From: Variovorax dokdonensis
GTDB taxonomy: Bacteria; Pseudomonadota; Gammaproteobacteria; Burkholderiales; Burkholderiaceae_C
DNA length: 64,000 nt
Reading direction: 5' to 3'
Assembly (NCBI RefSeq): GCF_030316895.1
Contig: NZ_JASZYV010000001.1
Coordinates: 496,001 to 560,000 of the forward strand
The position numbers were made by a program, and so were the translations under genes. The notes under the pieces were generated by a model. It ran no database searches. It was not told the origin of the DNA and saw only the letters and a program-made list of their open reading frames with translations. Of this stretch, positions 1 to 64,000 are shown in pieces. Position 1 is the stretch's first letter. The number at the start of each line of letters is the position of its first letter.

Positions 1-135
1 CGGATTCCGGTTGCCCACGGGCGCGATGCTGCCGACGTGCCGATCACCATGTTCTTTGGCAACAGCAAGCTGGAGCGCTTCGACATCGTCACCGACGAGA
101 TCGCCGAGCAACCGCAGGCTGCTGCGCTGGCCTGA
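1..135 (+). CDS. C-terminal end of an unrecognised protein (5' truncated)
   Basis: An open frame enters from the left edge of the window and ends at a TGA, giving 44 residues of C-terminal sequence. The tail contains the stretch ITMFFGNSKLERFDIVTDE and ends in an Ala-rich run. I do not recognise the family. It could be the last gene of an upstream transcription unit on the same strand as the VOC-type gene that follows after about 115 bases. That gap shows no clear terminator. The frame has gene-like high-GC codon use, but with so little visible the call is only that a gene ends here. Confidence 0.55.
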   Translation, partial: RIPVAHGRDAADVPITMFFGNSKLERFDIVTDEIAEQPQAAALA

Positions 136-249
136 CGCGACAACCAGCGCCCGGGCATGGCGCGCGGCAGCAGGTGCGCTCGGGGCGAATCAGTGGCACG
201 CTCGAGGGTTGGAGATTCGATGTCCACCTCCAAGCCAAAGGAGTCGCCC

Positions 250-729
250 ATGCAGAAGATCACTCCGTTTTTTTGGTATGCCAAAGACGCTGAAGAAGCC
301 GCGAAGTTCTACGTCTCCATCTTTCCGGACTCGCACATCGGGCGCGTCGTGACCATGCCGAGCGATTCGCCCAGCGGCCCCGCCGGCTCGGTGAAGGTGG
401 TCGACTTCGTGCTCTTCGGGCAGTCGTTCACCGCCATGTCTGCCGCGTACGACGAGTCGTTCAATCACGCAATCTCGATGGTCGTGAACTGCGAGACGCA
501 GGAAGAGATCGACCGCTACTGGGATGCCTTGTTGGCCGGCGGCGGCAAGACCGAAGCCTGCGGCTGGCTGCGCGATCGCTATGGCGTCGCATGGCAGATC
601 ACGCCGACCGTCATCGTCGACATGATGGCCGACCCCGATCGAACCAAGGCCAAGCGCGCATCGGACGCGATGATGACGATGATCAAGCTCGACATCGCCA
701 AGCTGAAGACAGCGTTCGAAGGCGGCTAG
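250..729 (+). CDS. VOC-fold (PhnB/glyoxalase-like) protein
   Basis: A 159-residue protein opening with MQKITPFFWYAKDAEEAAKF, typical of the PhnB-like branch of the vicinal oxygen chelate superfamily (often misnamed 3-demethylubiquinone methyltransferase). A second half-module with GGGKTEACGWLRDRYGVAW is the usual C-terminal signature. Members are small cytoplasmic dimers, and the exact reaction of this branch is mostly unknown. The start was chosen at 250 because AAAGGAG sits six bases upstream. In-frame ATGs at 157 and 220 lack such a site. The TAG stop overlaps, in opposite orientation, the TAG stop of the IclR-type gene. No metal ligand assignment is attempted. Confidence 0.85.
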   Translation: MQKITPFFWYAKDAEEAAKFYVSIFPDSHIGRVVTMPSDSPSGPAGSVKVVDFVLFGQSFTAMSAAYDESFNHAISMVVNCETQEEIDRYWDALLAGGGKTEACGWLRDRYGVAWQITPTVIVDMMADPDRTKAKRASDAMMTMIKLDIAKLKTAFEGG

Positions 730-1574
730 CGCAGCCCCGCCTGCCGATCGGCGGCGCCTACGAGCTGCACCAGGCTCGGGCCGATCTTGTCGATCATCTC
801 GGAGCGCTTCCAGTGAAAACCAGGCACGGCGCAGTTGAACAGCAGCCTGCGCGGACCGTGCTGGAGTCGTGATGCCACGCCGACGGCAAGCACGCCGAAG
901 CCGGCATCGCCCCAGTTGATCGCGAAGCCGCGCTCTGTGTGGTGGGCGAGGCTTTCGCGCATCCCCTCGCTGCAGCGCTCGAACTCGTCGGGCCGCTCGC
1001 GCTGCGCTCTCTCCAGGAACTGCTGCCGCTCGGCGGCTGGCAGCTGCGCCAGCCAGGCGCGCCCCATCGCGGTTTCCAGGATGCTGCGCACGGCGCCCAC
1101 GCCGGGGCGCTTGAGCGTTCCGTCCTCATGGCTGCAGGTTTCCAGATAGACCACGTCCAGATCCATCGTCACGCCCACCGACACGGCGCCTTCGATGCGG
1201 TCGGCCAGTTGCTGCATGGCCGGCCGGACCATGCCGAGCATCGGCGTATTGATGGCATAGGGGTAGCCCAAGGCGACGGCGGCCGGGCCGATGAAGTAGC
1301 GGTCGAGCCGCTCGTCGTGATCCAGGAAGCCCATGGTCAGCAGCGTGCGGCAAAGGCGCGAGACGGTGGGGCGCGACAGCCCCAGCTTGGCCGCGAATTC
1401 GCTGTTGGCATGCGGGCGCGGATCGCCCACGAAGCTCTGCAGGATGAGCAGGCCCTTGGCCAGCGTACCGGCGAAGTAGGGGTCGTCTTCTCGAATGCGG
1501 CGCAGATCCTCGTGATCCTTCATGTTCTGAATGGGTGAGTAGGCCTGCGAGCGATTCTGGGTGGGACGCGCCAT
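726..1574 (-). CDS. IclR-family transcriptional regulator
   Basis: A 282-residue DNA-binding regulator. The N-terminal winged helix-turn-helix is visible in KGLLILQSF and the following FAAKLGLSRPTVSRLCRTLL. The C-terminal half is the IclR effector-binding domain, with the segment VGVTMDLDVVYLETC and a late INWGDAGFGVLAVGVA. Length fits the family. The ATG at 1574 (MARPTQNRS) is preferred because longer versions would run through the divergent promoter region. It is divergent from the acyl-CoA dehydrogenase operon, with 74 bases between the starts, so it most likely controls that operon and itself. A perfect inverted repeat lies in this gap. The effector is unknown, probably an acid or acyl-CoA related to the operon substrate. 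Confidence 0.9.
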   Translation of the reverse strand: MARPTQNRSQAYSPIQNMKDHEDLRRIREDDPYFAGTLAKGLLILQSFVGDPRPHANSEFAAKLGLSRPTVSRLCRTLLTMGFLDHDERLDRYFIGPAAVALGYPYAINTPMLGMVRPAMQQLADRIEGAVSVGVTMDLDVVYLETCSHEDGTLKRPGVGAVRSILETAMGRAWLAQLPAAERQQFLERAQRERPDEFERCSEGMRESLAHHTERGFAINWGDAGFGVLAVGVASRLQHGPRRLLFNCAVPGFHWKRSEMIDKIGPSLVQLVGAADRQAGLR

Positions 1575-1588
1575 GGATTGAATCGTGA

Positions 1589-1603
1589 TTTCAATATTTG
1601 AAA
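1589..1603. promoter_or_regulatory. Candidate IclR-type operator (inverted repeat)
   Basis: TTTCAATATTTGAAA is a perfect palindrome (arms TTTCAA/TTGAAA, 3-base centre) in the 74-base gap between the divergent regulator and the acyl-CoA dehydrogenase operon. A second, overlapping inverted repeat has arms ATTGAA (1577-1582) and TTCAAT (1590-1595). The AT-rich repeat stands out in GC-rich surroundings. A short AT-rich palindrome between divergent genes is the usual IclR arrangement. Function is inferred. Confidence 0.5.
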
Positions 1604-1648
1604 CACCGTGCCGGCGATTGTGAACCTCCTTCATACAGTCCGCCCACC

Positions 1649-2806
1649 ATGATTCGAGACAACGCACAACTCCAGGCCCTGCTGGCCGACATTCGCCAAT
1701 TCGTCCGCGAGCGCTGGCATCCGCTGGAAGATCAGGTCGGCCGCGAGAACGACATTCCGCCGGAGCTGGTGGATGAGCTTCGCCGCAAGGGCTACTTCGG
1801 ATGGAGCATTCCCGAGGCTTACGGCGGCCTGGGGCTCACCACCGAAGAACTGGTGCTTTGCGCCATGGAGCTGTCGCAGTCGTCCGTGGCCCTGCGCGCC
1901 CGGGTGGGCACCAACACCGGCATCGGTTCGGAGGCACTGGTGGCCGACGGCACCGAAGCGCAGAAGCAGCGCTGGCTGCCGCGCATGGCGACCGGTGAAC
2001 TGACGGGCTGTCTTGCGCTGACGGAAGTGCAGGCCGGCTCCGAGGCGAGCAACGTGCAGACCACCGCCAGACGCGATGGCGACCACTTCGTGCTGAACGG
2101 CAGCAAGCGCTTCATCACCAACGCACCGGTGGCCGACGTGTTCACCGTCATCGCCCGCACGGAAGAGGGATCAAAGGGCAGCAAGGGCGTCTCGGCCTTC
2201 CTGGTGGAGCGCGGCCCTGGGCTCACGACCGGCGACCCGTACCGGATGATGGGCCAGGCGGGCTCGTTCGTTTCGGACGTTCACTTCAACGACTGCCGCG
2301 TGCACGAAAACCAACTGATCGGCGGGCGCGAAGGCGCCGGCTTCCAGACGGTGATGAAGGTGCTGAACAAGCAGCGCCTCCACCTGGCCGCCTTGTGCAC
2401 GGGACCGGCGATCCGCATGCTCGACCTGGCGATTGCACACACTTCGCAGCGCAATCAGTTCGGCCAGGCCGTCGCCGAGTTCCAGCTGGTGCAGGCGATG
2501 ATCGCCGACAGCCGCACCGACATCTTCGCGGCGCGATCGATGATCCTCGAGGCGGCGCGGGCCCGGGATCGAGGCGAAGACGTCGCCCTGACCGCATCGA
2601 TGTGCAAGTACTTCGCATCGGAAATGTGCGGACGCGTGGCCGACCGCGCGGTGCAGATGTTCGGCGGCTCGGGCTACGTGGCCAATTTCAGCCCGATCGA
2701 GCGCTACTACCGCGATGTGCGCCTGTTCCGCCTCTACGAAGGCACGAGCCAGATCCACCAGCTCAACATCGCCAAGCTGGCGCTGCGCGAAGCGGGCGCG
2801 AAATGA
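1649..2806 (+). CDS. Acyl-CoA dehydrogenase
   Basis: A 385-residue FAD-dependent acyl-CoA dehydrogenase of usual length, oxidising an acyl-CoA to the 2,3-enoyl-CoA and passing electrons to ETF. Visible are the mid-domain signature CLALTEVQAGSEASN (about 121-135), the FAD-binding KRFITNA region, the C-terminal helical domain with MFGGSGY, and the catalytic-base motif LYEGTSQIHQ with Glu364. The ATG at 1649 (MIRDNAQ) fits the family N-terminus. It opens a four-gene operon and its last bases overlap the next start in an ATGA junction, so the two dehydrogenases are probably translated together. Substrate chain type cannot be read; an operon with a CoA-transferase suggests a carboxylic acid degraded through CoA esters. 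Confidence 0.93.
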   Translation: MIRDNAQLQALLADIRQFVRERWHPLEDQVGRENDIPPELVDELRRKGYFGWSIPEAYGGLGLTTEELVLCAMELSQSSVALRARVGTNTGIGSEALVADGTEAQKQRWLPRMATGELTGCLALTEVQAGSEASNVQTTARRDGDHFVLNGSKRFITNAPVADVFTVIARTEEGSKGSKGVSAFLVERGPGLTTGDPYRMMGQAGSFVSDVHFNDCRVHENQLIGGREGAGFQTVMKVLNKQRLHLAALCTGPAIRMLDLAIAHTSQRNQFGQAVAEFQLVQAMIADSRTDIFAARSMILEAARARDRGEDVALTASMCKYFASEMCGRVADRAVQMFGGSGYVANFSPIERYYRDVRLFRLYEGTSQIHQLNIAKLALREAGAK

Positions 2807-3948
2807 CGCAAGGCAACGTGAACGTTGCGCATGTGCGCGACTTCGTCGATCGGCACTGCATACCGATGGAGTCGCCCGCGCATGTGCACGACCCCGAGGC
2901 CATGGATGCCGCGTTGGCCCGGCTGCGGCCCGTCGCCCGGGAACTGGGCCTGTACCTGCCGCAGATGCCGGTGGCGCAGGGCGGGCTTGGCCTGGGTTGG
3001 GTCGAGCGTGCCGCCGTCTTCGAGGAAGCCGGCCGCAGCTACCTGGGCCCGGCCGCGCTCAACTGCGCCGCGCCCGACCAACCCAACATGATCAGCCTGC
3101 TGCGCCAGGGCACGCCCGCGCAGCAGCAACGCTACCTGGCTCCGCTGGCGGAGGGGCGCATCCGCTCATGCTTCGCGATGACGGAGCCGGCGCCCGGTGC
3201 GGGCTCCGATCCGTCCATGCTGCGCACCACGGCCCGGCGCGACGGAAGCGGTTGGGTCATCGACGGGCACAAGTGGTTCATCACCGGCGCCATCGGCGCG
3301 GCGTTCTGCATCGTGCTCGCGCAGACGGAAGATGGTCCCACGCAGTTCATCGTCGATGCGGACAACCCCGGCTTTTCGCTGGTGCGCGCCATCAAGGCCA
3401 TCGACCCCTATGCGGTGGGCGGGCACGGTGAGCTTCGGTTCCGTGCCTGCCGCGTCGAAGGCGATGCCGTGCTTGGCGAAGTGGGGCAGGGCTTCGCCTA
3501 TGCCCAGCAGCGACTGGAGCCGGCACGCCTGTCGCACTGCCTGCGCCTGATGGGACGCGCGCGCCGAGCGCTGGAGGCGGCGCAAGCCTATGTGTGCGAG
3601 CGCTCGTCCTTCGGGGATCGCCTGGCCGACCTGCAGCAGGTGCAGGCGATGGTGGCCGACTGCCACATCGACCTGCACGCCAGCCGCCTGATGAGCCTGG
3701 ACTGCGCCCGCCGCATGGACGAAGGAACGTCGGTGAAGACCGAGTCGGCCATGACGAAGGTGTTCGTGTCGGAGGCACTCCACCGAATCGCCGATCGCGC
3801 CGCGCAACTGTGCGGCGCGCTGGGCATGTCCGAAGACGACTCGCCGGTCGCATTGATCCTGCGCGAACTGCGGCCCTTCCGGATCTACGACGGCGCGTCG
3901 GAACTGCATCGCGCGACGCTCGGCCGCCGCTTTCTCAAGAGCACCTGA
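2803..3948 (+). CDS. Acyl-CoA dehydrogenase-like protein, Asp at the catalytic-base position
   Basis: A 381-residue acyl-CoA dehydrogenase family protein. It shows the FAMTEPAPGAGSDPS signature near residue 124-139, HKWFITGA, and a C-terminal helical domain ending in RIYDGASELHR. Where the neighbour has the catalytic Glu (YEGT), this protein has Asp363 (YDGA), a variant also found in ACAD10/11-like and other divergent members. The start ATG overlaps the upstream stop (ATGA). Two adjacent, translationally coupled dehydrogenases can form hetero-oligomers, as known for actinobacterial steroid-degrading FadE pairs. That possibility is inference here. It may equally act alone on a different substrate. 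Confidence 0.9.
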   Translation: MTQGNVNVAHVRDFVDRHCIPMESPAHVHDPEAMDAALARLRPVARELGLYLPQMPVAQGGLGLGWVERAAVFEEAGRSYLGPAALNCAAPDQPNMISLLRQGTPAQQQRYLAPLAEGRIRSCFAMTEPAPGAGSDPSMLRTTARRDGSGWVIDGHKWFITGAIGAAFCIVLAQTEDGPTQFIVDADNPGFSLVRAIKAIDPYAVGGHGELRFRACRVEGDAVLGEVGQGFAYAQQRLEPARLSHCLRLMGRARRALEAAQAYVCERSSFGDRLADLQQVQAMVADCHIDLHASRLMSLDCARRMDEGTSVKTESAMTKVFVSEALHRIADRAAQLCGALGMSEDDSPVALILRELRPFRIYDGASELHRATLGRRFLKST

Positions 3949-3970
3949 AACCTAGACCTGGAGACTGAAG

Positions 3971-4945
3971 ATGAAACCACTGAACAAGACACTCTCGCGC
4001 CTGGCGGCAGGCCTGGCATTGGGCCTGGCCGCCTCGATCGCGCTGGCCGCATATCCGGACCGGCCGGTGAAGCTGGTCGTGCCCTTCGCGGCCGGCGGCA
4101 GCACCGACCTCGTCGCCCGCGAAGTGGCCGTCGAGATGGGCAACGCCCTGGGCCAACCCATCGTCGTGGAAAACCGTGCGGGTGCTGGCAGCCTGATCGG
4201 CTCCGAGGTCGTGGCAAAGGCCGCGCCCGATGGCTACACCCTGCTGATGGCGGGGCTGACCAACATCTTCCTGCCCTATGTCCACAAGGGCTTGAGCTGG
4301 AACCCCGTGGACGACTTCACCCCGGTGGGGCTGGTGGCCGACCTGCCGAACGTGATCGCCGTGAATGCCAAGACGCCCTACCAGAAGCTTCCTGACCTGA
4401 TCGCCGCCGACAAGGCCAAGCCGGGCCAGCTGTCCTTCGGATCGGCAGGCGTCGCGACGCCGTCGCACCTGGTGTGCGAGATGGTCAACGAGCAGGCGGG
4501 CATCAAGCTGCAGCACGTGCCCTACAAGGGCAACGCTCCGGCGGTGAACGATGTCATCGCAGGGCACATCCCGGTGATGTGCAACAACCTCGGCGGCACG
4601 CTGCCCTACATGAGCAGCGGCCAGATCCGCATCCTGGCGCAGACCGGCCTGACGCGATCCCCAGCGGTGCCGGATGTGCCGACCTTCGCGGAACTCGGCC
4701 TCAAGGGCCTGGACAGCGGCCTGTGGATGGGCATCGTGGCTCCCAAGGCGACGCCCGACGATGTGATGAGCGCATTGCGCGCTGCCTTGACCAAGGCGAT
4801 GAAGTCGTCGGCGCTGAAGGACAAGCTCGCCAAGCTGGGCGCCTCGCCGCAGGATCCGTCGCCGGCGGCCTATGCCAAGCGCGTCGCTGCCGATCGCCAG
4901 GCTTGGGACCCGGTGCTCAAGCGCGTGGACCTCAAGAGCAATTGA
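3971..4945 (+). CDS. Bug/TctC-family periplasmic solute-binding protein
   Basis: A 324-residue periplasmic receptor of the tripartite tricarboxylate transporter (Bug) family. A signal peptide is evident ([14 protein letters not shown], hydrophobic core, cleavage near ALAAYPDRP). The mature protein begins with [16 protein letters not shown], the usual Bug opening, and has the GYTLLM and PYKGNAP segments. Bug proteins bind carboxylates and related small molecules. No TctA/TctB membrane partners lie in the window, a common situation for the many orphan Bug proteins of Burkholderiales. It sits inside the dehydrogenase/CoA-transferase operon, so it probably captures that pathway's substrate. The stop overlaps the next start by one base. 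Confidence 0.93.
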
Positions 4946-6162
4946 TGAACGCCACGACAGCCCAGGCACCCCTGCACGGGGTGCGTATTCTCGACATGGC
5001 GACCGTGCTGGCGGCGCCGTTTTCGGCCACGCTGTGCGGCGACATGGGTGCCGAGGTGGTCAAGCTGGAACTGCCGGGCGGGGGTGACCCCTTGCGCGGA
5101 CTGACGCCGGTCCATGAGGGCCACCCGCTGTTCTGGAAGACGGCCAACCGCGGCAAGAAGGGCATTTCGCTGGACGTGCGCAAGCCCGAGGGCCGCGCAC
5201 TGTTCCTCAAGCTGATCGCCGGCTTCGATGTGCTGGTGGAGAACTTCCGCACCGGCACGCTCGACGGCTGGGGCCTGGACATCGCCACATTGCACGAAGC
5301 CAATCCGCGCCTGATCGTGCTGCGCCTGACGGGCTTCGGCCAGACGGGGCCGTATGCGCGGCGCCCCGGCTTCGCGCGCATCTTCGAGGCGATGAGCGGC
5401 TTCACGCACCTGACCGGCGAGGCGAGCGGCCCGCCGCAGCACATGAACTATCCGCTGGGCGACGTGGTCGCCGGGCTGTTCGGCGCGTTCGCCATCGCGA
5501 CCGCGCTGGCCGAGCGCAACGCCTTGCCCCACGATCGTCAAAAGGGGGTGGAGATCGACCTGTCGGCCACGGAGGCGATGTCGCGACTGCTCGATCCGCT
5601 GGCCGCCGAACACCGCATCGGCGGCGTGGTGCGCGAACGCACCGGCTCTCGCGCGACCTACACGGCGCCGTCCAACGTGTTTCGCTCGGCAGACGGCGTG
5701 TGGATCACCCTGGTCGGCACCGGCGCACCGATCTTCGCGCGCATCTGCCGTGCGATCGGCCGCGAAGACCTTCTTACCGACCCCCGCTTCTCGGACAACG
5801 CTGCGCGCCTGGCCCATCTGGAAGCGCTGGATCGGATCATTGCCGACTGGTGTGTCTCGATGCCTTTCGCCGAGTTGGCTCAGCGCCTGGACCGCGAGGA
5901 GGTTCCCTACAGCAAGGTGTATTCGATCGTCGACCTGCAGGCCGATCCGCACATGCAGGCGCGCGGCGCCTTCATCGACCTGCCCGACGAGCAGTTCGGC
6001 AACGTGCCGGCACCTGCGCCCGTGCCCCGCTTCGTGGGACGCGAAGGCGTTCGTCCTGCCGGCACCGGCCCGCGCACCGGGCAGCACAACGAAGAGGTGT
6101 ACCGCGCGCTGGGCCTGGACGAGGCTCAGCTGTCGACGCTTGCGCAAGCGCGGGTGATCTGA
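4945..6162 (+). CDS. CaiB/BaiF (class III) CoA-transferase
   Basis: A 405-residue class III CoA-transferase, moving CoA between carboxylic acids through an aspartyl-CoA thioester. The N-terminus GVRILDMATVLAAPFSAT and DMGAEVVKLE are standard, and the catalytic Asp is most likely Asp173 in the LGDVVAGLFG motif. The ENFRTGTLDGWG segment is also typical. The start is the ATG sharing its A with the previous TGA. As last gene of the operon it probably activates the imported acid to its CoA ester for the two upstream dehydrogenases. Substrate identity cannot be read. A second family member lies near 49 kb in a similar module. Confidence 0.93.
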   Translation: MNATTAQAPLHGVRILDMATVLAAPFSATLCGDMGAEVVKLELPGGGDPLRGLTPVHEGHPLFWKTANRGKKGISLDVRKPEGRALFLKLIAGFDVLVENFRTGTLDGWGLDIATLHEANPRLIVLRLTGFGQTGPYARRPGFARIFEAMSGFTHLTGEASGPPQHMNYPLGDVVAGLFGAFAIATALAERNALPHDRQKGVEIDLSATEAMSRLLDPLAAEHRIGGVVRERTGSRATYTAPSNVFRSADGVWITLVGTGAPIFARICRAIGREDLLTDPRFSDNAARLAHLEALDRIIADWCVSMPFAELAQRLDREEVPYSKVYSIVDLQADPHMQARGAFIDLPDEQFGNVPAPAPVPRFVGREGVRPAGTGPRTGQHNEEVYRALGLDEAQLSTLAQARVI

Positions 6163-6196
6163 GAGGACCCGCCGCCACGCCGACGACGGACGCCGC

Positions 6197-7594
6197 TCAG
6201 CCGCGCGGCGGCTGCGGCCAGGGCGCCTGCTCGCCGCGCACCTGTTCGTAGGCGCGCGACACCTTCAGCACGCCCAGATCGTCGAAGCGCTTGCCCGCGA
6301 TCTGAAGGCCGATGGGCAGGCCGCCCTTGTCGTAGCCGCAGTTGATGGACGCAGCAGGCTGCTCCGACATGTTGAACGGCACGGTAAAGCCGATGTGCTC
6401 CAGCGGCCGCAGCGGGTCGTTGGTGGGCGAAGGCCAGTCCGCGGGCGCCGGCATGTTCGGCGACACCGGCGAGAGCACATAGTCGAACCGGGCGCAGGCC
6501 GACACGGCGGCGACGCGCGTCGCATGGAACTGGCTGAAGCCGCGGAACACATGCTCGCCGCTGAACTCCGCTGCGCTCTCGGCCCACTGGCGGATGTAGG
6601 GCAGCACCTTGGCGCGCTGCTCGGGCCGCAAGGCGCGCATGTCGATCAGCGAACGCATGCGCCAGAAGTGGTCCATGCCGTCGAGCATGGCCTGCGACAT
6701 GAAGGGCAGCATCGGCTCGACGATGGCGCCGGCCTCTTCGAGCTGGCGGGCGGCGCGCTCGACGGCGGCACGCACCACGGGCTCGACGGCCAGGCCGCAG
6801 CCGGCATCGAGCAGAAGCCCAAAGCGCACGCCGCGCAGATGTTCGGGGCCGACGCTGGCGACGCTGGCCCAGTCGATGTCCTGCGCGGGCAGGCTCATGC
6901 TGTCCCGTGCATCGGGCCGCGACAACACCTGCATGGCCAACGCCGAATCGGCGACGGTGCGCGTCATCGGGCCGGCGGCGCGCCCCATGTAGGGCGGGTC
7001 GATCGGAATGCGGCCCAGGCTGGGCTTGAGCGTGAACACGCCGCACCAGCTGGCAGGCAGGCGCAACGAGCCGCCGATGTCCGTGCCCAGGTGCAGCGGG
7101 CCGTAGCCTGCCGCCGTTGCAGCGCCCGCACCGGCGCTCGAACCGCCGGGCGTCCGCGTCAAGTCCCAGGGATTGCGGGCCAGCTTGTGAAAGCTCGACA
7201 ACCCGGACGACAACATGCCGTAGTCCGGCATGGTGGTCTTGCACAACACGACCGCGCCGCTTTCCTTCACGCGCGCCGCTGGCGGCGCATCGGCCGCGGC
7301 CGGCTGCAGGTCGACCGCCGCCGTGCCCGCAGGCAGCGGGTCGCCCCGCGTCGCGATGTTCTCCTTGATGGACAAGGGCACGCCATCGAGCGGCCCGAGC
7401 GGCTCGCCGCGCTGCCAGCGGGCCTCGGCATCGCGTGCCTGCGCCAGCGCCTGCTCGGGCCGCAGCAGCCAGGTGGCCTGCAGTTGGGGTTCCCATTGCT
7501 CGATGTGGTCGAGCACGGCCTGGGTCACTTCGACCGGCGACAGCCGGCGCTGGCCATAGGCCGCGACCAGCTCGGTTGCACTCAATTCATGCAC
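6197..7594 (-). CDS. Amidase signature family amidohydrolase
   Basis: A 465-residue amidase-signature enzyme hydrolysing an amide to acid and ammonia. The Ser-cisSer-Lys triad can be placed at Lys77 (SIKEN), Ser152 (GGSSAG) and Ser176 (TDIGGSLRLP). It is the last gene of a minus-strand unit whose upstream members form a peptide-type ABC importer, so the transporter probably supplies an amide or small peptide that this enzyme cleaves in the cytoplasm. The chosen start is a GTG seven bases after the substrate-binding-protein stop. The only nearby ATG is out of frame. GatA of the glutamyl-tRNA amidotransferase is an alternative within the family, but no gatB or gatC is adjacent. Confidence 0.9.
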   Translation of the reverse strand: MHELSATELVAAYGQRRLSPVEVTQAVLDHIEQWEPQLQATWLLRPEQALAQARDAEARWQRGEPLGPLDGVPLSIKENIATRGDPLPAGTAAVDLQPAAADAPPAARVKESGAVVLCKTTMPDYGMLSSGLSSFHKLARNPWDLTRTPGGSSAGAGAATAAGYGPLHLGTDIGGSLRLPASWCGVFTLKPSLGRIPIDPPYMGRAAGPMTRTVADSALAMQVLSRPDARDSMSLPAQDIDWASVASVGPEHLRGVRFGLLLDAGCGLAVEPVVRAAVERAARQLEEAGAIVEPMLPFMSQAMLDGMDHFWRMRSLIDMRALRPEQRAKVLPYIRQWAESAAEFSGEHVFRGFSQFHATRVAAVSACARFDYVLSPVSPNMPAPADWPSPTNDPLRPLEHIGFTVPFNMSEQPAASINCGYDKGGLPIGLQIAGKRFDDLGVLKVSRAYEQVRGEQAPWPQPPRG

Positions 7595-7601
7595 GTCGCG
7601 C

Positions 7602-9089
7602 TCACCAGCTCATCGAGGACAGGTCGTTGCAGAAGATCGGCATCGCGGTCCACAGGCCCTTGACGCCCTTCTTGGCCACGGTCGGGAACTGCGGCTGGTA
7701 GAGGAAGGCGTTGACCGAGTCGGTGGCGATCATGCGCTGCGCGTCGCCCAGCAGCTTGTTGCGCTCGGCCTCGTTGGCGGTGGTCATGATCTTGTCGTAC
7801 AGGTCGCGGAAGGCCTTGCTGTCGTAGCCCCAGTAGTAGTCGGGCTTGGTGTAGTTGTCGAGGTCGAAGGGCTCGACGTGCGAGACGATGGTCAGGTCGT
7901 AGTTGTGCGCGCCGCCATAGGTGCCGCTCAGCCACTGCGCCCACTCGACGTTCTGCAGCTTCACCACGATGCCCACCTTGGCGAGCATGGCTGCAATCAC
8001 TTCGCCACCCTGGCGCGCATAGGGCGGGGGCGGCAGCGTCATGGTCAGCTCCAGCGGCGTCTTCACGCCGGCCTCGGCAAGGAGCTTCTTGGCCTTTTCG
8101 GGGTCGAAGGGGTTGATGCCGGTGGTGTCCACATAGCCGGCCGCATCTGGCACGTAGTGGCTGCCGATGGGAACGCCGAAGCCATCGGCTGCCCCGGCAA
8201 TCACGGCCTTGCGGTCGATGGCTGCCGCAATCGCGCGGCGCACGCGCACGTCGTCCAGCGGCTTCTTCCTGTTGTTGATGGACATGATGGTCTTGGCGCG
8301 CGAGCCGCCCAGGATCACCTGGTAGCGCGGGTTGTTCTGGAACTGCGGTACTGCACGCGTGGTGAAGCGCGGGAAGGCGTCGACGTCGCCGGCCAGCAGC
8401 GCGGACGCCTGCGCGGCCGAGTCGGAGATGAAGCGGAAGGTGACCCGCTTGAGCTTGATCGACGACGGATTGCGAAACCCGTCCCAGGCCGTGAGCACGA
8501 GCGAGGAGCCCTTGACCCAGTTCTGCAGCTTGTAGGGGCCGGTGCCCACCGGTTGCGTGGCGTTGGTGTCGACGCTCTTGGGCTCGACGATCACGGCGGT
8601 GGGTTGGCCCAGCAGGAAGGGCAGATTGGGGTCGATCTCCTTGTTGATCAGCACGACCGTGTAGTCGTCGGCGACCTGCGTGCTCAGCTTGGCGTAGGTG
8701 CGCTTGTCCTTGTTGGTGCTCTTCTCGCCGCCAGCGCGGTCGAACGAGAACTTGACCGCCTGGGCGTTGAACGGCTCGCCGTTCTGGAATTTGACGCCGC
8801 GGCGCAGCTTGAAGGTGTAGGTCTTCAGGTCTGGCGAGACTTCCCAGCTTTCGGCCAGGAGCGGCGTGACCTTGCCGTCGGCATGGATCTTGGTCAGCGT
8901 CTCCAGCACGTTGTAGAGCACGACCTCGCCGATTGCGGCTGCTGCGTTGGCGGTCGGGTCCAGCCCTGGCGGCTCCAGCGTCATGCCCAGCACCATCGAG
9001 CTCTTGTCGGATTGCGCGAAGGCCGGGACGGCCGTCAGGGGCAAGGCGCCGATGGCGGCGGAAGCAAGGAGGGTACGGCGTTTCAACAT
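7602..9089 (-). CDS. ABC transporter substrate-binding protein, family 5 (peptide/nickel type)
   Basis: A 495-residue periplasmic binding protein. The signal peptide MLKRRTLLASAAIGALPLTA has an RR pair followed by TLL, so Tat export is possible though Sec is not excluded. Mature sequence shows the family 5 hallmarks: PGLDPTANAA, LLAESWEVSPDLKTYTF and LRRGVKFQNGEPFNA near the N-terminus. It delivers peptides or other oligomeric solutes to the permease pair encoded upstream in the same unit. Unusually, the receptor gene comes near the end of the operon, between the ATPases and the amidase. The start ATG was chosen over an upstream frame extension because it alone gives a signal peptide. Confidence 0.93.
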   Translation of the reverse strand: MLKRRTLLASAAIGALPLTAVPAFAQSDKSSMVLGMTLEPPGLDPTANAAAAIGEVVLYNVLETLTKIHADGKVTPLLAESWEVSPDLKTYTFKLRRGVKFQNGEPFNAQAVKFSFDRAGGEKSTNKDKRTYAKLSTQVADDYTVVLINKEIDPNLPFLLGQPTAVIVEPKSVDTNATQPVGTGPYKLQNWVKGSSLVLTAWDGFRNPSSIKLKRVTFRFISDSAAQASALLAGDVDAFPRFTTRAVPQFQNNPRYQVILGGSRAKTIMSINNRKKPLDDVRVRRAIAAAIDRKAVIAGAADGFGVPIGSHYVPDAAGYVDTTGINPFDPEKAKKLLAEAGVKTPLELTMTLPPPPYARQGGEVIAAMLAKVGIVVKLQNVEWAQWLSGTYGGAHNYDLTIVSHVEPFDLDNYTKPDYYWGYDSKAFRDLYDKIMTTANEAERNKLLGDAQRMIATDSVNAFLYQPQFPTVAKKGVKGLWTAMPIFCNDLSSMSW

Positions 9090-9129
9090 GTCATGGACTC
9101 CAGAATCGTCGAGTGGGGTTGGGCGAAAG

Positions 9130-9960
9130 TTACAACATCTTGCGAACCGACGGAGGTTCGGCGCGCGGCACGGCCGCCAGCAAGGCCTGCGTGTACGGGT
9201 GCTCCGCATGGGCGAACAGGTCGCCGGGCGCGCCTCGCTCGACCACCAGGCCCCGATGCAGCACGCACACGTCGTCGCACAGGTGGTTGACCACGGCCAG
9301 GTCGTGGCTGATGAGCAAGTAGCTGATGCCGAACTGCTGCTGCAGGTCCTGCATCAGGTTGAGCACCTGGGCCTGCACCGAGACGTCGAGCGCGCTCACG
9401 GGCTCGTCGGCCACGATCAGGCTGGGCCTGGTGATGAGCGCTCGGGCAATGGCAATGCGCTGGCGCTGCCCGCCCGAGAACTCATGCGGGTACTTGTGCA
9501 GGTCGCTGCTGCGCAGGCCCACGGCGGCCAACGATTCGGCGGCGCGTTCGCGCTGCTGCGCGCGCGTGCTCTGCGACAGCGCCGCCAGAGGTTCTGCAAC
9601 GATGCGCTCCACGGTCTGGCGCGGGTCGAGCGAGCCGTACGGGTCCTGGAACACCATCTGGATGTCGCGCCGTGCCGCTTGCAGCTGATCGCGCGGCAAG
9701 CGGTGCAGGTCCCGCCCCATCAGTCGGACGCTGCCGGAGGTGGGCCGATCCAGCGCCATGACCAGTCGTGCGATGGTGGACTTTCCGGAGCCGGATTCGC
9801 CCACGATGCCGAGGCTGCGTCCGGCTTCGAGCGAAAAGCTCACGCCATTGAGCGCCTGTACCTTCGGTGCGGGCGCGAACAGGCTTTCGCGCGGCAGCGT
9901 GTAGTGGCGCACCAGGTCCTGCACTTCGAGCAGCGGCACATGTGGCTGCGCGCTGCTCAT
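9130..9960 (-). CDS. Peptide-type ABC transporter ATPase (DppF/OppF-like)
   Basis: A 276-residue ATP-binding subunit. Walker A is GESGSGKST at 54-62, the signature motif is FSGGQRQR, and Walker B is LIVADEPVSALD followed by the switch His in LLISHDLAVV. The linker-type N-terminus (RHYTLPRESLFAPAPKVQAL) and the HPYTQALLAAVP tail are typical of the second ATPase of oligopeptide/dipeptide importers. The start overlaps the stop of the first ATPase by four bases (ATGA), indicating coupled translation. It pairs with that protein to power the two permeases. Confidence 0.94.
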   Translation of the reverse strand: MSSAQPHVPLLEVQDLVRHYTLPRESLFAPAPKVQALNGVSFSLEAGRSLGIVGESGSGKSTIARLVMALDRPTSGSVRLMGRDLHRLPRDQLQAARRDIQMVFQDPYGSLDPRQTVERIVAEPLAALSQSTRAQQRERAAESLAAVGLRSSDLHKYPHEFSGGQRQRIAIARALITRPSLIVADEPVSALDVSVQAQVLNLMQDLQQQFGISYLLISHDLAVVNHLCDDVCVLHRGLVVERGAPGDLFAHAEHPYTQALLAAVPRAEPPSVRKML

Positions 9961-10967
9961 CGGACGACCTCGGCGCCAGTGTGTGTCGATGCTTGCGCGG
10001 CTTCCACGGCATCGAGCCGGATGCATCGCACCGCATGGTCCACGCCCACCATTTCGGCCGGCGGGCGGACGGCGTGGCACGCGTCGATGGTGAAGGCGCA
10101 GCGCCCCGCAAAGGGGCAGCCGGCGGGAAGATCCACCAGCTCGGGCACGCTGCCGGGGATGGTCGCAAGACGAAGGCCGCGCGGCGCGCCCAGCGCGGGC
10201 CGTGCGGCAAACAGCCCTTGCGTGTACGGATGCGCACGGCGTGCAAACACATCGCCCGTCGCGCCGCTTTCGACGATGCTGCCGCCATACATCACGAGCA
10301 TGCGCGAAACGGTCTGCGCGATCACGCCCAGGTCGTGCGAGATGAGGATCAGCGACATGCCGCGTTCGGCCACGAGGTCGCGGATCAGGTCGAGCACCTG
10401 CTTCTGGATCGTCACATCCAGCGCCGTGGTGGGCTCGTCGGCGATCAGCAGGTCGGGGCCGCAGGCCAAGGCCATCGCGATGCCGATGCGCTGGCGCTGC
10501 CCGCCGGAAAACTGGTGCGGATAGGCGTCGAGGCGCGATGCTGCATCCGGGATGCCGACGCGCTCGAGCAGCCGCAGTGCCTCCTGGCGCGCGGCCTGGG
10601 CCGAAAGCCCGCGATGCAGACGCAAGGGCTCGCCCACTTGGCGTGCGATCGTGTGCACCGGGTTCAGCGCCGTCATCGGCTCCTGGAAGATCATGCCGAT
10701 CCGGTCGCCTCGGATCTTGCACATTTCGCGCTCGGGCAAGCCCACCAGTTCGCGGCCGTCGAACCGAATGCTTCCGCTCACCTTGGCACTGGACGGCAAC
10801 AGGCCCATCAGCGATTGCACCGTGATCGACTTGCCGCAGCCGGATTCGCCCACGATGCCCAGCGTCTCGCCGCGTTCGAGCGTGAAGCCGATGCCGCGCA
10901 CCGCTTCGGCCGGGCCGCGTGGTGTTCGCAGGGCAACGTGAAGATCGTCGACTTCGAGCAAAGGCAT
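9957..10967 (-). CDS. Peptide-type ABC transporter ATPase (DppD/OppD-like)
   Basis: A 336-residue ATP-binding subunit with Walker A GESGCGKS (40-47), the family-typical FQEPMTALNPV, the FSGGQRQR signature and LLIADEPTTALD Walker B. The C-terminal extension carries a Cys-containing GCPFAGRCAF segment, like the DppD/OppD tail that binds a [4Fe-4S] cluster in some members. The ATG at 10967 gives the standard MPLLEVDDL opening. It lies 26 bases after the permease gene and overlaps the next ATPase. It forms the heterodimeric motor with that protein. Confidence 0.94.
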   Translation of the reverse strand: MPLLEVDDLHVALRTPRGPAEAVRGIGFTLERGETLGIVGESGCGKSITVQSLMGLLPSSAKVSGSIRFDGRELVGLPEREMCKIRGDRIGMIFQEPMTALNPVHTIARQVGEPLRLHRGLSAQAARQEALRLLERVGIPDAASRLDAYPHQFSGGQRQRIGIAMALACGPDLLIADEPTTALDVTIQKQVLDLIRDLVAERGMSLILISHDLGVIAQTVSRMLVMYGGSIVESGATGDVFARRAHPYTQGLFAARPALGAPRGLRLATIPGSVPELVDLPAGCPFAGRCAFTIDACHAVRPPAEMVGVDHAVRCIRLDAVEAAQASTHTGAEVVR

Positions 10968-10993
10968 GCGGTGGAGGTGGTGTCCGGAAGAGA

Positions 10994-11878
10994 TCAGCGT
11001 TCCCTGGCCAGGCGTGGGTCGAGCAGGTCGCGCAAGCCGTCGCCAAGGAGATTCAGACCCAGCACGGCGAGGCCGATCGCCACGCCAGGAAAGACGGCAA
11101 GAAGAGGCGCCTGCCACATCATCGTCTGTGCCTCGGCGAGCATGCGACCCCAGGAGGGCTGCGGAGGCTGCGTGCCCAGGCCCAGGTACGACAACGCGGC
11201 TTCCGCCAGGATGGCGATCGCGAAGCGGATGGTGCTTTGCACGATCAGCACGGCCGAGATGTTGGGCAGCACGTGCTGCATGGTGATGGCGAAGGCACCC
11301 TTGCCGCAGGCGCGCGCCGCGGCGACGTACTCGCGGGCCCAGACCGCGTTTGCCGATGCCCGCGTGATGCGCGCAAAGGTGGGGATGTTGTAGATGCCGA
11401 TCGCGATGATCGCGTTGACGATGCCGGGCCCGAACACCGCGGTCATCATGATCGCCGACAGAATGGCTGGGAACGCCAGGGAGAAATCGGTCAGGCGCAT
11501 GATGCCTTCCTCGACCCAGCCTCGCCGGGCCGATGCCAGCAGCCCGAGCGCTGTGCCGACGACCAGCCCGATCCCGACGGCAATGACGCCCACCAGGATC
11601 GAAGCGCGTGCGCCCACCAGCAGCAGCGAAACCACATCGCGCCCGTACACGTCGGTGCCGAGCCAATGCGAAGCACTGGGCGGCTGCAACTTGGAGGCGA
11701 TGTCCATCTCGTAGGGCGACCAGGGTGTCCACACATAGGACAACGCGCCAGCCAGAATCAGCAGCAGCGTGAGCACGCCGCCGATCACGAAACTGCGATG
11801 GCGCAGGGCACGCCGCCAGAAGCCAGGCGCGGCCATGAGCGGCGCGGCCTGCGAGCCGTTAGGCAACACGCTGCTCAT
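10994..11878 (-). CDS. Peptide-type ABC transporter permease (DppC/OppC-like)
   Basis: A 294-residue inner-membrane permease. It has the OppC/DppC N-terminal module (first membrane span GGVLTLLLILAGALSYV), the periplasmic HWLGTDVYGRDVVS motif that is diagnostic of this subunit, and the EAA-loop region EYVAAARACGKG facing the ATPases. About six membrane spans are expected. The ATG at 11878 overlaps the upstream permease stop in an ATGA junction. With the upstream permease it forms the transport channel. Confidence 0.93.
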   Translation of the reverse strand: MSSVLPNGSQAAPLMAAPGFWRRALRHRSFVIGGVLTLLLILAGALSYVWTPWSPYEMDIASKLQPPSASHWLGTDVYGRDVVSLLLVGARASILVGVIAVGIGLVVGTALGLLASARRGWVEEGIMRLTDFSLAFPAILSAIMMTAVFGPGIVNAIIAIGIYNIPTFARITRASANAVWAREYVAAARACGKGAFAITMQHVLPNISAVLIVQSTIRFAIAILAEAALSYLGLGTQPPQPSWGRMLAEAQTMMWQAPLLAVFPGVAIGLAVLGLNLLGDGLRDLLDPRLARER

Positions 11879-12825
11879 AGATCGCTGGCTTTCAGACGAG
11901 GATCGATCGCCGCATAGAGCACATCGACGATGAAGTTCACGATGACCACCATCGCCGCCAGCAGCATCACGCAGTTGCGCACCACGATCAGGTCGCGGTT
12001 GGAAATCGATTGGAAGATGAGCTTGCCCAGGCCGGGCAGCGAGAACACGTTCTCGACCACGATGGTGCCGGCCAGCAGCTCGGAAAACTGCAAGCCCATC
12101 ACCGTGACCACCGGGATCATGGCGTTGCGCAGCACATGGCCCCACAGCACGGCGCGTTGGGACACGCCCTTGGCACGGGCGGTGCGGACAAAGTCTTCGC
12201 GCATCACTTCGAGCACGGCCGAACGCGTGATGCGCGCCAGGATCGCCGCCTGCACCACAGCCAGTGACAGCGCGGGCAGCAGCAGCGCCTTGATCCCGGC
12301 GCCCACACCTTCACCCCACCCGTCGAAGCCGCCTGCGGAGAACCATTGCAGCTTCACCGAGAACAGCAGGATCAGCAGGATCGCGAACCAGAAATTGGGA
12401 ATCGCGACGCCCACCTGCGCCAGGCCCATGAGTCCGACATCACCCAGCTTGTTGTGACGCGCCGCCGCCGTGACGCCCACGATCAGCGCCAGCACCGTGG
12501 TCAGGCCCATCGCCATCACGGCCAGAGGAATGGTCAGCGACAGGCGTTCGAGCACCAATTCGGAAACGGGCGAGCCATACGCATAGCTGTTGCCCAGGTC
12601 TCCGGTCAGGAGACCAGCGACCCAGTGCCAATAGCGTGTCCAGGCGGGCTGGTCCAACCCAAGCTTCGTCGCCAGTGCGGCGACGGCATCTGGGGAAGCA
12701 TCGGCCCCCATGAGCATCTGCGCGGCGTTGCCGGGCAGGATCTCAAGCACCAGGAAGACGATGACCGATGTGGCAATGAGCGTGGCAACCAGCGTGAGGA
12801 TGCGCTTGAACAGGAACAGACTCAT
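11875..12825 (-). CDS. Peptide-type ABC transporter permease (DppB/OppB-like)
   Basis: A 316-residue permease, first gene of the importer unit. MSLFLFKRILTLVATLIATS starts the first membrane span. The family's VFLVLEILPGNAA motif follows, and the EAA loop DFVRTARAKGVSQRAVLWGH lies in the C-terminal half. The ATG at 12825 is chosen because earlier in-frame codons give a non-hydrophobic, Pro-rich extension. The promoter must lie in the 119-base gap shared with the divergent ferredoxin gene. No strong hexamers are obvious on this strand. Confidence 0.93.
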   Translation of the reverse strand: MSLFLFKRILTLVATLIATSVIVFLVLEILPGNAAQMLMGADASPDAVAALATKLGLDQPAWTRYWHWVAGLLTGDLGNSYAYGSPVSELVLERLSLTIPLAVMAMGLTTVLALIVGVTAAARHNKLGDVGLMGLAQVGVAIPNFWFAILLILLFSVKLQWFSAGGFDGWGEGVGAGIKALLLPALSLAVVQAAILARITRSAVLEVMREDFVRTARAKGVSQRAVLWGHVLRNAMIPVVTVMGLQFSELLAGTIVVENVFSLPGLGKLIFQSISNRDLIVVRNCVMLLAAMVVIVNFIVDVLYAAIDPRLKASDL

Positions 12826-12827
12826 AG

Positions 12828-13235
<408 letters not shown>

Positions 13236-13252
13236 TCGGCGTTGCCCGACGA

Positions 13253-13735
13253 TCAATCTTCCGTCTTCGCCTTGGACTTTTTCTTGCTGGACTTGCCGGA
13301 CTTGCTTTCGGCCGTCTCGGCCGTTGCAACGAAGTCTTCAGTGCCGGGCCGGCTGCGCGCCTTGCCTGACTTTTTCATGGGCGCGGCACCCAGCGTCTTG
13401 AGTTCGTGCTTATGGCTTGAAGGTGGCTTCGGCGCCTCGCCGATGATCGTCGCGCCCCGGCCAACTGTTGCGGCTTCCAGGCGCAGACGCTCGCGCTCCA
13501 TGCGTTGCGCCGCTGCCTCGTTCTTGCGTGTGGCCTCGTCGGCCTCGCGCTTTTGCTCGGCGCTGGGCGCCGTTCCGCTGGGGTCGATGCGGACAGCGTC
13601 CGGACACGGTATGTCGGAATAACTGTTGCCGCAGCGCCAGATGGCAGCTTGAGCGATGGGGCTGGCAATGCAGATCAATGTGGCGATGGCCGGCGCGAAT
13701 GCTCGCGCTGGCCAGCCGCGAGACGGCTGGTCCAT
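13253..13735 (-). CDS. Exported Lys-rich protein, DUF4124-like N-terminus
   Basis: A 160-residue protein of unknown function. A signal peptide ends near ASPIAQA, and the mature N-terminus AIWRCGNSYSDIPCPD resembles the DUF4124 pattern (aromatic residue, then a YSD-P segment, with two Cys that could form a disulphide). A charged region rich in Arg/Glu (EADEATRKNEAAAQRMERER) is probably helical, and the tail is Lys/Ser-rich (SKSGKSSKKKSKAK). GGAGG precedes the ATG. It is convergent with the ferredoxin gene and lies downstream of pth, possibly in its own unit. The basic tail suggests binding to an anionic surface or polymer, which is speculation. Confidence 0.75.
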   Translation of the reverse strand: MDQPSRGWPARAFAPAIATLICIASPIAQAAIWRCGNSYSDIPCPDAVRIDPSGTAPSAEQKREADEATRKNEAAAQRMERERLRLEAATVGRGATIIGEAPKPPSSHKHELKTLGAAPMKKSGKARSRPGTEDFVATAETAESKSGKSSKKKSKAKTED

Positions 13736-13795
13736 GAAGTTCCTCCCTTTGTTTTCTTGTGCATGCGGGCAGCCGAGCGGTGCCGCGCATGTCCC

Positions 13796-14428
13796 CTATT
13801 GTGGGGTGGTCGGCGCGTCGTCTGGAGCAGGCTTTCTCGGAGGCTTGGGCCGCGGCGGCTTGCTGGTGTGAATTTGCACGGTGGCCTTGTCCATTTCGCC
13901 GTCGACGAGCAGAGGCACGGCGCGTAGCGAGCGGTCGATGGCTTCGTCGATGGCCTCGCGGTGTTCGCGCAGCGGTTTCTTCAGCACCCAACTCACCACT
14001 TCCGACTTGGCGCCGGGGTGGCCGATGCCCAGGCGCAGGCGCCAGTAGTCGCCCGTGCCCAGTTGAGCGTGGATATCGCGCAAACCGTTGTGGCCCGCGT
14101 GGCTGCCGCCGAACTTGAGCTTGGCCTGCCCGGGCACGATGTCGAGTTCGTCATGCACGACCAGGATTTCCTCGGGCGCGATCTTGAAGAAGCGCGCCAA
14201 TGCCGACACGGACTTGCCCGACAGGTTCATGAATGTCTGGGGCTCCAGCAGCCAGACGGTTTCGCCGCCGATCTGAGTACGCGCCACCAGGCCGTGGTAG
14301 CTGCGATCCGGTACCAGCGACGTCTTGCAGTCGCGCGCCAGCGCGTCAATCCACCAGAAGCCCGCGTTGTGGCGCGTGGCTTCGTATTCCGGGCCCGGAT
14401 TGCCCAGTCCGACGAACAGCTTGATCAT
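13796..14428 (-). CDS. pth: Peptidyl-tRNA hydrolase
   Basis: A 210-residue Pth, which releases peptides from peptidyl-tRNA dropped by the ribosome. The N-terminal [18 protein letters not shown] contains the catalytic His20 and Asn21, and the [12 protein letters not shown] motif holds the conserved Asp. Downstream [13 protein letters not shown] is also diagnostic. The C-terminal Pro/Lys tail ([11 protein letters not shown]) is longer than in E. coli. The neighbour rplY is the usual partner; a bidirectional hairpin between them suggests that pth is partly or wholly transcribed from its own promoter. Confidence 0.97.
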
Positions 14429-14457
14429 GGTTGCGGATTATCTCGCCCGCTCCAATG

Positions 14458-14484
14458 AAAACGGCCCGCCGAGGCGGGCCGTTT
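14458..14484 (-). terminator. Rho-independent terminator after rplY
   Basis: A 12-bp perfect stem (AAACGGCCCGCC with GGCGGGCCGTTT, 2-base loop) lies between rplY and pth. In the minus-strand transcript it ends in TTTTCATT. Its symmetry would also let it work in the other direction. Confidence 0.7.
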
Positions 14485-14507
14485 GCAGGCAGGCGCAGTG
14501 AAGAGAA

Positions 14508-15143
14508 TTACTTCTTGCCCTTGGCCGGCTTCGCGTCGGCAGCGGCAGCGGGGGCGGCTTCGGCCGGAGCGGCTTCTTCCTCGATGCGCGGTGCGACGGC
14601 GGAGACAACCACAGGGTTGACCTTGCCGTGGCTCACGTACTTCGCGCCCTTGGGCAGCTTCAGGTCGTTCACGTGGATGGTGGCACCGTTCGTCAGCGTG
14701 GACAGGTCGACCTCGATGAACTCGGGCAGGTCAGCCGGCAGCACGTTCAGTTCGATTTCGGTCATCACGTGGTTGACCAGGTTGTGGTGCAGCTTGACGG
14801 CCTCGGACTCTTCCTCGCCCTTGAAGTGCACCGGCACCTTGGCCGTGATGCGGGTGCGTGCGTCGACACGCTGGAAGTCCACGTGCTGGACCATCTGCTT
14901 GAAGGGGTGGTATTGCACGTCACGCAGCAGAACCTTGCTGACGGCGCCGGCCACTTCCATCTCGAGGATGGAGGAGTGGAACGCTTCCTTCTTCAGGGCG
15001 TGCCAGAGGGCGTTGTGATCGATCTCGATCAGTTGCGGCTGGCCTTCGCCACCGTAGACGATGCCGGGCGTCTTGCCCGAGGTGCGCAGACGGCGGCTCG
15101 CACCCGTACCCTGCTTGGCGCGCTCAAAAGCGACGAATTTCAT
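14508..15143 (-). CDS. rplY: 50S ribosomal protein L25 (CTC-type)
   Basis: A 211-residue L25/Ctc protein that binds 5S rRNA. The N-terminal L25 domain ([19 protein letters not shown], then GKTPGIVYG) is followed by the C-terminal CTC beta domain and an Ala/Glu/Lys-rich tail, the long form normal in betaproteobacteria. It sits 98 bases downstream of prs on the same strand, a conserved pair, and is followed by a strong hairpin terminator. Confidence 0.97.
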
Positions 15144-15241
15144 GACTGACTCCTAAAGACGCCGACCGCGACCAGTGCGACGTCGACTACAAAAAGGGCC
15201 TGCACGACGGCAAGCCCGCGGTTTGGAGCTGGCTCTCTTGC

Positions 15242-16213
15242 TTAGAAGAGGTTGTCCTGCTCCGAGAAAAGGCTCATGACCGACTCACCCTTGGCGATGC
15301 GCTGGATCGTCTCGGCGATCAGCGGCGCCACGGACAGCTGGCGGATCTTGCCGCAGGCGGTGGCGCCTTCGGACAGCGGAATGGTGTTCGTCACCACCAC
15401 TTCGTCGAGGGCCGACTGGGTGATGCGCTCGATGGCCGGGCCGGAGAAGATGGGGTGCGTGCAATACGCATAGACCTTCTTGGCGCCGCGCTCCTTGAGC
15501 ACCTCGGCGGCTTTCACCAGCGTGCCTGCGGTGTCGATCATGTCGTCCATGATCACGCAGTTGCGGCCGTCGATCTCGCCGATGACGTTCATCACTTCGC
15601 TCACGTTCGCCTTGGGGCGACGCTTGTCGATGATGGCCAGGTCGGTGTTGAGCTGCTTGGCCAGGGCCCGGGCACGCACCACGCCGCCCACATCGGGCGA
15701 AACGACGATCAGGTCTTCGTAGTTCTTGGCGCGCAGGTCGCCCAGCAGCACCGGCGACGCATAGATGTTGTCGACCGGAATGTCGAAGAAGCCCTGGATC
15801 TGATCGGCGTGCAGGTCCATGGTCAGGACCCGGCTCACGCCCACCGTCTGCAACAGGTTGGCCACGACCTTGGCCGAGATCGGCACGCGCGAACTGCGCG
15901 GACGGCGGTCTTGGCGGGCATAGCCGAAATAGGGAATGACAGCGCTGATTCGTTCGGCCGAAGCGCGCTTGAGCGCGTCGACCATGATAAGCAGTTCCAT
16001 CAGGTTTTCGTTGGTCGGGGCGCAGGTGGACTGCACCACGAACACGTCGCGCGCTCGCACGTTCTGGTTGATCTCGACGGTCACTTCGCCGTCGGAGAAG
16101 CGACCAACACGCGCGGCGCCTACCGTGGTGCCCAGATTCTGGGCAATGTCAGAGGCAAGGCCTGGATTGGCGTTGCCGGTAAAAACCATGAAATCAGGAT
16201 GCGAAGCCTGCAT
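15242..16213 (-). CDS. prs: Ribose-phosphate pyrophosphokinase
   Basis: A 323-residue PRPP synthetase making phosphoribosyl pyrophosphate from ribose 5-phosphate and ATP for nucleotide, His and Trp synthesis. Visible are YARQDRR, the [15 protein letters not shown] motif, the flexible-loop [11 protein letters not shown] and the PRPP-binding [12 protein letters not shown]. Length matches the class I enzyme. Start is the ATG giving [11 protein letters not shown]; the second Met would be eight residues later. It lies between tRNA-Gln and rplY in the order lolB-ispE-tRNA-prs-rplY-pth. Confidence 0.97.
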
Positions 16214-16286
16214 TGCGAGTTCCGGCGTTGCGAAGATGGGGCCTGGTGGCCCCAGGGGGCCGCACTTGCGTCGAGACTAGTTTATC

Positions 16287-16363
16287 TGGCAGGGGAGGAA
16301 GGACTCGAACCCTCGAATGCCGGAATCAAAATCCGGTGCCTTAACCAACTTGGCGACTCCCCT
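16287..16363 (-). tRNA. tRNA-Gln (TTG anticodon)
   Basis: A 77-base cloverleaf on the minus strand. The acceptor stem pairs AGGGGAG with CTCCCCT, followed by discriminator G and an encoded CCA. The anticodon stem CCGGA/TCCGG encloses loop TTTTGAT with anticodon TTG. The T-arm has GAGGG TTCGAGT CCTTC with one G-T pair. It lies 41 bases after ispE and 73 before prs on the same strand and is probably released from their transcript. Confidence 0.97.
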
Positions 16364-16404
16364 ACACGGGACGTCGATACCGCTCGAAGAGCGAAATCGC
16401 CGAC

Positions 16405-17298
16405 CTATGAATTGTCGCTGTCTGCCCACCCGGCCAGGGGATGAACCGACATGTTCCTGCACTGGCGGACTGCCCAGCCTTTCGGCGCATCGGACAGGTC
16501 TGCTTCCTGCAGATTTGCTGCCCGCGCGCTTGGCACCAAGGGTGCAAAGACTGCGCTGCCTGAACCAGTCATCCGGGCCTTGAGACCTTTGGCGCCCAGC
16601 CAATCGATGGCTTGGGAAACCTCGGGGCAGAGCCTTTGGGCAACCGGCTGCAAGTCGTTTCTCCCAAAATCGAACAGTTCATGTTCGTCTTGTTTGCAAC
16701 ATGCAGCAAAGCCAGAGATTGTAGCACGTGTTGTGTTCCTCTCAAGGTCGTCCGCAACAAAAATTGATCTTGTGTCGATGCCTTGATTGGGGCGAACCAC
16801 CACGACCTGGGTCTGCGGCAATTGAACGGGCGTGATTTTCTCACCGATTCCTTCCACCCATGCGTTTTGGCCGTGCAGGAAGAAGGGCACGTCGGCTCCG
16901 AGCGTCAGGCCAATGGCTTCCAGGCGGGACAGGGGCAAGTTCAAGTCCCACAGCCGGTTGAGCGCCAGCAGGCAGGTGGCCGCGTCGGAAGAGCCTCCGC
17001 CCATTCCGGCCTGAGCCGGGATGCGCTTGGCGATCGCGATGTGCGCCCCGGCATCGGTCGGCGCCAGAGGCTGCAGCGCACGCGCGGCGCGCAGCACCAA
17101 GTCGTCAGCAGGCAGGGGTGCTTCGAGGTCCTCGCGCGACAAGATGCCGTCGCTGCGCCTTTCGATGTGAAGCGTGTCGCACCAGTCAATCAGCATGAAG
17201 ACAGACTGCAGCAGGTGATAGCCGTCCGCGCGTCGCCCGGTCACGTGCAGAAAGAGGTTGAGCTTGGCCGGCGCGGGCAAGTCGTACAAGGCCTTCAT
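16405..17298 (-). CDS. ispE: 4-diphosphocytidyl-2-C-methyl-D-erythritol kinase
   Basis: A 297-residue GHMP kinase of the non-mevalonate isoprenoid pathway, phosphorylating CDP-methylerythritol. PAPAKLNLFLHVTGRRADGY at the N-terminus and the ATP-binding PAQAGMGGGSSDAAT are diagnostic, and the late RMTGSGSAVFA motif is present. The stretch coding residues about 170-215 (around 16660-16790) is clearly richer in A and T than its surroundings, though the frame remains intact. It follows lolB by 13 bases and precedes tRNA-Gln. Confidence 0.96.
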   Translation of the reverse strand: MKALYDLPAPAKLNLFLHVTGRRADGYHLLQSVFMLIDWCDTLHIERRSDGILSREDLEAPLPADDLVLRAARALQPLAPTDAGAHIAIAKRIPAQAGMGGGSSDAATCLLALNRLWDLNLPLSRLEAIGLTLGADVPFFLHGQNAWVEGIGEKITPVQLPQTQVVVVRPNQGIDTRSIFVADDLERNTTRATISGFAACCKQDEHELFDFGRNDLQPVAQRLCPEVSQAIDWLGAKGLKARMTGSGSAVFAPLVPSARAANLQEADLSDAPKGWAVRQCRNMSVHPLAGWADSDNS

Positions 17299-17311
17299 GG
17301 GCGCGGGAAGC

Positions 17312-17827
17312 TCAAGGAGTGTCGAAGATCACGCGCAGTTCCGCGCGAGGCAGCGGCGAATCGCGCCAGGCGTTGATGCGCCCCGCGTCGACCTGGCTCA
17401 GGTCCGCGCGCCATCCGGGCACGGACTTGTCCTGGCCGGCCAGCCAGCTGAACAGGGCATCCAGTGGAATGTCGGCGCCGGTGGCGGCGCGTATGAGTTC
17501 GCCGGCAGTATCGAATCGATAAGTGCGGCTGCCGTTGTCGAGGACGGCTTCGGCGGGTGACCAGCGTGCCAGGCCCAACGTGCTGCCGATCGGGCTGGTC
17601 AGGCGCAACTCGCCGGTGTCCGCCGTGCCGCGCAGATCGAACAGCGCGGAAAAATTCTGTGGCGAATCCCCGTCGACGCGCAGTGCCATGCGGCCGCTCC
17701 AATGCCCGCCGGCTCCCGCGCGTGCCGACGAAACCGGTGTTGCGCAGCCCGAGAGCAATGCGCCAGCCGGCACGACAAGGGCGCCCAGGGCCCCAAGAGC
17801 GAGCCTTCGCCGATGGGCGCTCGTCAC
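17312..17827 (-). CDS. lolB: Outer-membrane lipoprotein receptor LolB
   Basis: A 171-residue lipoprotein with lipobox LLSGC (Cys28), followed by Ala-Thr, which does not match the Asp+2 inner-membrane retention rule. LolB accepts lipoproteins from periplasmic LolA and inserts them into the outer membrane. The mature protein has HWSGRMALRVDGD, the FDLRGT strand and the exposed-loop region typical of LolB. Sequence similarity in this family is low, so context matters: it lies directly upstream of ispE, the standard pairing, and overlaps the TPR gene by four bases. Confidence 0.92.
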   Translation of the reverse strand: MTSAHRRRLALGALGALVVPAGALLSGCATPVSSARAGAGGHWSGRMALRVDGDSPQNFSALFDLRGTADTGELRLTSPIGSTLGLARWSPAEAVLDNGSRTYRFDTAGELIRAATGADIPLDALFSWLAGQDKSVPGWRADLSQVDAGRINAWRDSPLPRAELRVIFDTP

Positions 17828-19659
17828 GGCTTGATGCGCAGCCGCTTGAGAGTCTGCTGCAGGGTGTCGTTATCGCTGTCGGCCGCCAGGCCTTCCTTCC
17901 ACACCTGCACGGCGCGATCGCGCTGTCCGGTGGTCCAGAGCACTTCGCCCAGGTGAGCGGCGATCTCGGGATCGGGACGCTTCTTGTAGGCGGCCTCGAG
18001 GATGCGCGTTGCCTCGGCGTGGTTGCCAAGTCGGAATTCGACCCAGCCCAGGCTGTCGGCAATGAATGGGTCTTCCGGGGCCAGCAAGACTGCCTTGCGG
18101 ATCAGCGTGCGCGCTTCTTCCAGGCGAACCCCGCGATCGGCCAACGAGTAGCCGAGGGCGTTGTAGGCATTCTGGTTGTCGGGCGCGATCACCATCAGTT
18201 GGCGCAGCAGGCGCTCCATGTCGTCGAGGCGATTGAGCTTCTCGGCCATCATGGCCTGGTCGTAGATCAGGTCGCCGTCGGTCGGCGATGCGGCGCTGGC
18301 CTTGGCCAACAGGTCATAGGCTTCCTGGTAACGCTTGGCGTCGCGCAGCAACTGCACTTCGGCTTGTAGTTTCTGGCGGCGCTGGTCGGCCGTGTCGTCC
18401 GGCAATTGCCGGATGAGCGCGCGGGCCTGGTCGATCTTGCCCTGGCGTGCCAGCAGAGCCGCCCGTCGCAGTTGCGTGGCGGTTTCGTCATCCGGACTGT
18501 CGACCTTGTCGAGCCACGATGCAGCGGCCGCGTAGTCCTTGCGGCGTTCCGCCAATTGAGCGAGCACGAAATAGGCTTGGGCTTCGCCACGGGCCCTGGG
18601 GGCCGCCTCGGGCATCTTCTCGGACAAGGACAGATAGCGCTTGACGGAGGCCTCGGACGCCTGGTCCTTCCGGGCTTGCGCCTGGAGCGTGCCGAGCAGC
18701 AACCAGGCCTCGGCCTGATCGGGACGCTCCTGAGTCAGGCTCTGCAACTGCTGGCTGGCTTCGTCGTACCGGCCGCCCTGGGCCAGCGTGCGGGCATAGG
18801 CGCCACGCACGTTGGTGCTGGCATCCTTGCTGCTCAAGTACTGCTGGAGGAGGGCGTCGGCTTGCGGCTGATCGCCCTCGCTGCTCAGTTCGAGGGCCAG
18901 CATCGCCGGCCCTTCTGCCTTTGGATCGGCCTGATAGCCCTTGCGCGCAGCGTCGAGCGCGCCGGCTTCGTCGCCCGCAGCCAGTCGGACCCGGCCGATC
19001 GCGGCCCAGGCGGCACCGGATGTCGCAGGATCTTTGACCTGGTCGGCCAAACCTTGCTCCAGCATGGCGGCCGCCAATTTCTTGTCGCTCGCACGAGCGA
19101 ATGTGCTGGCCGTGATGTTCATCAGCGCCGGCCGCTCGGGCAAAGGTGTGGAGGCCAACTCGGCCTTCAGCAGATCGGGCGTTTCGCTCAGCCGCCCCAG
19201 GGCGATCAGGATCTGCAGTTCAAGCCGTCGGGCATCGTGCGACTCGGGCAGGGTTGTTTTCCAGATGCGCGCCGCTTCAAGCGCGGCTTCGCCGGAGCGC
19301 GCTTGCAACGCCACTTCGGCGGCACGCTGAAAAAGGCTCGGGTCACGCGTGCGGCGGGCCGCACTGAGCAGCATGTTGAAGCCCGCGCCCGGATCGCCGG
19401 AGCGCAGCGAAAGCTCGCCTACCAGTACTTCATAGAAAGTCTGCGCCGTCATGGCCGAAGGCTGGGCGACGTCCTTGACCGGCGATGGCTTGCCGGCAGC
19501 GCTTTCGGCGGCGCTCGCGGTGCGGGCGGCAGCCGTTGCAGCCGCCGGAGGTGTCGCGGGCGGGGTGGAGGAGGAGGGTGGCGGCGCGTACTGGGCACAC
19601 GCGCTCAGCGAGAGCAACGCGACCGCCGCAAGGCGGAATCGGCGGGGCGAAAGAGTCAT
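17824..19659 (-). CDS. TPR-repeat outer-membrane lipoprotein
   Basis: A 611-residue lipoprotein: signal peptide and lipobox LSAC with Cys21, a Pro/Ala/Ser-rich linker, then a long series of helical TPR units. Typical TPR residue spacing is seen in [20 protein letters not shown] and in the C-terminal [20 protein letters not shown] and [19 protein letters not shown] units. It probably acts as a periplasmic scaffold on the outer membrane; no enzyme domain is seen. ATGA overlap with lolB makes co-translation likely. The ATG at 19659 is used since it starts the signal peptide. Comparable proteins precede lolB in many Burkholderiales. Confidence 0.9.
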
Positions 19660-19757
19660 CGAACCATAATAATCCAAGCCTATTTACCGACGATGTTGGC
19701 GGTATTGCCAAACGCCTGAATCGCGCGCGCGATCGGCACCCAACTGTCTGCCATCCA

Positions 19758-20576
19758 ATGCCCGAGTTACCAGAAGTCGAAGTCACGCGCAGGGGTTTTT
19801 CCGACCGCATTGCAGGGGCGCAGGTGCATGCGGTGCGCCTGGGCAAGCCGCTGCGCTGGCCGCTGGGCATCGCGGTGGACGCGTTGGAAGGGCGCTGGGT
19901 TCGGGCCGTTCGCAGGCGCGGTAAATACCTGCTCGTCGACCTCGATCCGACCGGCATCTTGCTGATCCACCTGGGCATGTCGGGCAGCCTTCGCTTCGCC
20001 CCCACCCTGCCGGAGCCCGGCGCGCACGACCATTTCGACCTTGTGACCAGCCAGGGCATCCTGCGCCTGAACGATCCGCGGCGATTCGGCGCTGTCGTGT
20101 ACGCCGATGCCGAAGGCGCCCCGCAGGCGGTCAAGTTGCTGGGCGGTCTGGGCGTGGAGCCGCTGGGTGACGATTTCCTGCTGGATGCCTTTCATGCCGG
20201 GCTGCGCCGCCGAAGGGCGCCGATCAAGCAGGTGCTGCTGGCGGGCGACGTGGTGGTGGGCGTCGGCAACATCTATGCATCGGAGGCCTTGTTTTCGGCC
20301 GGCATCCGCCCGACGTTGACGTCGACGCGGTTGAGCCGACCACGGGCGGCGCGCCTGCGTGACGCGGTGCGCGACATCCTCGCGCGCGCCGTGGAGCGGG
20401 GCGGCAGCACCCTGCGTGACTTTTCCAATGTCGACGGAGCGAGCGGATACTTTCAACTCGAAGCGATGGTGTACGGTCGCGCTGGCCAGCCCTGCCGTGT
20501 CTGCGGCACTGCGATTCGACAGATGCGTCAAGGACAGCGATCGACCTTCTACTGCCCGAAGTGCCAGAAGACCTAG
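19758..20576 (+). CDS. mutM: Formamidopyrimidine-DNA glycosylase
   Basis: A 272-residue Fpg that removes 8-oxoguanine and formamidopyrimidines and nicks the abasic site. The mature N-terminus PELPEVE supplies the catalytic Pro and Glu, HLGMSGSLR is the conserved loop, and the C-terminal zinc finger is CRVC with CPKC. It is divergent from the TPR lipoprotein and is followed by a dynamin-like GTPase and then mutY, so both 8-oxoguanine-repair glycosylases lie within 4.1 kb. Confidence 0.97.
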
Positions 20577-20686
20577 AGCGCCGATCGCCGGCGGTCTCTT
20601 TTCTGGCTCAGCAGGGAAAAGAGGGCGCGATAGCAACGCAAGTCCCGCCTTGTCGACGGTTTGCGGTATCGCCTCCAGACACCGAG

Positions 20687-20695
20687 TGCTATATT
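20687..20695 (+). promoter_or_regulatory. Extended -10 promoter of the dynamin-like gene
   Basis: TGCTATATT (TG, one base, then TATATT) is a good extended -10 element 37 bases upstream of the proposed TTG start. There is no clear -35 hexamer at normal spacing, which extended -10 promoters can do without. It would let the GTPase and mutY be transcribed separately from mutM. Confidence 0.5.
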
Positions 20696-20731
20696 TTGTA
20701 AGTCGCCATTTACATATCGGTCAGACCCACC

Positions 20732-22693
20732 TTGGCTACATCCTTCAATCAGCAGTTCGACCAGCACGGCACCTGGCGGCGCAACTTTGCCCATCGACTC
20801 AAGTGGTTGACGGGCTGGCTGCAGGAAAACGAGCTGCTGGACGTGGCGGTCGAGGATCGTCTGCGCGAGCTGGAATCGCAGATGCGAACCAGCAAGATCA
20901 TGGTGGCCTTCGTCGCCGAGTTCTCGCGCGGAAAGTCGGAGCTGATCAACGCGATCTTCTTCGCCAGCTATGGCCGGCGAATCATGCCGGCCAGCGCGGG
21001 CCGCACCACCATGTGCCCGACCGAGCTGGGCTATGACGCAACCGTCAAGCCCAGCCTGAGGCTGCTCCCGATCGAGACACGGCTCGAACCGCATGCGCTG
21101 AGCTACTGGCGCGAGAGCCCGGACCGCTGGACCCAGTTCCCCATCGACGTGCGCAATGCCGAGTCTCTGGCGCAGACCATGCAGAAGGTCGCCGAGGTCG
21201 ATTGGGTGCCGCTAGAACGTGCTCGGGCGCTGGGCTTCTGGAACGACGCAGCTCCCGAGGACAACCCGACGCCCGATGCGCAAGGCCGGGTCGAAATTCC
21301 ACGTTGGCGTCATGCCGTGCTCAACATGCCGCATCCGCTGCTGGAGCAGGGGCTGGTCATCCTCGATACGCCTGGTCTCAATGCGATCGGCGCCGAGCCC
21401 GAGTTGACCGTCAGCCTCATTCCACAGGCCCATGCAGTAGTCTTCATCCTGGGTGCGGATACCGGCGTCACGCGCTCCGACCTGTCGATGTGGCGCGAGC
21501 ACCTGATCTCGGAGGGCGACGGCAACGACACCCGCATCGTGGTGCTCAACAAGATCGACACGCTGTGGGACATCCTCAACAGCCCAGCCGAAGTGGAACG
21601 CCAGATCGAGCGCCAATGCGCTGCGTCGGCCAAGGTGCTGGATGTTTCCATTTCGCAGGTGCTGCCTGTCTCGGCGCAAAAGGGCTTGCAGGCCAAGATC
21701 CGGCGAGACGGGCCGCTGCTCCAGGCCAGCCGCCTGCCTGCACTGGAGTCCGTGCTGGGCGAGGGCCTGCTCGGTCGCCGCGAGGAAGTGCTGCGGCAGG
21801 CTGTGCACAACGGCATCACCGCGCTGCGCAACGAGGCGCAGCGGATCCTGACGGTTCGCGCGCGCGATTTGTCCGAGCAGGCACTCGAACTGCAAGGCCT
21901 GCGTGGCAAGAACGTGAGCGTCATCCGACACATGCGCACTCGCATCGAGGGTGAGCAGTCGGAATTCGAGAACAGCAATTCGCGCATCCTGGCGCTGCGT
22001 TCGGTGCAAAGCAAGCTTTTGCGCGAGGTGTACGCCGTCCTTGGCAGCACGGCGCTGAAGGCGGACATGGGGCGCCTGGCGGCCTCGCTCAAGCGCCCCG
22101 GCATCAAGCTCAACCTGCGCAAGATCTACGGCGAGACCTTCGACACGCTGCGCGGGAATCTGCGCGAGGTGCAGGCGACGACGGCCGAGATCCAGGCCAT
22201 GTTGAACGCGACCTTTCGCCAACTCAACGCGGAGCATGGCTTTTCTCTGCTCGCGCCCGCCGAGCCGGACCTGAGCGGGTTCGTCAAGCAGTTGAGCCAG
22301 ATCGAGGAAAGCCACCTCAAGTACCTGGGCGTGGGCAACATGCTCAAGCTTGCCCAGCCCGATTTTTGCGACAAGCTGGTGCGGGCGTTGGCCAGCCGGC
22401 TGCGCGTGGTCAACGAAGCGGCCATGACCGAGGTGGAACGCTGGAGCAAGGGCGCTGGCGCACAACTGGACGCCCAGCTCAAGGAGCGGCGCCGCAATTT
22501 CGGCAAGCGCATCGAGGCCGTCGAACGCATCCAGAACGCGGCGGGTGGGCTGGAGGAGCGCCTCGAAGAAATCTCGACGCAGGAAGCTGCGCTCAAGCAA
22601 CTCGGCGAGCGCCTCAATGAACTGACGACGCTGTTGACGAGCCAGGACGCGGCCATGACCGACGGGACGCGCCCCGCATTGCGGGTGGCTTGA
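20732..22693 (+). CDS. Dynamin-like GTPase
   Basis: A 653-residue large GTPase. G1 is AEFSRGKS at 62-69 (Ala in the first position), Thr of G2 is likely in SAGRTTMCP, G3 is DTPG at 212-215 and G4 is NKID at 273-276. The remaining 370 residues are mainly charged helices, the expected stalk region of bacterial dynamin-like proteins. No membrane span or signal peptide is seen. The start is taken as TTG: an in-frame TAA lies ten codons upstream and the next Met would remove the helix before G1. Its stop is only seven bases before mutY, so the two are probably one operon. Function is unknown; membrane remodelling or stress repair are possibilities. Confidence 0.85.
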   Translation: MATSFNQQFDQHGTWRRNFAHRLKWLTGWLQENELLDVAVEDRLRELESQMRTSKIMVAFVAEFSRGKSELINAIFFASYGRRIMPASAGRTTMCPTELGYDATVKPSLRLLPIETRLEPHALSYWRESPDRWTQFPIDVRNAESLAQTMQKVAEVDWVPLERARALGFWNDAAPEDNPTPDAQGRVEIPRWRHAVLNMPHPLLEQGLVILDTPGLNAIGAEPELTVSLIPQAHAVVFILGADTGVTRSDLSMWREHLISEGDGNDTRIVVLNKIDTLWDILNSPAEVERQIERQCAASAKVLDVSISQVLPVSAQKGLQAKIRRDGPLLQASRLPALESVLGEGLLGRREEVLRQAVHNGITALRNEAQRILTVRARDLSEQALELQGLRGKNVSVIRHMRTRIEGEQSEFENSNSRILALRSVQSKLLREVYAVLGSTALKADMGRLAASLKRPGIKLNLRKIYGETFDTLRGNLREVQATTAEIQAMLNATFRQLNAEHGFSLLAPAEPDLSGFVKQLSQIEESHLKYLGVGNMLKLAQPDFCDKLVRALASRLRVVNEAAMTEVERWSKGAGAQLDAQLKERRRNFGKRIEAVERIQNAAGGLEERLEEISTQEAALKQLGERLNELTTLLTSQDAAMTDGTRPALRVA

Positions 22694-22700
22694 ACGCACG

Positions 22701-23801
22701 GTGCCCCTTCGTCCGGAAGATTCGGGTCGCGACGCGGACGGCTCGGTGAGCGATTTTTCATCGCGCGTCGTGCGCTGGCAGGCCAGCCACGGGCGCAGCA
22801 CGCTGCCCTGGCAGAACACGCGCGACCCCTATCGCGTCTGGCTCTCGGAGATCATGCTGCAGCAGACGCAGGTCTCGACGGTGCTCGGCTACTTCGATCG
22901 ATTCCTGGCCCGCTTTCCCTCTGTGGCCGAGTTGGCGCGTGCCGATGAAGACGAGGTGCTGGGCTTGTGGAGCGGACTGGGCTACTACAGCCGCGCCCGC
23001 AACATGCATCGGTGCGCGAGAGAAGTCATGGCGCGATTCGATGGTGCCTTTCCTCGCACGGCGGTCGAGTTGGCAACGCTGCCGGGCATCGGCCGCTCGA
23101 CGGCTGCGGCCATTGCGGCGTTCTGCTTCGGTGAGCGGGTGGCCATCCTCGACGGCAACGTCAAGCGCGTGCTGGCACGCTGGCTTGGCTTCGACGAGGA
23201 CCTGGCCTCGAGCACCCACGAAAAGGCCCTGTGGAACCTCGCCACCGGCCTGTTGCCGCCCGCAGATCGGCCTGCCGACATCGCCAGCTACACCCAGGGC
23301 TTGATGGATCTGGGAGCCACCGTTTGCACGCCACGCGGACCGCTGTGCGAAGCGTGTCCCGTACGGCTCGATTGCGTGGCGCGCGAGCGCGGTTGGCAGG
23401 CCCGCCTGCCCGTCAAGACGCGCAAGCTCAAGCGGACTTCGCAATCGTTGTGGTTGCTGTTGGCGCGGGATGGAAACGGCAGGGTCTGGCTGGAAAAGCG
23501 TCCGTCGAAGGGCATCTGGGCAGGCTTGCATGCGTTGCCGGCCTTCGATTCGAGAGAGGCGCTAGTAGCTGCAATGGCCGAGTCCGGCACTGGTGGAGAA
23601 ATGCACGACGTGCCTGCGTTCCGGCATGTGCTCACACACAAGGACTTGCACCTTCATCCGGTCTTGTGCGACGTACCGGGCGACCGTGCTGCGTGTCTTT
23701 CGATTGGCGGCACGTGGGCCGATGAAAAGATGTGGGTCGGTCTGGGGTTGCCGACGCCGGTCAGGCGTTTGCTGACGGAGTTCGCGACCAGAATGCCTTG
23801 A
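22701..23801 (+). CDS. mutY: A/G-specific adenine glycosylase
   Basis: A 366-residue MutY, removing adenine mispaired with 8-oxoguanine. The catalytic Glu50 (SEIMLQQTQV) and Asp151 (ILDGNVKRV) have the same spacing as in E. coli. The helix-hairpin-helix LPGIGRSTAAAI and the C-x6-C-x2-C-x5-C [4Fe-4S] motif are present, followed by a NUDIX-like C-terminal domain with KRPSKGIWAGLHALP. The start is a GTG seven bases after the GTPase stop, with translation probably coupled. A two-stem hairpin region follows the gene. Confidence 0.96.
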   Translation: MPLRPEDSGRDADGSVSDFSSRVVRWQASHGRSTLPWQNTRDPYRVWLSEIMLQQTQVSTVLGYFDRFLARFPSVAELARADEDEVLGLWSGLGYYSRARNMHRCAREVMARFDGAFPRTAVELATLPGIGRSTAAAIAAFCFGERVAILDGNVKRVLARWLGFDEDLASSTHEKALWNLATGLLPPADRPADIASYTQGLMDLGATVCTPRGPLCEACPVRLDCVARERGWQARLPVKTRKLKRTSQSLWLLLARDGNGRVWLEKRPSKGIWAGLHALPAFDSREALVAAMAESGTGGEMHDVPAFRHVLTHKDLHLHPVLCDVPGDRAACLSIGGTWADEKMWVGLGLPTPVRRLLTEFATRMP

Positions 23802-23822
23802 GCGCCGCGGGCGACTAGTGCG

Positions 23823-23857
23823 GGGCGGCGCTCTGAGGACGAACGCCGCCCGATTCT
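23823..23857 (+). terminator. Candidate terminator after mutY
   Basis: An 8-bp stem GGGCGGCG/CGCCGCCC with a 13-base loop is followed by GATTCTC, a weak T-tract. A smaller hairpin (CCCTG.../...CAGGG, 23861-23882) follows. They separate mutY from the convergent small lipoprotein gene. Confidence 0.4.
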
Positions 23858-23896
23858 CAACCCTGGCGTCTGAACGTCAGGGATGCGAACGCTGAA

Positions 23897-24304
23897 TCAG
23901 CACTGCATGGCCGACGCTTGGGCGGCGAACGCGTCCGAAGCGGCCTTGCATGCGGCGCCAATCTGTTCCTTGGCGCCCATCGCGGCCCACGAGGACTTGG
24001 CCTGTTCCATGGCGGTCTTCATCGCATCGGCGGCGGGGCCGGATTGCTTGGACACGCATGCAGACACCTTTGCCAGATAGTCCTGACATTCCTGCGGCAG
24101 GTCGACCTCAGTCTGAGCGGTGGCGGCCGGCGCGGCTGCGGGCGTGGTGTTCTGAGCAGCCGCCGCCGTTGCGGCCGCTGGCGCAGGTGCAGTGGCAGGA
24201 GCTTCGGCAGCAGGCGCTGGCGCCGCCGCGGGTGGTGTGGAATCCCCGCCGTTGCAGGCCGCGAGTGCGGCAACGAGGGGAAGGACAGCGAAAAGCTTGT
24301 TCAT
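23897..24304 (-). CDS. Small Ala/Pro-rich lipoprotein (DUF5339-like)
   Basis: A 135-residue lipoprotein of unknown function. The lipobox AAC has Cys17 (MNKLFAVLPLVAALAAC), followed by about 50 residues of Ala, Pro and Thr that look like a flexible tether. The C-terminal domain of about 70 residues is helical with four Cys (ECQDYL, SACVSK, AACKAA, final MQC), which could give two disulphides. That pattern resembles the DUF5339 family, from memory only. It stands alone, convergent with mutY and 168 bases after rapZ. Confidence 0.8.
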   Translation of the reverse strand: MNKLFAVLPLVAALAACNGGDSTPPAAAPAPAAEAPATAPAPAAATAAAAQNTTPAAAPAATAQTEVDLPQECQDYLAKVSACVSKQSGPAADAMKTAMEQAKSSWAAMGAKEQIGAACKAASDAFAAQASAMQC

Positions 24305-24472
24305 TCGAGAACTTTCATTAGATGTTGTGCATGGCCAGCTTGCGACCTTCATCGCATCGCAGACCAACTCCCTTGCAGTCACGGCATGGCGCCGCGCTGC
24401 GACAAGCATTCTAGGTGCGTACCTTCGACGGACAGGCGCTCGAACGACCCGTTGCGCCACGCCCGCGTGAAA

Positions 24473-25339
24473 TCAGGCGCTGATCTCGCGGTGCCTCTTG
24501 ATGGTGGCCCAGCGTGCGCCGAAGGTCCTGGCAAGCTGCTCGACCAGGAACACCGAACGGTGCTGTCCGCCCGTGCATCCGATCGCCACGGTTACGTAGC
24601 TGCGATGGTCGCGCGCCATGGCGTCGAGCCATCGGGCGAGGAATCCTTCGATGTCCTCGAACATCTTCAGCACTTCGTCATGCTCGCGCAGCCAGTCGAT
24701 CACCGGCTCGTCACGGCCCGTCAGCGGGCGAAGGTTGGGGACGTAGTGCGGGTTGGGCAGCATCCGCACATCGAAGACGTAGTCCGCGTCGAGCGGCACG
24801 CCGCGCTTGAAGGCGAACGATTCGAAGACCAGCGTGAGCGTGCTGTGCGGCGCCGCCACGAGGTCCTTGATGTAGCTCTGCAGTTGGGCGGGGCGGATCA
24901 GGCTGGTGTCGATGATGTCCGCGCCGTCGCGCAGGTCGGCCAGCAACTCGCGTTCGAGTTCGATGGCCTGCACCAGCGAGCGAAATCGCTCAGGGCCTTC
25001 GACCTCGGCCTCGCTGTGCGACAACGGGTGTTTGCGCCGTGTTTCCGAAAAGCGGCGCACCAGCGCATCGGTGGTCGCATCGAGGAACAGCGAACGCAGA
25101 ACCACGCCTTGCTTGCGCATCGTCTGAAGTTGCTGCGGAATGAGCGGGAATGACTGGCCGCTGCGCACGTCCATCGCGATGGCCACCGGCTGCGCTGGAC
25201 GCTCCAGCGCCAGGAAGGCTGACAACAGTTCGGGCGGCAAGTTGTCGACGCAGTAATAGCCGGCGTCTTCAAGCGCATGCAGTGCGACGGACTTGCCGGA
25301 ACCGGACATGCCGGTGATGAGAAGAATTTCCGGGCTCAT
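24473..25339 (-). CDS. rapZ: RNase adapter / nucleotide-binding protein RapZ
   Basis: A 288-residue RapZ (YvcJ/YhbJ) protein. Walker A is GMSGSGKS at 10-17, and the N-terminal domain shows DNLPPELL. The C-terminal half has the [13 protein letters not shown] motif that ends the family signature. In E. coli RapZ directs RNase E to the sRNA GlmZ and so controls amino-sugar synthesis; whether that circuit exists here is not visible. It lies 40 bases after recN and on the same strand, so nadK-recN-rapZ may be one unit. Confidence 0.95.
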
Positions 25340-25379
25340 CTGGCGATAGGGTCGGTGGTTTGCAGTCAGGACGAGGAGG

Positions 25380-27086
25380 TCAGGCGGCGCGCGCGGGTTC
25401 GGCCGGCTTCTTGCCGAGCATTTCGCGCGCGTGGGCCAGCGTCGTGGCCGACACGCGCTCTCCGCCCAGCATCCGGGCGACTTCCTGGTCGCGAGCGTCG
25501 CCCTTCAAAACAATGACGCTGCTTTCGGTTCGAGGTTCCCCGCCCGATTTAGAGGCCGACCCGGCCTCGCGCTTGGAAACCTGGAGATGATGATCGGCGC
25601 AGGCGGCCACCTGCGGCAGGTGGGTGACGGCCAGCACCTGCCGGTCACGGCCGAGTTGCTGCATCAGGCGCCCCACCGTCTCGGCAACGGCACCCCCCAC
25701 GCCTGAATCGACTTCGTCGAAGATCAGCGTGCGGGCCTCGCCGAGCCGGCTGGTCGTGACCGCAATGGCCAGCGCGATGCGCGACAACTCTCCGCCCGAA
25801 GCCACCTTGCCAATGGCCCTCGGTGTACTTCCTGCATGCCCGGCGACCAGGAATCCGACTTCTTCGAGTCCTGAGCGACCGGGCTGCGCCAGCGGCGCGA
25901 GGCTGACCTCGAAACGCCCGCCCTTCATGCCCAGGCCCTGCATGGCCTCGGTGATGGCGGCTGACAGCTTGGGCGCGCCGGTCTGCCGGATCTTGGAAAG
26001 GGCTCGGGCCTCTTTCATGTAGGCCGCCCGCGCTGCTTGCTCCGTCTGCTCCAGTGCAGCCAGGTCGGCCGCTGCGTCGAGCGCCTTCAACTCGTCTTTC
26101 CAGCCGGCCAGGAGCGCAGGCAGTTCGTCGGGGGGGCGACGATAGCGCCGCGCCAGCGACATCCATTGGCCCATGCGGGCGTCCAGTTCGGCCAGGCGAT
26201 CGGGGTCCACTTCGGCATGCCGTAAATAGCTGCTGAGGCTGTGCACTGCGTCCGCCGCCTGCGCCACGCTGGACGAGAGCACTTCGGCCAGCGCCTTGAA
26301 TTCGGGCTCGATGTGTTCGCTGGCCTGCAGCAGCCCGAGTGCGCGGTTGAGCGCCGCCAGCGCGCCTTGTTCGTCATCTTCCAGCGCCATGCGCGCGCCC
26401 TCTGCGGCGTCGATCAGAGACTGCGCGTTCGAGATCCGGCTGTGGCTGGTTGCCAGCTCTTCCCATTCGTTCTCCGCGGGTGCGAGCTTGTCCAGTTCAC
26501 CGATCTGCCATTGCAAGCGCTCGCGCTCGCGTGAGAGCGTGTCCTGCTGTTCGCGTGCCGATTCGAGAGCGGCGGTGGCTTGGCGCCAAGCCAGCCAGGG
26601 CGCATCGAGCTTGTCCTGGCGCGCGCCGGCGTAGGCGTCGAGCAGCTGGCGGACCGAGTCGGGCCGTGTCAGGCTTTGCCAGGCGTGCTGCCCGTGGATG
26701 TCCACGAGGCGCTCACCCAACTCGCGCAGTTGCGCGGCCGTCGCCGGACTGCCGTTGATCCAGCCTCGGCTGCGCCCCTGGGTGTCGACGGTGCGGCGCA
26801 GCAGCAGCGCATCGGCATCGGCGTCGGCACTCTCGAATCCGCCTTCTTCGAGCCAGGAGGCGAGGGCGGGGTCGGGATCGAACTCGGCGCTGACGTCGAG
26901 GCGTTGAGCGCCTTCCCGCACGGCGCCCGGATCGGCACGGCTGCCCAGCGCGAGCTGGAGCGCGTCGATCAGGATCGACTTGCCTGCGCCCGTCTCACCC
27001 GTCAGTACGGTAAAGCCTTCGGACAGGTCGATGTCCAGCGCGCGCACGATCACGAAATCGCGCAGCGTCATCCTTCGCAGGGCCAA
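25380..27086 (-). CDS. recN: DNA repair protein RecN
   Basis: A 568-residue SMC-like ATPase for double-strand-break repair. Walker A is [20 protein letters not shown] near the N-terminus, a long coiled-coil middle follows, and the C-terminal half has [12 protein letters not shown] and the Walker [13 protein letters not shown]. The start is proposed as TTG at 27086, which gives [17 protein letters not shown] and aligns in length with the E. coli N-terminus. GGAGG lies eight bases upstream. The alternative ATG at 27071 would remove five residues. The gene begins one base after the nadK stop. Confidence 0.95.
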
Positions 27087-27087
27087 A

Positions 27088-27993
27088 TCAGGAACCTCCC
27101 TCGTTCCAATGCAGCTTCTTGCGCAACGTGTCGAAGTAGCTCCATCCCTTCGGATGCAGGAAGCGTACGTCGAGGTCCGAGCGCTGCACGATGATGCGGT
27201 CGCCATGCGCGAGCGAGGCGAGCGACTGCATGTCGAAATTGGCGCTGGCATCGCGGCCGGCCACCAGCTCGATGGAAATCACCTCGTCGTCCGGCAGCAC
27301 CAGCGGCCGGTTCGACAAGGTGTGCGGCGCAATCGGCACCATCACCCAGCCGTCGACGGCGGGATGCATGATGGGACCGCCCGCCGACATGGAGTAGGCG
27401 GTCGATCCCGTGGACGACGCAATGATCAGGCCGTCGGCCCGCTGGTTGGCAACGAAATGGCCTCCGACCGACACTCGCAACTCCACCATGCCCGACGTGG
27501 CGCCGCGGTTGACCACCACGTCGTTCATGGCCAGGGCCTTGAAGACGAGATCGTCGCCTCGCATCACCTGACCGAGCATGAGGCTGCGTCGTTCCTCCTC
27601 GAACTCGCCGGCCAGCATGGGCTCGAGAACGCCGCGATAACCATCGAGGGGAATGTCCGTGATGAAACCCAGTCGGCCGCGGTTGATGCCGATGAGCGGC
27701 ACGCCGTAGGTGGCGAGTTGCCTGGCGATCCCGAGCATGGTGCCGTCGCCGCCCACCACCAGGCCCAGGTCGCACTGCTGTCCGATCTCTTCGAGGCTCA
27801 ACTGGCGATAGCTGGCGGTGTTGGAGCCTTCGAACGCGCATTTCTGGATGGAGACTTCGCAACCCTGTTCCCGCAGGAAGCGGCCGATGCCGTCCAGTAC
27901 CTCGTCGGGCGGCGCACTGCCGGACGAGCGCGAGCCCGCACCAATGGATTGGTACTTGCCGATGAGCGCAACATGCCGAAAACGCCGGGTCAT
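27088..27993 (-). CDS. nadK: NAD kinase
   Basis: A 301-residue ATP-NAD kinase making NADP. The GGDG motif lies at 81-84 ([10 protein letters not shown]), followed by [22 protein letters not shown] and the NAD-binding [15 protein letters not shown]. The ATG at 27993 gives the usual [15 protein letters not shown] opening. It is divergent from hrcA with only 32 bases between start codons, and its stop practically abuts recN. The adjacency of nadK, recN and hrcA is common in betaproteobacteria. Confidence 0.96.
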
Positions 27994-28010
27994 ACAAGAA
28001 ATTACATCAC

Positions 28011-28016
28011 TAAAAT
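28011..28016 (+). promoter_or_regulatory. Candidate -10 box close to the hrcA start
   Basis: TAAAAT ends nine bases before the hrcA ATG, which would leave a leader of about three bases. The opposite strand has TGTAAT about ten bases before the nadK ATG. Both genes may therefore have extremely short leaders. No -35 element is convincing on either strand. Confidence 0.35.
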
Positions 28017-28025
28017 GATCGAACG

Positions 28026-29036
28026 ATGCTGGATGATCGCGCACGCCTTCTACTCAAGTCGCTGGTCGAGCGTTACATCGCGGACGGCCAGCCGGTCGGC
28101 TCGCGCACCTTGTCCCGGATTCCCGGTCTCGAACTGTCGCCGGCCACGATCCGCAACGTGATGTCCGACCTGGAGGAAATGGGCCTGATCGTCAGCCCCC
28201 ACACCTCCGCCGGCCGCATTCCCACTGCCCGAGGCTACCGCCTGTTCGTTGACACGATGTTGACGATACAGCGTGACGCCATGGCTTCCGGCCTGGGGCC
28301 CACGCTGGCGCCCGATCAGCCGCAGAAGGTCATCGCCAACGCGGCGAACTTGCTGTCCAGTCTGTCCCAGTTTGTCGGTGTGGTGATGGCACCACGTCGA
28401 TCGACCTCTTTTCGGCACATCGAGTTCCTGAGGCTGTCAGAACGCAGGCTCTTGGTGATTCTCGTCTCGCCCGACGGCGATGTGCAAAACCGGGTGATCT
28501 TCCCGGAGGTCGACTTCAGCCAGTCTGAACTGGTGGAGGCGTCCAACTTCCTCAATGCCCACTATTCGGGCCTGTCGATCGAGCAGATGCGAGAGCGGCT
28601 GCAGTCCGAGGTCGAGACGCTTCGCGGCGAGATCGCGGCGCTGATGAAGGCGGCTGTTCAGGTCGGTTCGGAGGTGTTGAGCGAAGAAGACGAGGTCATC
28701 GTTTCTGGCGAACGCAACCTGCTTTCGGTCAGCGACTTTTCCGGTGACCTCGGGCAGCTGCGGCGTGCATTCGACCTGTTCGAGCAGAAGGCGCAACTCA
28801 TGCGCCTTCTGGATGTCTCGAGCCGTGCCGAGGGCGTGCGCATCTACATCGGCGGCGAAAGCCAGGTCGTTCCCTACGATGAGCTGTCCGTCGTGAGCGC
28901 ACCCTACGAGGTGGACGGCCAGGTGGTCGGCACGCTGGGCGTGATCGGCCCCACGCGCATGCCCTACGAACGCATGATCCAGATCGTCGACATCACGTCG
29001 CGCCTGGTGAGCAATGCGCTCAGCCATCGAAAGTAG
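28026..29036 (+). CDS. hrcA: Heat-inducible transcription repressor HrcA
   Basis: A 336-residue HrcA, the repressor that binds CIRCE elements in front of groE/dnaK operons and is activated by GroEL. The N-terminal winged-helix begins [20 protein letters not shown], with [19 protein letters not shown] as the recognition region and [16 protein letters not shown] diagnostic. The C-terminal domain has IYIGGE and [14 protein letters not shown]. The start agrees with the family. No CIRCE repeat lies near it, so autoregulation is not evident in this window. Confidence 0.96.
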
Positions 29037-29050
29037 AATCGGCGCCACTC

Positions 29051-29127
<77 letters not shown>

Positions 29128-29172
29128 CCGAATTGCCTTTTCATGCTGCGCGGCTGTCTTCAGCCCGGAGCA

Positions 29173-29829
29173 TCACCCCCCATCGACTACCTCGATCCAG
29201 CGATAGCCTAGGCGCACGCGCCCTTCAGTCTGGAGTTGGCGCAACTGAAGATTCACCTTCTGGCGCGACGCTCCGACGGCGCGGGCCAGGTCGCCTTGGG
29301 AAATGCGCAGCATCACCCCGCCGGCGCCGCGTTGGCCGTTCTCGGCGGCAAGGCGTTGCAAGGTCGCCCAGACCCGCGCGCCTAAGCTTTCTTCCGCGCG
29401 GATGAAGATCATGTCGAACAGTTCGTTGACCCTCAGGCTGAGCGCTCTTGCAACGGCAAGGGATACCAGGGCATCTTCGGCCAGGAATTCGAGCAGCGGC
29501 TGACGAGGCAGGATCAGCAGTTCCACTTTCCCCTCGGCGATCAGGTCGACCGGGACTGGGGCGTCGCCCAGCACGGAGCTGAACCCGCTGACCTCGCCGC
29601 TCTCCATCCACCTGCTGAGCTGTTCGACGCCACCGCCGGTGTAGCCCACCGACCGCAGCCGCCCGGACAGAAGCACCAGCGCGTGCTGGGCGGAGTCGCC
29701 TCGCTTCTGGATGAGTTGGCCGTCCCGGAAGGAGCGCCGGATGCCGAGCGCCATCAGACGCCGGCTCGACGCCGCGGGCAGGTTGGCCAGCAGGTCTACG
29801 CGATAGCGATCATTCGACGCGGACGACAT
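29173..29829 (-). CDS. Crp/Fnr-family transcriptional regulator
   Basis: A 218-residue regulator with an N-terminal cyclic-nucleotide-like beta-roll (FRDGQLIQKRGD, LVLLSGRLRSVGY), a dimer helix, and a C-terminal winged helix-turn-helix ISQGDLARAVGASRQKVNLQ. It has no Cys at all, so it is not an FNR-type iron-sulphur sensor. The recognition helix reads SRQKVN rather than the RE-x-x-x-R of Crp/Fnr, so its operator should differ from TGTGA/TTGAT. It is divergent from the ABC importer-dioxygenase-dehydrogenase operon and is its probable regulator. Two inverted repeats lie in the shared gap. The ligand is unknown. Confidence 0.9.
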   Translation of the reverse strand: MSSASNDRYRVDLLANLPAASSRRLMALGIRRSFRDGQLIQKRGDSAQHALVLLSGRLRSVGYTGGGVEQLSRWMESGEVSGFSSVLGDAPVPVDLIAEGKVELLILPRQPLLEFLAEDALVSLAVARALSLRVNELFDMIFIRAEESLGARVWATLQRLAAENGQRGAGGVMLRISQGDLARAVGASRQKVNLQLRQLQTEGRVRLGYRWIEVVDGG

Positions 29830-29849
29830 AGGGATACCGATCTTCGGGT

Positions 29850-29866
29850 TGACACCTGAATTGTCA
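29850..29866. promoter_or_regulatory. Candidate operator 1 of the Crp/Fnr-type regulator
   Basis: TGACA-N7-TGTCA, a perfect inverted repeat 21 bases upstream of the regulator start. Its centre is about 62 bases (six helical turns) from that of the second repeat, so two dimers could sit on the same face of the DNA. Inferred. Confidence 0.45.
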
Positions 29867-29910
29867 CCCGCGGCGCAATTTGCGGTGGGTTCCAGTTCTG
29901 TAATCGCGTT

Positions 29911-29929
29911 GCACACCAAAGATGTGTGC
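29911..29929. promoter_or_regulatory. Candidate operator 2 of the Crp/Fnr-type regulator
   Basis: GCACAC-N7-GTGTGC, a perfect inverted repeat with the same 7-base spacer as the other repeat. It ends 26 bases before the ATG of the ABC receptor gene, a position where a bound protein could block or support its transcription. Inferred. Confidence 0.45.
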
Positions 29930-29955
29930 CGCGAACACCCTCACGAAGGAGACAC

Positions 29956-30951
29956 ATGCTTCGAAATCATCTGATCGCCCTGGCGGCGGCCGCCTCAGCG
30001 GCGCTTTCCCTCAGCGCGCACGCGGAACCCGTCACGTTGCGCATCCAGGACTATCCCGGTATCGGCAACTTCCTCGTCCGGATCGCCAATGCCAACGGGC
30101 TTTGCGAGAAGCACGGCTTGAAGTGCGAGCTGAAGACGATTCCGCAGGCACCGCTGGGTATGCAGACGCTGCTGTCGGGTGACCTCGACGTCGCTTTCAC
30201 GCCCCCGGAAGTGGTGGTTCAGGCGGCCAACAAGGGCGCCGACATCCGCGCCATCGGCAGTGGCGCCGTCGCGCCCATCTTCTTCCTGATGGCCGGGGCA
30301 GGCATGGAAACGCCGTCGGAAGCCAAGGGCTACCCGGCCGTCATGCAAGACTTCAAAGGCAAGAAGATCGGCGTGACCGCGCGTGGCAGCGCAGCCGAGT
30401 TCCAGCTGGTGAGCCTGCTCAAGGGCGCTGGCATGAGCGCGGACGACGTGACCATCGTGGCCGTCGGCGCACCGAACACGGCGTTTCCCGCCATTAGCCA
30501 GAAGCAGGTCGACGCGCTGATGCTGTTCACGCCGATGGACGGCTTCTGCGAAGTCAGCAAGGCTTGCCGGATGGTGGTTGACCCACGCAAGGGCCAGGGC
30601 CCGGCTGATGTGTTGAGCGTCACCGGTGCGGCCATGCTGCAGGTGGTGCGAGGCGACTTCCTTGCCAAGAACGCGAAGACCATCGCGGGCTACGACAAGG
30701 CGATGCGCGAGGCCGCGGACTTCGTGCAGAAGCCGGCCAACTTCGACGCGGCGCTCAAGGTCGCGCAGGACACGTTCAAGATCACTGCGCCCGGTGGCGA
30801 CAAGATCCTCGAGCTGGCGCTTCGCAACTCGATGCCTTCGTTCCACTACCAGGCTGATGCCAAGGCGTTCCAGAACGCCGCGCAGTACATGCAATCGACC
30901 GGCCAGATCAGCAAGGTGGTCGACACGTCCAAGCTGCTCGCGGCCCAATGA
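29956..30951 (+). CDS. ABC transporter substrate-binding protein (NMT1/SsuA-like)
   Basis: A 331-residue periplasmic receptor. Signal peptide MLRNHLIALAAAASAALSLS is cleaved near SAHAEP. The mature protein has the NMT1/SsuA/TauA layout: LRIQDYPGIGNFLVRIANAN at the start, LLSGDLDVAF, and KGKKIGVTARGSAAEF. Such receptors bind sulfonates, nitrate, thiamine precursors or aromatic acids. AAGGAGA precedes the ATG. Its stop overlaps the ATPase start (ATGA). With the two downstream proteins it makes a complete importer. Confidence 0.93.
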   Translation: MLRNHLIALAAAASAALSLSAHAEPVTLRIQDYPGIGNFLVRIANANGLCEKHGLKCELKTIPQAPLGMQTLLSGDLDVAFTPPEVVVQAANKGADIRAIGSGAVAPIFFLMAGAGMETPSEAKGYPAVMQDFKGKKIGVTARGSAAEFQLVSLLKGAGMSADDVTIVAVGAPNTAFPAISQKQVDALMLFTPMDGFCEVSKACRMVVDPRKGQGPADVLSVTGAAMLQVVRGDFLAKNAKTIAGYDKAMREAADFVQKPANFDAALKVAQDTFKITAPGGDKILELALRNSMPSFHYQADAKAFQNAAQYMQSTGQISKVVDTSKLLAAQ

Positions 30952-31754
30952 ACTCTGCGAGTGCATATCACGCCGCGGCCGCGAGCCGCGCCGTGTCGGT
31001 CGACAACCTGCACCTGAGCTTCGACGGCCGCAGCCCCGTGCTGGCGGACGTGTCGCTGCGCCTGGAGCGCGGCGAGTTCGTCTCGCTCGTCGGGCCGAGC
31101 GGCTGCGGCAAGACGACCTTGCTCAACCTGTGCGCGGGCCTGGTGCCGCACACCGGCGCGGGCGACATCGGCGTCATGGGCAGCGCACCCCGCACCGGCC
31201 ATCCGGAGATCGGCTACATGCTGGCACGAGACAGCCTGCTGCCCTGGTGTTCGGCGCTGGAGAACGCGGCCTTCGGTCTGCGGGTCCGTGGAACGCCACG
31301 CCAGCAGGCGCTGGAGCGCGCCCGGCGCATGCTGGGCGAGGTGGGTTTGGCACAGCACGAGAGCGCACTACCCAAGGCCTTGTCGCATGGCATGCGGCAG
31401 CGCACCGCGCTGGCGCGCACCTTTGCGCTGGATGCATCGCTGCTGTTGATGGACGAGCCCTTCGGCGCGCTCGATGCACAGACCAAGCTGCAGCTTCAAG
31501 ATCTGCTGCTGCGCCTTTGCCAGCAGCACAGCTGCTCGGTGCTGTTCGTCACGCACGACCTGGCTGAGGCCGTCGCGGTGTCCGACCGTGTCGTCGTCAT
31601 GTCGTCCCGGCCCGGGCGGATCATTGCCGATGTTCCGATCGACCTGCCGCGCCCGCGTTCGATTCGCGAGTTGCAGAAGTCACCGCGTTTTCATGAACTC
31701 TACAGCGCGCTGTGGTCGCACCTCGAGTCGGGATGGGTTCATCATGAAGGGTAG
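30948..31754 (+). CDS. ABC transporter ATPase (SsuB/TauB-like)
   Basis: A 268-residue ATP-binding subunit with Walker A GPSGCGKTTLLNLCAGL, a signature degenerate to LSHGMRQR (His for the usual Gly), Walker B LLLMDEPFGALD and switch His in VTHDLAEAV. The length and the C-terminal RPGRIIADVPIDLPRPR tail are typical of nitrate/sulfonate/taurine importers. It overlaps the receptor gene by four bases and the permease gene by eleven. Confidence 0.93.
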   Translation: MNSASAYHAAAASRAVSVDNLHLSFDGRSPVLADVSLRLERGEFVSLVGPSGCGKTTLLNLCAGLVPHTGAGDIGVMGSAPRTGHPEIGYMLARDSLLPWCSALENAAFGLRVRGTPRQQALERARRMLGEVGLAQHESALPKALSHGMRQRTALARTFALDASLLLMDEPFGALDAQTKLQLQDLLLRLCQQHSCSVLFVTHDLAEAVAVSDRVVVMSSRPGRIIADVPIDLPRPRSIRELQKSPRFHELYSALWSHLESGWVHHEG

Positions 31755-32496
31755 GCTTCAGTGGGGTGCGTTGCACCTTGTCTTTCTCGCCGTCCTGCTT
31801 GGGATGGCCGAGTACGCGGCCACACGCCGTTGGCTCGACCCGACCTTCTTCGGCCAGCCCAGCGGCGTCATTGCATACCTGTGGCATGCGCTGGCCACGT
31901 CGAAGTTCTGGGTCGACCTGGGTTGGACGCTGGCCGGCGTCGCCTCGTCGTTCCTGCTGGGAAGCGCAGCGGCTTTCGCGGTCGGCCTTGCATTCGTGCG
32001 CTGGCCGAACGCGGAGCGATTCGCCGACCCGTACTTCAATGCGCTGAACGTCATGCCGCGCATTGCGCTGGCACCCTTGTTCATCCTGTGGTTCGGCATC
32101 GGGCTGGGCAGCAAGGTGGCCGTGGGATGTTCGCTGACCTTCTTCATCGTCCTGTCGGCCACGGTGGCCGGGATCCGCGGCGTGAGCCAAGACCACGTGA
32201 CGCTTTGCCGCACGCTCGGCGCCGGCGCATGGACCACCTTCCTCGAGGTCACCTTGCCCGGTGCGGTGCCGGTCATCTTCTCCGGGCTCCGGCTCGGGCT
32301 GATCTACGCGCTGCTGGGCGTGGTGGGCACCGAGATCATCGCCAGCGAGAAAGGCCTCGGGCAGACGCTGGCTTACCTGGGCTCCACCTTCGACATCAAC
32401 GGCGTGATGGCGCTGCTGCTGGTGCTTGCGCTGCTGGGCGTGAGCATCGTGCGCTTCATGTCCTGGCTTGAAAAGCGCCTGCTGCACTGGCAGTAG
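31744..32496 (+). CDS. ABC transporter permease (SsuC/TauC-like)
   Basis: A 250-residue inner-membrane permease of about six spans. The DPTFFGQPSGVIAYLW segment after the first span and the EAA-type loop region HVTLCRTLGAGAWTTFLEVT are typical of the sulfonate/taurine group, as is the GLRLGLIYALLGVVGTEIIA stretch. The ATG lies inside the end of the ATPase gene (11-base overlap), so the two are translationally coupled. Confidence 0.93.
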   Translation: MKGRLQWGALHLVFLAVLLGMAEYAATRRWLDPTFFGQPSGVIAYLWHALATSKFWVDLGWTLAGVASSFLLGSAAAFAVGLAFVRWPNAERFADPYFNALNVMPRIALAPLFILWFGIGLGSKVAVGCSLTFFIVLSATVAGIRGVSQDHVTLCRTLGAGAWTTFLEVTLPGAVPVIFSGLRLGLIYALLGVVGTEIIASEKGLGQTLAYLGSTFDINGVMALLLVLALLGVSIVRFMSWLEKRLLHWQ

Positions 32497-32543
32497 CGCG
32501 CCCGCTCCCAACGTCTCGTTCCACTTTCTCGAAAGATCTCATC

Positions 32544-33431
32544 ATGGCCAACACCACCCCGATGACGCTGATCGACATCGACAGCCGCTACAAGCACATC
32601 CGCCCCGTTCCTCGCATGCCCAACTTCGCGGCGTGGATCGAAGGGGTCGACCTGACGAAGCCGCTTTCCGAGCCCGTGAAAGCTGAGCTTCGCCAGGCGC
32701 TGTTCGATTTCGAGGTCATCTTCTTCAAGCCCCAGACGATCACGCCGCAGCAGCACGTTGCGCTGGGGCAGGTCTTCGGGCCGCTGTCGACCGGCTCCTA
32801 CTTCGACCGCAATGCAGAGGTGCCCGAGATGGAGATGATCGTCTCGGACCGCGAGCGCCCGCCGGCGATCGACAACTGGCACACCGACATCAGCTGGAAG
32901 CTCAACCCGCCGTTGGGAACGGCCATCCAGATCACCGTCACCCCGCCCGCGGGAGGCAACACCTGTTGGAGCAGCACCAGCAAGGCCTACGACTGGCTGT
33001 CGCCCGGCATGCAGCAGTACCTGGAAGGCCTGCAGGCCATGCACACCTGGGAGCACTCGGGCTTTCGCGAATACCTGGGCCAGAAGGGCGAGGAAGCGCT
33101 GATCGCCGCGATCAAGGCGGCCAAGCCGGTGCTGCATCCGGTGGTGCGCGTCAATCCGGATTCGGGCCGCAAGTGCATCTTCGTGAACGCCGACTTCACG
33201 CGCGCCATCGTCGGCATCGACCGGCACGAAGCGCGCGGCGTGCTGCAGTTCCTGCTCGGCTGGTTGCAGCGGCCCGAGTTCATGGTGCATCACCAATGGG
33301 AGCCCGGTGGCATCGCGATCTGGGACAACCGCAGCACCCAGCACTACGCCGTCGCCGACTATTGGCCGCATCACCGCGTGAACCAGCGCGTCACCTTCAA
33401 CACGCAGACGCCTGCGGCCCAACATTCCTGA
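32544..33431 (+). CDS. TauD/TfdA-family Fe(II)/2-oxoglutarate dioxygenase
   Basis: A 295-residue 2-oxoglutarate-dependent dioxygenase. The iron ligands are His113 and Asp115 (NWHTDISW) and a distal His267 (STQHYAVADY). Arg278 and Arg282, at +11 and +15 from the distal His, match the TauD pattern for 2-oxoglutarate and substrate carboxylate or sulfonate binding. Family members hydroxylate next to a hetero-atom, releasing sulfite from taurine or phenol from 2,4-D, and leave an aldehyde or ketone. Here an aldehyde dehydrogenase follows directly and an importer precedes, so the three steps fit one substrate. Which substrate is not visible. Confidence 0.93.
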   Translation: MANTTPMTLIDIDSRYKHIRPVPRMPNFAAWIEGVDLTKPLSEPVKAELRQALFDFEVIFFKPQTITPQQHVALGQVFGPLSTGSYFDRNAEVPEMEMIVSDRERPPAIDNWHTDISWKLNPPLGTAIQITVTPPAGGNTCWSSTSKAYDWLSPGMQQYLEGLQAMHTWEHSGFREYLGQKGEEALIAAIKAAKPVLHPVVRVNPDSGRKCIFVNADFTRAIVGIDRHEARGVLQFLLGWLQRPEFMVHHQWEPGGIAIWDNRSTQHYAVADYWPHHRVNQRVTFNTQTPAAQHS

Positions 33432-33450
33432 ACTGGCGGAGACACTGAAC

Positions 33451-34881
33451 ATGCAACAACACACTCGCTTCTACATCGACGGCCAATGGGTCGACCCGGT
33501 CGAGCCGCGCACGCTCGACGTGATCAACCCTTCCAACGAGGAGCCCTTCGCCCGCATCAGCATGGGCAGTGCTGCGGACGTCGACAAGGCCGTGGCGGCG
33601 GCCCGTCGTGCGTTCGAGACCTTCTCGCAGACCAGCGTTCAGGAGCGGGCCGATCTGCTGGAGAAGATTCTCGGCGTCTACCAGCAGCGCTTCGGCGACA
33701 TCGTGCAGGCCATCTCGCAGGAGATGGGCGCGCCGCTGTGGCTGTCCAAGGCGGCCCAGGCGGCCGTGGGCGTGGCGCATCTGTCGCAGACGCTCCAGGT
33801 GCTCAAGAACTTCGAATTCGAGCAGACGCAAGGCACCACGGTGCTCCGGCATGAGGCAGTGGGCGTGGTGGGGATGATCACGCCCTGGAACTGGCCGATC
33901 AACCAGATCATGTGCAAGGTGGCGCCCGCACTGGCCGCCGGATGCACGATGGTGCTCAAGCCGTCGGAGGTGGCGCCGATCAATGCCATTCTGGTGGCCG
34001 AGGTGCTCCACGAGGCCGGCGTGCCGCCGGGCGTCTTCAACCTCGTCAACGGCGACGGTCCCTCGGTGGGCCAGGCCATGGCCGCGCATCCCGACATCGA
34101 CATGATGACCTTCACCGGTTCCACGCGCGCGGGCATCGCGGTGGCCAAGGCGTCGGCCGATACGGTCAAGCGCGTGACGCAGGAACTGGGTGGCAAGTCC
34201 GCCAACATCGTGCTCGACGATGCAGACCTGGAGGCTGCCGTGGCGCAGGGCGTGCAGACGTGCTTCGTCAATTCCGGCCAGAGCTGCAACGCGCCTACGC
34301 GAATGTTCGTGCCGCGCGCCTTGCAGGACCGAGCGATTGCCGCCGCCAAGGCTGCCGCCGAGGCAACGCCGACGGCCGACGCACTTGCCGATGGCATGCA
34401 CATCGGCCCGGTGGTCAGCCAGCTTCAGTTCGACCGCATCCAGTCGCTGATCCGCGCGGGTATGGAAGAGGGCGCAACGCTGGTGGCTGGCGGCCCCGGT
34501 CGCCCCGAAGGCATCGCCAAGGGTTATTTCGTGCGACCCACCGTGTTCGCCGATGTGCGCAACGACATGACCATCGCGCGCGAGGAAATCTTCGGTCCGG
34601 TTCTCGTGATCCTGCCGTATGACACCGAAGAAGACGCGATCCGGATGGCCAACGCGTCCGCCTATGGCCTGTCGGGCTATGTGCAGTCGGCAAGCCTTGA
34701 GCGCGCCCAGAAAGTGGCAGCACGCCTGCGCACGGGCATGGTCCACCTCAACGGTGCCGGTCCCGACTTTGGCGCGCCATTCGGCGGCTACAAGCAATCG
34801 GGCAACGGTCGCGAATGGGGTGAGCACGGTTTCCGCGAGTACCTCGAAGTCAAGGCTGTCATGGGGCACGCCCAAGCCTGA
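33451..34881 (+). CDS. NAD(P)-dependent aldehyde dehydrogenase
   Basis: A 476-residue aldehyde dehydrogenase. Visible are Asn147 in the TPWNWP motif, Lys170 for cofactor binding, FTGSTRAG, the general base Glu245 (QELGGKS) and the catalytic Cys279 (NSGQSCN). The length and all key residues are normal, so it should be active, turning an aldehyde into its acid. It lies 19 bases after the dioxygenase, whose product it most likely oxidises. A hairpin with a T-rich tail follows the stop. Confidence 0.95.
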   Translation: MQQHTRFYIDGQWVDPVEPRTLDVINPSNEEPFARISMGSAADVDKAVAAARRAFETFSQTSVQERADLLEKILGVYQQRFGDIVQAISQEMGAPLWLSKAAQAAVGVAHLSQTLQVLKNFEFEQTQGTTVLRHEAVGVVGMITPWNWPINQIMCKVAPALAAGCTMVLKPSEVAPINAILVAEVLHEAGVPPGVFNLVNGDGPSVGQAMAAHPDIDMMTFTGSTRAGIAVAKASADTVKRVTQELGGKSANIVLDDADLEAAVAQGVQTCFVNSGQSCNAPTRMFVPRALQDRAIAAAKAAAEATPTADALADGMHIGPVVSQLQFDRIQSLIRAGMEEGATLVAGGPGRPEGIAKGYFVRPTVFADVRNDMTIAREEIFGPVLVILPYDTEEDAIRMANASAYGLSGYVQSASLERAQKVAARLRTGMVHLNGAGPDFGAPFGGYKQSGNGREWGEHGFREYLEVKAVMGHAQA

Positions 34882-34893
34882 GCATGGCCTCTC

Positions 34894-34934
34894 GCAGCCG
34901 TCGTCCGCCGGACACGGCTGCTTCCGTTTCATTT
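34894..34934 (+). terminator. Terminator after the aldehyde dehydrogenase gene
   Basis: Stem GCAGCCGT/ACGGCTGC with an inner GTCC/GGAC extension (one bulged C) and a GCC loop, followed by TTCCGTTTCATTT. It starts 13 bases after the stop codon. Confidence 0.55.
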
Positions 34935-34937
34935 GCT

Positions 34938-34974
34938 CACTGCGCGTAACGCCAGCGCGGCGTTGCGCGCAGTG
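34938..34974. repeat. Long perfect hairpin of unknown role
   Basis: A 16-bp stem (CACTGCGCGTAACGCC with GGCGTTGCGCGCAGTG, one T-G pair on one strand) around a 5-base loop AGCGC. No T-run follows on either side, so it is not a standard terminator. It could be a REP-like element, an mRNA-stabilising 3' structure or a protein-binding site. Confidence 0.6.
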
Positions 34975-35252
34975 CCGTCTTGCGCGCCGCACGAAAACCG
35001 ATCACGCGCACTCGGTTTGCTTGAAGCACCTTGGTGCGCCGCATGCACAGGCCTGAAGCATCGCGCGATGGCCTCGTTGAAGGCGCGTAGGACAAGGCTC
35101 ACCGCCTCCTACACCGAAGAACCGCGCGCACGCGGGCCGTCTTCGCTATCAAAATCGAACCTTGCGCCTTGAATGACCCCGGACACCAGCGGTGCTCGGC
35201 ATGTTGTTTCGTGCGCTTCAACGCGCCGACCCATTGAAGTGCATCGATGCGG

Positions 35253-35268
35253 TGGCATCGAATTTGCA
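35253..35268 (+). promoter_or_regulatory. Sigma-54-type (-24/-12) promoter of the exopolysaccharide operon
   Basis: TGGCATCGAATTTGCA has the GG and GC dinucleotides ten bases apart that define RpoN promoters, and matches TGGCAC-N5-TTGCA at nearly every constrained position. Transcription would start near 35280, giving a leader of about 77 bases. An enhancer-binding activator would be needed, and none is encoded in the window. Confidence 0.5.
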
Positions 35269-35356
35269 CGTTCAGGAAGCGAGCACAACACGAGGAGACA
35301 ACGGCCCGACGAATGTCGGTTACATGTTTGTTTGATCTAGACCTTCGGGAGTTCTG

Positions 35357-36772
35357 ATGCTGTCTACTTCTGCAACTGGCTTCCGCGAGGCTTCGCTGCC
35401 GGCGCTGGGCAAGCTCAACCCGTTGCTGGACCTCATCCTGAGGGGCGGGGATCTTGTTCTCTTCGTGGTGAGCGGCATGCTCGCCTTTGCCTTGCGATTC
35501 GGGCATCTGGACATGGGCGACGACTACGTCCATGCGATCTGCCGAGGCGTTCTGTTCGCCGTCATCATCTTCAACGGCGGTTCTCTTTACCGCAGGTGGC
35601 GCGGCCGCACGACGGCCAACGAGGCGCTCAAGGTCGCTGCCCTGTGGCCGCTTCTGTTCTGCGTGATGGCGGTCTATGCGCTTGCGGTGCGCGACGGGCA
35701 GGATGTCTCCCGCATCTGGTGGGCTTGCTGGCTGGTGCTCAGCATGTCCGGGGCGCTTCTCCTGCGCATGGCGGTCCGGGCGCGTTGGCTGAGTGCGCGA
35801 CGCGTCGACATCCGCAACTCCGTGGTGGTGGGCGCCAATCCGGAGGCACAACGCCTCGTCGATGCGATTCGTGGCGACGATCTGTGCGGCATCGAAGTAC
35901 ATGGCTGGTTCGCCACGCATGCGGATCGCTGCGAACTGACTGGCGCCCCGATGATCGGCCGCCTCGATGGCCTGGCCGCCTATGTCGAGTCGCGCGGCAT
36001 CGACCTCGTCTGGCTGGCGCTGCCGATGCGCGATCAGGCCAAGATCTCGTATGCGCTGAGCCAACTCAAGCACTCGACCGCCGACGTCAAGCTCGTACCC
36101 GACCTGTTCGGCCTGCATCTGCTCAATCACTCGGTGGAAGAAGTGGTCGGCCTGCCGGTCATCACGTTGCAACAGACGCCGCTGCAAGGCGCGGCGCGCG
36201 TGGTCAAGGCGGTGGAAGACCGGGCGCTGGCGCTGCTGATCCTGTTGCTCATCTCGCCGCTGATGCTCGCCATCGCCGCCGCGGTCAAGCTCAGCTCGCC
36301 GGGGCCGGTCTTCTACCGGCAAGAGCGCGTGAGTTGGAACAACCGCAGGTTCTGGATGTACAAGTTCCGCTCGATGCCGGTGGATGCCGAGCAGCGATCT
36401 GGCGCCGTGTGGGCCAAGGCCGGAGAGTCGCGCGCCACCAGGGTTGGCGCCTTCCTGCGCAAGACCAGCCTGGACGAACTGCCGCAGTTCTTCAACGTTC
36501 TGGTGGGCGACATGTCGATCGTCGGGCCACGCCCTGAGCGCCCCGTCTTCGTCGAGCAGTTCAAGAACCAGATTCCCGACTACATGAAGAAGCACATGGT
36601 CAAGGCGGGCATTACCGGTTGGGCACAGGTGAACGGTTGGCGCGGTTCGACCGACCTCAACCGGCGCATCGAGTGCGACATCTACTACATCGAAAACTGG
36701 TCGCTCAAGTTCGACCTGCAGATCATCGCGTTGACCCTGCTCAAGGGCTTCGTCAACAAGAACGCCTATTGA
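35357..36772 (+). CDS. Undecaprenyl-phosphate sugar phosphotransferase (WcaJ-like priming enzyme)
   Basis: A 471-residue polyprenyl-phosphate hexose-1-phosphate transferase that attaches the first sugar to undecaprenyl phosphate in the inner membrane. The N-terminal half has about four membrane spans and a Rossmann-like CoA-binding domain ([19 protein letters not shown]). A fifth membrane segment ([20 protein letters not shown]) precedes the catalytic domain, with [30 protein letters not shown] and VGPRPERP. The tail [17 protein letters not shown] is family-typical. As first gene of the exopolysaccharide run it primes the repeat unit. GGGAG precedes the ATG. Which sugar is used (often glucose) cannot be read. 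Confidence 0.94.
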
Positions 36773-36808
36773 GCCCGCTGCGGCTCGCCACAAGGAGAAG
36801 GCCCTTTC

Positions 36809-37909
36809 ATGAAGGTCGCACTGGTTCACTATTGGCTGGTTGGCATGCGCGGCGGCGAGAAGGTGCTCGAAGCGTTGTGCGACCTGTACCCGGACGCGGA
36901 CATCTTCACGCTGGTGTGCGACGTCGACGCCATTTCCGAGAAGATCCGGCGCCATCGCATCACCACGTCGTTCCTGCAGAAGATCGGCGGCGTTCGGCAC
37001 TACCAGAAGATGCTGCCGCTGATGCCCTATGCGCTGGAGTCATTCGACCTGACCGGCTACGAGCTGATCATCTCGGTCGAGGCGGGGCCGGCCAAGGGCA
37101 TCATTCCCGGCCCCGGAGCCACGCACATCTGCTACTGCAATTCGCCGATGCGCTACATCTGGGATCTGTATCCACAATACCGCGCGTCGGTCGGGCCGCT
37201 GGCGCGCGCCGTCATGTCGCTCACCGCGCCGTCGCTGCGCCAGTGGGATGTGACCACCTCGGCTCGCGTCGACCACTTCATCGCCAACTCGGCCTATGTG
37301 GCCCGACGCATCGAGCGCTACTACCGGCGCAGCGCGCATGTGGTGCATCCGCCGGTGGACCTTCCGCGCTTCAGGGCGGCGGCTCAGGTGGACGACTACT
37401 ACCTGTGCGCAGGCCAGATCACGCCCTACAAGAAGGTGGATCTGGCGGTGGAAGCATGCACGCGCCTCGGGCGCCGACTGGTGGTGATCGGCTCCGGCGC
37501 CACGCCGGCGCTGCGCCGCCTGGCCGGCCCGACGGTCGAGTTCCTCGGGCCCGTCGATGACGCGACGATGGTCCATCACTTCTCGCATTGCAAGGCGCTT
37601 CTGTATCCGGGCATTGAGGACTTCGGCATCGTTCCACTCGAAGTCATGGCGAGCGGCCGGCCCGTGATCGCATTTGCCCAGGGTGGGGCGCTGGAGACCA
37701 TCGTCGAAGGCCGCACAGGGCTGTTCTTCGACGATCAATCCGTAGGCGGCCTGATGGAGGCGATCGAGCGCTTCGAAGCCGAGTGGGAGCCCGTGATGCC
37801 CGAAGTCCTGCAAGCGCATGCGCGCGGCTTCGACACCGGCGTCTTCAAGGCCCGCATGGCCGAACTCATCGGCCTCTTGGTCAATGCGTCGCCACAGATG
37901 GTGGACTGA
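36809..37909 (+). CDS. Glycosyltransferase family 4
   Basis: A 366-residue retaining GT-B glycosyltransferase adding a sugar to the lipid-linked intermediate at the inner face of the membrane. The N-terminus MKVALVHYWLVGMRGGEKVL and the C-terminal E-x7-E motif EDFGIVPLEVMASGRPVIA are characteristic. YLCAGQITPYKKVDLAVEA is the linker to the nucleotide-sugar domain. AAGGAGAAGG lies upstream of the ATG. Donor and acceptor sugars are not visible. It follows the priming enzyme by 36 bases in the same run. Confidence 0.93.
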   Translation: MKVALVHYWLVGMRGGEKVLEALCDLYPDADIFTLVCDVDAISEKIRRHRITTSFLQKIGGVRHYQKMLPLMPYALESFDLTGYELIISVEAGPAKGIIPGPGATHICYCNSPMRYIWDLYPQYRASVGPLARAVMSLTAPSLRQWDVTTSARVDHFIANSAYVARRIERYYRRSAHVVHPPVDLPRFRAAAQVDDYYLCAGQITPYKKVDLAVEACTRLGRRLVVIGSGATPALRRLAGPTVEFLGPVDDATMVHHFSHCKALLYPGIEDFGIVPLEVMASGRPVIAFAQGGALETIVEGRTGLFFDDQSVGGLMEAIERFEAEWEPVMPEVLQAHARGFDTGVFKARMAELIGLLVNASPQMVD

Positions 37910-37924
37910 AAACGCAGGGCGCGC

Positions 37925-39409
37925 ATGGAAGCCATCCCCATCGCCATCTTCTGGAGCATCGCGCTGTGGTGCCTCTTGCAGCGCAAGCAGGCCTTGCTGT
38001 ACCTGTTCTTCGCGTCGATGCCGTTCGGGTCCTTTGCCGTGATCCCCACGCAAGTCACCGGTGGGCTGACCCTGACGCCGACGCCGATCGTGGCGCTCAT
38101 GCTGATCGCCCGCGAACTGGGTTCGATGCGGGCCCTGGGTCAGGCCCTGGACATGGCGCTTCGGCGGTCCGGGCTCTTGCTGCTGTTCGCGTTCTGGGTC
38201 GTCGCCGGGGTGGTCACGCTGTTCATGCCGCGCTTCTTCGCCGGCATGGTGGAAGTGGTGCCTGTGCGTGCGGGCGCCCTGTCGGACACCACGCTGCTGG
38301 TGCCGACCACGCAGAACTTTTCGCAGCTCATCTACGTGAGCATCTCGGTGCTGGCCGTGTTCGCCTTCGCGCGCCTGCTTCAGGCCGACGAGATGCGGCG
38401 CCATGCCCTGGCGGCGCTGCTGCTGGGGGCGGCATTGACCGCCTTGACCGGCGCGTTGGACCTCGCCTCGCAATACGTGCCCATCGGGCTCGCCCTGGAG
38501 TTGTTTCGCACGGCCAGCTATGAGTTGCTGACCGACGTGGAGGTCCTGAGCGCCAAGCGAGTGGTGGGCCTGACGCCGGAGGCCTCGTCCTATGGCGCGC
38601 TGGCGCTGACATTCCTGGCTGCGTTGTACTTCTTCCGCCGGGCGATGCCCGCGGGCTTCGTGCGCCGCCGCCTGGTGCCTGCGCTGATGGGCGTGCTGCT
38701 GCTGTTGATCTGGCTGTCCACCTCGTCGGCGGCATACCTCGGACTGGGGCTGTTCGGCGCCGCGGCAGCGGCCGACTGGTGCTTCCGCTTGGCGGCTCCA
38801 GTCTCTCAGACCTATTTGCGCCGTGGCCTGGCCGGCGAGTTCGCTCTGGCGGTGGTCACGCTGTGCGTCTTGCTGATGATCGTGCTGGCCAAGCCTGGCC
38901 TGCTGGCACCGATGAGGGAGATGTTCGACCTGATGGTGCTGCAGAAGTCCAGCAGCAGTTCGTTCGAAGAGCGCAGCATGTGGACGCACGTGTCGCTGAA
39001 CGCCCTGTTCGCCACGCACGGACTCGGCGTGGGGCTGGGCGGGACGCGCGCATCCAATTTCGCCGTGGCGCTGGCCAGCAATGCCGGTGTTCTGGGCGCG
39101 GCGCTGTATTTCCTGTTCGTGCTCCAGTGCCTCGCATTTCGCAACCCGGCGCGCGGCGACGCCAAGGGCGTCGCATTGCTTTCCGGCATTCGATGGACCT
39201 ATCTGCCGGCCTTCTTCACCGGGCTGATGATCGGCACCACGCCGGACTTCGGGCTGTTCAATGCATTTCTCTTCGGCTTCGCGACGGCGATCACCTGCAG
39301 GCGTGCGCGCACCCGTGCGGCCCTGACCCCTTCGGCATCGCTGCAGCCGCAGGCCTATGTTCAACCCATGCGCCCGCGGGCGCTGCGGAGCCTGCGTGCA
39401 CAGCCATGA
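37925..39409 (+). CDS. Polysaccharide polymerase/O-antigen-ligase-like membrane protein
   Basis: A 494-residue protein with about ten to twelve hydrophobic segments and a large loop in the C-terminal half holding SSSSFEERSMWTHVSLNALF followed by THGLGVGLGGTRASN. That loop is the type seen in Wzy polymerases and O-antigen ligases (Wzy_C region). Between a glycosyltransferase and a flippase gene it is most likely the Wzy that joins repeat units in the periplasm. Sequence conservation in this class is weak, so the assignment rests on topology and context. Confidence 0.82.
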   Translation: MEAIPIAIFWSIALWCLLQRKQALLYLFFASMPFGSFAVIPTQVTGGLTLTPTPIVALMLIARELGSMRALGQALDMALRRSGLLLLFAFWVVAGVVTLFMPRFFAGMVEVVPVRAGALSDTTLLVPTTQNFSQLIYVSISVLAVFAFARLLQADEMRRHALAALLLGAALTALTGALDLASQYVPIGLALELFRTASYELLTDVEVLSAKRVVGLTPEASSYGALALTFLAALYFFRRAMPAGFVRRRLVPALMGVLLLLIWLSTSSAAYLGLGLFGAAAAADWCFRLAAPVSQTYLRRGLAGEFALAVVTLCVLLMIVLAKPGLLAPMREMFDLMVLQKSSSSSFEERSMWTHVSLNALFATHGLGVGLGGTRASNFAVALASNAGVLGAALYFLFVLQCLAFRNPARGDAKGVALLSGIRWTYLPAFFTGLMIGTTPDFGLFNAFLFGFATAITCRRARTRAALTPSASLQPQAYVQPMRPRALRSLRAQP

Positions 39410-40958
39410 GGGCCCCAGCGTAGCAAGCCGCGCGGTCGGGGCAGGCGCCTGGACGGTGGGCACGCGCCTGTTGGCCAAGCTGATCGACCTGGCCATGTTG
39501 CTGTGCCTGGCACGCTTTCTAGGGCCTGCGGAGTTCGGCCTGGTGGCCATGGCCATGGCCGCGGTGTTCATCATCGAAGCCTTGTTCGACCTGCCCACGG
39601 CGGCCGCGCTCATCCGCCTGCCCGAACTGGAGCCGGACATGCTCCACACCGCCTTCACACTCAGCCTGCTGCGGGGCGTGGTGGTGGGCTTGCTGCTGAT
39701 CGCAGTTGCATGGCCGCTGGCGGCCTTCAACAACGAACCACGGGTGGCGCTGCTGATGGTCGTTCTGGCTCTGGCGCCGGCGATGCGCGGTCTGGTCAAC
39801 CCCCGCATGGTCGAGTACGCGCGGGCCTTGAACTTCAGGCCCGATGCGCTGCTGGAGCTCTCCGGCAAAGTCGTCGCCTTCGTGGTCGCGGTGAGCATTG
39901 CGGCCGCCACGCGCAGCTTCTGGGCCATTGCCGCGGCCACGGTTTGTGCGCCGCTCGTATCGACCGTGCTGTCGTACGTCATTGCGCCGATCCGGCCGCG
40001 CCTGCGCCTGACGCATTGGCCGCAGTTCTCGAGCCTGATCGGCTGGAACTTCGTTTCGCAGTGGTTCTCCGCGCTCAACTGGCAGATCGATCGGCTGGTC
40101 CTGCCGCGTGTGACCGACGCTGGCGCCTTCGGCCAGTACACCATGGGGCGGCAGTTGGCGGAGGTGCCCAGTCAGGTGCTGATTCAGCCGCTGGTGCGCC
40201 CCGTGATGCCGACGCTGGCCTCGGCGGGCGATGCACGGCAGTCGCGCTATCTCAAGCTGTCGCACGCCATCGCGGTGGTGATGTTGCCCGTCATGGGTCT
40301 GCCGCTGCTGTGGCCCGAGCCGCTGGTGCGCGTGGCGCTCGGGCCCGCCTGGAGCGGCGCGGCCCAGTGGCTGCTGTGGATCAGCGCGATCACCGTGATC
40401 GGCCTGCCAGGCCTGCTGCTCGCACCCTTGGCCATGACCCTTGATCGCACGCGCTGGCTCGCATTCCGGACGACAGTGGAATTCCTGGTCAGGCTGCCGC
40501 TGGTGTGGATCGGCGCGGTGCACTACGGCATTCTGGGGGCCGTGGCCGCAAGCGCGGTGGCGTCGGCGGTGGGCATGGTGGTCGGGCTGTTCGTCGTTCG
40601 ACATCTCATCGCCACCAGCCTCGCGGCGCAGTTGATGACGCTGCTGCGCCCCGTGCTCGCCATGGTGCCGGCGGCGGGCTTCCTGTGGTGGACCAAGCCA
40701 TGGGTGATGGGCGCGCCCGGCCTGATTGATCTGCTGTTGCGTGCCGTACCGCTGGGGCTGCTCTATCTGTTCATCTACATGCTGGCGACGCTGGTGGCCT
40801 GGCAACTGGCCGGACGGCCGGGCGGGTTGGAGCAACACCTCGTGGGCGTGGTCCGAACGCGTGTACAGAAGCCGCTATCCCGCCGTGCGCGGACTTCCGG
40901 CCGCAGCCGGCCGCATCCACGCCATCCGAAGGAGGCGCATGTCGAACAACCCCATTGA
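39396..40958 (+). CDS. Wzx-type polysaccharide flippase
   Basis: A 520-residue MOP-superfamily (WzxC-like) flippase with about 12 to 14 hydrophobic spans, moving the lipid-linked repeat unit across the inner membrane. The opening SRAVGAGAWTVGTRLLAKLI and LARFLGPAEFGLVAMAMA are typical. The start is set at a GTG with GGAG five bases upstream, inside the last 14 bases of the previous gene. An ATG 13 codons earlier (39357) is possible but would add a Cys-rich, polar extension. It overlaps the next glycosyltransferase by 20 bases. Confidence 0.9.
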   Translation: MHSHEGPSVASRAVGAGAWTVGTRLLAKLIDLAMLLCLARFLGPAEFGLVAMAMAAVFIIEALFDLPTAAALIRLPELEPDMLHTAFTLSLLRGVVVGLLLIAVAWPLAAFNNEPRVALLMVVLALAPAMRGLVNPRMVEYARALNFRPDALLELSGKVVAFVVAVSIAAATRSFWAIAAATVCAPLVSTVLSYVIAPIRPRLRLTHWPQFSSLIGWNFVSQWFSALNWQIDRLVLPRVTDAGAFGQYTMGRQLAEVPSQVLIQPLVRPVMPTLASAGDARQSRYLKLSHAIAVVMLPVMGLPLLWPEPLVRVALGPAWSGAAQWLLWISAITVIGLPGLLLAPLAMTLDRTRWLAFRTTVEFLVRLPLVWIGAVHYGILGAVAASAVASAVGMVVGLFVVRHLIATSLAAQLMTLLRPVLAMVPAAGFLWWTKPWVMGAPGLIDLLLRAVPLGLLYLFIYMLATLVAWQLAGRPGGLEQHLVGVVRTRVQKPLSRRARTSGRSRPHPRHPKEAHVEQPH

Positions 40959-42195
40959 ACCGACCGCGCGGCATCCAGATGCCGCGATCAGGCTCGTCAT
41001 CAACGGCAAGTTCCTGCAGCCGTCCACGAGCCGCTCGGGCGTCTACCGGGTCGCCCGGGAGATGCTGGTGGCTTTGGACCGAATGCTGGCCGACGACCCG
41101 GCACTGGCGGCACGCGTCGATTGCCGGCTGATGCTGCCGAGAGACCAGGATCCGGGCCTTCCGCTCTCGCGCATCCAGGTCGAGCGTCGCCAGGATGCGC
41201 GCCGGCTCGGCTCGCGCTTCGACCGCTTCTACGGTGTTCTTTGGGAACAGACGGTGCTGCCCTGGCGCTCGCGGGGCGCGACGCTCATCAGCCTGTGCAA
41301 CATCGGGCCGGTGGCTCGCCGCGACGCATTCACCATGGTGCACGACGCACAGGTCTACAGCTCGCCTGCGTCCTACTCGTTGGCGTTTCGATCCTGGTAC
41401 CGGCTGGTTCTGCCTCTGCTGGGCAGGCGCAACAGGTCGCTGCTGACCGTGTCGGGCTACTCGAAGGCGCAGCTCGTGCAATTCGGCGTGGCCGAGGCGG
41501 AGCGGATCCGCGTCATCCACAACGGTTGCGATCACGTCAAGCGCCTCGTGCCGGATGCGGATGCGGTGCATTCGCTGGGCCTCAATGGCGACCAGTTCGT
41601 CCTGGCACTGGCCAATCTCCAGCCGCACAAGAACATCGCGATGTTGCTCCAAGCCTTTGAATCGCAGGCGCTTGCCAACGTCACGCTGGCGTTGTTCGGC
41701 CCGGCCAAGCGAGAAGACTTCGAGCGACAGGGCCACGTGGTGCCGCCCAATGTGCGCTTCCTGGGCTTCGTCAGCGATGAACAACTGGCCGGGCTGCTGA
41801 AGGCGGCGACGGCGCTCGCGTTTCCGTCCACCACCGAGGGCTTCGGCCTGCCTCCGCTGGAGGCGATGCTGCTGGGATGCCCGACCATCGCGGCGCCGTG
41901 CGGCGCTTTACCCGAAGTGTGCGGTGACGCCGTGCTCTGGGCAGACGCACGATCGCCGGACCAATGGGCCGAGCAGATCCTTCGCTGCTGCATCGACCCG
42001 GCCTTGCGCGACGAAATGCGCGCACGCGGCCGGGGGCAGGCGGCGCGCTTCACCTGGGCGCGAGCGGTGGAAGGCCTGCTGGCGACCGTTTCGGGGGTGC
42101 CGCAAGTCATCCGGGAGTACGAGCCGTCCGACCGCGAAACTCAGGCGCGCGAGGGCACCGCTGTGGCGCGAGATGCGTTCGCATCGCGGACTTGA
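40939..42195 (+). CDS. Glycosyltransferase family 4 (GT-B)
   Basis: A 418-residue glycosyltransferase. The N-terminal SRSGVYRVAREM loop, the central TVSGYSKAQLVQFGVAEAER and the donor-binding LALANLQPHKNIAMLLQAF and STTEGFGLPPLEAMLLGCP (E-x7-E) are those of family 4. AAGGAGG lies before the ATG, inside the flippase gene. It should add one of the later sugars of the repeat unit; the sugar is unknown. Confidence 0.93.
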   Translation: MSNNPIEPTARHPDAAIRLVINGKFLQPSTSRSGVYRVAREMLVALDRMLADDPALAARVDCRLMLPRDQDPGLPLSRIQVERRQDARRLGSRFDRFYGVLWEQTVLPWRSRGATLISLCNIGPVARRDAFTMVHDAQVYSSPASYSLAFRSWYRLVLPLLGRRNRSLLTVSGYSKAQLVQFGVAEAERIRVIHNGCDHVKRLVPDADAVHSLGLNGDQFVLALANLQPHKNIAMLLQAFESQALANVTLALFGPAKREDFERQGHVVPPNVRFLGFVSDEQLAGLLKAATALAFPSTTEGFGLPPLEAMLLGCPTIAAPCGALPEVCGDAVLWADARSPDQWAEQILRCCIDPALRDEMRARGRGQAARFTWARAVEGLLATVSGVPQVIREYEPSDRETQAREGTAVARDAFASRT

Positions 42196-42209
42196 ACGAA
42201 CGTCGCCCG

Positions 42210-43268
42210 ATGACGCACGCATCCACATCACGCCTTCTCTCGCTGGATGGCATGCGCGGCCTGGCGGCCATTGCGGTGATCGCCTGGCACCTGGAGTTCA
42301 TCGGCGCCTTCGCGCAGAGCGGCTATCTGGCGGTGGACTTCTTCTTTGTCATGAGCGGTGTGGTCATCGCGAGGGCCTACCGGCAGCGGCTGCACAACGG
42401 GTTGCCGACATTCGACTTTTTCGCGGAGCGCGTCATCCGGCTGTATCCGCTGTACCTGCTGGGGCTGCTGATCGGGCTGACGCGCCTGACGGGGCAGATC
42501 GTCGCCGGTCACCCCAACAGCCTGAGCTGGTCGGAGCTGGGCATCAGCGCGGCGTTCAATCTGCTGATGCTGCCCACGCCGGCGACGACGTTCTTGGCGC
42601 CCATCAACATTCCTTCGTGGTCGCTGTTCTTCGAGCTGCTGGTCAATGTTTTCTGGGCGGCGGTGCTCCTGCGGGCGTCCAGACGGGTTCTGATCGCGGC
42701 GGTCGTCTTTCTCTATGCGGCGCTGTCGCTGGCGGTGATGGATGCGGGCTCAGCGCAAGGCGGCTGGATCTGGTCCGAGTTCCACGTCGGCTTGCTGCGC
42801 AGCCTGTTTGGTTTCCTGCTGGGTGTGCTGATGGCGCAGACCATCGATGCGAGTCCGCCCCGCAAGTCGTGGTGGACGCTGGTCGCGGCGGCGGCGCTGT
42901 GTGCGCTGCTGGCGGCGGACGTGCCGCAGCCGTATCGACCGCTCTTCGATCTTGGCGTCATCCTGGTGGCCTCTCCGGCCATCGTGTGGGTCGGCATGCG
43001 CTTCGATCCTCCGGCCTGCTGCGAGGCGGCGGCGCGCGCGCTGGGGGACATGTCGTTCCCGGTGTACGTGCTGCACTTCGGGCCGCTGTTCAGCATCTCC
43101 TTCCTCGCGCGAAAGCTGGACATCAGCCCTGCGCTCTGGATTCCGTCGTTCGTCCTTGGCATCTGCGCGGTGTCGCTGTACCTCGCCCGTACCTACGACC
43201 CGTGGGCGCGCGGCAAGCTCAAGCGATTGCTGGCCGGTCGACGCCTTCGCATGACCTGGGTGGCATGA
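42210..43268 (+). CDS. OafA/YrhL-like integral-membrane acyltransferase
   Basis: A 352-residue acyltransferase-3 protein with about ten membrane segments. SLDGMRGLAAIAVIAWH near the N-terminus carries the conserved Arg16 and His27 thought to act in acyl transfer, and FFFVMSGVVIARAYRQR is the second family motif. It probably adds acetyl or another acyl group to the polysaccharide. It starts 14 bases after the previous glycosyltransferase. The C-terminus is basic (KLKRLLAGRRLR). Confidence 0.92.
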   Translation: MTHASTSRLLSLDGMRGLAAIAVIAWHLEFIGAFAQSGYLAVDFFFVMSGVVIARAYRQRLHNGLPTFDFFAERVIRLYPLYLLGLLIGLTRLTGQIVAGHPNSLSWSELGISAAFNLLMLPTPATTFLAPINIPSWSLFFELLVNVFWAAVLLRASRRVLIAAVVFLYAALSLAVMDAGSAQGGWIWSEFHVGLLRSLFGFLLGVLMAQTIDASPPRKSWWTLVAAAALCALLAADVPQPYRPLFDLGVILVASPAIVWVGMRFDPPACCEAAARALGDMSFPVYVLHFGPLFSISFLARKLDISPALWIPSFVLGICAVSLYLARTYDPWARGKLKRLLAGRRLRMTWVA

Positions 43269-43314
43269 AGCCACCGACATCGACTTTCATGACCAACCCA
43301 CTGGTGGATCCGAC

Positions 43315-44199
43315 ATGAGCCTGAAGATTGCCGTTGCCATCGCCACTGCTGGCCGCCGCGAGGTGCTGGCGGACACCATCCGCTGGATGGCCCGTCAGAG
43401 CCGGCCTGCGCAAGAACTGCTGGTCTGTCCCGCCAGGCCTGCAGACCTCGACGCGGCTTGCCTCGAAGACTTTCCATGGCCGACGCGTGTCGTGTCCGGC
43501 CCCATCGGATTGCCGGCGCAGCGCAATGCATTGATCGACGCCACCGATGCGGACCTGGTCGTCTTCTTCGACGATGATTTCCTGCCCGCCGATGACTTCC
43601 TGCAGCAGGCGGAGGATCTGTTCACCACGCAGGCCGGCGTCATGATCGCCACCGGCGATGTGTTGGCCGACGGCATCCTCGGTCCTGGGCTCACGCATGA
43701 GGAAGGCGTCCAGGTGCTCTCGCGCGCCGCCGCACGCGACATGCCGGCCGCGCTGACGCCCACGTTCAACGCCTACGGCTGCAACATGGCCATCAGGATG
43801 GCGCCCGTTCGTGCGCACGGCTATCGCTTCGACGAGCACCTGCCGCTCTACGCATGGCTGGAGGATGTGGACTTCTCGCGGCAACTGGCACCGCACGGAC
43901 TGATCGTCAAATGGACGGCCCTGCGGGGCGTGCATCTGGGCACCAAGCGATCGGGTCGCAGCCCTGGCAAACAGCTGGGCTATTCGCAGGTGGCCAATCG
44001 GGTCTACATCATGCGCAAAGGCCGCATGTCGGCCTGGCAGGCGGTGAACGGCAACCTGCGCAACATCATGGCCAATCTGGTCAAGAGCCTGCGGCCGGAA
44101 CCGTGGGTCGATCGACGCGGGCGGCTGGAGGGCAACTTCATCGCGTTGTGGGACTGGGTGCGCGGGCGTGTGGACCCCGAGCGCATCCTCCGCTTCTGA
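43315..44199 (+). CDS. Glycosyltransferase family 2
   Basis: A 294-residue GT-A inverting glycosyltransferase. It opens IAVAIATAGRREVLADTIRW, and the metal- and nucleotide-binding DxD region is VVFFDDDFLPADDF. The acceptor-side YAWLEDVDFSRQL carries the usual late acidic motif. No membrane span is seen, so it acts at the cytoplasmic face of the membrane. It lies in the same run, 46 bases after the acyltransferase gene, and is followed by a second family 2 gene. Confidence 0.92.
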   Translation: MSLKIAVAIATAGRREVLADTIRWMARQSRPAQELLVCPARPADLDAACLEDFPWPTRVVSGPIGLPAQRNALIDATDADLVVFFDDDFLPADDFLQQAEDLFTTQAGVMIATGDVLADGILGPGLTHEEGVQVLSRAAARDMPAALTPTFNAYGCNMAIRMAPVRAHGYRFDEHLPLYAWLEDVDFSRQLAPHGLIVKWTALRGVHLGTKRSGRSPGKQLGYSQVANRVYIMRKGRMSAWQAVNGNLRNIMANLVKSLRPEPWVDRRGRLEGNFIALWDWVRGRVDPERILRF

Positions 44200-44213
44200 T
44201 ACGGGTGCCAAGG

Positions 44214-45098
44214 ATGGGTGCAACCAAGGTTTCGCTGGTGATGTCCACGCTGGGCAGGGTGGACGAGGTGCTCCAGTTCATCGCCGGGCTGGAGCGGCTG
44301 GAACATCGCGACTTCGAACTGATCATCGTTGACCAGAACGACGACACGCGTCTGCACGACGCCTGCGCCAACGTGGCCCCGAGCTTTGCGCTGCATTACC
44401 TCCGAAGGCCGGACATCAAGGGTCTCAGCCGCGGGCGCAACCTGGGGCTCGGTCAAGCCAGTGGGGACATCGTCTGCTTTCCGGATGACGATTGCCTGTA
44501 CCCCCCGACCCTCGTCAGCAAGGTCCTGGCGCGCTTCGAGGAGACCGGCTGCGACGTCCTTTGCGGGCGGGCCGCCGCCCTGGATGGACGCTCCATCAAT
44601 GGTCGCTTCGAGACCAGCGCGCAGCATGTGGACCTGCGCAACGTATTCACCACGCAGATCGAATGGGTGGTGTTCTTCAAGCGCCAGGTGCTGCAAAGGC
44701 TGGAGGGTTACGACGAGGACATCGGCGTCGGCGCATCCACGCCGTGGCAATCCTGCGAAGGCCCCGAGATCACCATCCGGGCCATCCAGGCGGGGTTCGG
44801 CGTGTACTACGACCCCGAGATCTATGCACACCATCCGGAGCTCAACACGCAGCATCCCGATCGGGCGATGCGCCAGAAGGGCCGGCGCTATGCGCGCGGG
44901 ATGGGCTACGTCATCAAGAAGCACAGCTACGGATTTCCGTACCTTGCCAAGTACCTGGTGCGGCCGATCGGTGGTGCCTGCGTGTCGCTGCTCAAGGGCA
45001 ACCTGCGCCGCGTCTTCTACTACCTGAACGTGGCAGCGGGGCGGGCAGAAGGCTACATGGGCATCTGCCTGGAAGGCGGTCGCCTGCAGAAAAAGTAG
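44214..45098 (+). CDS. Glycosyltransferase family 2
   Basis: A 294-residue GT-A protein: VSLVMSTLGRVDEVLQFI at the start, GLSRGRNLGLGQASGDIVCF and DDDC as the DxD region, then a late TPWQSCEGPEITIRA motif. The basic C-terminus may touch the membrane. The ATG at 44214 is used; a GTG three codons earlier is possible, and neither has a convincing ribosome site. It is the last gene of the plus-strand run and meets the autokinase gene tail to tail with 18 bases between the stops. Confidence 0.9.
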   Translation: MGATKVSLVMSTLGRVDEVLQFIAGLERLEHRDFELIIVDQNDDTRLHDACANVAPSFALHYLRRPDIKGLSRGRNLGLGQASGDIVCFPDDDCLYPPTLVSKVLARFEETGCDVLCGRAAALDGRSINGRFETSAQHVDLRNVFTTQIEWVVFFKRQVLQRLEGYDEDIGVGASTPWQSCEGPEITIRAIQAGFGVYYDPEIYAHHPELNTQHPDRAMRQKGRRYARGMGYVIKKHSYGFPYLAKYLVRPIGGACVSLLKGNLRRVFYYLNVAAGRAEGYMGICLEGGRLQKK

Positions 45099-45116
45099 CC
45101 CGGCGGGCGCCGGGGC

Positions 45117-47402
45117 TCAACCTGCGCGCGCCAGATCCTGCTCGTCGTGCCGGTAGCTGCCCACGCGGTAGCTCTGACTGCCCTTGTAGCGGTGGTGGAC
45201 GTTCATGTCGTTGAACAGCACGCCGCTGATCTGCGCACCAGCCTGGGTCAGCCGCCGGATGCTTTCGCTGAGCTCGCCCAGTTCGCTCTGCTCGGCCCGA
45301 GCGACGAGCAGCACCACGCCGCATTCCGGCGCCACCGCCGCAGCGTCGGCGGCCACCAGCACCGGCGCGGAGTCGATCACCACCAGGTCGTAGCGTGGCG
45401 ACAGCATCTCCAGCGTCTGGACGAAGGCATCGGACTCCAGCACATCGGCGGGAAGATCGGGCAGGCGGCCGGTGGTCAACACATCCAGGTTGGGACGAAC
45501 GCCCGCATGAATGGCCCGTTCGGCACTCAGCGTGCCGGCCAGCACTTCGGAAAGTCCGCCTTCACGAGAAAGGCCGAAGACGCCGTCGAGCGCGCCGCCC
45601 TTGCGAAGGTCGGCATTGATCAGCAGGACGTGCTTGCCGCGCTGTGCCATCAGCGTGGCGAAGTTGCTGGCGATGAAGCTCTTGCCGATGCCGGGCGTCG
45701 CGCCGGTGATCAGGATGCGATTGTTCCGCGCCTCGGCCATTGCGGGTTTGAGGCCCACGCGCAGTGCGCGCAAGGCCTCGATCGGCCGGCTGTGCGGGTG
45801 CGAATCCGCCAGCAGGGCAGTACCGCCTTCACGGTCGCCGCGCCGATCGAGCTGCAGTTGTTCCGGGCTGTGGGGCACCACCGCGTACACATCCAGCCCG
45901 GTGAGGTCTTCGATCTCCGTCGGGTTGCGCACGCCCGACTTGGTGCGGGCGCGCAGCACGGCCAGACCGGGACCGAGCAGACCACCGAGCAGGAGCGCGA
46001 AGGCCAGGATCAGCGACTTCTGGGGCTTGACCGGGAACTTGGGCACCACGGCTCGGTCGAGCAGGCGCACGTTGCCGATCTTGCCTTCCTTGACCAGCCG
46101 CATCTGCAGCGCGTTGTTCTGCATGGACTGGTACAGGGCGCTGTTGACGCGCACATCGCGCTCCAGGCGCAGGGCGTCTCGCTGGAGATTCGGCATGCCG
46201 GCGATGCGGGTGTTGAGCGAATCGAGGTCCTTCTTCAACGCGCCGATCTGCTTGTTCAGGATCTGCATGCGCTGGCTGCGATCGGTGAACGTCATCTCGG
46301 ACTCCCGCTTGCGCTGCTCCAGTTCGAGCAGGTTGCCTTGCAGGTCGGAAGTCCGCTTCAGCCAGACCTTGGCCTCTTCGTCGAAGTTGACCGTGCCGTT
46401 CTTGTTGCGAAAGCGTGCATATGCGTCTTCCGAGGCCTGGAGCCGGCGCAGGAAGATGGGAAGTTGCGCATCGAGGAAGGCCAGCGTCTTCTCCGCTTCC
46501 TCCGAGCGCCGCGCCATGTTCTGGTTGACGTACTGGTCGCCGATGGCGTTGAGCACGCGGGCCAGCCGTTGCGGGTCGGTGTCTTCGAGGCTGACCCCGA
46601 TGACGTTGGACTGCCGTCCCTGTTCGCCCAGTTGCAACTGTTGCTGCAGTTGTTCGACGGTGCGCAGACGCGAAGCCACGGACAAGGTGAACTGCGCCCC
46701 AGGCTTGCCGTCGAGCCGGCTCAGTTCGATCTCGATGTCGCCGTCGGGTTGCGAAGCCCGCAGCCTCTGCCCGACACGCCCTTCGAGCACCGCGTCAAGC
46801 AGTTCGTGCGTGACGGTGTAGCGGCCGTCGCCCTGGGCCGTCACGACAAAGGGCTTGGTGTCTTCCAAGGACGGCGGCACGCTCGCATGCGCCACCTGGA
46901 TGCGTTCCTTGCCCGAGACGTATCCGCCAAGACCGAACAGGCCGGGGTCAGACAAACCGGTTGCATGCCGCGACAGCCAGCGGCCCACCGCCGGGATGTA
47001 GCGCGGCGCGGCACTGACTTGCAGATTCGTCTGGTCCACCGCCCCGCCGAGCACCATGCGCGAGGCCAGCACCTGGATTTCACCGGTCGCAGGCGTCTTG
47101 ACCTCGAAAAGGCCGGAGGCTTCGTTCAGCGCGTTCTTGCTGTCGGGCAGGGCATCTTCGACCTGCAGCAGGAGCCCGGAGCGGTAGACCGGCGGCGCGA
47201 AGATGGCGTAGGCCAGGCCGATGAAGCCGGCAAGCACGATCACGCCGGCGATCAACCACTTGTGGTCGACCAGAATGTCCCAGTACTCGGAGAGCCGGGG
47301 TGCTTCTTCCTCGGCGTCGAAGGTCATGCTGGCATTGCCAGACATGCGCTGAAGATGTTGTTGACGGTTGCCAGTCGTCTGGGCGATCAGGGTTCGGCTC
47401 AT
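45117..47402 (-). CDS. Wzc-like polysaccharide co-polymerase with tyrosine autokinase domain
   Basis: A 761-residue inner-membrane protein controlling chain length and export. A Wzz domain starts at RLSEYWDILVDHKW with membrane span LIAGVIVLAGFIGLAYAIF; a long coiled-coil periplasmic region follows, then a second span (SLILAFALLLGGLLGPGLAV). The cytoplasmic kinase domain has Walker A ATPGIGKS near residue 565, Walker A' LLINADLRKG and Walker B VVIDSAPVL. Asn596 stands where Walker A' normally has Asp; Asp598 is kept. The C-terminal tail carries only three Tyr (RYKGSQSYRVGSY). It is transcribed against the glycosyltransferase run, behind the FHA gene. Two later Met codons could also serve as start. 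Confidence 0.92.
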   Translation of the reverse strand: MSRTLIAQTTGNRQQHLQRMSGNASMTFDAEEEAPRLSEYWDILVDHKWLIAGVIVLAGFIGLAYAIFAPPVYRSGLLLQVEDALPDSKNALNEASGLFEVKTPATGEIQVLASRMVLGGAVDQTNLQVSAAPRYIPAVGRWLSRHATGLSDPGLFGLGGYVSGKERIQVAHASVPPSLEDTKPFVVTAQGDGRYTVTHELLDAVLEGRVGQRLRASQPDGDIEIELSRLDGKPGAQFTLSVASRLRTVEQLQQQLQLGEQGRQSNVIGVSLEDTDPQRLARVLNAIGDQYVNQNMARRSEEAEKTLAFLDAQLPIFLRRLQASEDAYARFRNKNGTVNFDEEAKVWLKRTSDLQGNLLELEQRKRESEMTFTDRSQRMQILNKQIGALKKDLDSLNTRIAGMPNLQRDALRLERDVRVNSALYQSMQNNALQMRLVKEGKIGNVRLLDRAVVPKFPVKPQKSLILAFALLLGGLLGPGLAVLRARTKSGVRNPTEIEDLTGLDVYAVVPHSPEQLQLDRRGDREGGTALLADSHPHSRPIEALRALRVGLKPAMAEARNNRILITGATPGIGKSFIASNFATLMAQRGKHVLLINADLRKGGALDGVFGLSREGGLSEVLAGTLSAERAIHAGVRPNLDVLTTGRLPDLPADVLESDAFVQTLEMLSPRYDLVVIDSAPVLVAADAAAVAPECGVVLLVARAEQSELGELSESIRRLTQAGAQISGVLFNDMNVHHRYKGSQSYRVGSYRHDEQDLARAG

Positions 47403-47551
47403 GCGGGGCCCTCGGTCGGTGAAAGGAGCGCGACAGGTCAAAGATCAAGACCGTCTTCGACGTGCAGGTTCCGTGCCCGTCGCCCCGTGGGGAAGCGTTC
47501 TGTAACACCGAGGGCCCGCCGAATGATCTCGACGGGTCAGTTTGGTTCGTC

Positions 47552-47625
47552 GAAGCGCGCGTCAGAGTAGGACGGCGCGCTTCGTGTCTCGTCAGGGCGC
47601 GGCTTGTTGCTTGCGCGCCGCGCCC
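47552..47625 (-). terminator. Two hairpins between the FHA gene and the autokinase gene
   Basis: Hairpin one (47595-47625) has a 9-bp stem GGGCGCGGC/GCCGCGCCC just after the FHA stop. Hairpin two (47552-47583) has GAAGCGCGC/GCGCGCTTC plus an inner GTC/GAC. Neither ends in a T-run. They may weaken read-through, protect the FHA message or fold into alternative structures that control the autokinase gene. Confidence 0.35.
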
Positions 47626-47628
47626 GGA

Positions 47629-48036
47629 TCAGGCGAAGGCAAAGCGCTTGGCGGCCGGCGAGCTCGGTGGTTGCTTGGCGGCATCCAGGGCCTGCAACGT
47701 TCCGGGAATGGTCACCAGTCGCAGGGCATCGGCTTCGCTCAGCTCGCGGGTGTCGAACAGGAAGCGGATCTCGCAGTCGCCCATGGTGATCATGTCGCCG
47801 TTGCGCAGCTTTTGCCGATCGACCCTCAGGCCGTTGACGAAAGTCCCGTTGCGACTGCCGGCGTCCATCAGTGCATAGTGGTCACCATCCCAATCGATCA
47901 CGGCGTGCTGGCGGCTGATCAATTCGCTGTCGATGATCAGCGAGTTGCCTTCATTGCGGCCAATGGTGGTCAGGCGTCCGCTCACGCTGACTTGGCGGAT
48001 ACGGCCACCCTTCGTCAAGATGATGAGTCGCGGCAT
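47629..48036 (-). CDS. FHA-domain protein
   Basis: A 135-residue protein that is little more than one forkhead-associated domain, which binds phosphothreonine peptides. The key residues are Arg27 (IGRNEGN), Ser41-Arg42-His44 (ISRQHAVI) and Asn63-Gly64-Thr65 with Asn68 (SRNGTFVNG), all intact. No other domain or membrane span is seen. It lies 226 bases upstream of the autokinase on the same strand. It could dock phosphorylated partners, perhaps targets of the Ser/Thr kinase at 57 kb, to the polysaccharide machinery. That link is inference. Confidence 0.9.
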   Translation of the reverse strand: MPRLIILTKGGRIRQVSVSGRLTTIGRNEGNSLIIDSELISRQHAVIDWDGDHYALMDAGSRNGTFVNGLRVDRQKLRNGDMITMGDCEIRFLFDTRELSEADALRLVTIPGTLQALDAAKQPPSSPAAKRFAFA

Positions 48037-48231
48037 GGTGTGCTCTTTCTGGACAGACGCCCTAAGAAGTTTCTGATGTGGAGGCGAATGTAATGAGGGA
48101 AGCAGCGCCGACCGAGGAACTAAGTAACGTTTTGGACCCCTTGGTACTCATCGTGGATGAGATTCGGTGTCTGCTCGCCTCGACTGTGAAAAATGCCCGT
48201 CGCCAAAAAAAGTGCGTGAAGTTTGGCTGCG

Positions 48232-48261
48232 TTGAGAACGCTGAAATTTCCGTGCTATACT
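48232..48261 (+). promoter_or_regulatory. Promoter of tRNA-Arg
   Basis: TTGAGA and TATACT are separated by 18 bases, and TG precedes the -10 by one base (TGCTATACT). Transcription would start near 48268, a few bases before the mature tRNA. The best sigma-70-type promoter seen in the window. Confidence 0.75.
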
Positions 48262-48271
48262 CGATGTCTCG

Positions 48272-48348
48272 GCGGCTGTAGCTCAGTTGGATAGAGTACT
48301 TGGCTACGAACCAAGGGGTCGTGGGTTCGAATCCTGCCAGCCGCGCCA
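48272..48348 (+). tRNA. tRNA-Arg (ACG anticodon)
   Basis: A 77-base cloverleaf. The acceptor stem pairs GCGGCTG with CAGCCGC, discriminator G and an encoded CCA follow. The anticodon arm CTTGG CTACGAA CCAAG has anticodon ACG, whose A34 is normally edited to inosine. The T-arm GTGGGTTCGAATCCTGC is standard. It has its own promoter and a strong terminator and so is a single-gene unit. Confidence 0.97.
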
Positions 48349-48354
48349 ATCGAA

Positions 48355-48386
48355 AAGGGGCAGCATGTGAAAGCATGCTGCCCCTT
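48355..48386 (+). terminator. Terminator of the tRNA-Arg unit
   Basis: A 13-bp perfect stem (AAGGGGCAGCATG with CATGCTGCCCCTT, 6-base loop TGAAAG) starts seven bases after the tRNA and is followed by CCTCGTTTCTG. On the minus strand it could also stop transcripts coming from the acyl-CoA module. Confidence 0.7.
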
Positions 48387-48474
48387 CCTCGTTTCTGGGT
48401 ACCGTCGTTACTGCTGCAACTGTGGCCTCGGCTGGATCGCCCGATGATCCGCCGGCCCGGCCCGGCGGCTCCCT

Positions 48475-49608
48475 TCAATCCTTGTGTTCGAACCGATCGC
48501 CTGGCGTCAGCGGCGCATGTCGGTAGCTTGCCGGCGTGCGGCTGAGCTTGATGGGCGACGCGATGCCGCGGTAGCCGCCTTCCATTTCGACCACCATCTC
48601 GCGGTGGAGCGTGTGCGGATGCTGCAGGGCGGCGTCCACCGGCAGGACCGGCGCGGCGGGCACGCCTTCGGCCATCAGCGTGTCGACAAGCGTCCGGCCA
48701 TCGAAGGCTTGGAGGACCGCTTCGAGCGCCTCCTTGAGTGTGGCGCGGTTCACCGAGCGCGAGCGCGCATCTGCAAAGCGCGCGTCCTGCGCCATCTCAG
48801 GCACGCCGATGCAACGGCAGAAGACGGCAAACTGACGGTCGTTGCCCACGGCCAGGAAGATCGGATCGGTGCCTGTGCGCAGCGCGTCGTAGGGGTAGAT
48901 GTTGGGATGCGCGTTGCCGGTGCGGCGCGGCGTCTTGCCGTCGACGAACCAATTCGCCGCATGCGGGTGCAGCAGCGACAGGCCGCTGTCGTACAACGCC
49001 GCTTCCACCAATTGGCCCTTGCCGCTGCGCGCACGTTCCTGAAGTGCCAGCAGCACGCCCAAGGTCGCGTTTAGGCCTGTGACCATGTCCACCACCGGAA
49101 GACCGACGCGCAGTGCGCCGCCTTCGGCTTCGCCATTGATGCTCATGATGCCGGTCATGGCTTGCACCGCGGCGTCGTAGCCGGGCAGGGCGCCGAGTGG
49201 CCCGTCGGCGCCAAAGCCGGAGACACGGCACCACACTAGGCTCGGAAAGCGCTTCGACAACGTGTCGTAGCCAATGCCCCAGCGCTCCATCGTGCCGGTC
49301 TTGAAGTTCTCGATCAGGACGTCGGCCTGCGGCAGCAGTGCCATCAGCGCGTCGCGGCCGGCCTCGCTCGAAAGATCGAGATGCTGCACCCGCTTGTTGC
49401 GGTTCAGGCCCATGTAGTAGGAAGCCACGCCGTCCTTGGCAAAAGGCGGGCCCCAGGCTCGGGTGTCGTCGCCTTGCGGCGGTTCGATCTTGAGCACATC
49501 GGCGCCATGATCGCCCAGGATCTGGCCGCAATAGGGGCCGCCCAGCACGCGTGAAAGATCGAGCACGCGTACGCCGCTCAGCGCGCCGATGGGGTTGTCC
49601 GGCATCAT
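48475..49608 (-). CDS. CaiB/BaiF (class III) CoA-transferase
   Basis: A 377-residue class III CoA-transferase, the second in the window. GVRVLDLSRVLGGPYCGQIL and DHGADVLKIEPP open it, and the catalytic Asp is most likely Asp174 in PVVDMVTGLN. The first of two adjacent ATGs is taken because GAGG lies six bases upstream of it. It is the last gene of a three-gene minus-strand unit, eight bases after the receptor gene, and probably makes the CoA ester oxidised by the unit's dehydrogenase. Substrate unknown. Confidence 0.93.
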   Translation of the reverse strand: MMPDNPIGALSGVRVLDLSRVLGGPYCGQILGDHGADVLKIEPPQGDDTRAWGPPFAKDGVASYYMGLNRNKRVQHLDLSSEAGRDALMALLPQADVLIENFKTGTMERWGIGYDTLSKRFPSLVWCRVSGFGADGPLGALPGYDAAVQAMTGIMSINGEAEGGALRVGLPVVDMVTGLNATLGVLLALQERARSGKGQLVEAALYDSGLSLLHPHAANWFVDGKTPRRTGNAHPNIYPYDALRTGTDPIFLAVGNDRQFAVFCRCIGVPEMAQDARFADARSRSVNRATLKEALEAVLQAFDGRTLVDTLMAEGVPAAPVLPVDAALQHPHTLHREMVVEMEGGYRGIASPIKLSRTPASYRHAPLTPGDRFEHKD

Positions 49609-49616
49609 GATTCGCC

Positions 49617-50591
49617 TCAATCCAGGGCCGCGCCCGATTGCTTCACCACGCCCGCCCACATGGCCTTCTGCTGCGCGATGAACTTGCCAAGTTGTTCAGG
49701 CGTCGTGGAGGGCGCGGGCTCCAGACCCTGATTGGCGAACAGTTCCTTCACCTTGGGCGAGGCCAGTGTTTCGGCGAAGGCGTGGTTGATCTTGGCGATG
49801 CGGTCGGCCGGCGTTCCGGCCGGTGCCACGATGCCGAAGAAGACGCTCACGTCGAAGCCGGGATAGCCCTGTTCCGCGACGGTGGGTACGTCGGGCAGCG
49901 CCTGCGAGCGCTTGGCGGTGGTCACGCCCAGCGCGCGCAGCTTGCCTGCCTTGACATAGGGCATGGCGGTCAGGACGTCGGTGAAGCTCATGCTCACCTG
50001 GCCGCCCAGCAGATCGTTGAGGGCGGGGCCGGTGCCCTTGTAAGGTACGTGCAGGATGTCGACGCCGGCGGCGCTGTTGAACATCACGCCGGCCAGGTGC
50101 GAGGAAGCGCCGTTGCCGGAGGAGGCGTAGCTCAGCTTGCCAGGATTGGCCTTGGCATACGCCACCAGCTCCTTCACGTTCTTGGCCTGCAGCGAGGGAT
50201 GCACCACCAGGATGTTGGGCAGATGGCCAACCTGGATCACCGGCGCGAAGCTGGTCGTCGGGTCGTAGTTGATCTTGCGATACAGGCTCGCGTTGATCGC
50301 CAGGGGGCCGGACGTGCCGAACAGCAACGTCTGCCCATCGGGCGTGGCGCGGGCAACGTATTCGGCGCCGATGTTGCCGCCGGCGCCGCCCTTGTTTTCG
50401 ACGATCACCGGTTGACCCAGACGGTCCTTCAGTTCCGCCGCCAGAGTTCGGGCCATGGCGTCGGTGGGTCCGCCGGGTGGGAACGGCACCACCAGCGAGA
50501 TGGGTTTGTCCGGGAAGGCGTCGGCCAGAGCGGCCGACATCAACGGCAAAGCGATGGCGCAGCCGAGCGCGAGTTTGGTGATGAACTTCAT
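49617..50591 (-). CDS. Bug/TctC-family periplasmic solute-binding protein
   Basis: A 324-residue Bug receptor. Signal peptide MKFITKLALGCAIALPLMSA is cleaved near ALADAFPDKP, and the mature opening FPDKPISLVVPFPPGGPTD is typical. PYKGTGPALNDLLGGQVSM in the middle is the second family motif. It has the same length as the first Bug protein but differs through most of its sequence, so a recent duplication is unlikely. No TctAB partners are present. It lies between a dehydrogenase and a CoA-transferase gene, as the first Bug protein does. Confidence 0.93.
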   Translation of the reverse strand: MKFITKLALGCAIALPLMSAALADAFPDKPISLVVPFPPGGPTDAMARTLAAELKDRLGQPVIVENKGGAGGNIGAEYVARATPDGQTLLFGTSGPLAINASLYRKINYDPTTSFAPVIQVGHLPNILVVHPSLQAKNVKELVAYAKANPGKLSYASSGNGASSHLAGVMFNSAAGVDILHVPYKGTGPALNDLLGGQVSMSFTDVLTAMPYVKAGKLRALGVTTAKRSQALPDVPTVAEQGYPGFDVSVFFGIVAPAGTPADRIAKINHAFAETLASPKVKELFANQGLEPAPSTTPEQLGKFIAQQKAMWAGVVKQSGAALD

Positions 50592-50621
50592 TGGGGTCGT
50601 CTCCTGTTGTGTGTGGTTGGA

Positions 50622-52298
50622 TCAGTTCCAGTCCGCGGGCACGCTGCGTTCTCCCAGCGGGTCTTGCGGCAGCACTCGGTGCAGCAGCACGCCTTGTGCA
50701 AAGCGAAGGCGCTCGGCGGAACCGGTGCGGCCGGCTTCCCACGCCATCGCAATGGCGCTGCAGCAGTGGTAGAGGGCCGAGGCGGCCTGCCTCGCGAGCG
50801 CATCGCCTTCGGCGCTCGTGTCCTGGGCGGTGCGCTCGGCGAATGCCACGGCGCGGTTCAATGCATCGCGCAATGCGCCGGAGAACACAGGGCGCACCTG
50901 GGCTTCATCCAGAAGCGCGCCGAAATGCTTGTGCAGCGCGGGCAGCGAGTTCTCGCGGCGGATGGCGCGGATCACGTCCAGCGCCACGATGTTGCTGGTG
51001 CCTTCCCAGATCGAGCCCAGGTGAGCGTCGCGCACCAAACGCGGGTCACTCCATTCCTCGATGTAGCCGCAGCCTCCGCGAACCTCCATGGCGTCGCCGG
51101 TGACCTTGCGGGCGTCCCGACACGCGCGGAACTTGATGAGCGGCGTGAGGATGCGCAGCAGCGGGTAGGCATCGGTCTCGCCCGCGTCGGAGCGGGCCAG
51201 GGCGGCTGCCGTCTGGAACACCATCGTGCGTGCCTGCTCGGCTGGCAGGCGCAGCTTGTCGAGCTGGCGCTGCATGAGCGGCATGTCCACCAGCCGCTTG
51301 CCGAAGGCGCGCCGCTCGCGGGCGATGAACTCGGCTTCGGCCACGGCACGCCGCATCAGGCCGGCGGCCCGGACGCCGTTCGACAGGCGCGAGTTGTTGA
51401 CCATGTCGGCCATCTGCACGAAGCCCCGGCCGAGTTCGCCCACCAGATCCGCCACCGCGCCCTCGAGCCGGATTTCGCCGCTGGCCATCGACCGGGTGCC
51501 CAGCTTGTCCTTGAGACGGATGATGCGGTAGTGGTTGGCGCTCCCGTCGTCGAGCCGGCGCGGCAGCAGGAAAAGCGACACGCCCTTGAGGCCGGCCGGA
51601 GCGTCGTCCGGGCGAGCCAGGACCATCGCGAAGTCGGCATCGGGGTTGGAACAGAACCACTTGTCGCCAGTCAGGCGCCATTGGCCTTGCTCGTCGCGCC
51701 ATGCGGTGGTCTGGGTGTTGGCGATGTCGGAGCCGGCGGCCTGCTCCGTCATGAACATTGCGCCTTGCGACAGCTCGTCGAAGTCCACCGACAGCATGCG
51801 CGGCAGAAAACGAGCCACCAGTTCCGGACTGCCGAACTTCTTGAGTGTTCGCGTGAGCGAGTCGGTCATGGAGACCGGGCAGCACAAGCCGAACTCGGCT
51901 TGCACGAAGAGATAGGTCAATGCGTATTTGACGATCGGCGGCATGCACCCCTTCCAGCCCAGCGTCTCTTCGCGATGCGACATGGCGGCCAGGCCGAACT
52001 CGCTGTAGGCCAGTCGTTCCATTTCGACATAGGCGGGGTGCTTGACGATGCGCTGCGCATCGATGCCGGTTCGAGTGCGGTGCTCCAGCTCGGGCGGGTT
52101 GATGTCGGCGGTGTGAGCCAGCTCGTCGAGGTATCCGCCGGCCAGTTCGCCGAGGCGGTGGAGGTGCGGCTGCAGATGGCGCAGCAGGTCGGCTGGCAGA
52201 TACAGGGCCAACAGCGATTGCAGCTCGGCATCGGTGCTGTAGAGGTTCTGGCCGTGGCGGTCAGGGACCGGGTGTGCGTTCTCGGACGTGGCGGTCAT
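50622..52298 (-). CDS. Acyl-CoA dehydrogenase, AidB-like
   Basis: A 558-residue dehydrogenase of the larger, AidB-like branch. FMTEQAAGSDIANTQTTAWR is the mid-domain signature, followed by LTGDKWFCSNPDADFAMVLA and LKDKLGTRSMASGEI. The C-terminal domain shows MEVRGGCGYIEEW and SIWEGTSNIVALDV, with the probable catalytic Glu432. AidB itself protects E. coli DNA from alkylation, but most such proteins are catabolic. The setting beside a Bug receptor and a CoA-transferase favours catabolism. GGAG lies ahead of the chosen ATG. It is divergent from greB, with 154 bases between. Confidence 0.9.
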   Translation of the reverse strand: MTATSENAHPVPDRHGQNLYSTDAELQSLLALYLPADLLRHLQPHLHRLGELAGGYLDELAHTADINPPELEHRTRTGIDAQRIVKHPAYVEMERLAYSEFGLAAMSHREETLGWKGCMPPIVKYALTYLFVQAEFGLCCPVSMTDSLTRTLKKFGSPELVARFLPRMLSVDFDELSQGAMFMTEQAAGSDIANTQTTAWRDEQGQWRLTGDKWFCSNPDADFAMVLARPDDAPAGLKGVSLFLLPRRLDDGSANHYRIIRLKDKLGTRSMASGEIRLEGAVADLVGELGRGFVQMADMVNNSRLSNGVRAAGLMRRAVAEAEFIARERRAFGKRLVDMPLMQRQLDKLRLPAEQARTMVFQTAAALARSDAGETDAYPLLRILTPLIKFRACRDARKVTGDAMEVRGGCGYIEEWSDPRLVRDAHLGSIWEGTSNIVALDVIRAIRRENSLPALHKHFGALLDEAQVRPVFSGALRDALNRAVAFAERTAQDTSAEGDALARQAASALYHCCSAIAMAWEAGRTGSAERLRFAQGVLLHRVLPQDPLGERSVPADWN

Positions 52299-52452
52299 GT
52301 CGAGTCTCCTTTGCTCTGCAGATGGTCTCAGCGTCGCCAATTCGAGTCCAATATCAAATTGCACTGGATCGTTCTGCTTTTCGTATCGTCTCGATCGCCC
52401 GCAAAGGGCTCGTGTGCCTATGATTTGGTGCTGATCCCAGCAACGCAGCCCG

Positions 52453-53028
52453 ATGAGCAAGGCATTTACCCGAGAGACCGACGCGGCGGACGACGACGAC
52501 GACGAAGCCGCCGCTGCGCCCGCCATTCCCGCGGGCACGCGCAACTACATGACCCCTTCCGGCTATGCGCGCTTGCGCTCGGAACTGCTGGGCTTGATGG
52601 ACGACGAGCGGCCCAAGGTGGTCGAGGCGGTGCATTGGGCCGCCAAGAATGGCGATCGCTCAGAGAACGGCGACTACCTCTACGGCAAGAAGCGCCTTCG
52701 CGAGATCGACCGGCGCATTCGCTTTCTGACCAAGCGCCTCGAAATTGCGGAGGTGACCGATCCATCGGTTCACCACGGCAGCGACCAGGTCTTCTTCGGC
52801 GCGACCGTGACCTACGCCGATGCGAAGGGGGAAGAGCGCACCGTGACCATCCTCGGCATTGACGAGGCAGAAAGCCATCGAGGGCAGGTGAGCTGGATAT
52901 CGCCGATCGCCCGAGCCTTGCTCAAGGCCAGAGAAGGCGACACGGTCAAGCTGATGACGCCCGCAGGCGTCCAGGAAATCGAAGTGCTGGAAGTGCGCTA
53001 CCCGAAGCCGGGCGAGCAAACAGGCTGA
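52453..53028 (+). CDS. greB: Transcription elongation factor GreB
   Basis: A 191-residue Gre factor that stimulates RNA polymerase to cleave backtracked transcripts. An acidic N-terminal stretch (DAADDDDDEAAAA) unlike E. coli GreB precedes the coiled coil starting NYMTPSGYARLRSEL. The tip of the coiled coil with the catalytic acids is RSENGDYLYGKKRLREIDRR, the form that marks GreB. The C-terminal FKBP-like domain has GQVSWISPIARALL. It is convergent with spoT, 13 bases apart. Confidence 0.95.
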   Translation: MSKAFTRETDAADDDDDEAAAAPAIPAGTRNYMTPSGYARLRSELLGLMDDERPKVVEAVHWAAKNGDRSENGDYLYGKKRLREIDRRIRFLTKRLEIAEVTDPSVHHGSDQVFFGATVTYADAKGEERTVTILGIDEAESHRGQVSWISPIARALLKAREGDTVKLMTPAGVQEIEVLEVRYPKPGEQTG

Positions 53029-53041
53029 AGCAGGCGCGCGC

Positions 53042-55297
<2,256 letters not shown>

Positions 55298-55342
55298 TCC
55301 CCCGACTTTAGCCTGAGGCCCCCAAGTACGCGCCAACATACG

Positions 55343-55370
55343 AAAAAAGGCACCCGAGAAGGTGCCTTTT
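55343..55370 (-). terminator. Rho-independent terminator between rpoZ and spoT
   Basis: A 10-bp stem AAAAGGCACC/GGTGCCTTTT with a 6-base loop. The minus-strand transcript ends in six T. It would end most yicC-gmk-rpoZ transcripts before spoT, leaving only 45 bases for a spoT promoter, so read-through is probably part of spoT expression. Confidence 0.75.
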
Positions 55371-55412
55371 GTTGTTGCGCCATGTCAACCGGCGCTTTGC
55401 TTGCCAGGCAGA

Positions 55413-55616
55413 TCAGCCCGGGACCTTCTTGAGCATTTCGAGGCCCACCTTGCCGTCGGCGATCTCGCGCAGGGCGGTCACGGCGGGCTTGTTCTTGCTC
55501 TCGATCTTGGGCGCATGGCCCTGGCTCAGCATGCGGGCGCGGTAGGTAGCGGCCAGCACGAGCTGGAAGCGGTTGGGGATGTTCTGCAGGCAGTCTTCGA
55601 CAGTGATGCGGGCCAT
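55413..55616 (-). CDS. rpoZ: RNA polymerase omega subunit
   Basis: A 67-residue omega subunit that helps beta-prime fold. [20 protein letters not shown] and the following [11 protein letters not shown] are the conserved segment; [18 protein letters not shown] is also typical. It follows gmk by 24 bases and a strong terminator lies after it. Length is normal for betaproteobacteria. Confidence 0.97.
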
Positions 55617-55640
55617 CGGGGGGACTTTCGAGTGGAGTGT

Positions 55641-56261
55641 TTACGGGATGTTCAGCGCGGCGAACGTGTCGGCCCGCAGGCGCCTTTGAGCGGCATACCG
55701 CAGCCGCTGCGCATGGACGATCGCCTTGAGATCGAAGAGCGCGCGTTCAAATAACTCATTGATTATAACGTAGTCGAATTCTCCGGCCCGTGCCATCTCA
55801 TGGGCGGCATTCTTGAGCCGAAGGGCAATGACTTCGTCGCTGTCCTCGCCGCGCCTTTCCAAACGCGAGCGCAGTTCTTCCCAGCTGGGGGGCAGGATGA
55901 AGATGAGCACCGCGTTGGCGAATGTCTTGCGGATCTGCAGCGCGCCCTGGAAGTCGATCTCCAGCACGATATCGGAGCCCTGTGCGACGCGGTCCTCGAT
56001 CGCCTTCTTGGACGTGCCGTAGCGCTGGCCGTGGACATGCGCCCACTCGACGAACCCGTCGCCTTCGACCATGGCATCGAATTCGTTGGCCGAGACGAAG
56101 AAGTATTCGCGGCCATGCTTTTCCTGCCCGCGCGGCGGGCGGGTGGTGTGCGAGACCGAAGGATGAACGGCCGAGTCGAGCTCCATCAGGGCCTTGACCA
56201 GGCTCGACTTGCCCGCGCCGCTGGGCGCCGCCACCACGAAGATGTTGCCGGGATAGTCCAT
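55641..56261 (-). CDS. gmk: Guanylate kinase
   Basis: A 206-residue kinase converting GMP to GDP. P-loop APSGAGKSS lies near the N-terminus, then [20 protein letters not shown], the GMP-binding motif, and [14 protein letters not shown]. All are intact. The ATG at 56261 gives [14 protein letters not shown]. It lies eight bases after the yicC-family gene and before rpoZ, with which it is probably co-transcribed. Confidence 0.97.
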
Positions 56262-56269
56262 GTCTGGTT

Positions 56270-57187
56270 TTACTCGATGTTCTGAACCTGCTCGCGCATC
56301 TGCTCGATCAGCACCTTCATGTCGACGCCGATGCGGGACAGCTCGAGCGTCGCCGATTTCGAGCCCAGCGTGTTGGCCTCCCGGTGAAGCTCCTGGATGA
56401 GGAAGTCGAGCCGCTTGCCGATCTCGCCGCCCTTTTGGATGAGGCGCTCGATCTCGTCCAGATGCGCGACCAGGCGGTTGAGTTCTTCGGCCACATCGAT
56501 GCGGATGGCAAAGGCAGTGGCTTCGGAGAGGGCGCGATCCTGGGCCGCCTCGGGCAAGGTGGCGCCGCCGGCCAGGCCCATGGCTTCCTGCCAACGATCG
56601 AGGAAGCGGTTGCGCTGCTGCTCCACCAATTGCGGCACCAGCGGCGCCGCCTGTTCGGCCAGACCGCGCAAGGCCTTGACGCGCTCGGCCAGCATCCCGG
56701 CCAGCCGGGCACCTTCGCGGGCGCGGGCGGCCACCATGTCGTCGGCCACCTGTCCGGCCAGCTTGAGGAGAACGGGGCCCCAGTCGTTGCCGGAAGCGCT
56801 TTCGGTGCTGGCCAGGCGCAGGACGTCGGCCACGCTCAGTTCACGCGCGCCGGGCAGCCAGGCGCGGACGTTGTCCTGCAAGGCGTTGAGCCGCTGCAGG
56901 AGGCGGCTGGAAGGATCGGCCAGGCCGCCCGGTGCGCTGCTCTCGACGGTGCCGCGCACCTCGACCTTGCCGCGCTTGAGCTTGTCGCCCAGCAGTTCGC
57001 GGACGGCTGCCTCGTGGGGGCGCAGCTCTTCGGGAAACTTGAAGGTCAGGTCCAGGAAGCGGCTGTTGACCGAGCGGATTTCGAGGCCCAGGCGTCCTGT
57101 GGACACGGGGCGGGATTCATTGTCGGTGGGGCTGGCGCTGCCGCCGGCTTGGCCACTTGCGTAGCCGGTCATGCTGTAAACTGCCAT
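56270..57187 (-). CDS. YicC-family endoribonuclease-like protein
   Basis: A 305-residue YicC-family protein. [15 protein letters not shown] at the start and [20 protein letters not shown] are the N-terminal family motif; the C-terminal DUF1732 part has [21 protein letters not shown]. coli YicC has been linked to RNA turnover. Here the N-terminus contains an extra Ser/Pro-rich insertion (residues about 15-32). It heads the yicC-gmk-rpoZ unit and is divergent from the Ser/Thr kinase gene with 91 bases between. Confidence 0.93.
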
Positions 57188-57278
57188 AGCGCCTCTCTGT
57201 TGTTCCTATGCATGCACGAAGGGCGTCGGCACGCTGTTCGCTTGCCGCACTGTCGCCTTCGGGCGAAACTCCCGGATT

Positions 57279-58286
57279 ATGTCAAAGGTCAAACCATCGC
57301 CGCTTCTGCCGGACACGATGATCGGCGGGTACCGCGTCGTGCGCCGCCTGTCGGCGGGCGGCTTCGGCGTGGTCTACCTTGCGGTTGACAGCTCGGGCCA
57401 GCAGGTGGCCATCAAGGAATACCTGCCCTCGTCGCTGGCGACCCGTGGCGCGGGCGAGCTGCTGCCGGTGGTGCCGCCCGAAAAGCTGTCGCTCTATCGC
57501 CTGGGACTCAAGAGCTTCTTCGAGGAAGGCCGTTCGCTGGCGCAGATTGCGCATCCGTCGGTGGTGAGCGTGCTCAACTTCTTTCGGGAAAACGAGACGG
57601 TCTACATGGTGATGAACTACCTGGAGGGCGCCACCCTGCAGGACTTCATCGTGACCGCGCGCGATTTGAAGAAGCAGAAGATCTTCCGCGAATCGACCAT
57701 CCGTTCGCTCTTCGACGAGATCCTGCGCGGCCTACGCATCGTGCACCAGCACAAGATGCTGCACCTGGACATCAAGCCGGCCAACATCTTCGTCACCGAC
57801 GACGACAAGGCCGTGATGATCGACTTCGGCGCCGCACGCGAGGTGCTGAGCAAGGAAGGCAACTTCATCCGTCCCATGTACACGCCCGGCTTTGCCGCGC
57901 CCGAGATGTACCGGCGCGATTCGTCGATGGGCCCGTGGACCGACATCTACGCCATCGGCGCGTGCATCTATGCCTGCATGCAGGGCTACCCGCCCAGCGA
58001 CGCGCCCCAGCGCATCGAGAAAGACCGCCTGTCGCTGTCGCTCGCCCGGCTGCGCGGGGTGTATTCGGACAACCTGATCGAGGTGGTCGAGTGGTGCATG
58101 TCGCTCGATCCGCTATCGCGGCCGCAATCGGTGTTCGCGCTGCAAAAGGAGCTCAGCCGCGAAGGCGAGCGGCGCTACACCAAGCTCACCATGAGCGAGA
58201 AGGTGCGCCTGTCGATCGACAACATCCGCTCTTCCGACAAGAAGCCGCTGCCAAAGGCGGCCGCGCCCACCACCCGCCCCGCATGA
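57279..58286 (+). CDS. Hanks-type Ser/Thr protein kinase
   Basis: A 335-residue cytoplasmic kinase with no membrane span or sensor domain. The Gly-rich loop is LSAGGFGVVYLA, the ATP lysine Lys46 (VAIKEY), the catalytic loop HLDIKPANI with Asp164, and the DFG motif at Asp182. The residue before Asp164 is Leu instead of Arg, so it is a non-RD kinase, which does not need classic activation-loop phosphorylation. APE-like FAAPEMY follows. The C-terminal tail is basic (SSDKKPLPKAAAP). Its stop overlaps a 31-codon frame that leads into the PP2C gene, so kinase and phosphatase are an operon. Confidence 0.94.
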   Translation: MSKVKPSPLLPDTMIGGYRVVRRLSAGGFGVVYLAVDSSGQQVAIKEYLPSSLATRGAGELLPVVPPEKLSLYRLGLKSFFEEGRSLAQIAHPSVVSVLNFFRENETVYMVMNYLEGATLQDFIVTARDLKKQKIFRESTIRSLFDEILRGLRIVHQHKMLHLDIKPANIFVTDDDKAVMIDFGAAREVLSKEGNFIRPMYTPGFAAPEMYRRDSSMGPWTDIYAIGACIYACMQGYPPSDAPQRIEKDRLSLSLARLRGVYSDNLIEVVEWCMSLDPLSRPQSVFALQKELSREGERRYTKLTMSEKVRLSIDNIRSSDKKPLPKAAAPTTRPA

Positions 58287-58378
58287 AGGCAAAAGCACCG
58301 GCATCCCGCTTGTCCCTGGCGGATCGCATGGAGCTCCTGCTGTCTCCCGCCCAACCGTCCGCCGTCCAAACTCCATGA
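58283..58378 (+). CDS. Possible 31-residue bridging ORF between kinase and phosphatase genes
   Basis: An ATG overlaps the kinase stop (ATGA) and the frame runs to a TGA that overlaps the PP2C start (again ATGA). The peptide would be basic at first, then have an amphipathic SLADRMELLLSP segment. A ribosome ending the kinase could restart here and again at the phosphatase, making this a translational bridge. It may also be no more than chance, since the frame is short and has no distinct ribosome site. Confidence 0.4.
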   Translation: MKAKAPASRLSLADRMELLLSPAQPSAVQTP

Positions 58379-59274
58379 AGTTCTCTGTCTTCCAGGTCAG
58401 CCGCAAGGGCGGGCGTCTCAAGAATGAAGACCGCATGGGCTATTGCTACACGCGGGAGTCGGGGCTGTTCGTGCTGGCCGACGGCATGGGCGGGCACCCC
58501 GAGGGCGAAGTGGCCGCGCAACTGGCCCTGCAGACCATCGCCGCGCTCTACCAGCGCGAGGCGCGGCCGGTGCTCAAGGACGTCAAGGCCTTCCTGACCA
58601 ATGCCATCATGCAGGCGCACCAGCAGATCATGCGCTATGCCGGCAACAAGGGCATGCTGGATACGCCGCGAACGACGGTGGTGGCAGCGGTGCTCCAAGG
58701 CACGACGGCCCAGTGGGTCCACTGCGGCGATTCGCGCCTGTACGTCGTGCGCCATGGCGAGATGCTCACCCGCACGCGCGACCATTCCCATGCCGAGCGC
58801 CCGCGCGCAGTGCCTGGCTTCGAGTCGGCCAACCGCAACCTGCTGCTGACCTGCCTGGGCTCTCCGTCGACGCCGCTCTTCGACATGTCCGACCCGCTGA
58901 CGCTCCAGCAGGGCGACCGCATCATGCTGTGCTCCGACGGCCTCTGGAGCGTGATGGACGAGATGCAGCTCATCAACATCCTCGCCACCAGGCCGGTGGC
59001 GGACGCTGCGCCCGAACTGGTGGAAATGGCGCTTCGTCGCGGCGGCGCCCACGGCGACAACGTGACCATGATCGCGCTGGAGTGGGAAACGCCCGACGAC
59101 GGCAACGACCGCGGCATTTCCACCGACAGCATCAACGAAGGCGTGTTCGCTTCCACCATCCAGGCTGGCATGCCCGCCGACAGCGAGGTCGCGGACATGG
59201 ACGAGGACGCCATCGAGCGCTCCATCGCCGAAATCAACGAGGCCATTCGCCGGTCTGCCGCCAAGAAGGGGTGA
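58375..59274 (+). CDS. PP2C-family Ser/Thr protein phosphatase
   Basis: A 299-residue metal-dependent phosphatase. KNEDRMG (Asp19), LADGMGGHPEGE (Asp36-Gly37), CSDGLWSVMD and HGDNVTMIALE give the four metal-binding Asp motifs, all intact. The C-terminal 40 residues are acidic (DEDAIERSIAEINEAI) and may be regulatory. It should reverse phosphorylation by the kinase encoded just upstream. No membrane segment is visible. 54 bases later rph begins. Confidence 0.93.
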   Translation: MKFSVFQVSRKGGRLKNEDRMGYCYTRESGLFVLADGMGGHPEGEVAAQLALQTIAALYQREARPVLKDVKAFLTNAIMQAHQQIMRYAGNKGMLDTPRTTVVAAVLQGTTAQWVHCGDSRLYVVRHGEMLTRTRDHSHAERPRAVPGFESANRNLLLTCLGSPSTPLFDMSDPLTLQQGDRIMLCSDGLWSVMDEMQLINILATRPVADAAPELVEMALRRGGAHGDNVTMIALEWETPDDGNDRGISTDSINEGVFASTIQAGMPADSEVADMDEDAIERSIAEINEAIRRSAAKKG

Positions 59275-59328
59275 TCGTCACCCCGAGCCACTTGCTGGCT
59301 TTTCCTATCGCATACGCTTTTTCAAACC

Positions 59329-60069
59329 ATGAGCCAATTCATTCGTAACGGCGGCCGCAGTGCCGACCAGCTTCGCGAGGTGCGCATCACCCGCGGCTTC
59401 ACCATCCACGCCGAGGGCTCCGTGCTCATCGAGTTCGGCAACACCCGCGTGCTGTGCACCGCCTCGGTCGAAGAGCGCGTGCCGCCGCACAAGCGCGGCA
59501 GCGGCGAGGGCTGGGTGACGGCCGAATACGGCATGCTGCCCAGGTCCACCCACACCCGCAGCGACCGCGAAGCCGCACGCGGCAAGCAAAGCGGCCGCAC
59601 GCAGGAAATCCAGCGCCTGATCGGACGCTCCATGCGCGCCGTGTTCGACCTCAAGCTGCTCGGCGAGCGCACCATCCACCTCGACTGCGACGTGCTGCAG
59701 GCCGACGGCGGCACCCGCACCGCGGCCATCACCGGCGCCTTCGTGGCAGCGCAGGACGCGGTGTCCCGGCTGCTGTCGGACGGCCTCCTCACGGCAACGC
59801 CGATTCGCGAGCATGTGGCGGCGGTGTCGGTCGGCATCGTGGAGGGCACCCCCTTGCTCGACCTGGAATACACCGAAGACTCGGCCTGCGACACCGACAT
59901 GAACGTGGTGATGACTGGCGCCGGCCACTACATCGAGGTGCAGGGCACGGCCGAGGGCGCGGCGTTCTCTCGCGACGAGATGAACCAGTTGCTGGCCCTG
60001 GCCGAAAAGGGCATCGGCGAACTGGTGGCGCTGCAGACGCAGGCGCTCAAGGCGCCGCTGGTGAAGTAA
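59329..60069 (+). CDS. rph: Ribonuclease PH
   Basis: A 246-residue phosphorolytic 3'-5' exoribonuclease that trims tRNA 3' ends. [15 protein letters not shown] at the start, [17 protein letters not shown] and [15 protein letters not shown] are diagnostic and hold the phosphate- and RNA-binding Arg residues. [19 protein letters not shown] is also complete. Its C-terminus is intact, unlike the frame-shifted copy of some E. coli K-12 strains. It forms a run with rdgB (10 bases) and hemW. Confidence 0.97.
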
Positions 60070-60079
60070 AGGCGGCAGC

Positions 60080-60706
60080 ATGAAGCTCGTCCTGGCCTCC
60101 AACAACGCCGGCAAGCTGGCCGAACTGCAGCAGCTCTTTGCACCGCTGGGCGTTGCGCTGGTTCGCCAGTCGGACCTGGGCGTTGGCGAGGCCGAGGAAC
60201 CGCACCGCACCTTCGTCGAAAACGCATTGGCCAAGGCGCGCCACGCCAGCGCCGCCACCGGCCTGCCGGCCATGGCCGACGACGCGGGCTTGTGCGTTGA
60301 AGCCTTCGGCGGCCTGCCCGGCGTCGACACGGCGTTCTATGCCACGCAGTTCGGCTACGCCAAAGGCGATGCCAACAACGTGCGCGCCTTGCTCGAGCAG
60401 ATGCAGGGCCAGGCTGATCGCCGCGCCGCTCTCGTCAGCACGCTGGTGGCGGTGCGCCGGCATGACGATCCCGAACCGTTGATCGCCAGCGGCCGCGTGG
60501 CCGGCGAGATCGCGCCTGAGCCCATCGGCGACAAGGGCTTCGGCTTCGACCCGGTGATGTTCCTGCCGCAGTTCGGCAAGACCTTTGCGCAACTGCCGCC
60601 CGAAGTGAAGAACGCCAACAGCCACCGTGGCAAGGCGGCGCGCGCCATGCTCGAGCTGATGCGCGAGCGCTGGGCATCGCTCTTGGCGCCGAGCGTGTTG
60701 CCGTGA
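60080..60706 (+). CDS. rdgB: XTP/dITP diphosphatase (RdgB/HAM1)
   Basis: A 208-residue house-cleaning pyrophosphatase that removes dITP and XTP from the nucleotide pool. LVLASNNAGKLAEL at the N-terminus, MADDAGLCVEAFGGLPGVDT in the middle and GDKGFGFDPVMFLP in the C-terminal half are the family motifs. Its TGA overlaps the GTG start of hemW. Confidence 0.96.
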   Translation: MKLVLASNNAGKLAELQQLFAPLGVALVRQSDLGVGEAEEPHRTFVENALAKARHASAATGLPAMADDAGLCVEAFGGLPGVDTAFYATQFGYAKGDANNVRALLEQMQGQADRRAALVSTLVAVRRHDDPEPLIASGRVAGEIAPEPIGDKGFGFDPVMFLPQFGKTFAQLPPEVKNANSHRGKAARAMLELMRERWASLLAPSVLP

Positions 60707-61971
60707 CCATTCCGATCGCGACCGACGCGCAGCTGAACAACGGCGCGCCGCAGGCCAACGACGTGCTGCACCACATGCGGCCCGGCCCGTTGCAACTGCC
60801 CGCGCTGCCGCCGCTCTCCATCTACGTTCACTTGCCGTGGTGCCTGCGCAAGTGCCCCTACTGCGACTTCAACTCGCACGAGTGGAAGGCACGCGCCGGC
60901 CAGACCGACGAGGGTGATGCGATCCCGGAGCGGCGCTACCTCGATGCCGTCATGGCCGACCTCGATGCCGCACTGCCCCTGGTGTGGGGACGAAGCGTGC
61001 ACAGCATCTTCATCGGCGGCGGAACGCCCAGCCTGTTCTCGCCCGAGGGCATCGACCGCCTGATCGGCGAATTGCGCGCCCGGCTGAAGCTCGTGCCCGA
61101 CTGCGAGATCACGCTCGAAGCCAACCCGGGCACGTTCGAGCGCGAGCGCTTCAGGGCGTTTCGCGGGGCGGGTGTCACCCGGCTGTCGGTGGGTGTGCAG
61201 AGCTTCAACGACGAGTACCTGAAGGCGCTGGGCCGCGTTCACGACCGGGCGCAGGCCATCGCCGCGGTGGAAGAGGCTGCCAGCGCGTTCGACACCTTCA
61301 ACATCGACCTGATGTACGCCTTGCCCGGCCAGACGCGCGTCCAACTCCAGGCTGACCTGGACCAGGCGCTGGCGCTGGCGCCACCGCATCTGTCGGTCTA
61401 TCACCTGACGCTGGAGCCCAACACTTACTTCGCCAAGTACCCGCCGCAGAACCTGCCGCCCGAGGACGAGGCCTACGCCATGCTCGACCAGATCACCGAC
61501 GCCACGGGCCGGGCGGGACTGTCGCGGTACGAAGTCTCGGCCTATGCGCGTGCCGACCACCGCTGCTGGCACAACCTCAACTATTGGCAGTTCGGCGACT
61601 ACCTGGGGCTGGGGGCCGGCGCGCACGGCAAGCTGAGCTTTGCGCACCGCATCGTGCGGCAGGTGCGCTTTCGCGATCCGCGCATGTACATGGAAAAAGC
61701 CCTGGCCGGCAATGCCGTGGCGCAGAGCGAGGATGTGGCCCTGGCCGATCTTCCCTTCGAATACATGCTCAACGCGCTGCGCCTGAGGGAAGGCTTTTCC
61801 TTCGCCGAGTTCGGCGAGCGCACGGGGCTGGCCATCACCGCCATCCAGCGGGCGTTGGACAAGGCGGAGAAGAAGGGACTGCTGGCGCGCGACCTGTGGC
61901 GCGCCTGGCCGACCGAACAGGGGTTCGACTTCTTGAGCGATCTGCAGGAGATGTTCCTGCCCGAAGGCTGA
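60703..61971 (+). CDS. hemW: Radical SAM haem chaperone HemW
   Basis: A 422-residue radical-SAM protein. The cluster motif CLRKCPYCDF uses Cys47, 51 and 54 (C-x3-C-x2-C), preceded by SIYVHLPW. FIGGGTPSLF and VGVQSFND are also standard, and the C-terminal HemW domain holds MLNALRLREGF. Formerly called HemN-like coproporphyrinogen oxidase, it is now regarded as a haem chaperone because the third Cys spacing and the missing fourth Cys differ from HemN. The start is a GTG whose bases overlap the rdgB stop (GTGA). Confidence 0.95.
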   Translation: MTIPIATDAQLNNGAPQANDVLHHMRPGPLQLPALPPLSIYVHLPWCLRKCPYCDFNSHEWKARAGQTDEGDAIPERRYLDAVMADLDAALPLVWGRSVHSIFIGGGTPSLFSPEGIDRLIGELRARLKLVPDCEITLEANPGTFERERFRAFRGAGVTRLSVGVQSFNDEYLKALGRVHDRAQAIAAVEEAASAFDTFNIDLMYALPGQTRVQLQADLDQALALAPPHLSVYHLTLEPNTYFAKYPPQNLPPEDEAYAMLDQITDATGRAGLSRYEVSAYARADHRCWHNLNYWQFGDYLGLGAGAHGKLSFAHRIVRQVRFRDPRMYMEKALAGNAVAQSEDVALADLPFEYMLNALRLREGFSFAEFGERTGLAITAIQRALDKAEKKGLLARDLWRAWPTEQGFDFLSDLQEMFLPEG

Positions 61972-61987
61972 GGCGCGGGCTGCGGCG

Positions 61988-62518
61988 CTACTGCGTGGTG
62001 CTGCCTTCGGGCAGCCACAAGAGCGCCGGTTTCCAGTCGCCGTCCCGATGCTCCGGTGCGCAGCCGAAGCGACCACGGAGCGGGCCGCGAAGCGTGCCGT
62101 CTTCGGCGACGCACTTTCGCTTGATCGACGTGGCCTGCATCACCTTTACGGTCGTGCCGGGCGGCCGGAAATGGAAGGTCTCTTGCGCGTCGGTCAGCTC
62201 CCAGCCATTGGCCTGCAGCTCCCGGGCGGTGGTGGTTCCGCGCATGCAGACCAGGTCGGCGCTGGCGTTGCTGGCCACGCCCAGGATCTCGTAGCTCGAA
62301 CAGAAGTCGCGCGAGCCGATCGGCGATGCGCGCAACCAGGAGAGGCGGCTGGCTTCGTCACGTTCGATGGCCAGACGCTCCGCCTGCGGATCGGAAGGCG
62401 CTGACCAAGCTCTCGAAGCCGTCTGGCTGGAGGCATACAGGTCAGCCGCCGCCGGTGCGGCAGCGAGCGTTGCGAACAGGGCGCCCAGCATGAGTTGCCG
62501 GCAACAAGCGTGCTTCAT
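61988..62518 (-). CDS. Exported protein of unknown function
   Basis: A 176-residue protein I do not recognise. The N-terminus MKHACCRQLMLGALFATLAA is a signal peptide with likely cleavage after AAPAAA. The mature part has four Cys (RDFCSSYE, DLVCMRG, KRKCVAED, GRFGCAPEH), consistent with two disulphides, and little predicted repeat structure. The ATG at 62518 is used rather than the longer frame because the extension lacks gene-like features. It meets hemW tail to tail with 16 bases between, and lies after the M50/HlyD-like gene, with which it could be co-transcribed. Confidence 0.75.
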   Translation of the reverse strand: MKHACCRQLMLGALFATLAAAPAAADLYASSQTASRAWSAPSDPQAERLAIERDEASRLSWLRASPIGSRDFCSSYEILGVASNASADLVCMRGTTTARELQANGWELTDAQETFHFRPPGTTVKVMQATSIKRKCVAEDGTLRGPLRGRFGCAPEHRDGDWKPALLWLPEGSTTQ

Positions 62519-62640
62519 GAGACAACTGGCAATCTTCGACGCCGCCACCTTGGCGCGTCCAGCCGTACTGTCTTATCGGCACTGCATCGAGAAACTTTAG
62601 GCCCGCGGAAAGCCGTCCGGCGCGGACGGTGCCGCGCCGC

Positions 62641-63999
62641 CTAGAAATCGGCCTGCTGGATGATGGCCGAGATCGCCGCAGCGAACCATTGCTTGAGCAG
62701 GCTGGTGCTCGATCCTTCGAACTGCGCATGCACCAGGCGCACGGCTTGCGGCATGTCCAGCGTGCCCTCGCCCTCGATGAGCACGCGGTACAGCGATTCG
62801 TTGGGCCGCAGAGCGGTTGCCGGCGTACTGGCGTTCAGCGCAATGGGGCCGCCGTGATTCTGTGCAAGCAGCATGTGAGGCAGCTTCTGGACGGGCTTGC
62901 TGTCCACCGTGAGGATGCGGCCTTGCAACCGTGCGCTGCCACGCCCTTGAACGAACAGACGTGCCTCGCTGCCGGCGCTCAGCCGTTGCGCGTCCTGCTC
63001 GCTGACGAGGACTTCGGCCCGCCAGCGGTCCTTGTCGACCAGCCAGCCGATCGGCGTGGTGGTGTTGACCCAGCTGCCTTGAGCGAGCGAGGGGTCGAGG
63101 TCGCGCAGGACGCCGTCTTGCTGTGCTGTCAAGTGCAGGCGCTGAAGTTCGACGACCCGCGCGGATTGCTCGGCGTTCCATCGGTTCGCCAACTGTTCGG
63201 CCACGATCTGGCGCGCGGCGCCGTCGTCGGTCTGGGCCATCGCGCCACGCGCGACGCGTTCGTAGGCACGGGCCAGCGCGCGAGCCTTGTCGCGTTCGTT
63301 CTCCTGACCGGGATCGTCCAGGATGGCAATCACGTCGCCCCGCTTTGCGGCTTGGCCATTGGCAAAGCGGAGCTCGCGCAACTGGGCCGGGTAGGGCGCA
63401 TACAGCGGTTGCTCCACGGCCGCGCGCAGCACACCGCTTCCCTTGATGGTCGATGACCAGGGGACCGCCATCGCGGCGACCAGCACCAGCAGAACGCCTG
63501 CCAGCACCAACACGCGGCGGCGCGGGATCTCGTGGCGACGCGACCACCAGTGGCTCGCTTCCCTGGCCACCGGCCGGACGATGAATACGCCGATCTCCAC
63601 GAAGAACAGGAAGATGCCCAGTGCCTTGAAGGTGGCGTGATAGACCAGCAACGCAATTCCGAAGAACAGCACGAGCCGGTAGGCCCAGGTTGCCAGCGCG
63701 AATGCAATGAGGAAGCGGCGAAAGCCCGGGGTCTGCGCCTCCGGCTCGGGTTCCTGCAAACCGAGCAGGCTGCTGCGGATGAACCGCCGCGCCCAACGGC
63801 CTGCCCGTTCGTGCATACCCGGGTAGTCCAACAGGTCCGACAGCATGAAATAGCCGTCGAAGCGCATGAACGGGCTGGCATTGACCGCCAGCGTCAGCAT
63901 CCAGGCGGTGCTGGCAAGAAAGAAGAACGCGCTGCGCAGATTGCCGTCGGGCGTCAGCGCCCACAGCAGCGTGCACCATGCCGCCAGAACGAGCTCGCT
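62641..63999 (-). CDS. M50-protease-like/HlyD-type membrane fusion protein (N-terminus beyond the window)
   Basis: The last 452 residues of a longer protein cut by the window edge. The visible N-terminal part has membrane spans and the M50 second motif NASPFMRFDGYFMLSDLL; the HExxH zinc motif, if present, would lie outside the window. Three more spans lead to an HlyD-like periplasmic part: PLYAPYPAQLRELRFANGQA, a coiled-coil hairpin with RALARAYERVARGA, and a barrel with TAQQDGVLRDLDPSLAQGSW. Such fusions are adaptors of export systems, often beside RND or ABC exporters. A site-2-protease role is possible only if the missing part has the zinc site. Confidence 0.8.
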   Translation of the reverse strand, partial: SELVLAAWCTLLWALTPDGNLRSAFFFLASTAWMLTLAVNASPFMRFDGYFMLSDLLDYPGMHERAGRWARRFIRSSLLGLQEPEPEAQTPGFRRFLIAFALATWAYRLVLFFGIALLVYHATFKALGIFLFFVEIGVFIVRPVAREASHWWSRRHEIPRRRVLVLAGVLLVLVAAMAVPWSSTIKGSGVLRAAVEQPLYAPYPAQLRELRFANGQAAKRGDVIAILDDPGQENERDKARALARAYERVARGAMAQTDDGAARQIVAEQLANRWNAEQSARVVELQRLHLTAQQDGVLRDLDPSLAQGSWVNTTTPIGWLVDKDRWRAEVLVSEQDAQRLSAGSEARLFVQGRGSARLQGRILTVDSKPVQKLPHMLLAQNHGGPIALNASTPATALRPNESLYRVLIEGEGTLDMPQAVRLVHAQFEGSSTSLLKQWFAAAISAIIQQADF

Positions 64000-64000
64000 G

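Follow-up and report, generated by a model that had tools for sequence, protein, structure and literature searches.

Sigma-54 (RpoN) control of exopolysaccharide (EPS) synthesis is already established in general. In Burkholderia cenocepacia, the activator BerB carries a GAFTGA motif, binds c-di-GMP and drives the RpoN-dependent gene berA, which in turn drives the bep genes (available text of PMC5552954 and PMC9684580), and cepacian synthesis in the same species is under NtrC and sigma-54 control as described in the available parts of PMC5491218. Vibrio cholerae VpsR, an EPS regulator with a VpsR domain on the scaffold of a sigma-54 activator (EBP), lacks GAFTGA and works without RpoN, according to the accessible portions of PMC3162934 and PMC5552954; its structure has been solved (7v2b). 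Other Vibrio EPS clusters are under an EBP and sigma-54, namely through SypG in V. fischeri (PMC5552954, available text) and DctD2 in V. vulnificus (PMC9040800, available text), which are other activators serving other gene clusters than the one described here. The PEP-CTERM/exosortase regulon (PrsK-PrsR-RpoN) likewise combines sigma-54 sites with an EPS association, and the transcription start of pepA in Aquincola has been mapped to a sigma-54 site (PMC1569441 and PMC9850573, in the parts available). A literature search on sigma-54/RpoN and EPS in Variovorax returned no description of the locus analysed here, though one may exist elsewhere.

This locus lies in a window of 64,000 nucleotides (64 kb; the whole stretch of DNA analysed) of the Variovorax dokdonensis genome. 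The original prediction placed an eight-gene operon downstream of a sigma-54-like site; the eight genes lie closely packed on the + strand, with gaps of 36, 15, −53, −20, 14, 46 and 14 bp. They encode a WbaP-type sugar phosphotransferase (Bac_transf; 35357–36772), a glycosyltransferase (Glycos_transf_1; 36809–37909), a membrane protein without a Pfam match that from its place is probably the Wzy-type polymerase (37925–39409), a Wzx-type flippase (Polysacc_synt_3; 39357–40958, start codon uncertain), another Glycos_transf_1 glycosyltransferase (40939–42195), an acyltransferase (Acyl_transf_3; 42210–43268) and two family 2 glycosyltransferases (43315–44199 and, as the final gene, 44214–45098). 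Convergent with the operon is the gene for a Wzc-type tyrosine kinase/chain-length protein (45117–47402, − strand, start taken as ATG 47402). An FHA-domain gene adjoins wzc (47629–48036), and protein kinase and PP2C phosphatase genes lie adjacent at 57279–59274.

The site ahead of wbaP, TGGCATCGAATTTGCA at 35253–35268 (+), has the sequence, coordinates and GG-N10-GC spacing originally described; it differs from TGGCACGN4TTGCW at two positions and keeps both GG and GC. From its 3′ end to the wbaP ATG is 88 bp, and with the C of GC (35267) set at −12, transcription is predicted to start at ~35279. A second sigma-54-type site, GGGCACGGAACCTGCA, absent from the earlier list of features, is located at 47463–47478 (−) ahead of the convergent wzc, with a predicted start at ~47452. 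To judge from sequence, these two sites are very probably a sigma-54 promoter pair that places EPS synthesis under sigma-54 control.

The match by itself proves nothing, since TGGCACGN4TTGCW with up to three mismatches occurs 118 times in the 64-kb window against 142 occurrences expected from shuffles. This lack of enrichment is what favours a chance resemblance at 35253–35268, with the operon transcribed from another promoter, a reading that is nonetheless very unlikely given two conserved sites at the locus against upstream DNA at chance level, and no sigma-70-like site at 34880–35360. The scan of that interval for the sigma-70-type consensus found none against 0.1 expected; the claim that the sigma-54-like site is the sole promoter-like element before the operon therefore stands for the sigma-70 type, the scan being silent on other types. 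Sites that keep GG and GC and carry no more than two mismatches number 10 on both strands of the 64 kb, 2 of which precede wbaP and wzc, and TGGCAYN5TTGC occurs 37 times genome-wide compared with 9 for a reversed control. We accept the sigma-54 promoter because conservation of the site is decisive, the match in a single genome being unremarkable.

Full-length wbaP orthologues (78–81% identity) are present in 7 other genomes of the 101 in the genus group. This gives nine wbaP loci in eight genomes, our own included, as G059 has two copies. The wbaP site is intact in seven of the nine loci, and in six of them it lies between −100 and −112 relative to the ATG, namely in the window, G054 (TGGCACCGAAATTGCG), G078 (TGGCACCGATATTGCA), G010 (TGGCACCGAAATTGCA), G090 (TGGCATCGGTTTTGCA) and G059 copy b (TGGCATTGAAATTGCG). 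The seventh, in G012 (record L005), is displaced: an intact site stands at −235 (L005 position 2766), with a decayed version in the usual place before 3001. The intact distal and decayed proximal sites of G012 would fit a past duplication of the promoter region. The site is lost from G059 copy a and from G072, which retains TGACACAAAATTTGCA with the −24 GG broken. Ahead of wzc, the site is intact in seven of the nine gene sets: the window, G010 and G054 (both CGGCACGATTTCTGCT), G012 (TGGAACGATTTCTGCA), G078 (CGGCACGAATTCTGCT), G090 (CGGCACGGTTTCTGCA) and G059 copy b (AGGCACGATTTCTGCT). In the wzc regions of G059 copy a and G072, a search found no intact −24/−12 site. Ungapped pairwise identity over the 16 bp of the wbaP site is 84%, compared with a mean of 26% and a maximum of 36% for upstream DNA, and ungapped identity over the wzc site is 81%, compared with 26% upstream; each comparison covers five of the nine loci, leaving aside G012, G072 and both copies of G059. 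Across the nine gene sets, the wbaP and wzc sites are both intact in seven and both lost in two (G059 copy a and G072), and this paired retention and loss supports joint control, though the two losses may represent one event. In G059, the two EPS gene sets are arranged in tandem (L074, L075 and L211), and each includes a wbaP and a wzc; both −24/−12 sites are kept in the second set and neither in the first.

Beyond these loci, six distant wbaP relatives (L007–L012, 44–65% identity) have no site that keeps GG and GC and differs at two positions or fewer, in up to 600 bp of upstream DNA plus the initial 100 bp of the match. In the family sample, the EPS cluster is found in the V. dokdonensis genome alone (1/399 at E ≤ 1e-120, with the best candidates, up to four per genome, scored). 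One of the distant relatives, in a record titled Xanthomonas massiliensis (L007), has a wbaP that is 65% identical. This similarity, together with the patchy spread of the cluster (8/101 genus genomes and 1/399 in the family sample), suggests that the cluster has spread by horizontal transfer. Co-control of wza is not apparent in our genome: of two Poly_export genes, one has no site within three mismatches and the other a single three-mismatch site. One wza-type gene of G054 (L206) has a sigma-54-like site with one mismatch, TGGCACGGAATTTGCC, 435 bp before its Poly_export domain.

In the mechanism that we propose, the −24/−12 promoter of the Wzx/Wzy-type EPS operon would be one half of a pair, with the other half at the convergent wzc. 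RpoN-RNA polymerase would be held at the two sites in a closed complex, and an EBP bound upstream would open both promoters, turning on the operon for biosynthesis together with the gene for the chain-length kinase. We infer that both sites are active and share one activator, and the EPS coat is probably made only once an activator protein switches both promoters on.

The V. dokdonensis genome encodes one RpoN and six strong EBP domains, a count that leaves out five weak Pfam matches (21–27 bits, over the cut-off). Together with site conservation and the equally conserved wzc promoter, this inventory gives strong support to the original reading of the site as RpoN-dependent. We assign the six EBPs as NtrC, which exceeds its NCBIfam cut-off, a GlrR-like and a PilR-like protein, one EBP with a VpsR domain and two with PAS domains; the GlrR-like and PilR-like labels are presumed from resemblance, neither protein reaching a cut-off. 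The gene for the VpsR-domain EBP (G000:C1:1486386–1487810; PF20161 at 32.0 bits versus a cut-off of 23.7) lies ~0.95 Mb from the EPS operon. Its product keeps GAFTGA at residues 215–220, and a GAFTGA-type motif is found in 30/30 orthologous loci (30 of 31 orthologues examined). The protein occurs in at least 31 of the 101 genus genomes when the best candidates, up to 16 per genome, are scored, and 26 of these 31 have no EPS cluster.

Among the seven related genomes with the cluster, NtrC, the GlrR-like EBP and the PilR-like EBP are each present in 7/7 and the second PAS-domain EBP in 6/7, in an orthologue comparison covering 58 of 59 EBP domains (one G010 fragment left out); for the first PAS-domain EBP (L079), none of the seven gave a match at ortholog level. 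The VpsR-domain EBP is present in four of the seven (G010, G012, G078 and G090), all of which, as our own genome, have intact promoter pairs. G059, assembled as one contig, has four EBPs alone, which are the GlrR-like, NtrC, PilR-like and one PAS-domain type, and no VpsR-domain EBP. An intact promoter pair is thus accompanied by the VpsR-domain EBP in our own genome, G010, G012, G078 and G090, and that of G059 copy b is not. In G059 and G072, the usual neighbour gene, which we take to be hpnE, is present, and neither the VpsR-domain EBP nor a significant remnant of it was found beside that gene. The G054 draft has intact sites and no VpsR-domain EBP, with the neighbour gene also absent and the region running off a contig end; its contig C184 starts inside a gene of the VpsR-domain EBP neighbourhood, presumably hpnC. 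Association of this EBP with the cluster gives a Fisher P of 0.028 with G054 omitted and 0.056 with G054 counted as absent, both ignoring relatedness. A tighter correlation, in which promoter decay tracks loss of the VpsR-domain EBP (5/5 intact with it, 2/2 decayed without it, P 0.048), was rejected on G059 copy b. That copy is either read by one of the four EBPs of G059 or is a relic.

The intact wbaP and wzc sites of G059 copy b, in a genome without the VpsR-domain EBP, make this protein less likely as the activator. Its architecture (PF20161 and GAFTGA) and the precedent that such proteins control biofilm polysaccharides elsewhere place it first, and it may tentatively be regarded as the narrowly leading single candidate. 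If it is the activator, it would tie EPS to a c-di-GMP-type signal. The likeness to RpoN/BerB-Bep, as far as the available text on that system goes, extends to a −24/−12 promoter, an EPS output and a GAFTGA-bearing EBP (residues 208–213 in BerB and 215–220 here). BerB, however, is described in that text as acting on berA, a second regulator, and as being encoded beside the bep cluster, whereas here the sites directly precede genes of biosynthesis, with the candidate EBP encoded 0.95 Mb away and missing from G059. BerB is also reported there to have no N-terminal input domain. With V. cholerae VpsR, as described in the accessible portions of the sources, the protein has in common an EBP scaffold that bears a VpsR domain. 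VpsR, which controls EPS in that species, lacks GAFTGA, whereas the protein considered here keeps the motif and its link to the operon is inferred. Alternatively, the sigma-54 promoters may answer to the PilR-like, the GlrR-like or the second PAS-domain EBP, which taken together is a real possibility, if short of probable: the first two are found in all seven related cluster genomes and the third in six, including G059 with its intact pair and no VpsR-domain EBP, although by resemblance all three are general housekeeping regulators and none is encoded near the cluster.

Upstream DNA was scanned for shared motifs and NtrC sites at 13 intact promoters, with 200 bp upstream taken for hexamers and the wzc promoter of G059 copy b outside the set. 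A search for activator-site repeats, as suggested in the original prediction, yielded at best a candidate hexamer family, GTAGGA/TTGTAG, itself picked post hoc, and no proven site. GTAGGA is present in 5/13 upstream regions compared with a shuffle mean of 0.29, in sequences that are related and not independent; TTGTAG is likewise present in 5/13, and one or the other in 8/13. The largest 6-mer z was 7.3, a value reached by 0/300 shuffled sets (13 regions, related sequences), and 8- and 10-mers with one mismatch allowed showed no excess over shuffles in the 13 regions. Neither hexamer was found in the four decayed loci or at 29 other sigma-54-like sites of our genome, in a comparison that examined 30 of the 37 TGGCAYN5TTGC sites; both are absent from 5/13 promoters and from the 200 bp before the wzc promoter of G059 copy b. 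In the window, an imperfect inverted repeat GTAGGA...TCCTAC at 35087–35112, picked post hoc, is a candidate activator site, and GTAGGAC at 47567–47573 (+) is a candidate activator half-site upstream of the wzc promoter. The top-scoring upstream inverted repeat, TGCGCTTCAA-N12-TTGAAGTGCA at 35212–35243, ends 9 bp before the −24 element and outscores the GTAGGA repeat; we claim no significance for either. Across the 101 genomes, the pattern TTGTAGGA-N20-50-TGGCAYN5TTGC matched at the wbaP promoter in G012 and G078 alone.

A nitrogen signal had been put forward as one possible input. With the NtrC box consensus taken as TGCACCANNNTGGTGCA, no NtrC-like site with up to two mismatches was found in any of the 13 promoter regions. 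Sites with three mismatches occur in five of them, including that of wbaP in the window, at varying positions and with nominal P of 0.01–0.04. As a control, a gene of our genome that we assign to glnA on inspection of its translation carries GGCACCATAATGGTGCA (one mismatch), closely followed by the −24/−12 site TGGCACAGAACCTGCA (L078, ~1834–1906). The nitrogen link is thus unsupported, since no good NtrC site was found here whereas glnA has one; another RpoN activator, as the broader suggestion had it, may be at work. NtrC remains a serious rival because it is encoded in every cluster genome (our own and 7/7 related ones) and because in B. cenocepacia NtrC and sigma-54 are known to control EPS (available parts of PMC5491218). 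That nitrogen limitation induces EPS here through NtrC at the sigma-54 promoter, as it does cepacian, is nevertheless doubtful: the three-mismatch sites are scattered and missing from 8/13.

Membership of the EPS promoter in the PEP-CTERM/exosortase regulon would account for a sigma-54 site at a similar distance from its gene (mean 71 nt in that regulon) and for the association with EPS, both as given in the available text of PMC1569441. None of the six EBPs, however, reaches the 502.6-bit cut-off of the PrsR equivalog (TIGR02915), the best score being 371.4 bits for the VpsR-domain EBP, and the site here precedes EPS biosynthesis genes, a further difference from the regulon as described in the accessible parts of PMC1569441 and PMC9850573. 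We regard this membership as extremely unlikely.

Between the predicted start and the ATG of wbaP, a conserved 5′ leader at 35293–35325 (+) comprises AGGAG, a short stem-loop and TTACAT. It is shared by six of nine related loci (the window, G054, G078, G010, G012 and G090), where the last motif reads GTTACAT (GTGACAT in G054), and its stem-loop shows one compensatory change, A-U to G-C. The element is absent from G059 copies a and b and from G072. Its core pattern has one genomic occurrence within two mismatches, and an Rfam search returned no fitting family, a single sub-threshold microRNA match being dismissed. A leader peptide starting at an ATG inside the stem-loop of the window was considered and rejected because that ATG is not conserved.

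The VpsR-domain EBP and the leader can be joined in a fuller scheme, which as a whole is unlikely. In it, the VpsR-domain EBP would use GAFTGA to open both convergent promoters directly, linking c-di-GMP with the EPS structural genes without a BerA relay; the G059 pair would be a relic or have switched activator, and a further, post-transcriptional check would come from the stem-loop leader.

For EPS control in Variovorax relatives, the locus supplies a defined pair of promoters, each with a predicted 5′ end, and limits the possible activators to six. If the VpsR-domain EBP is responsible, it would represent an intermediate between RpoN-dependent BerB and the RpoN-independent VpsR of Vibrio.
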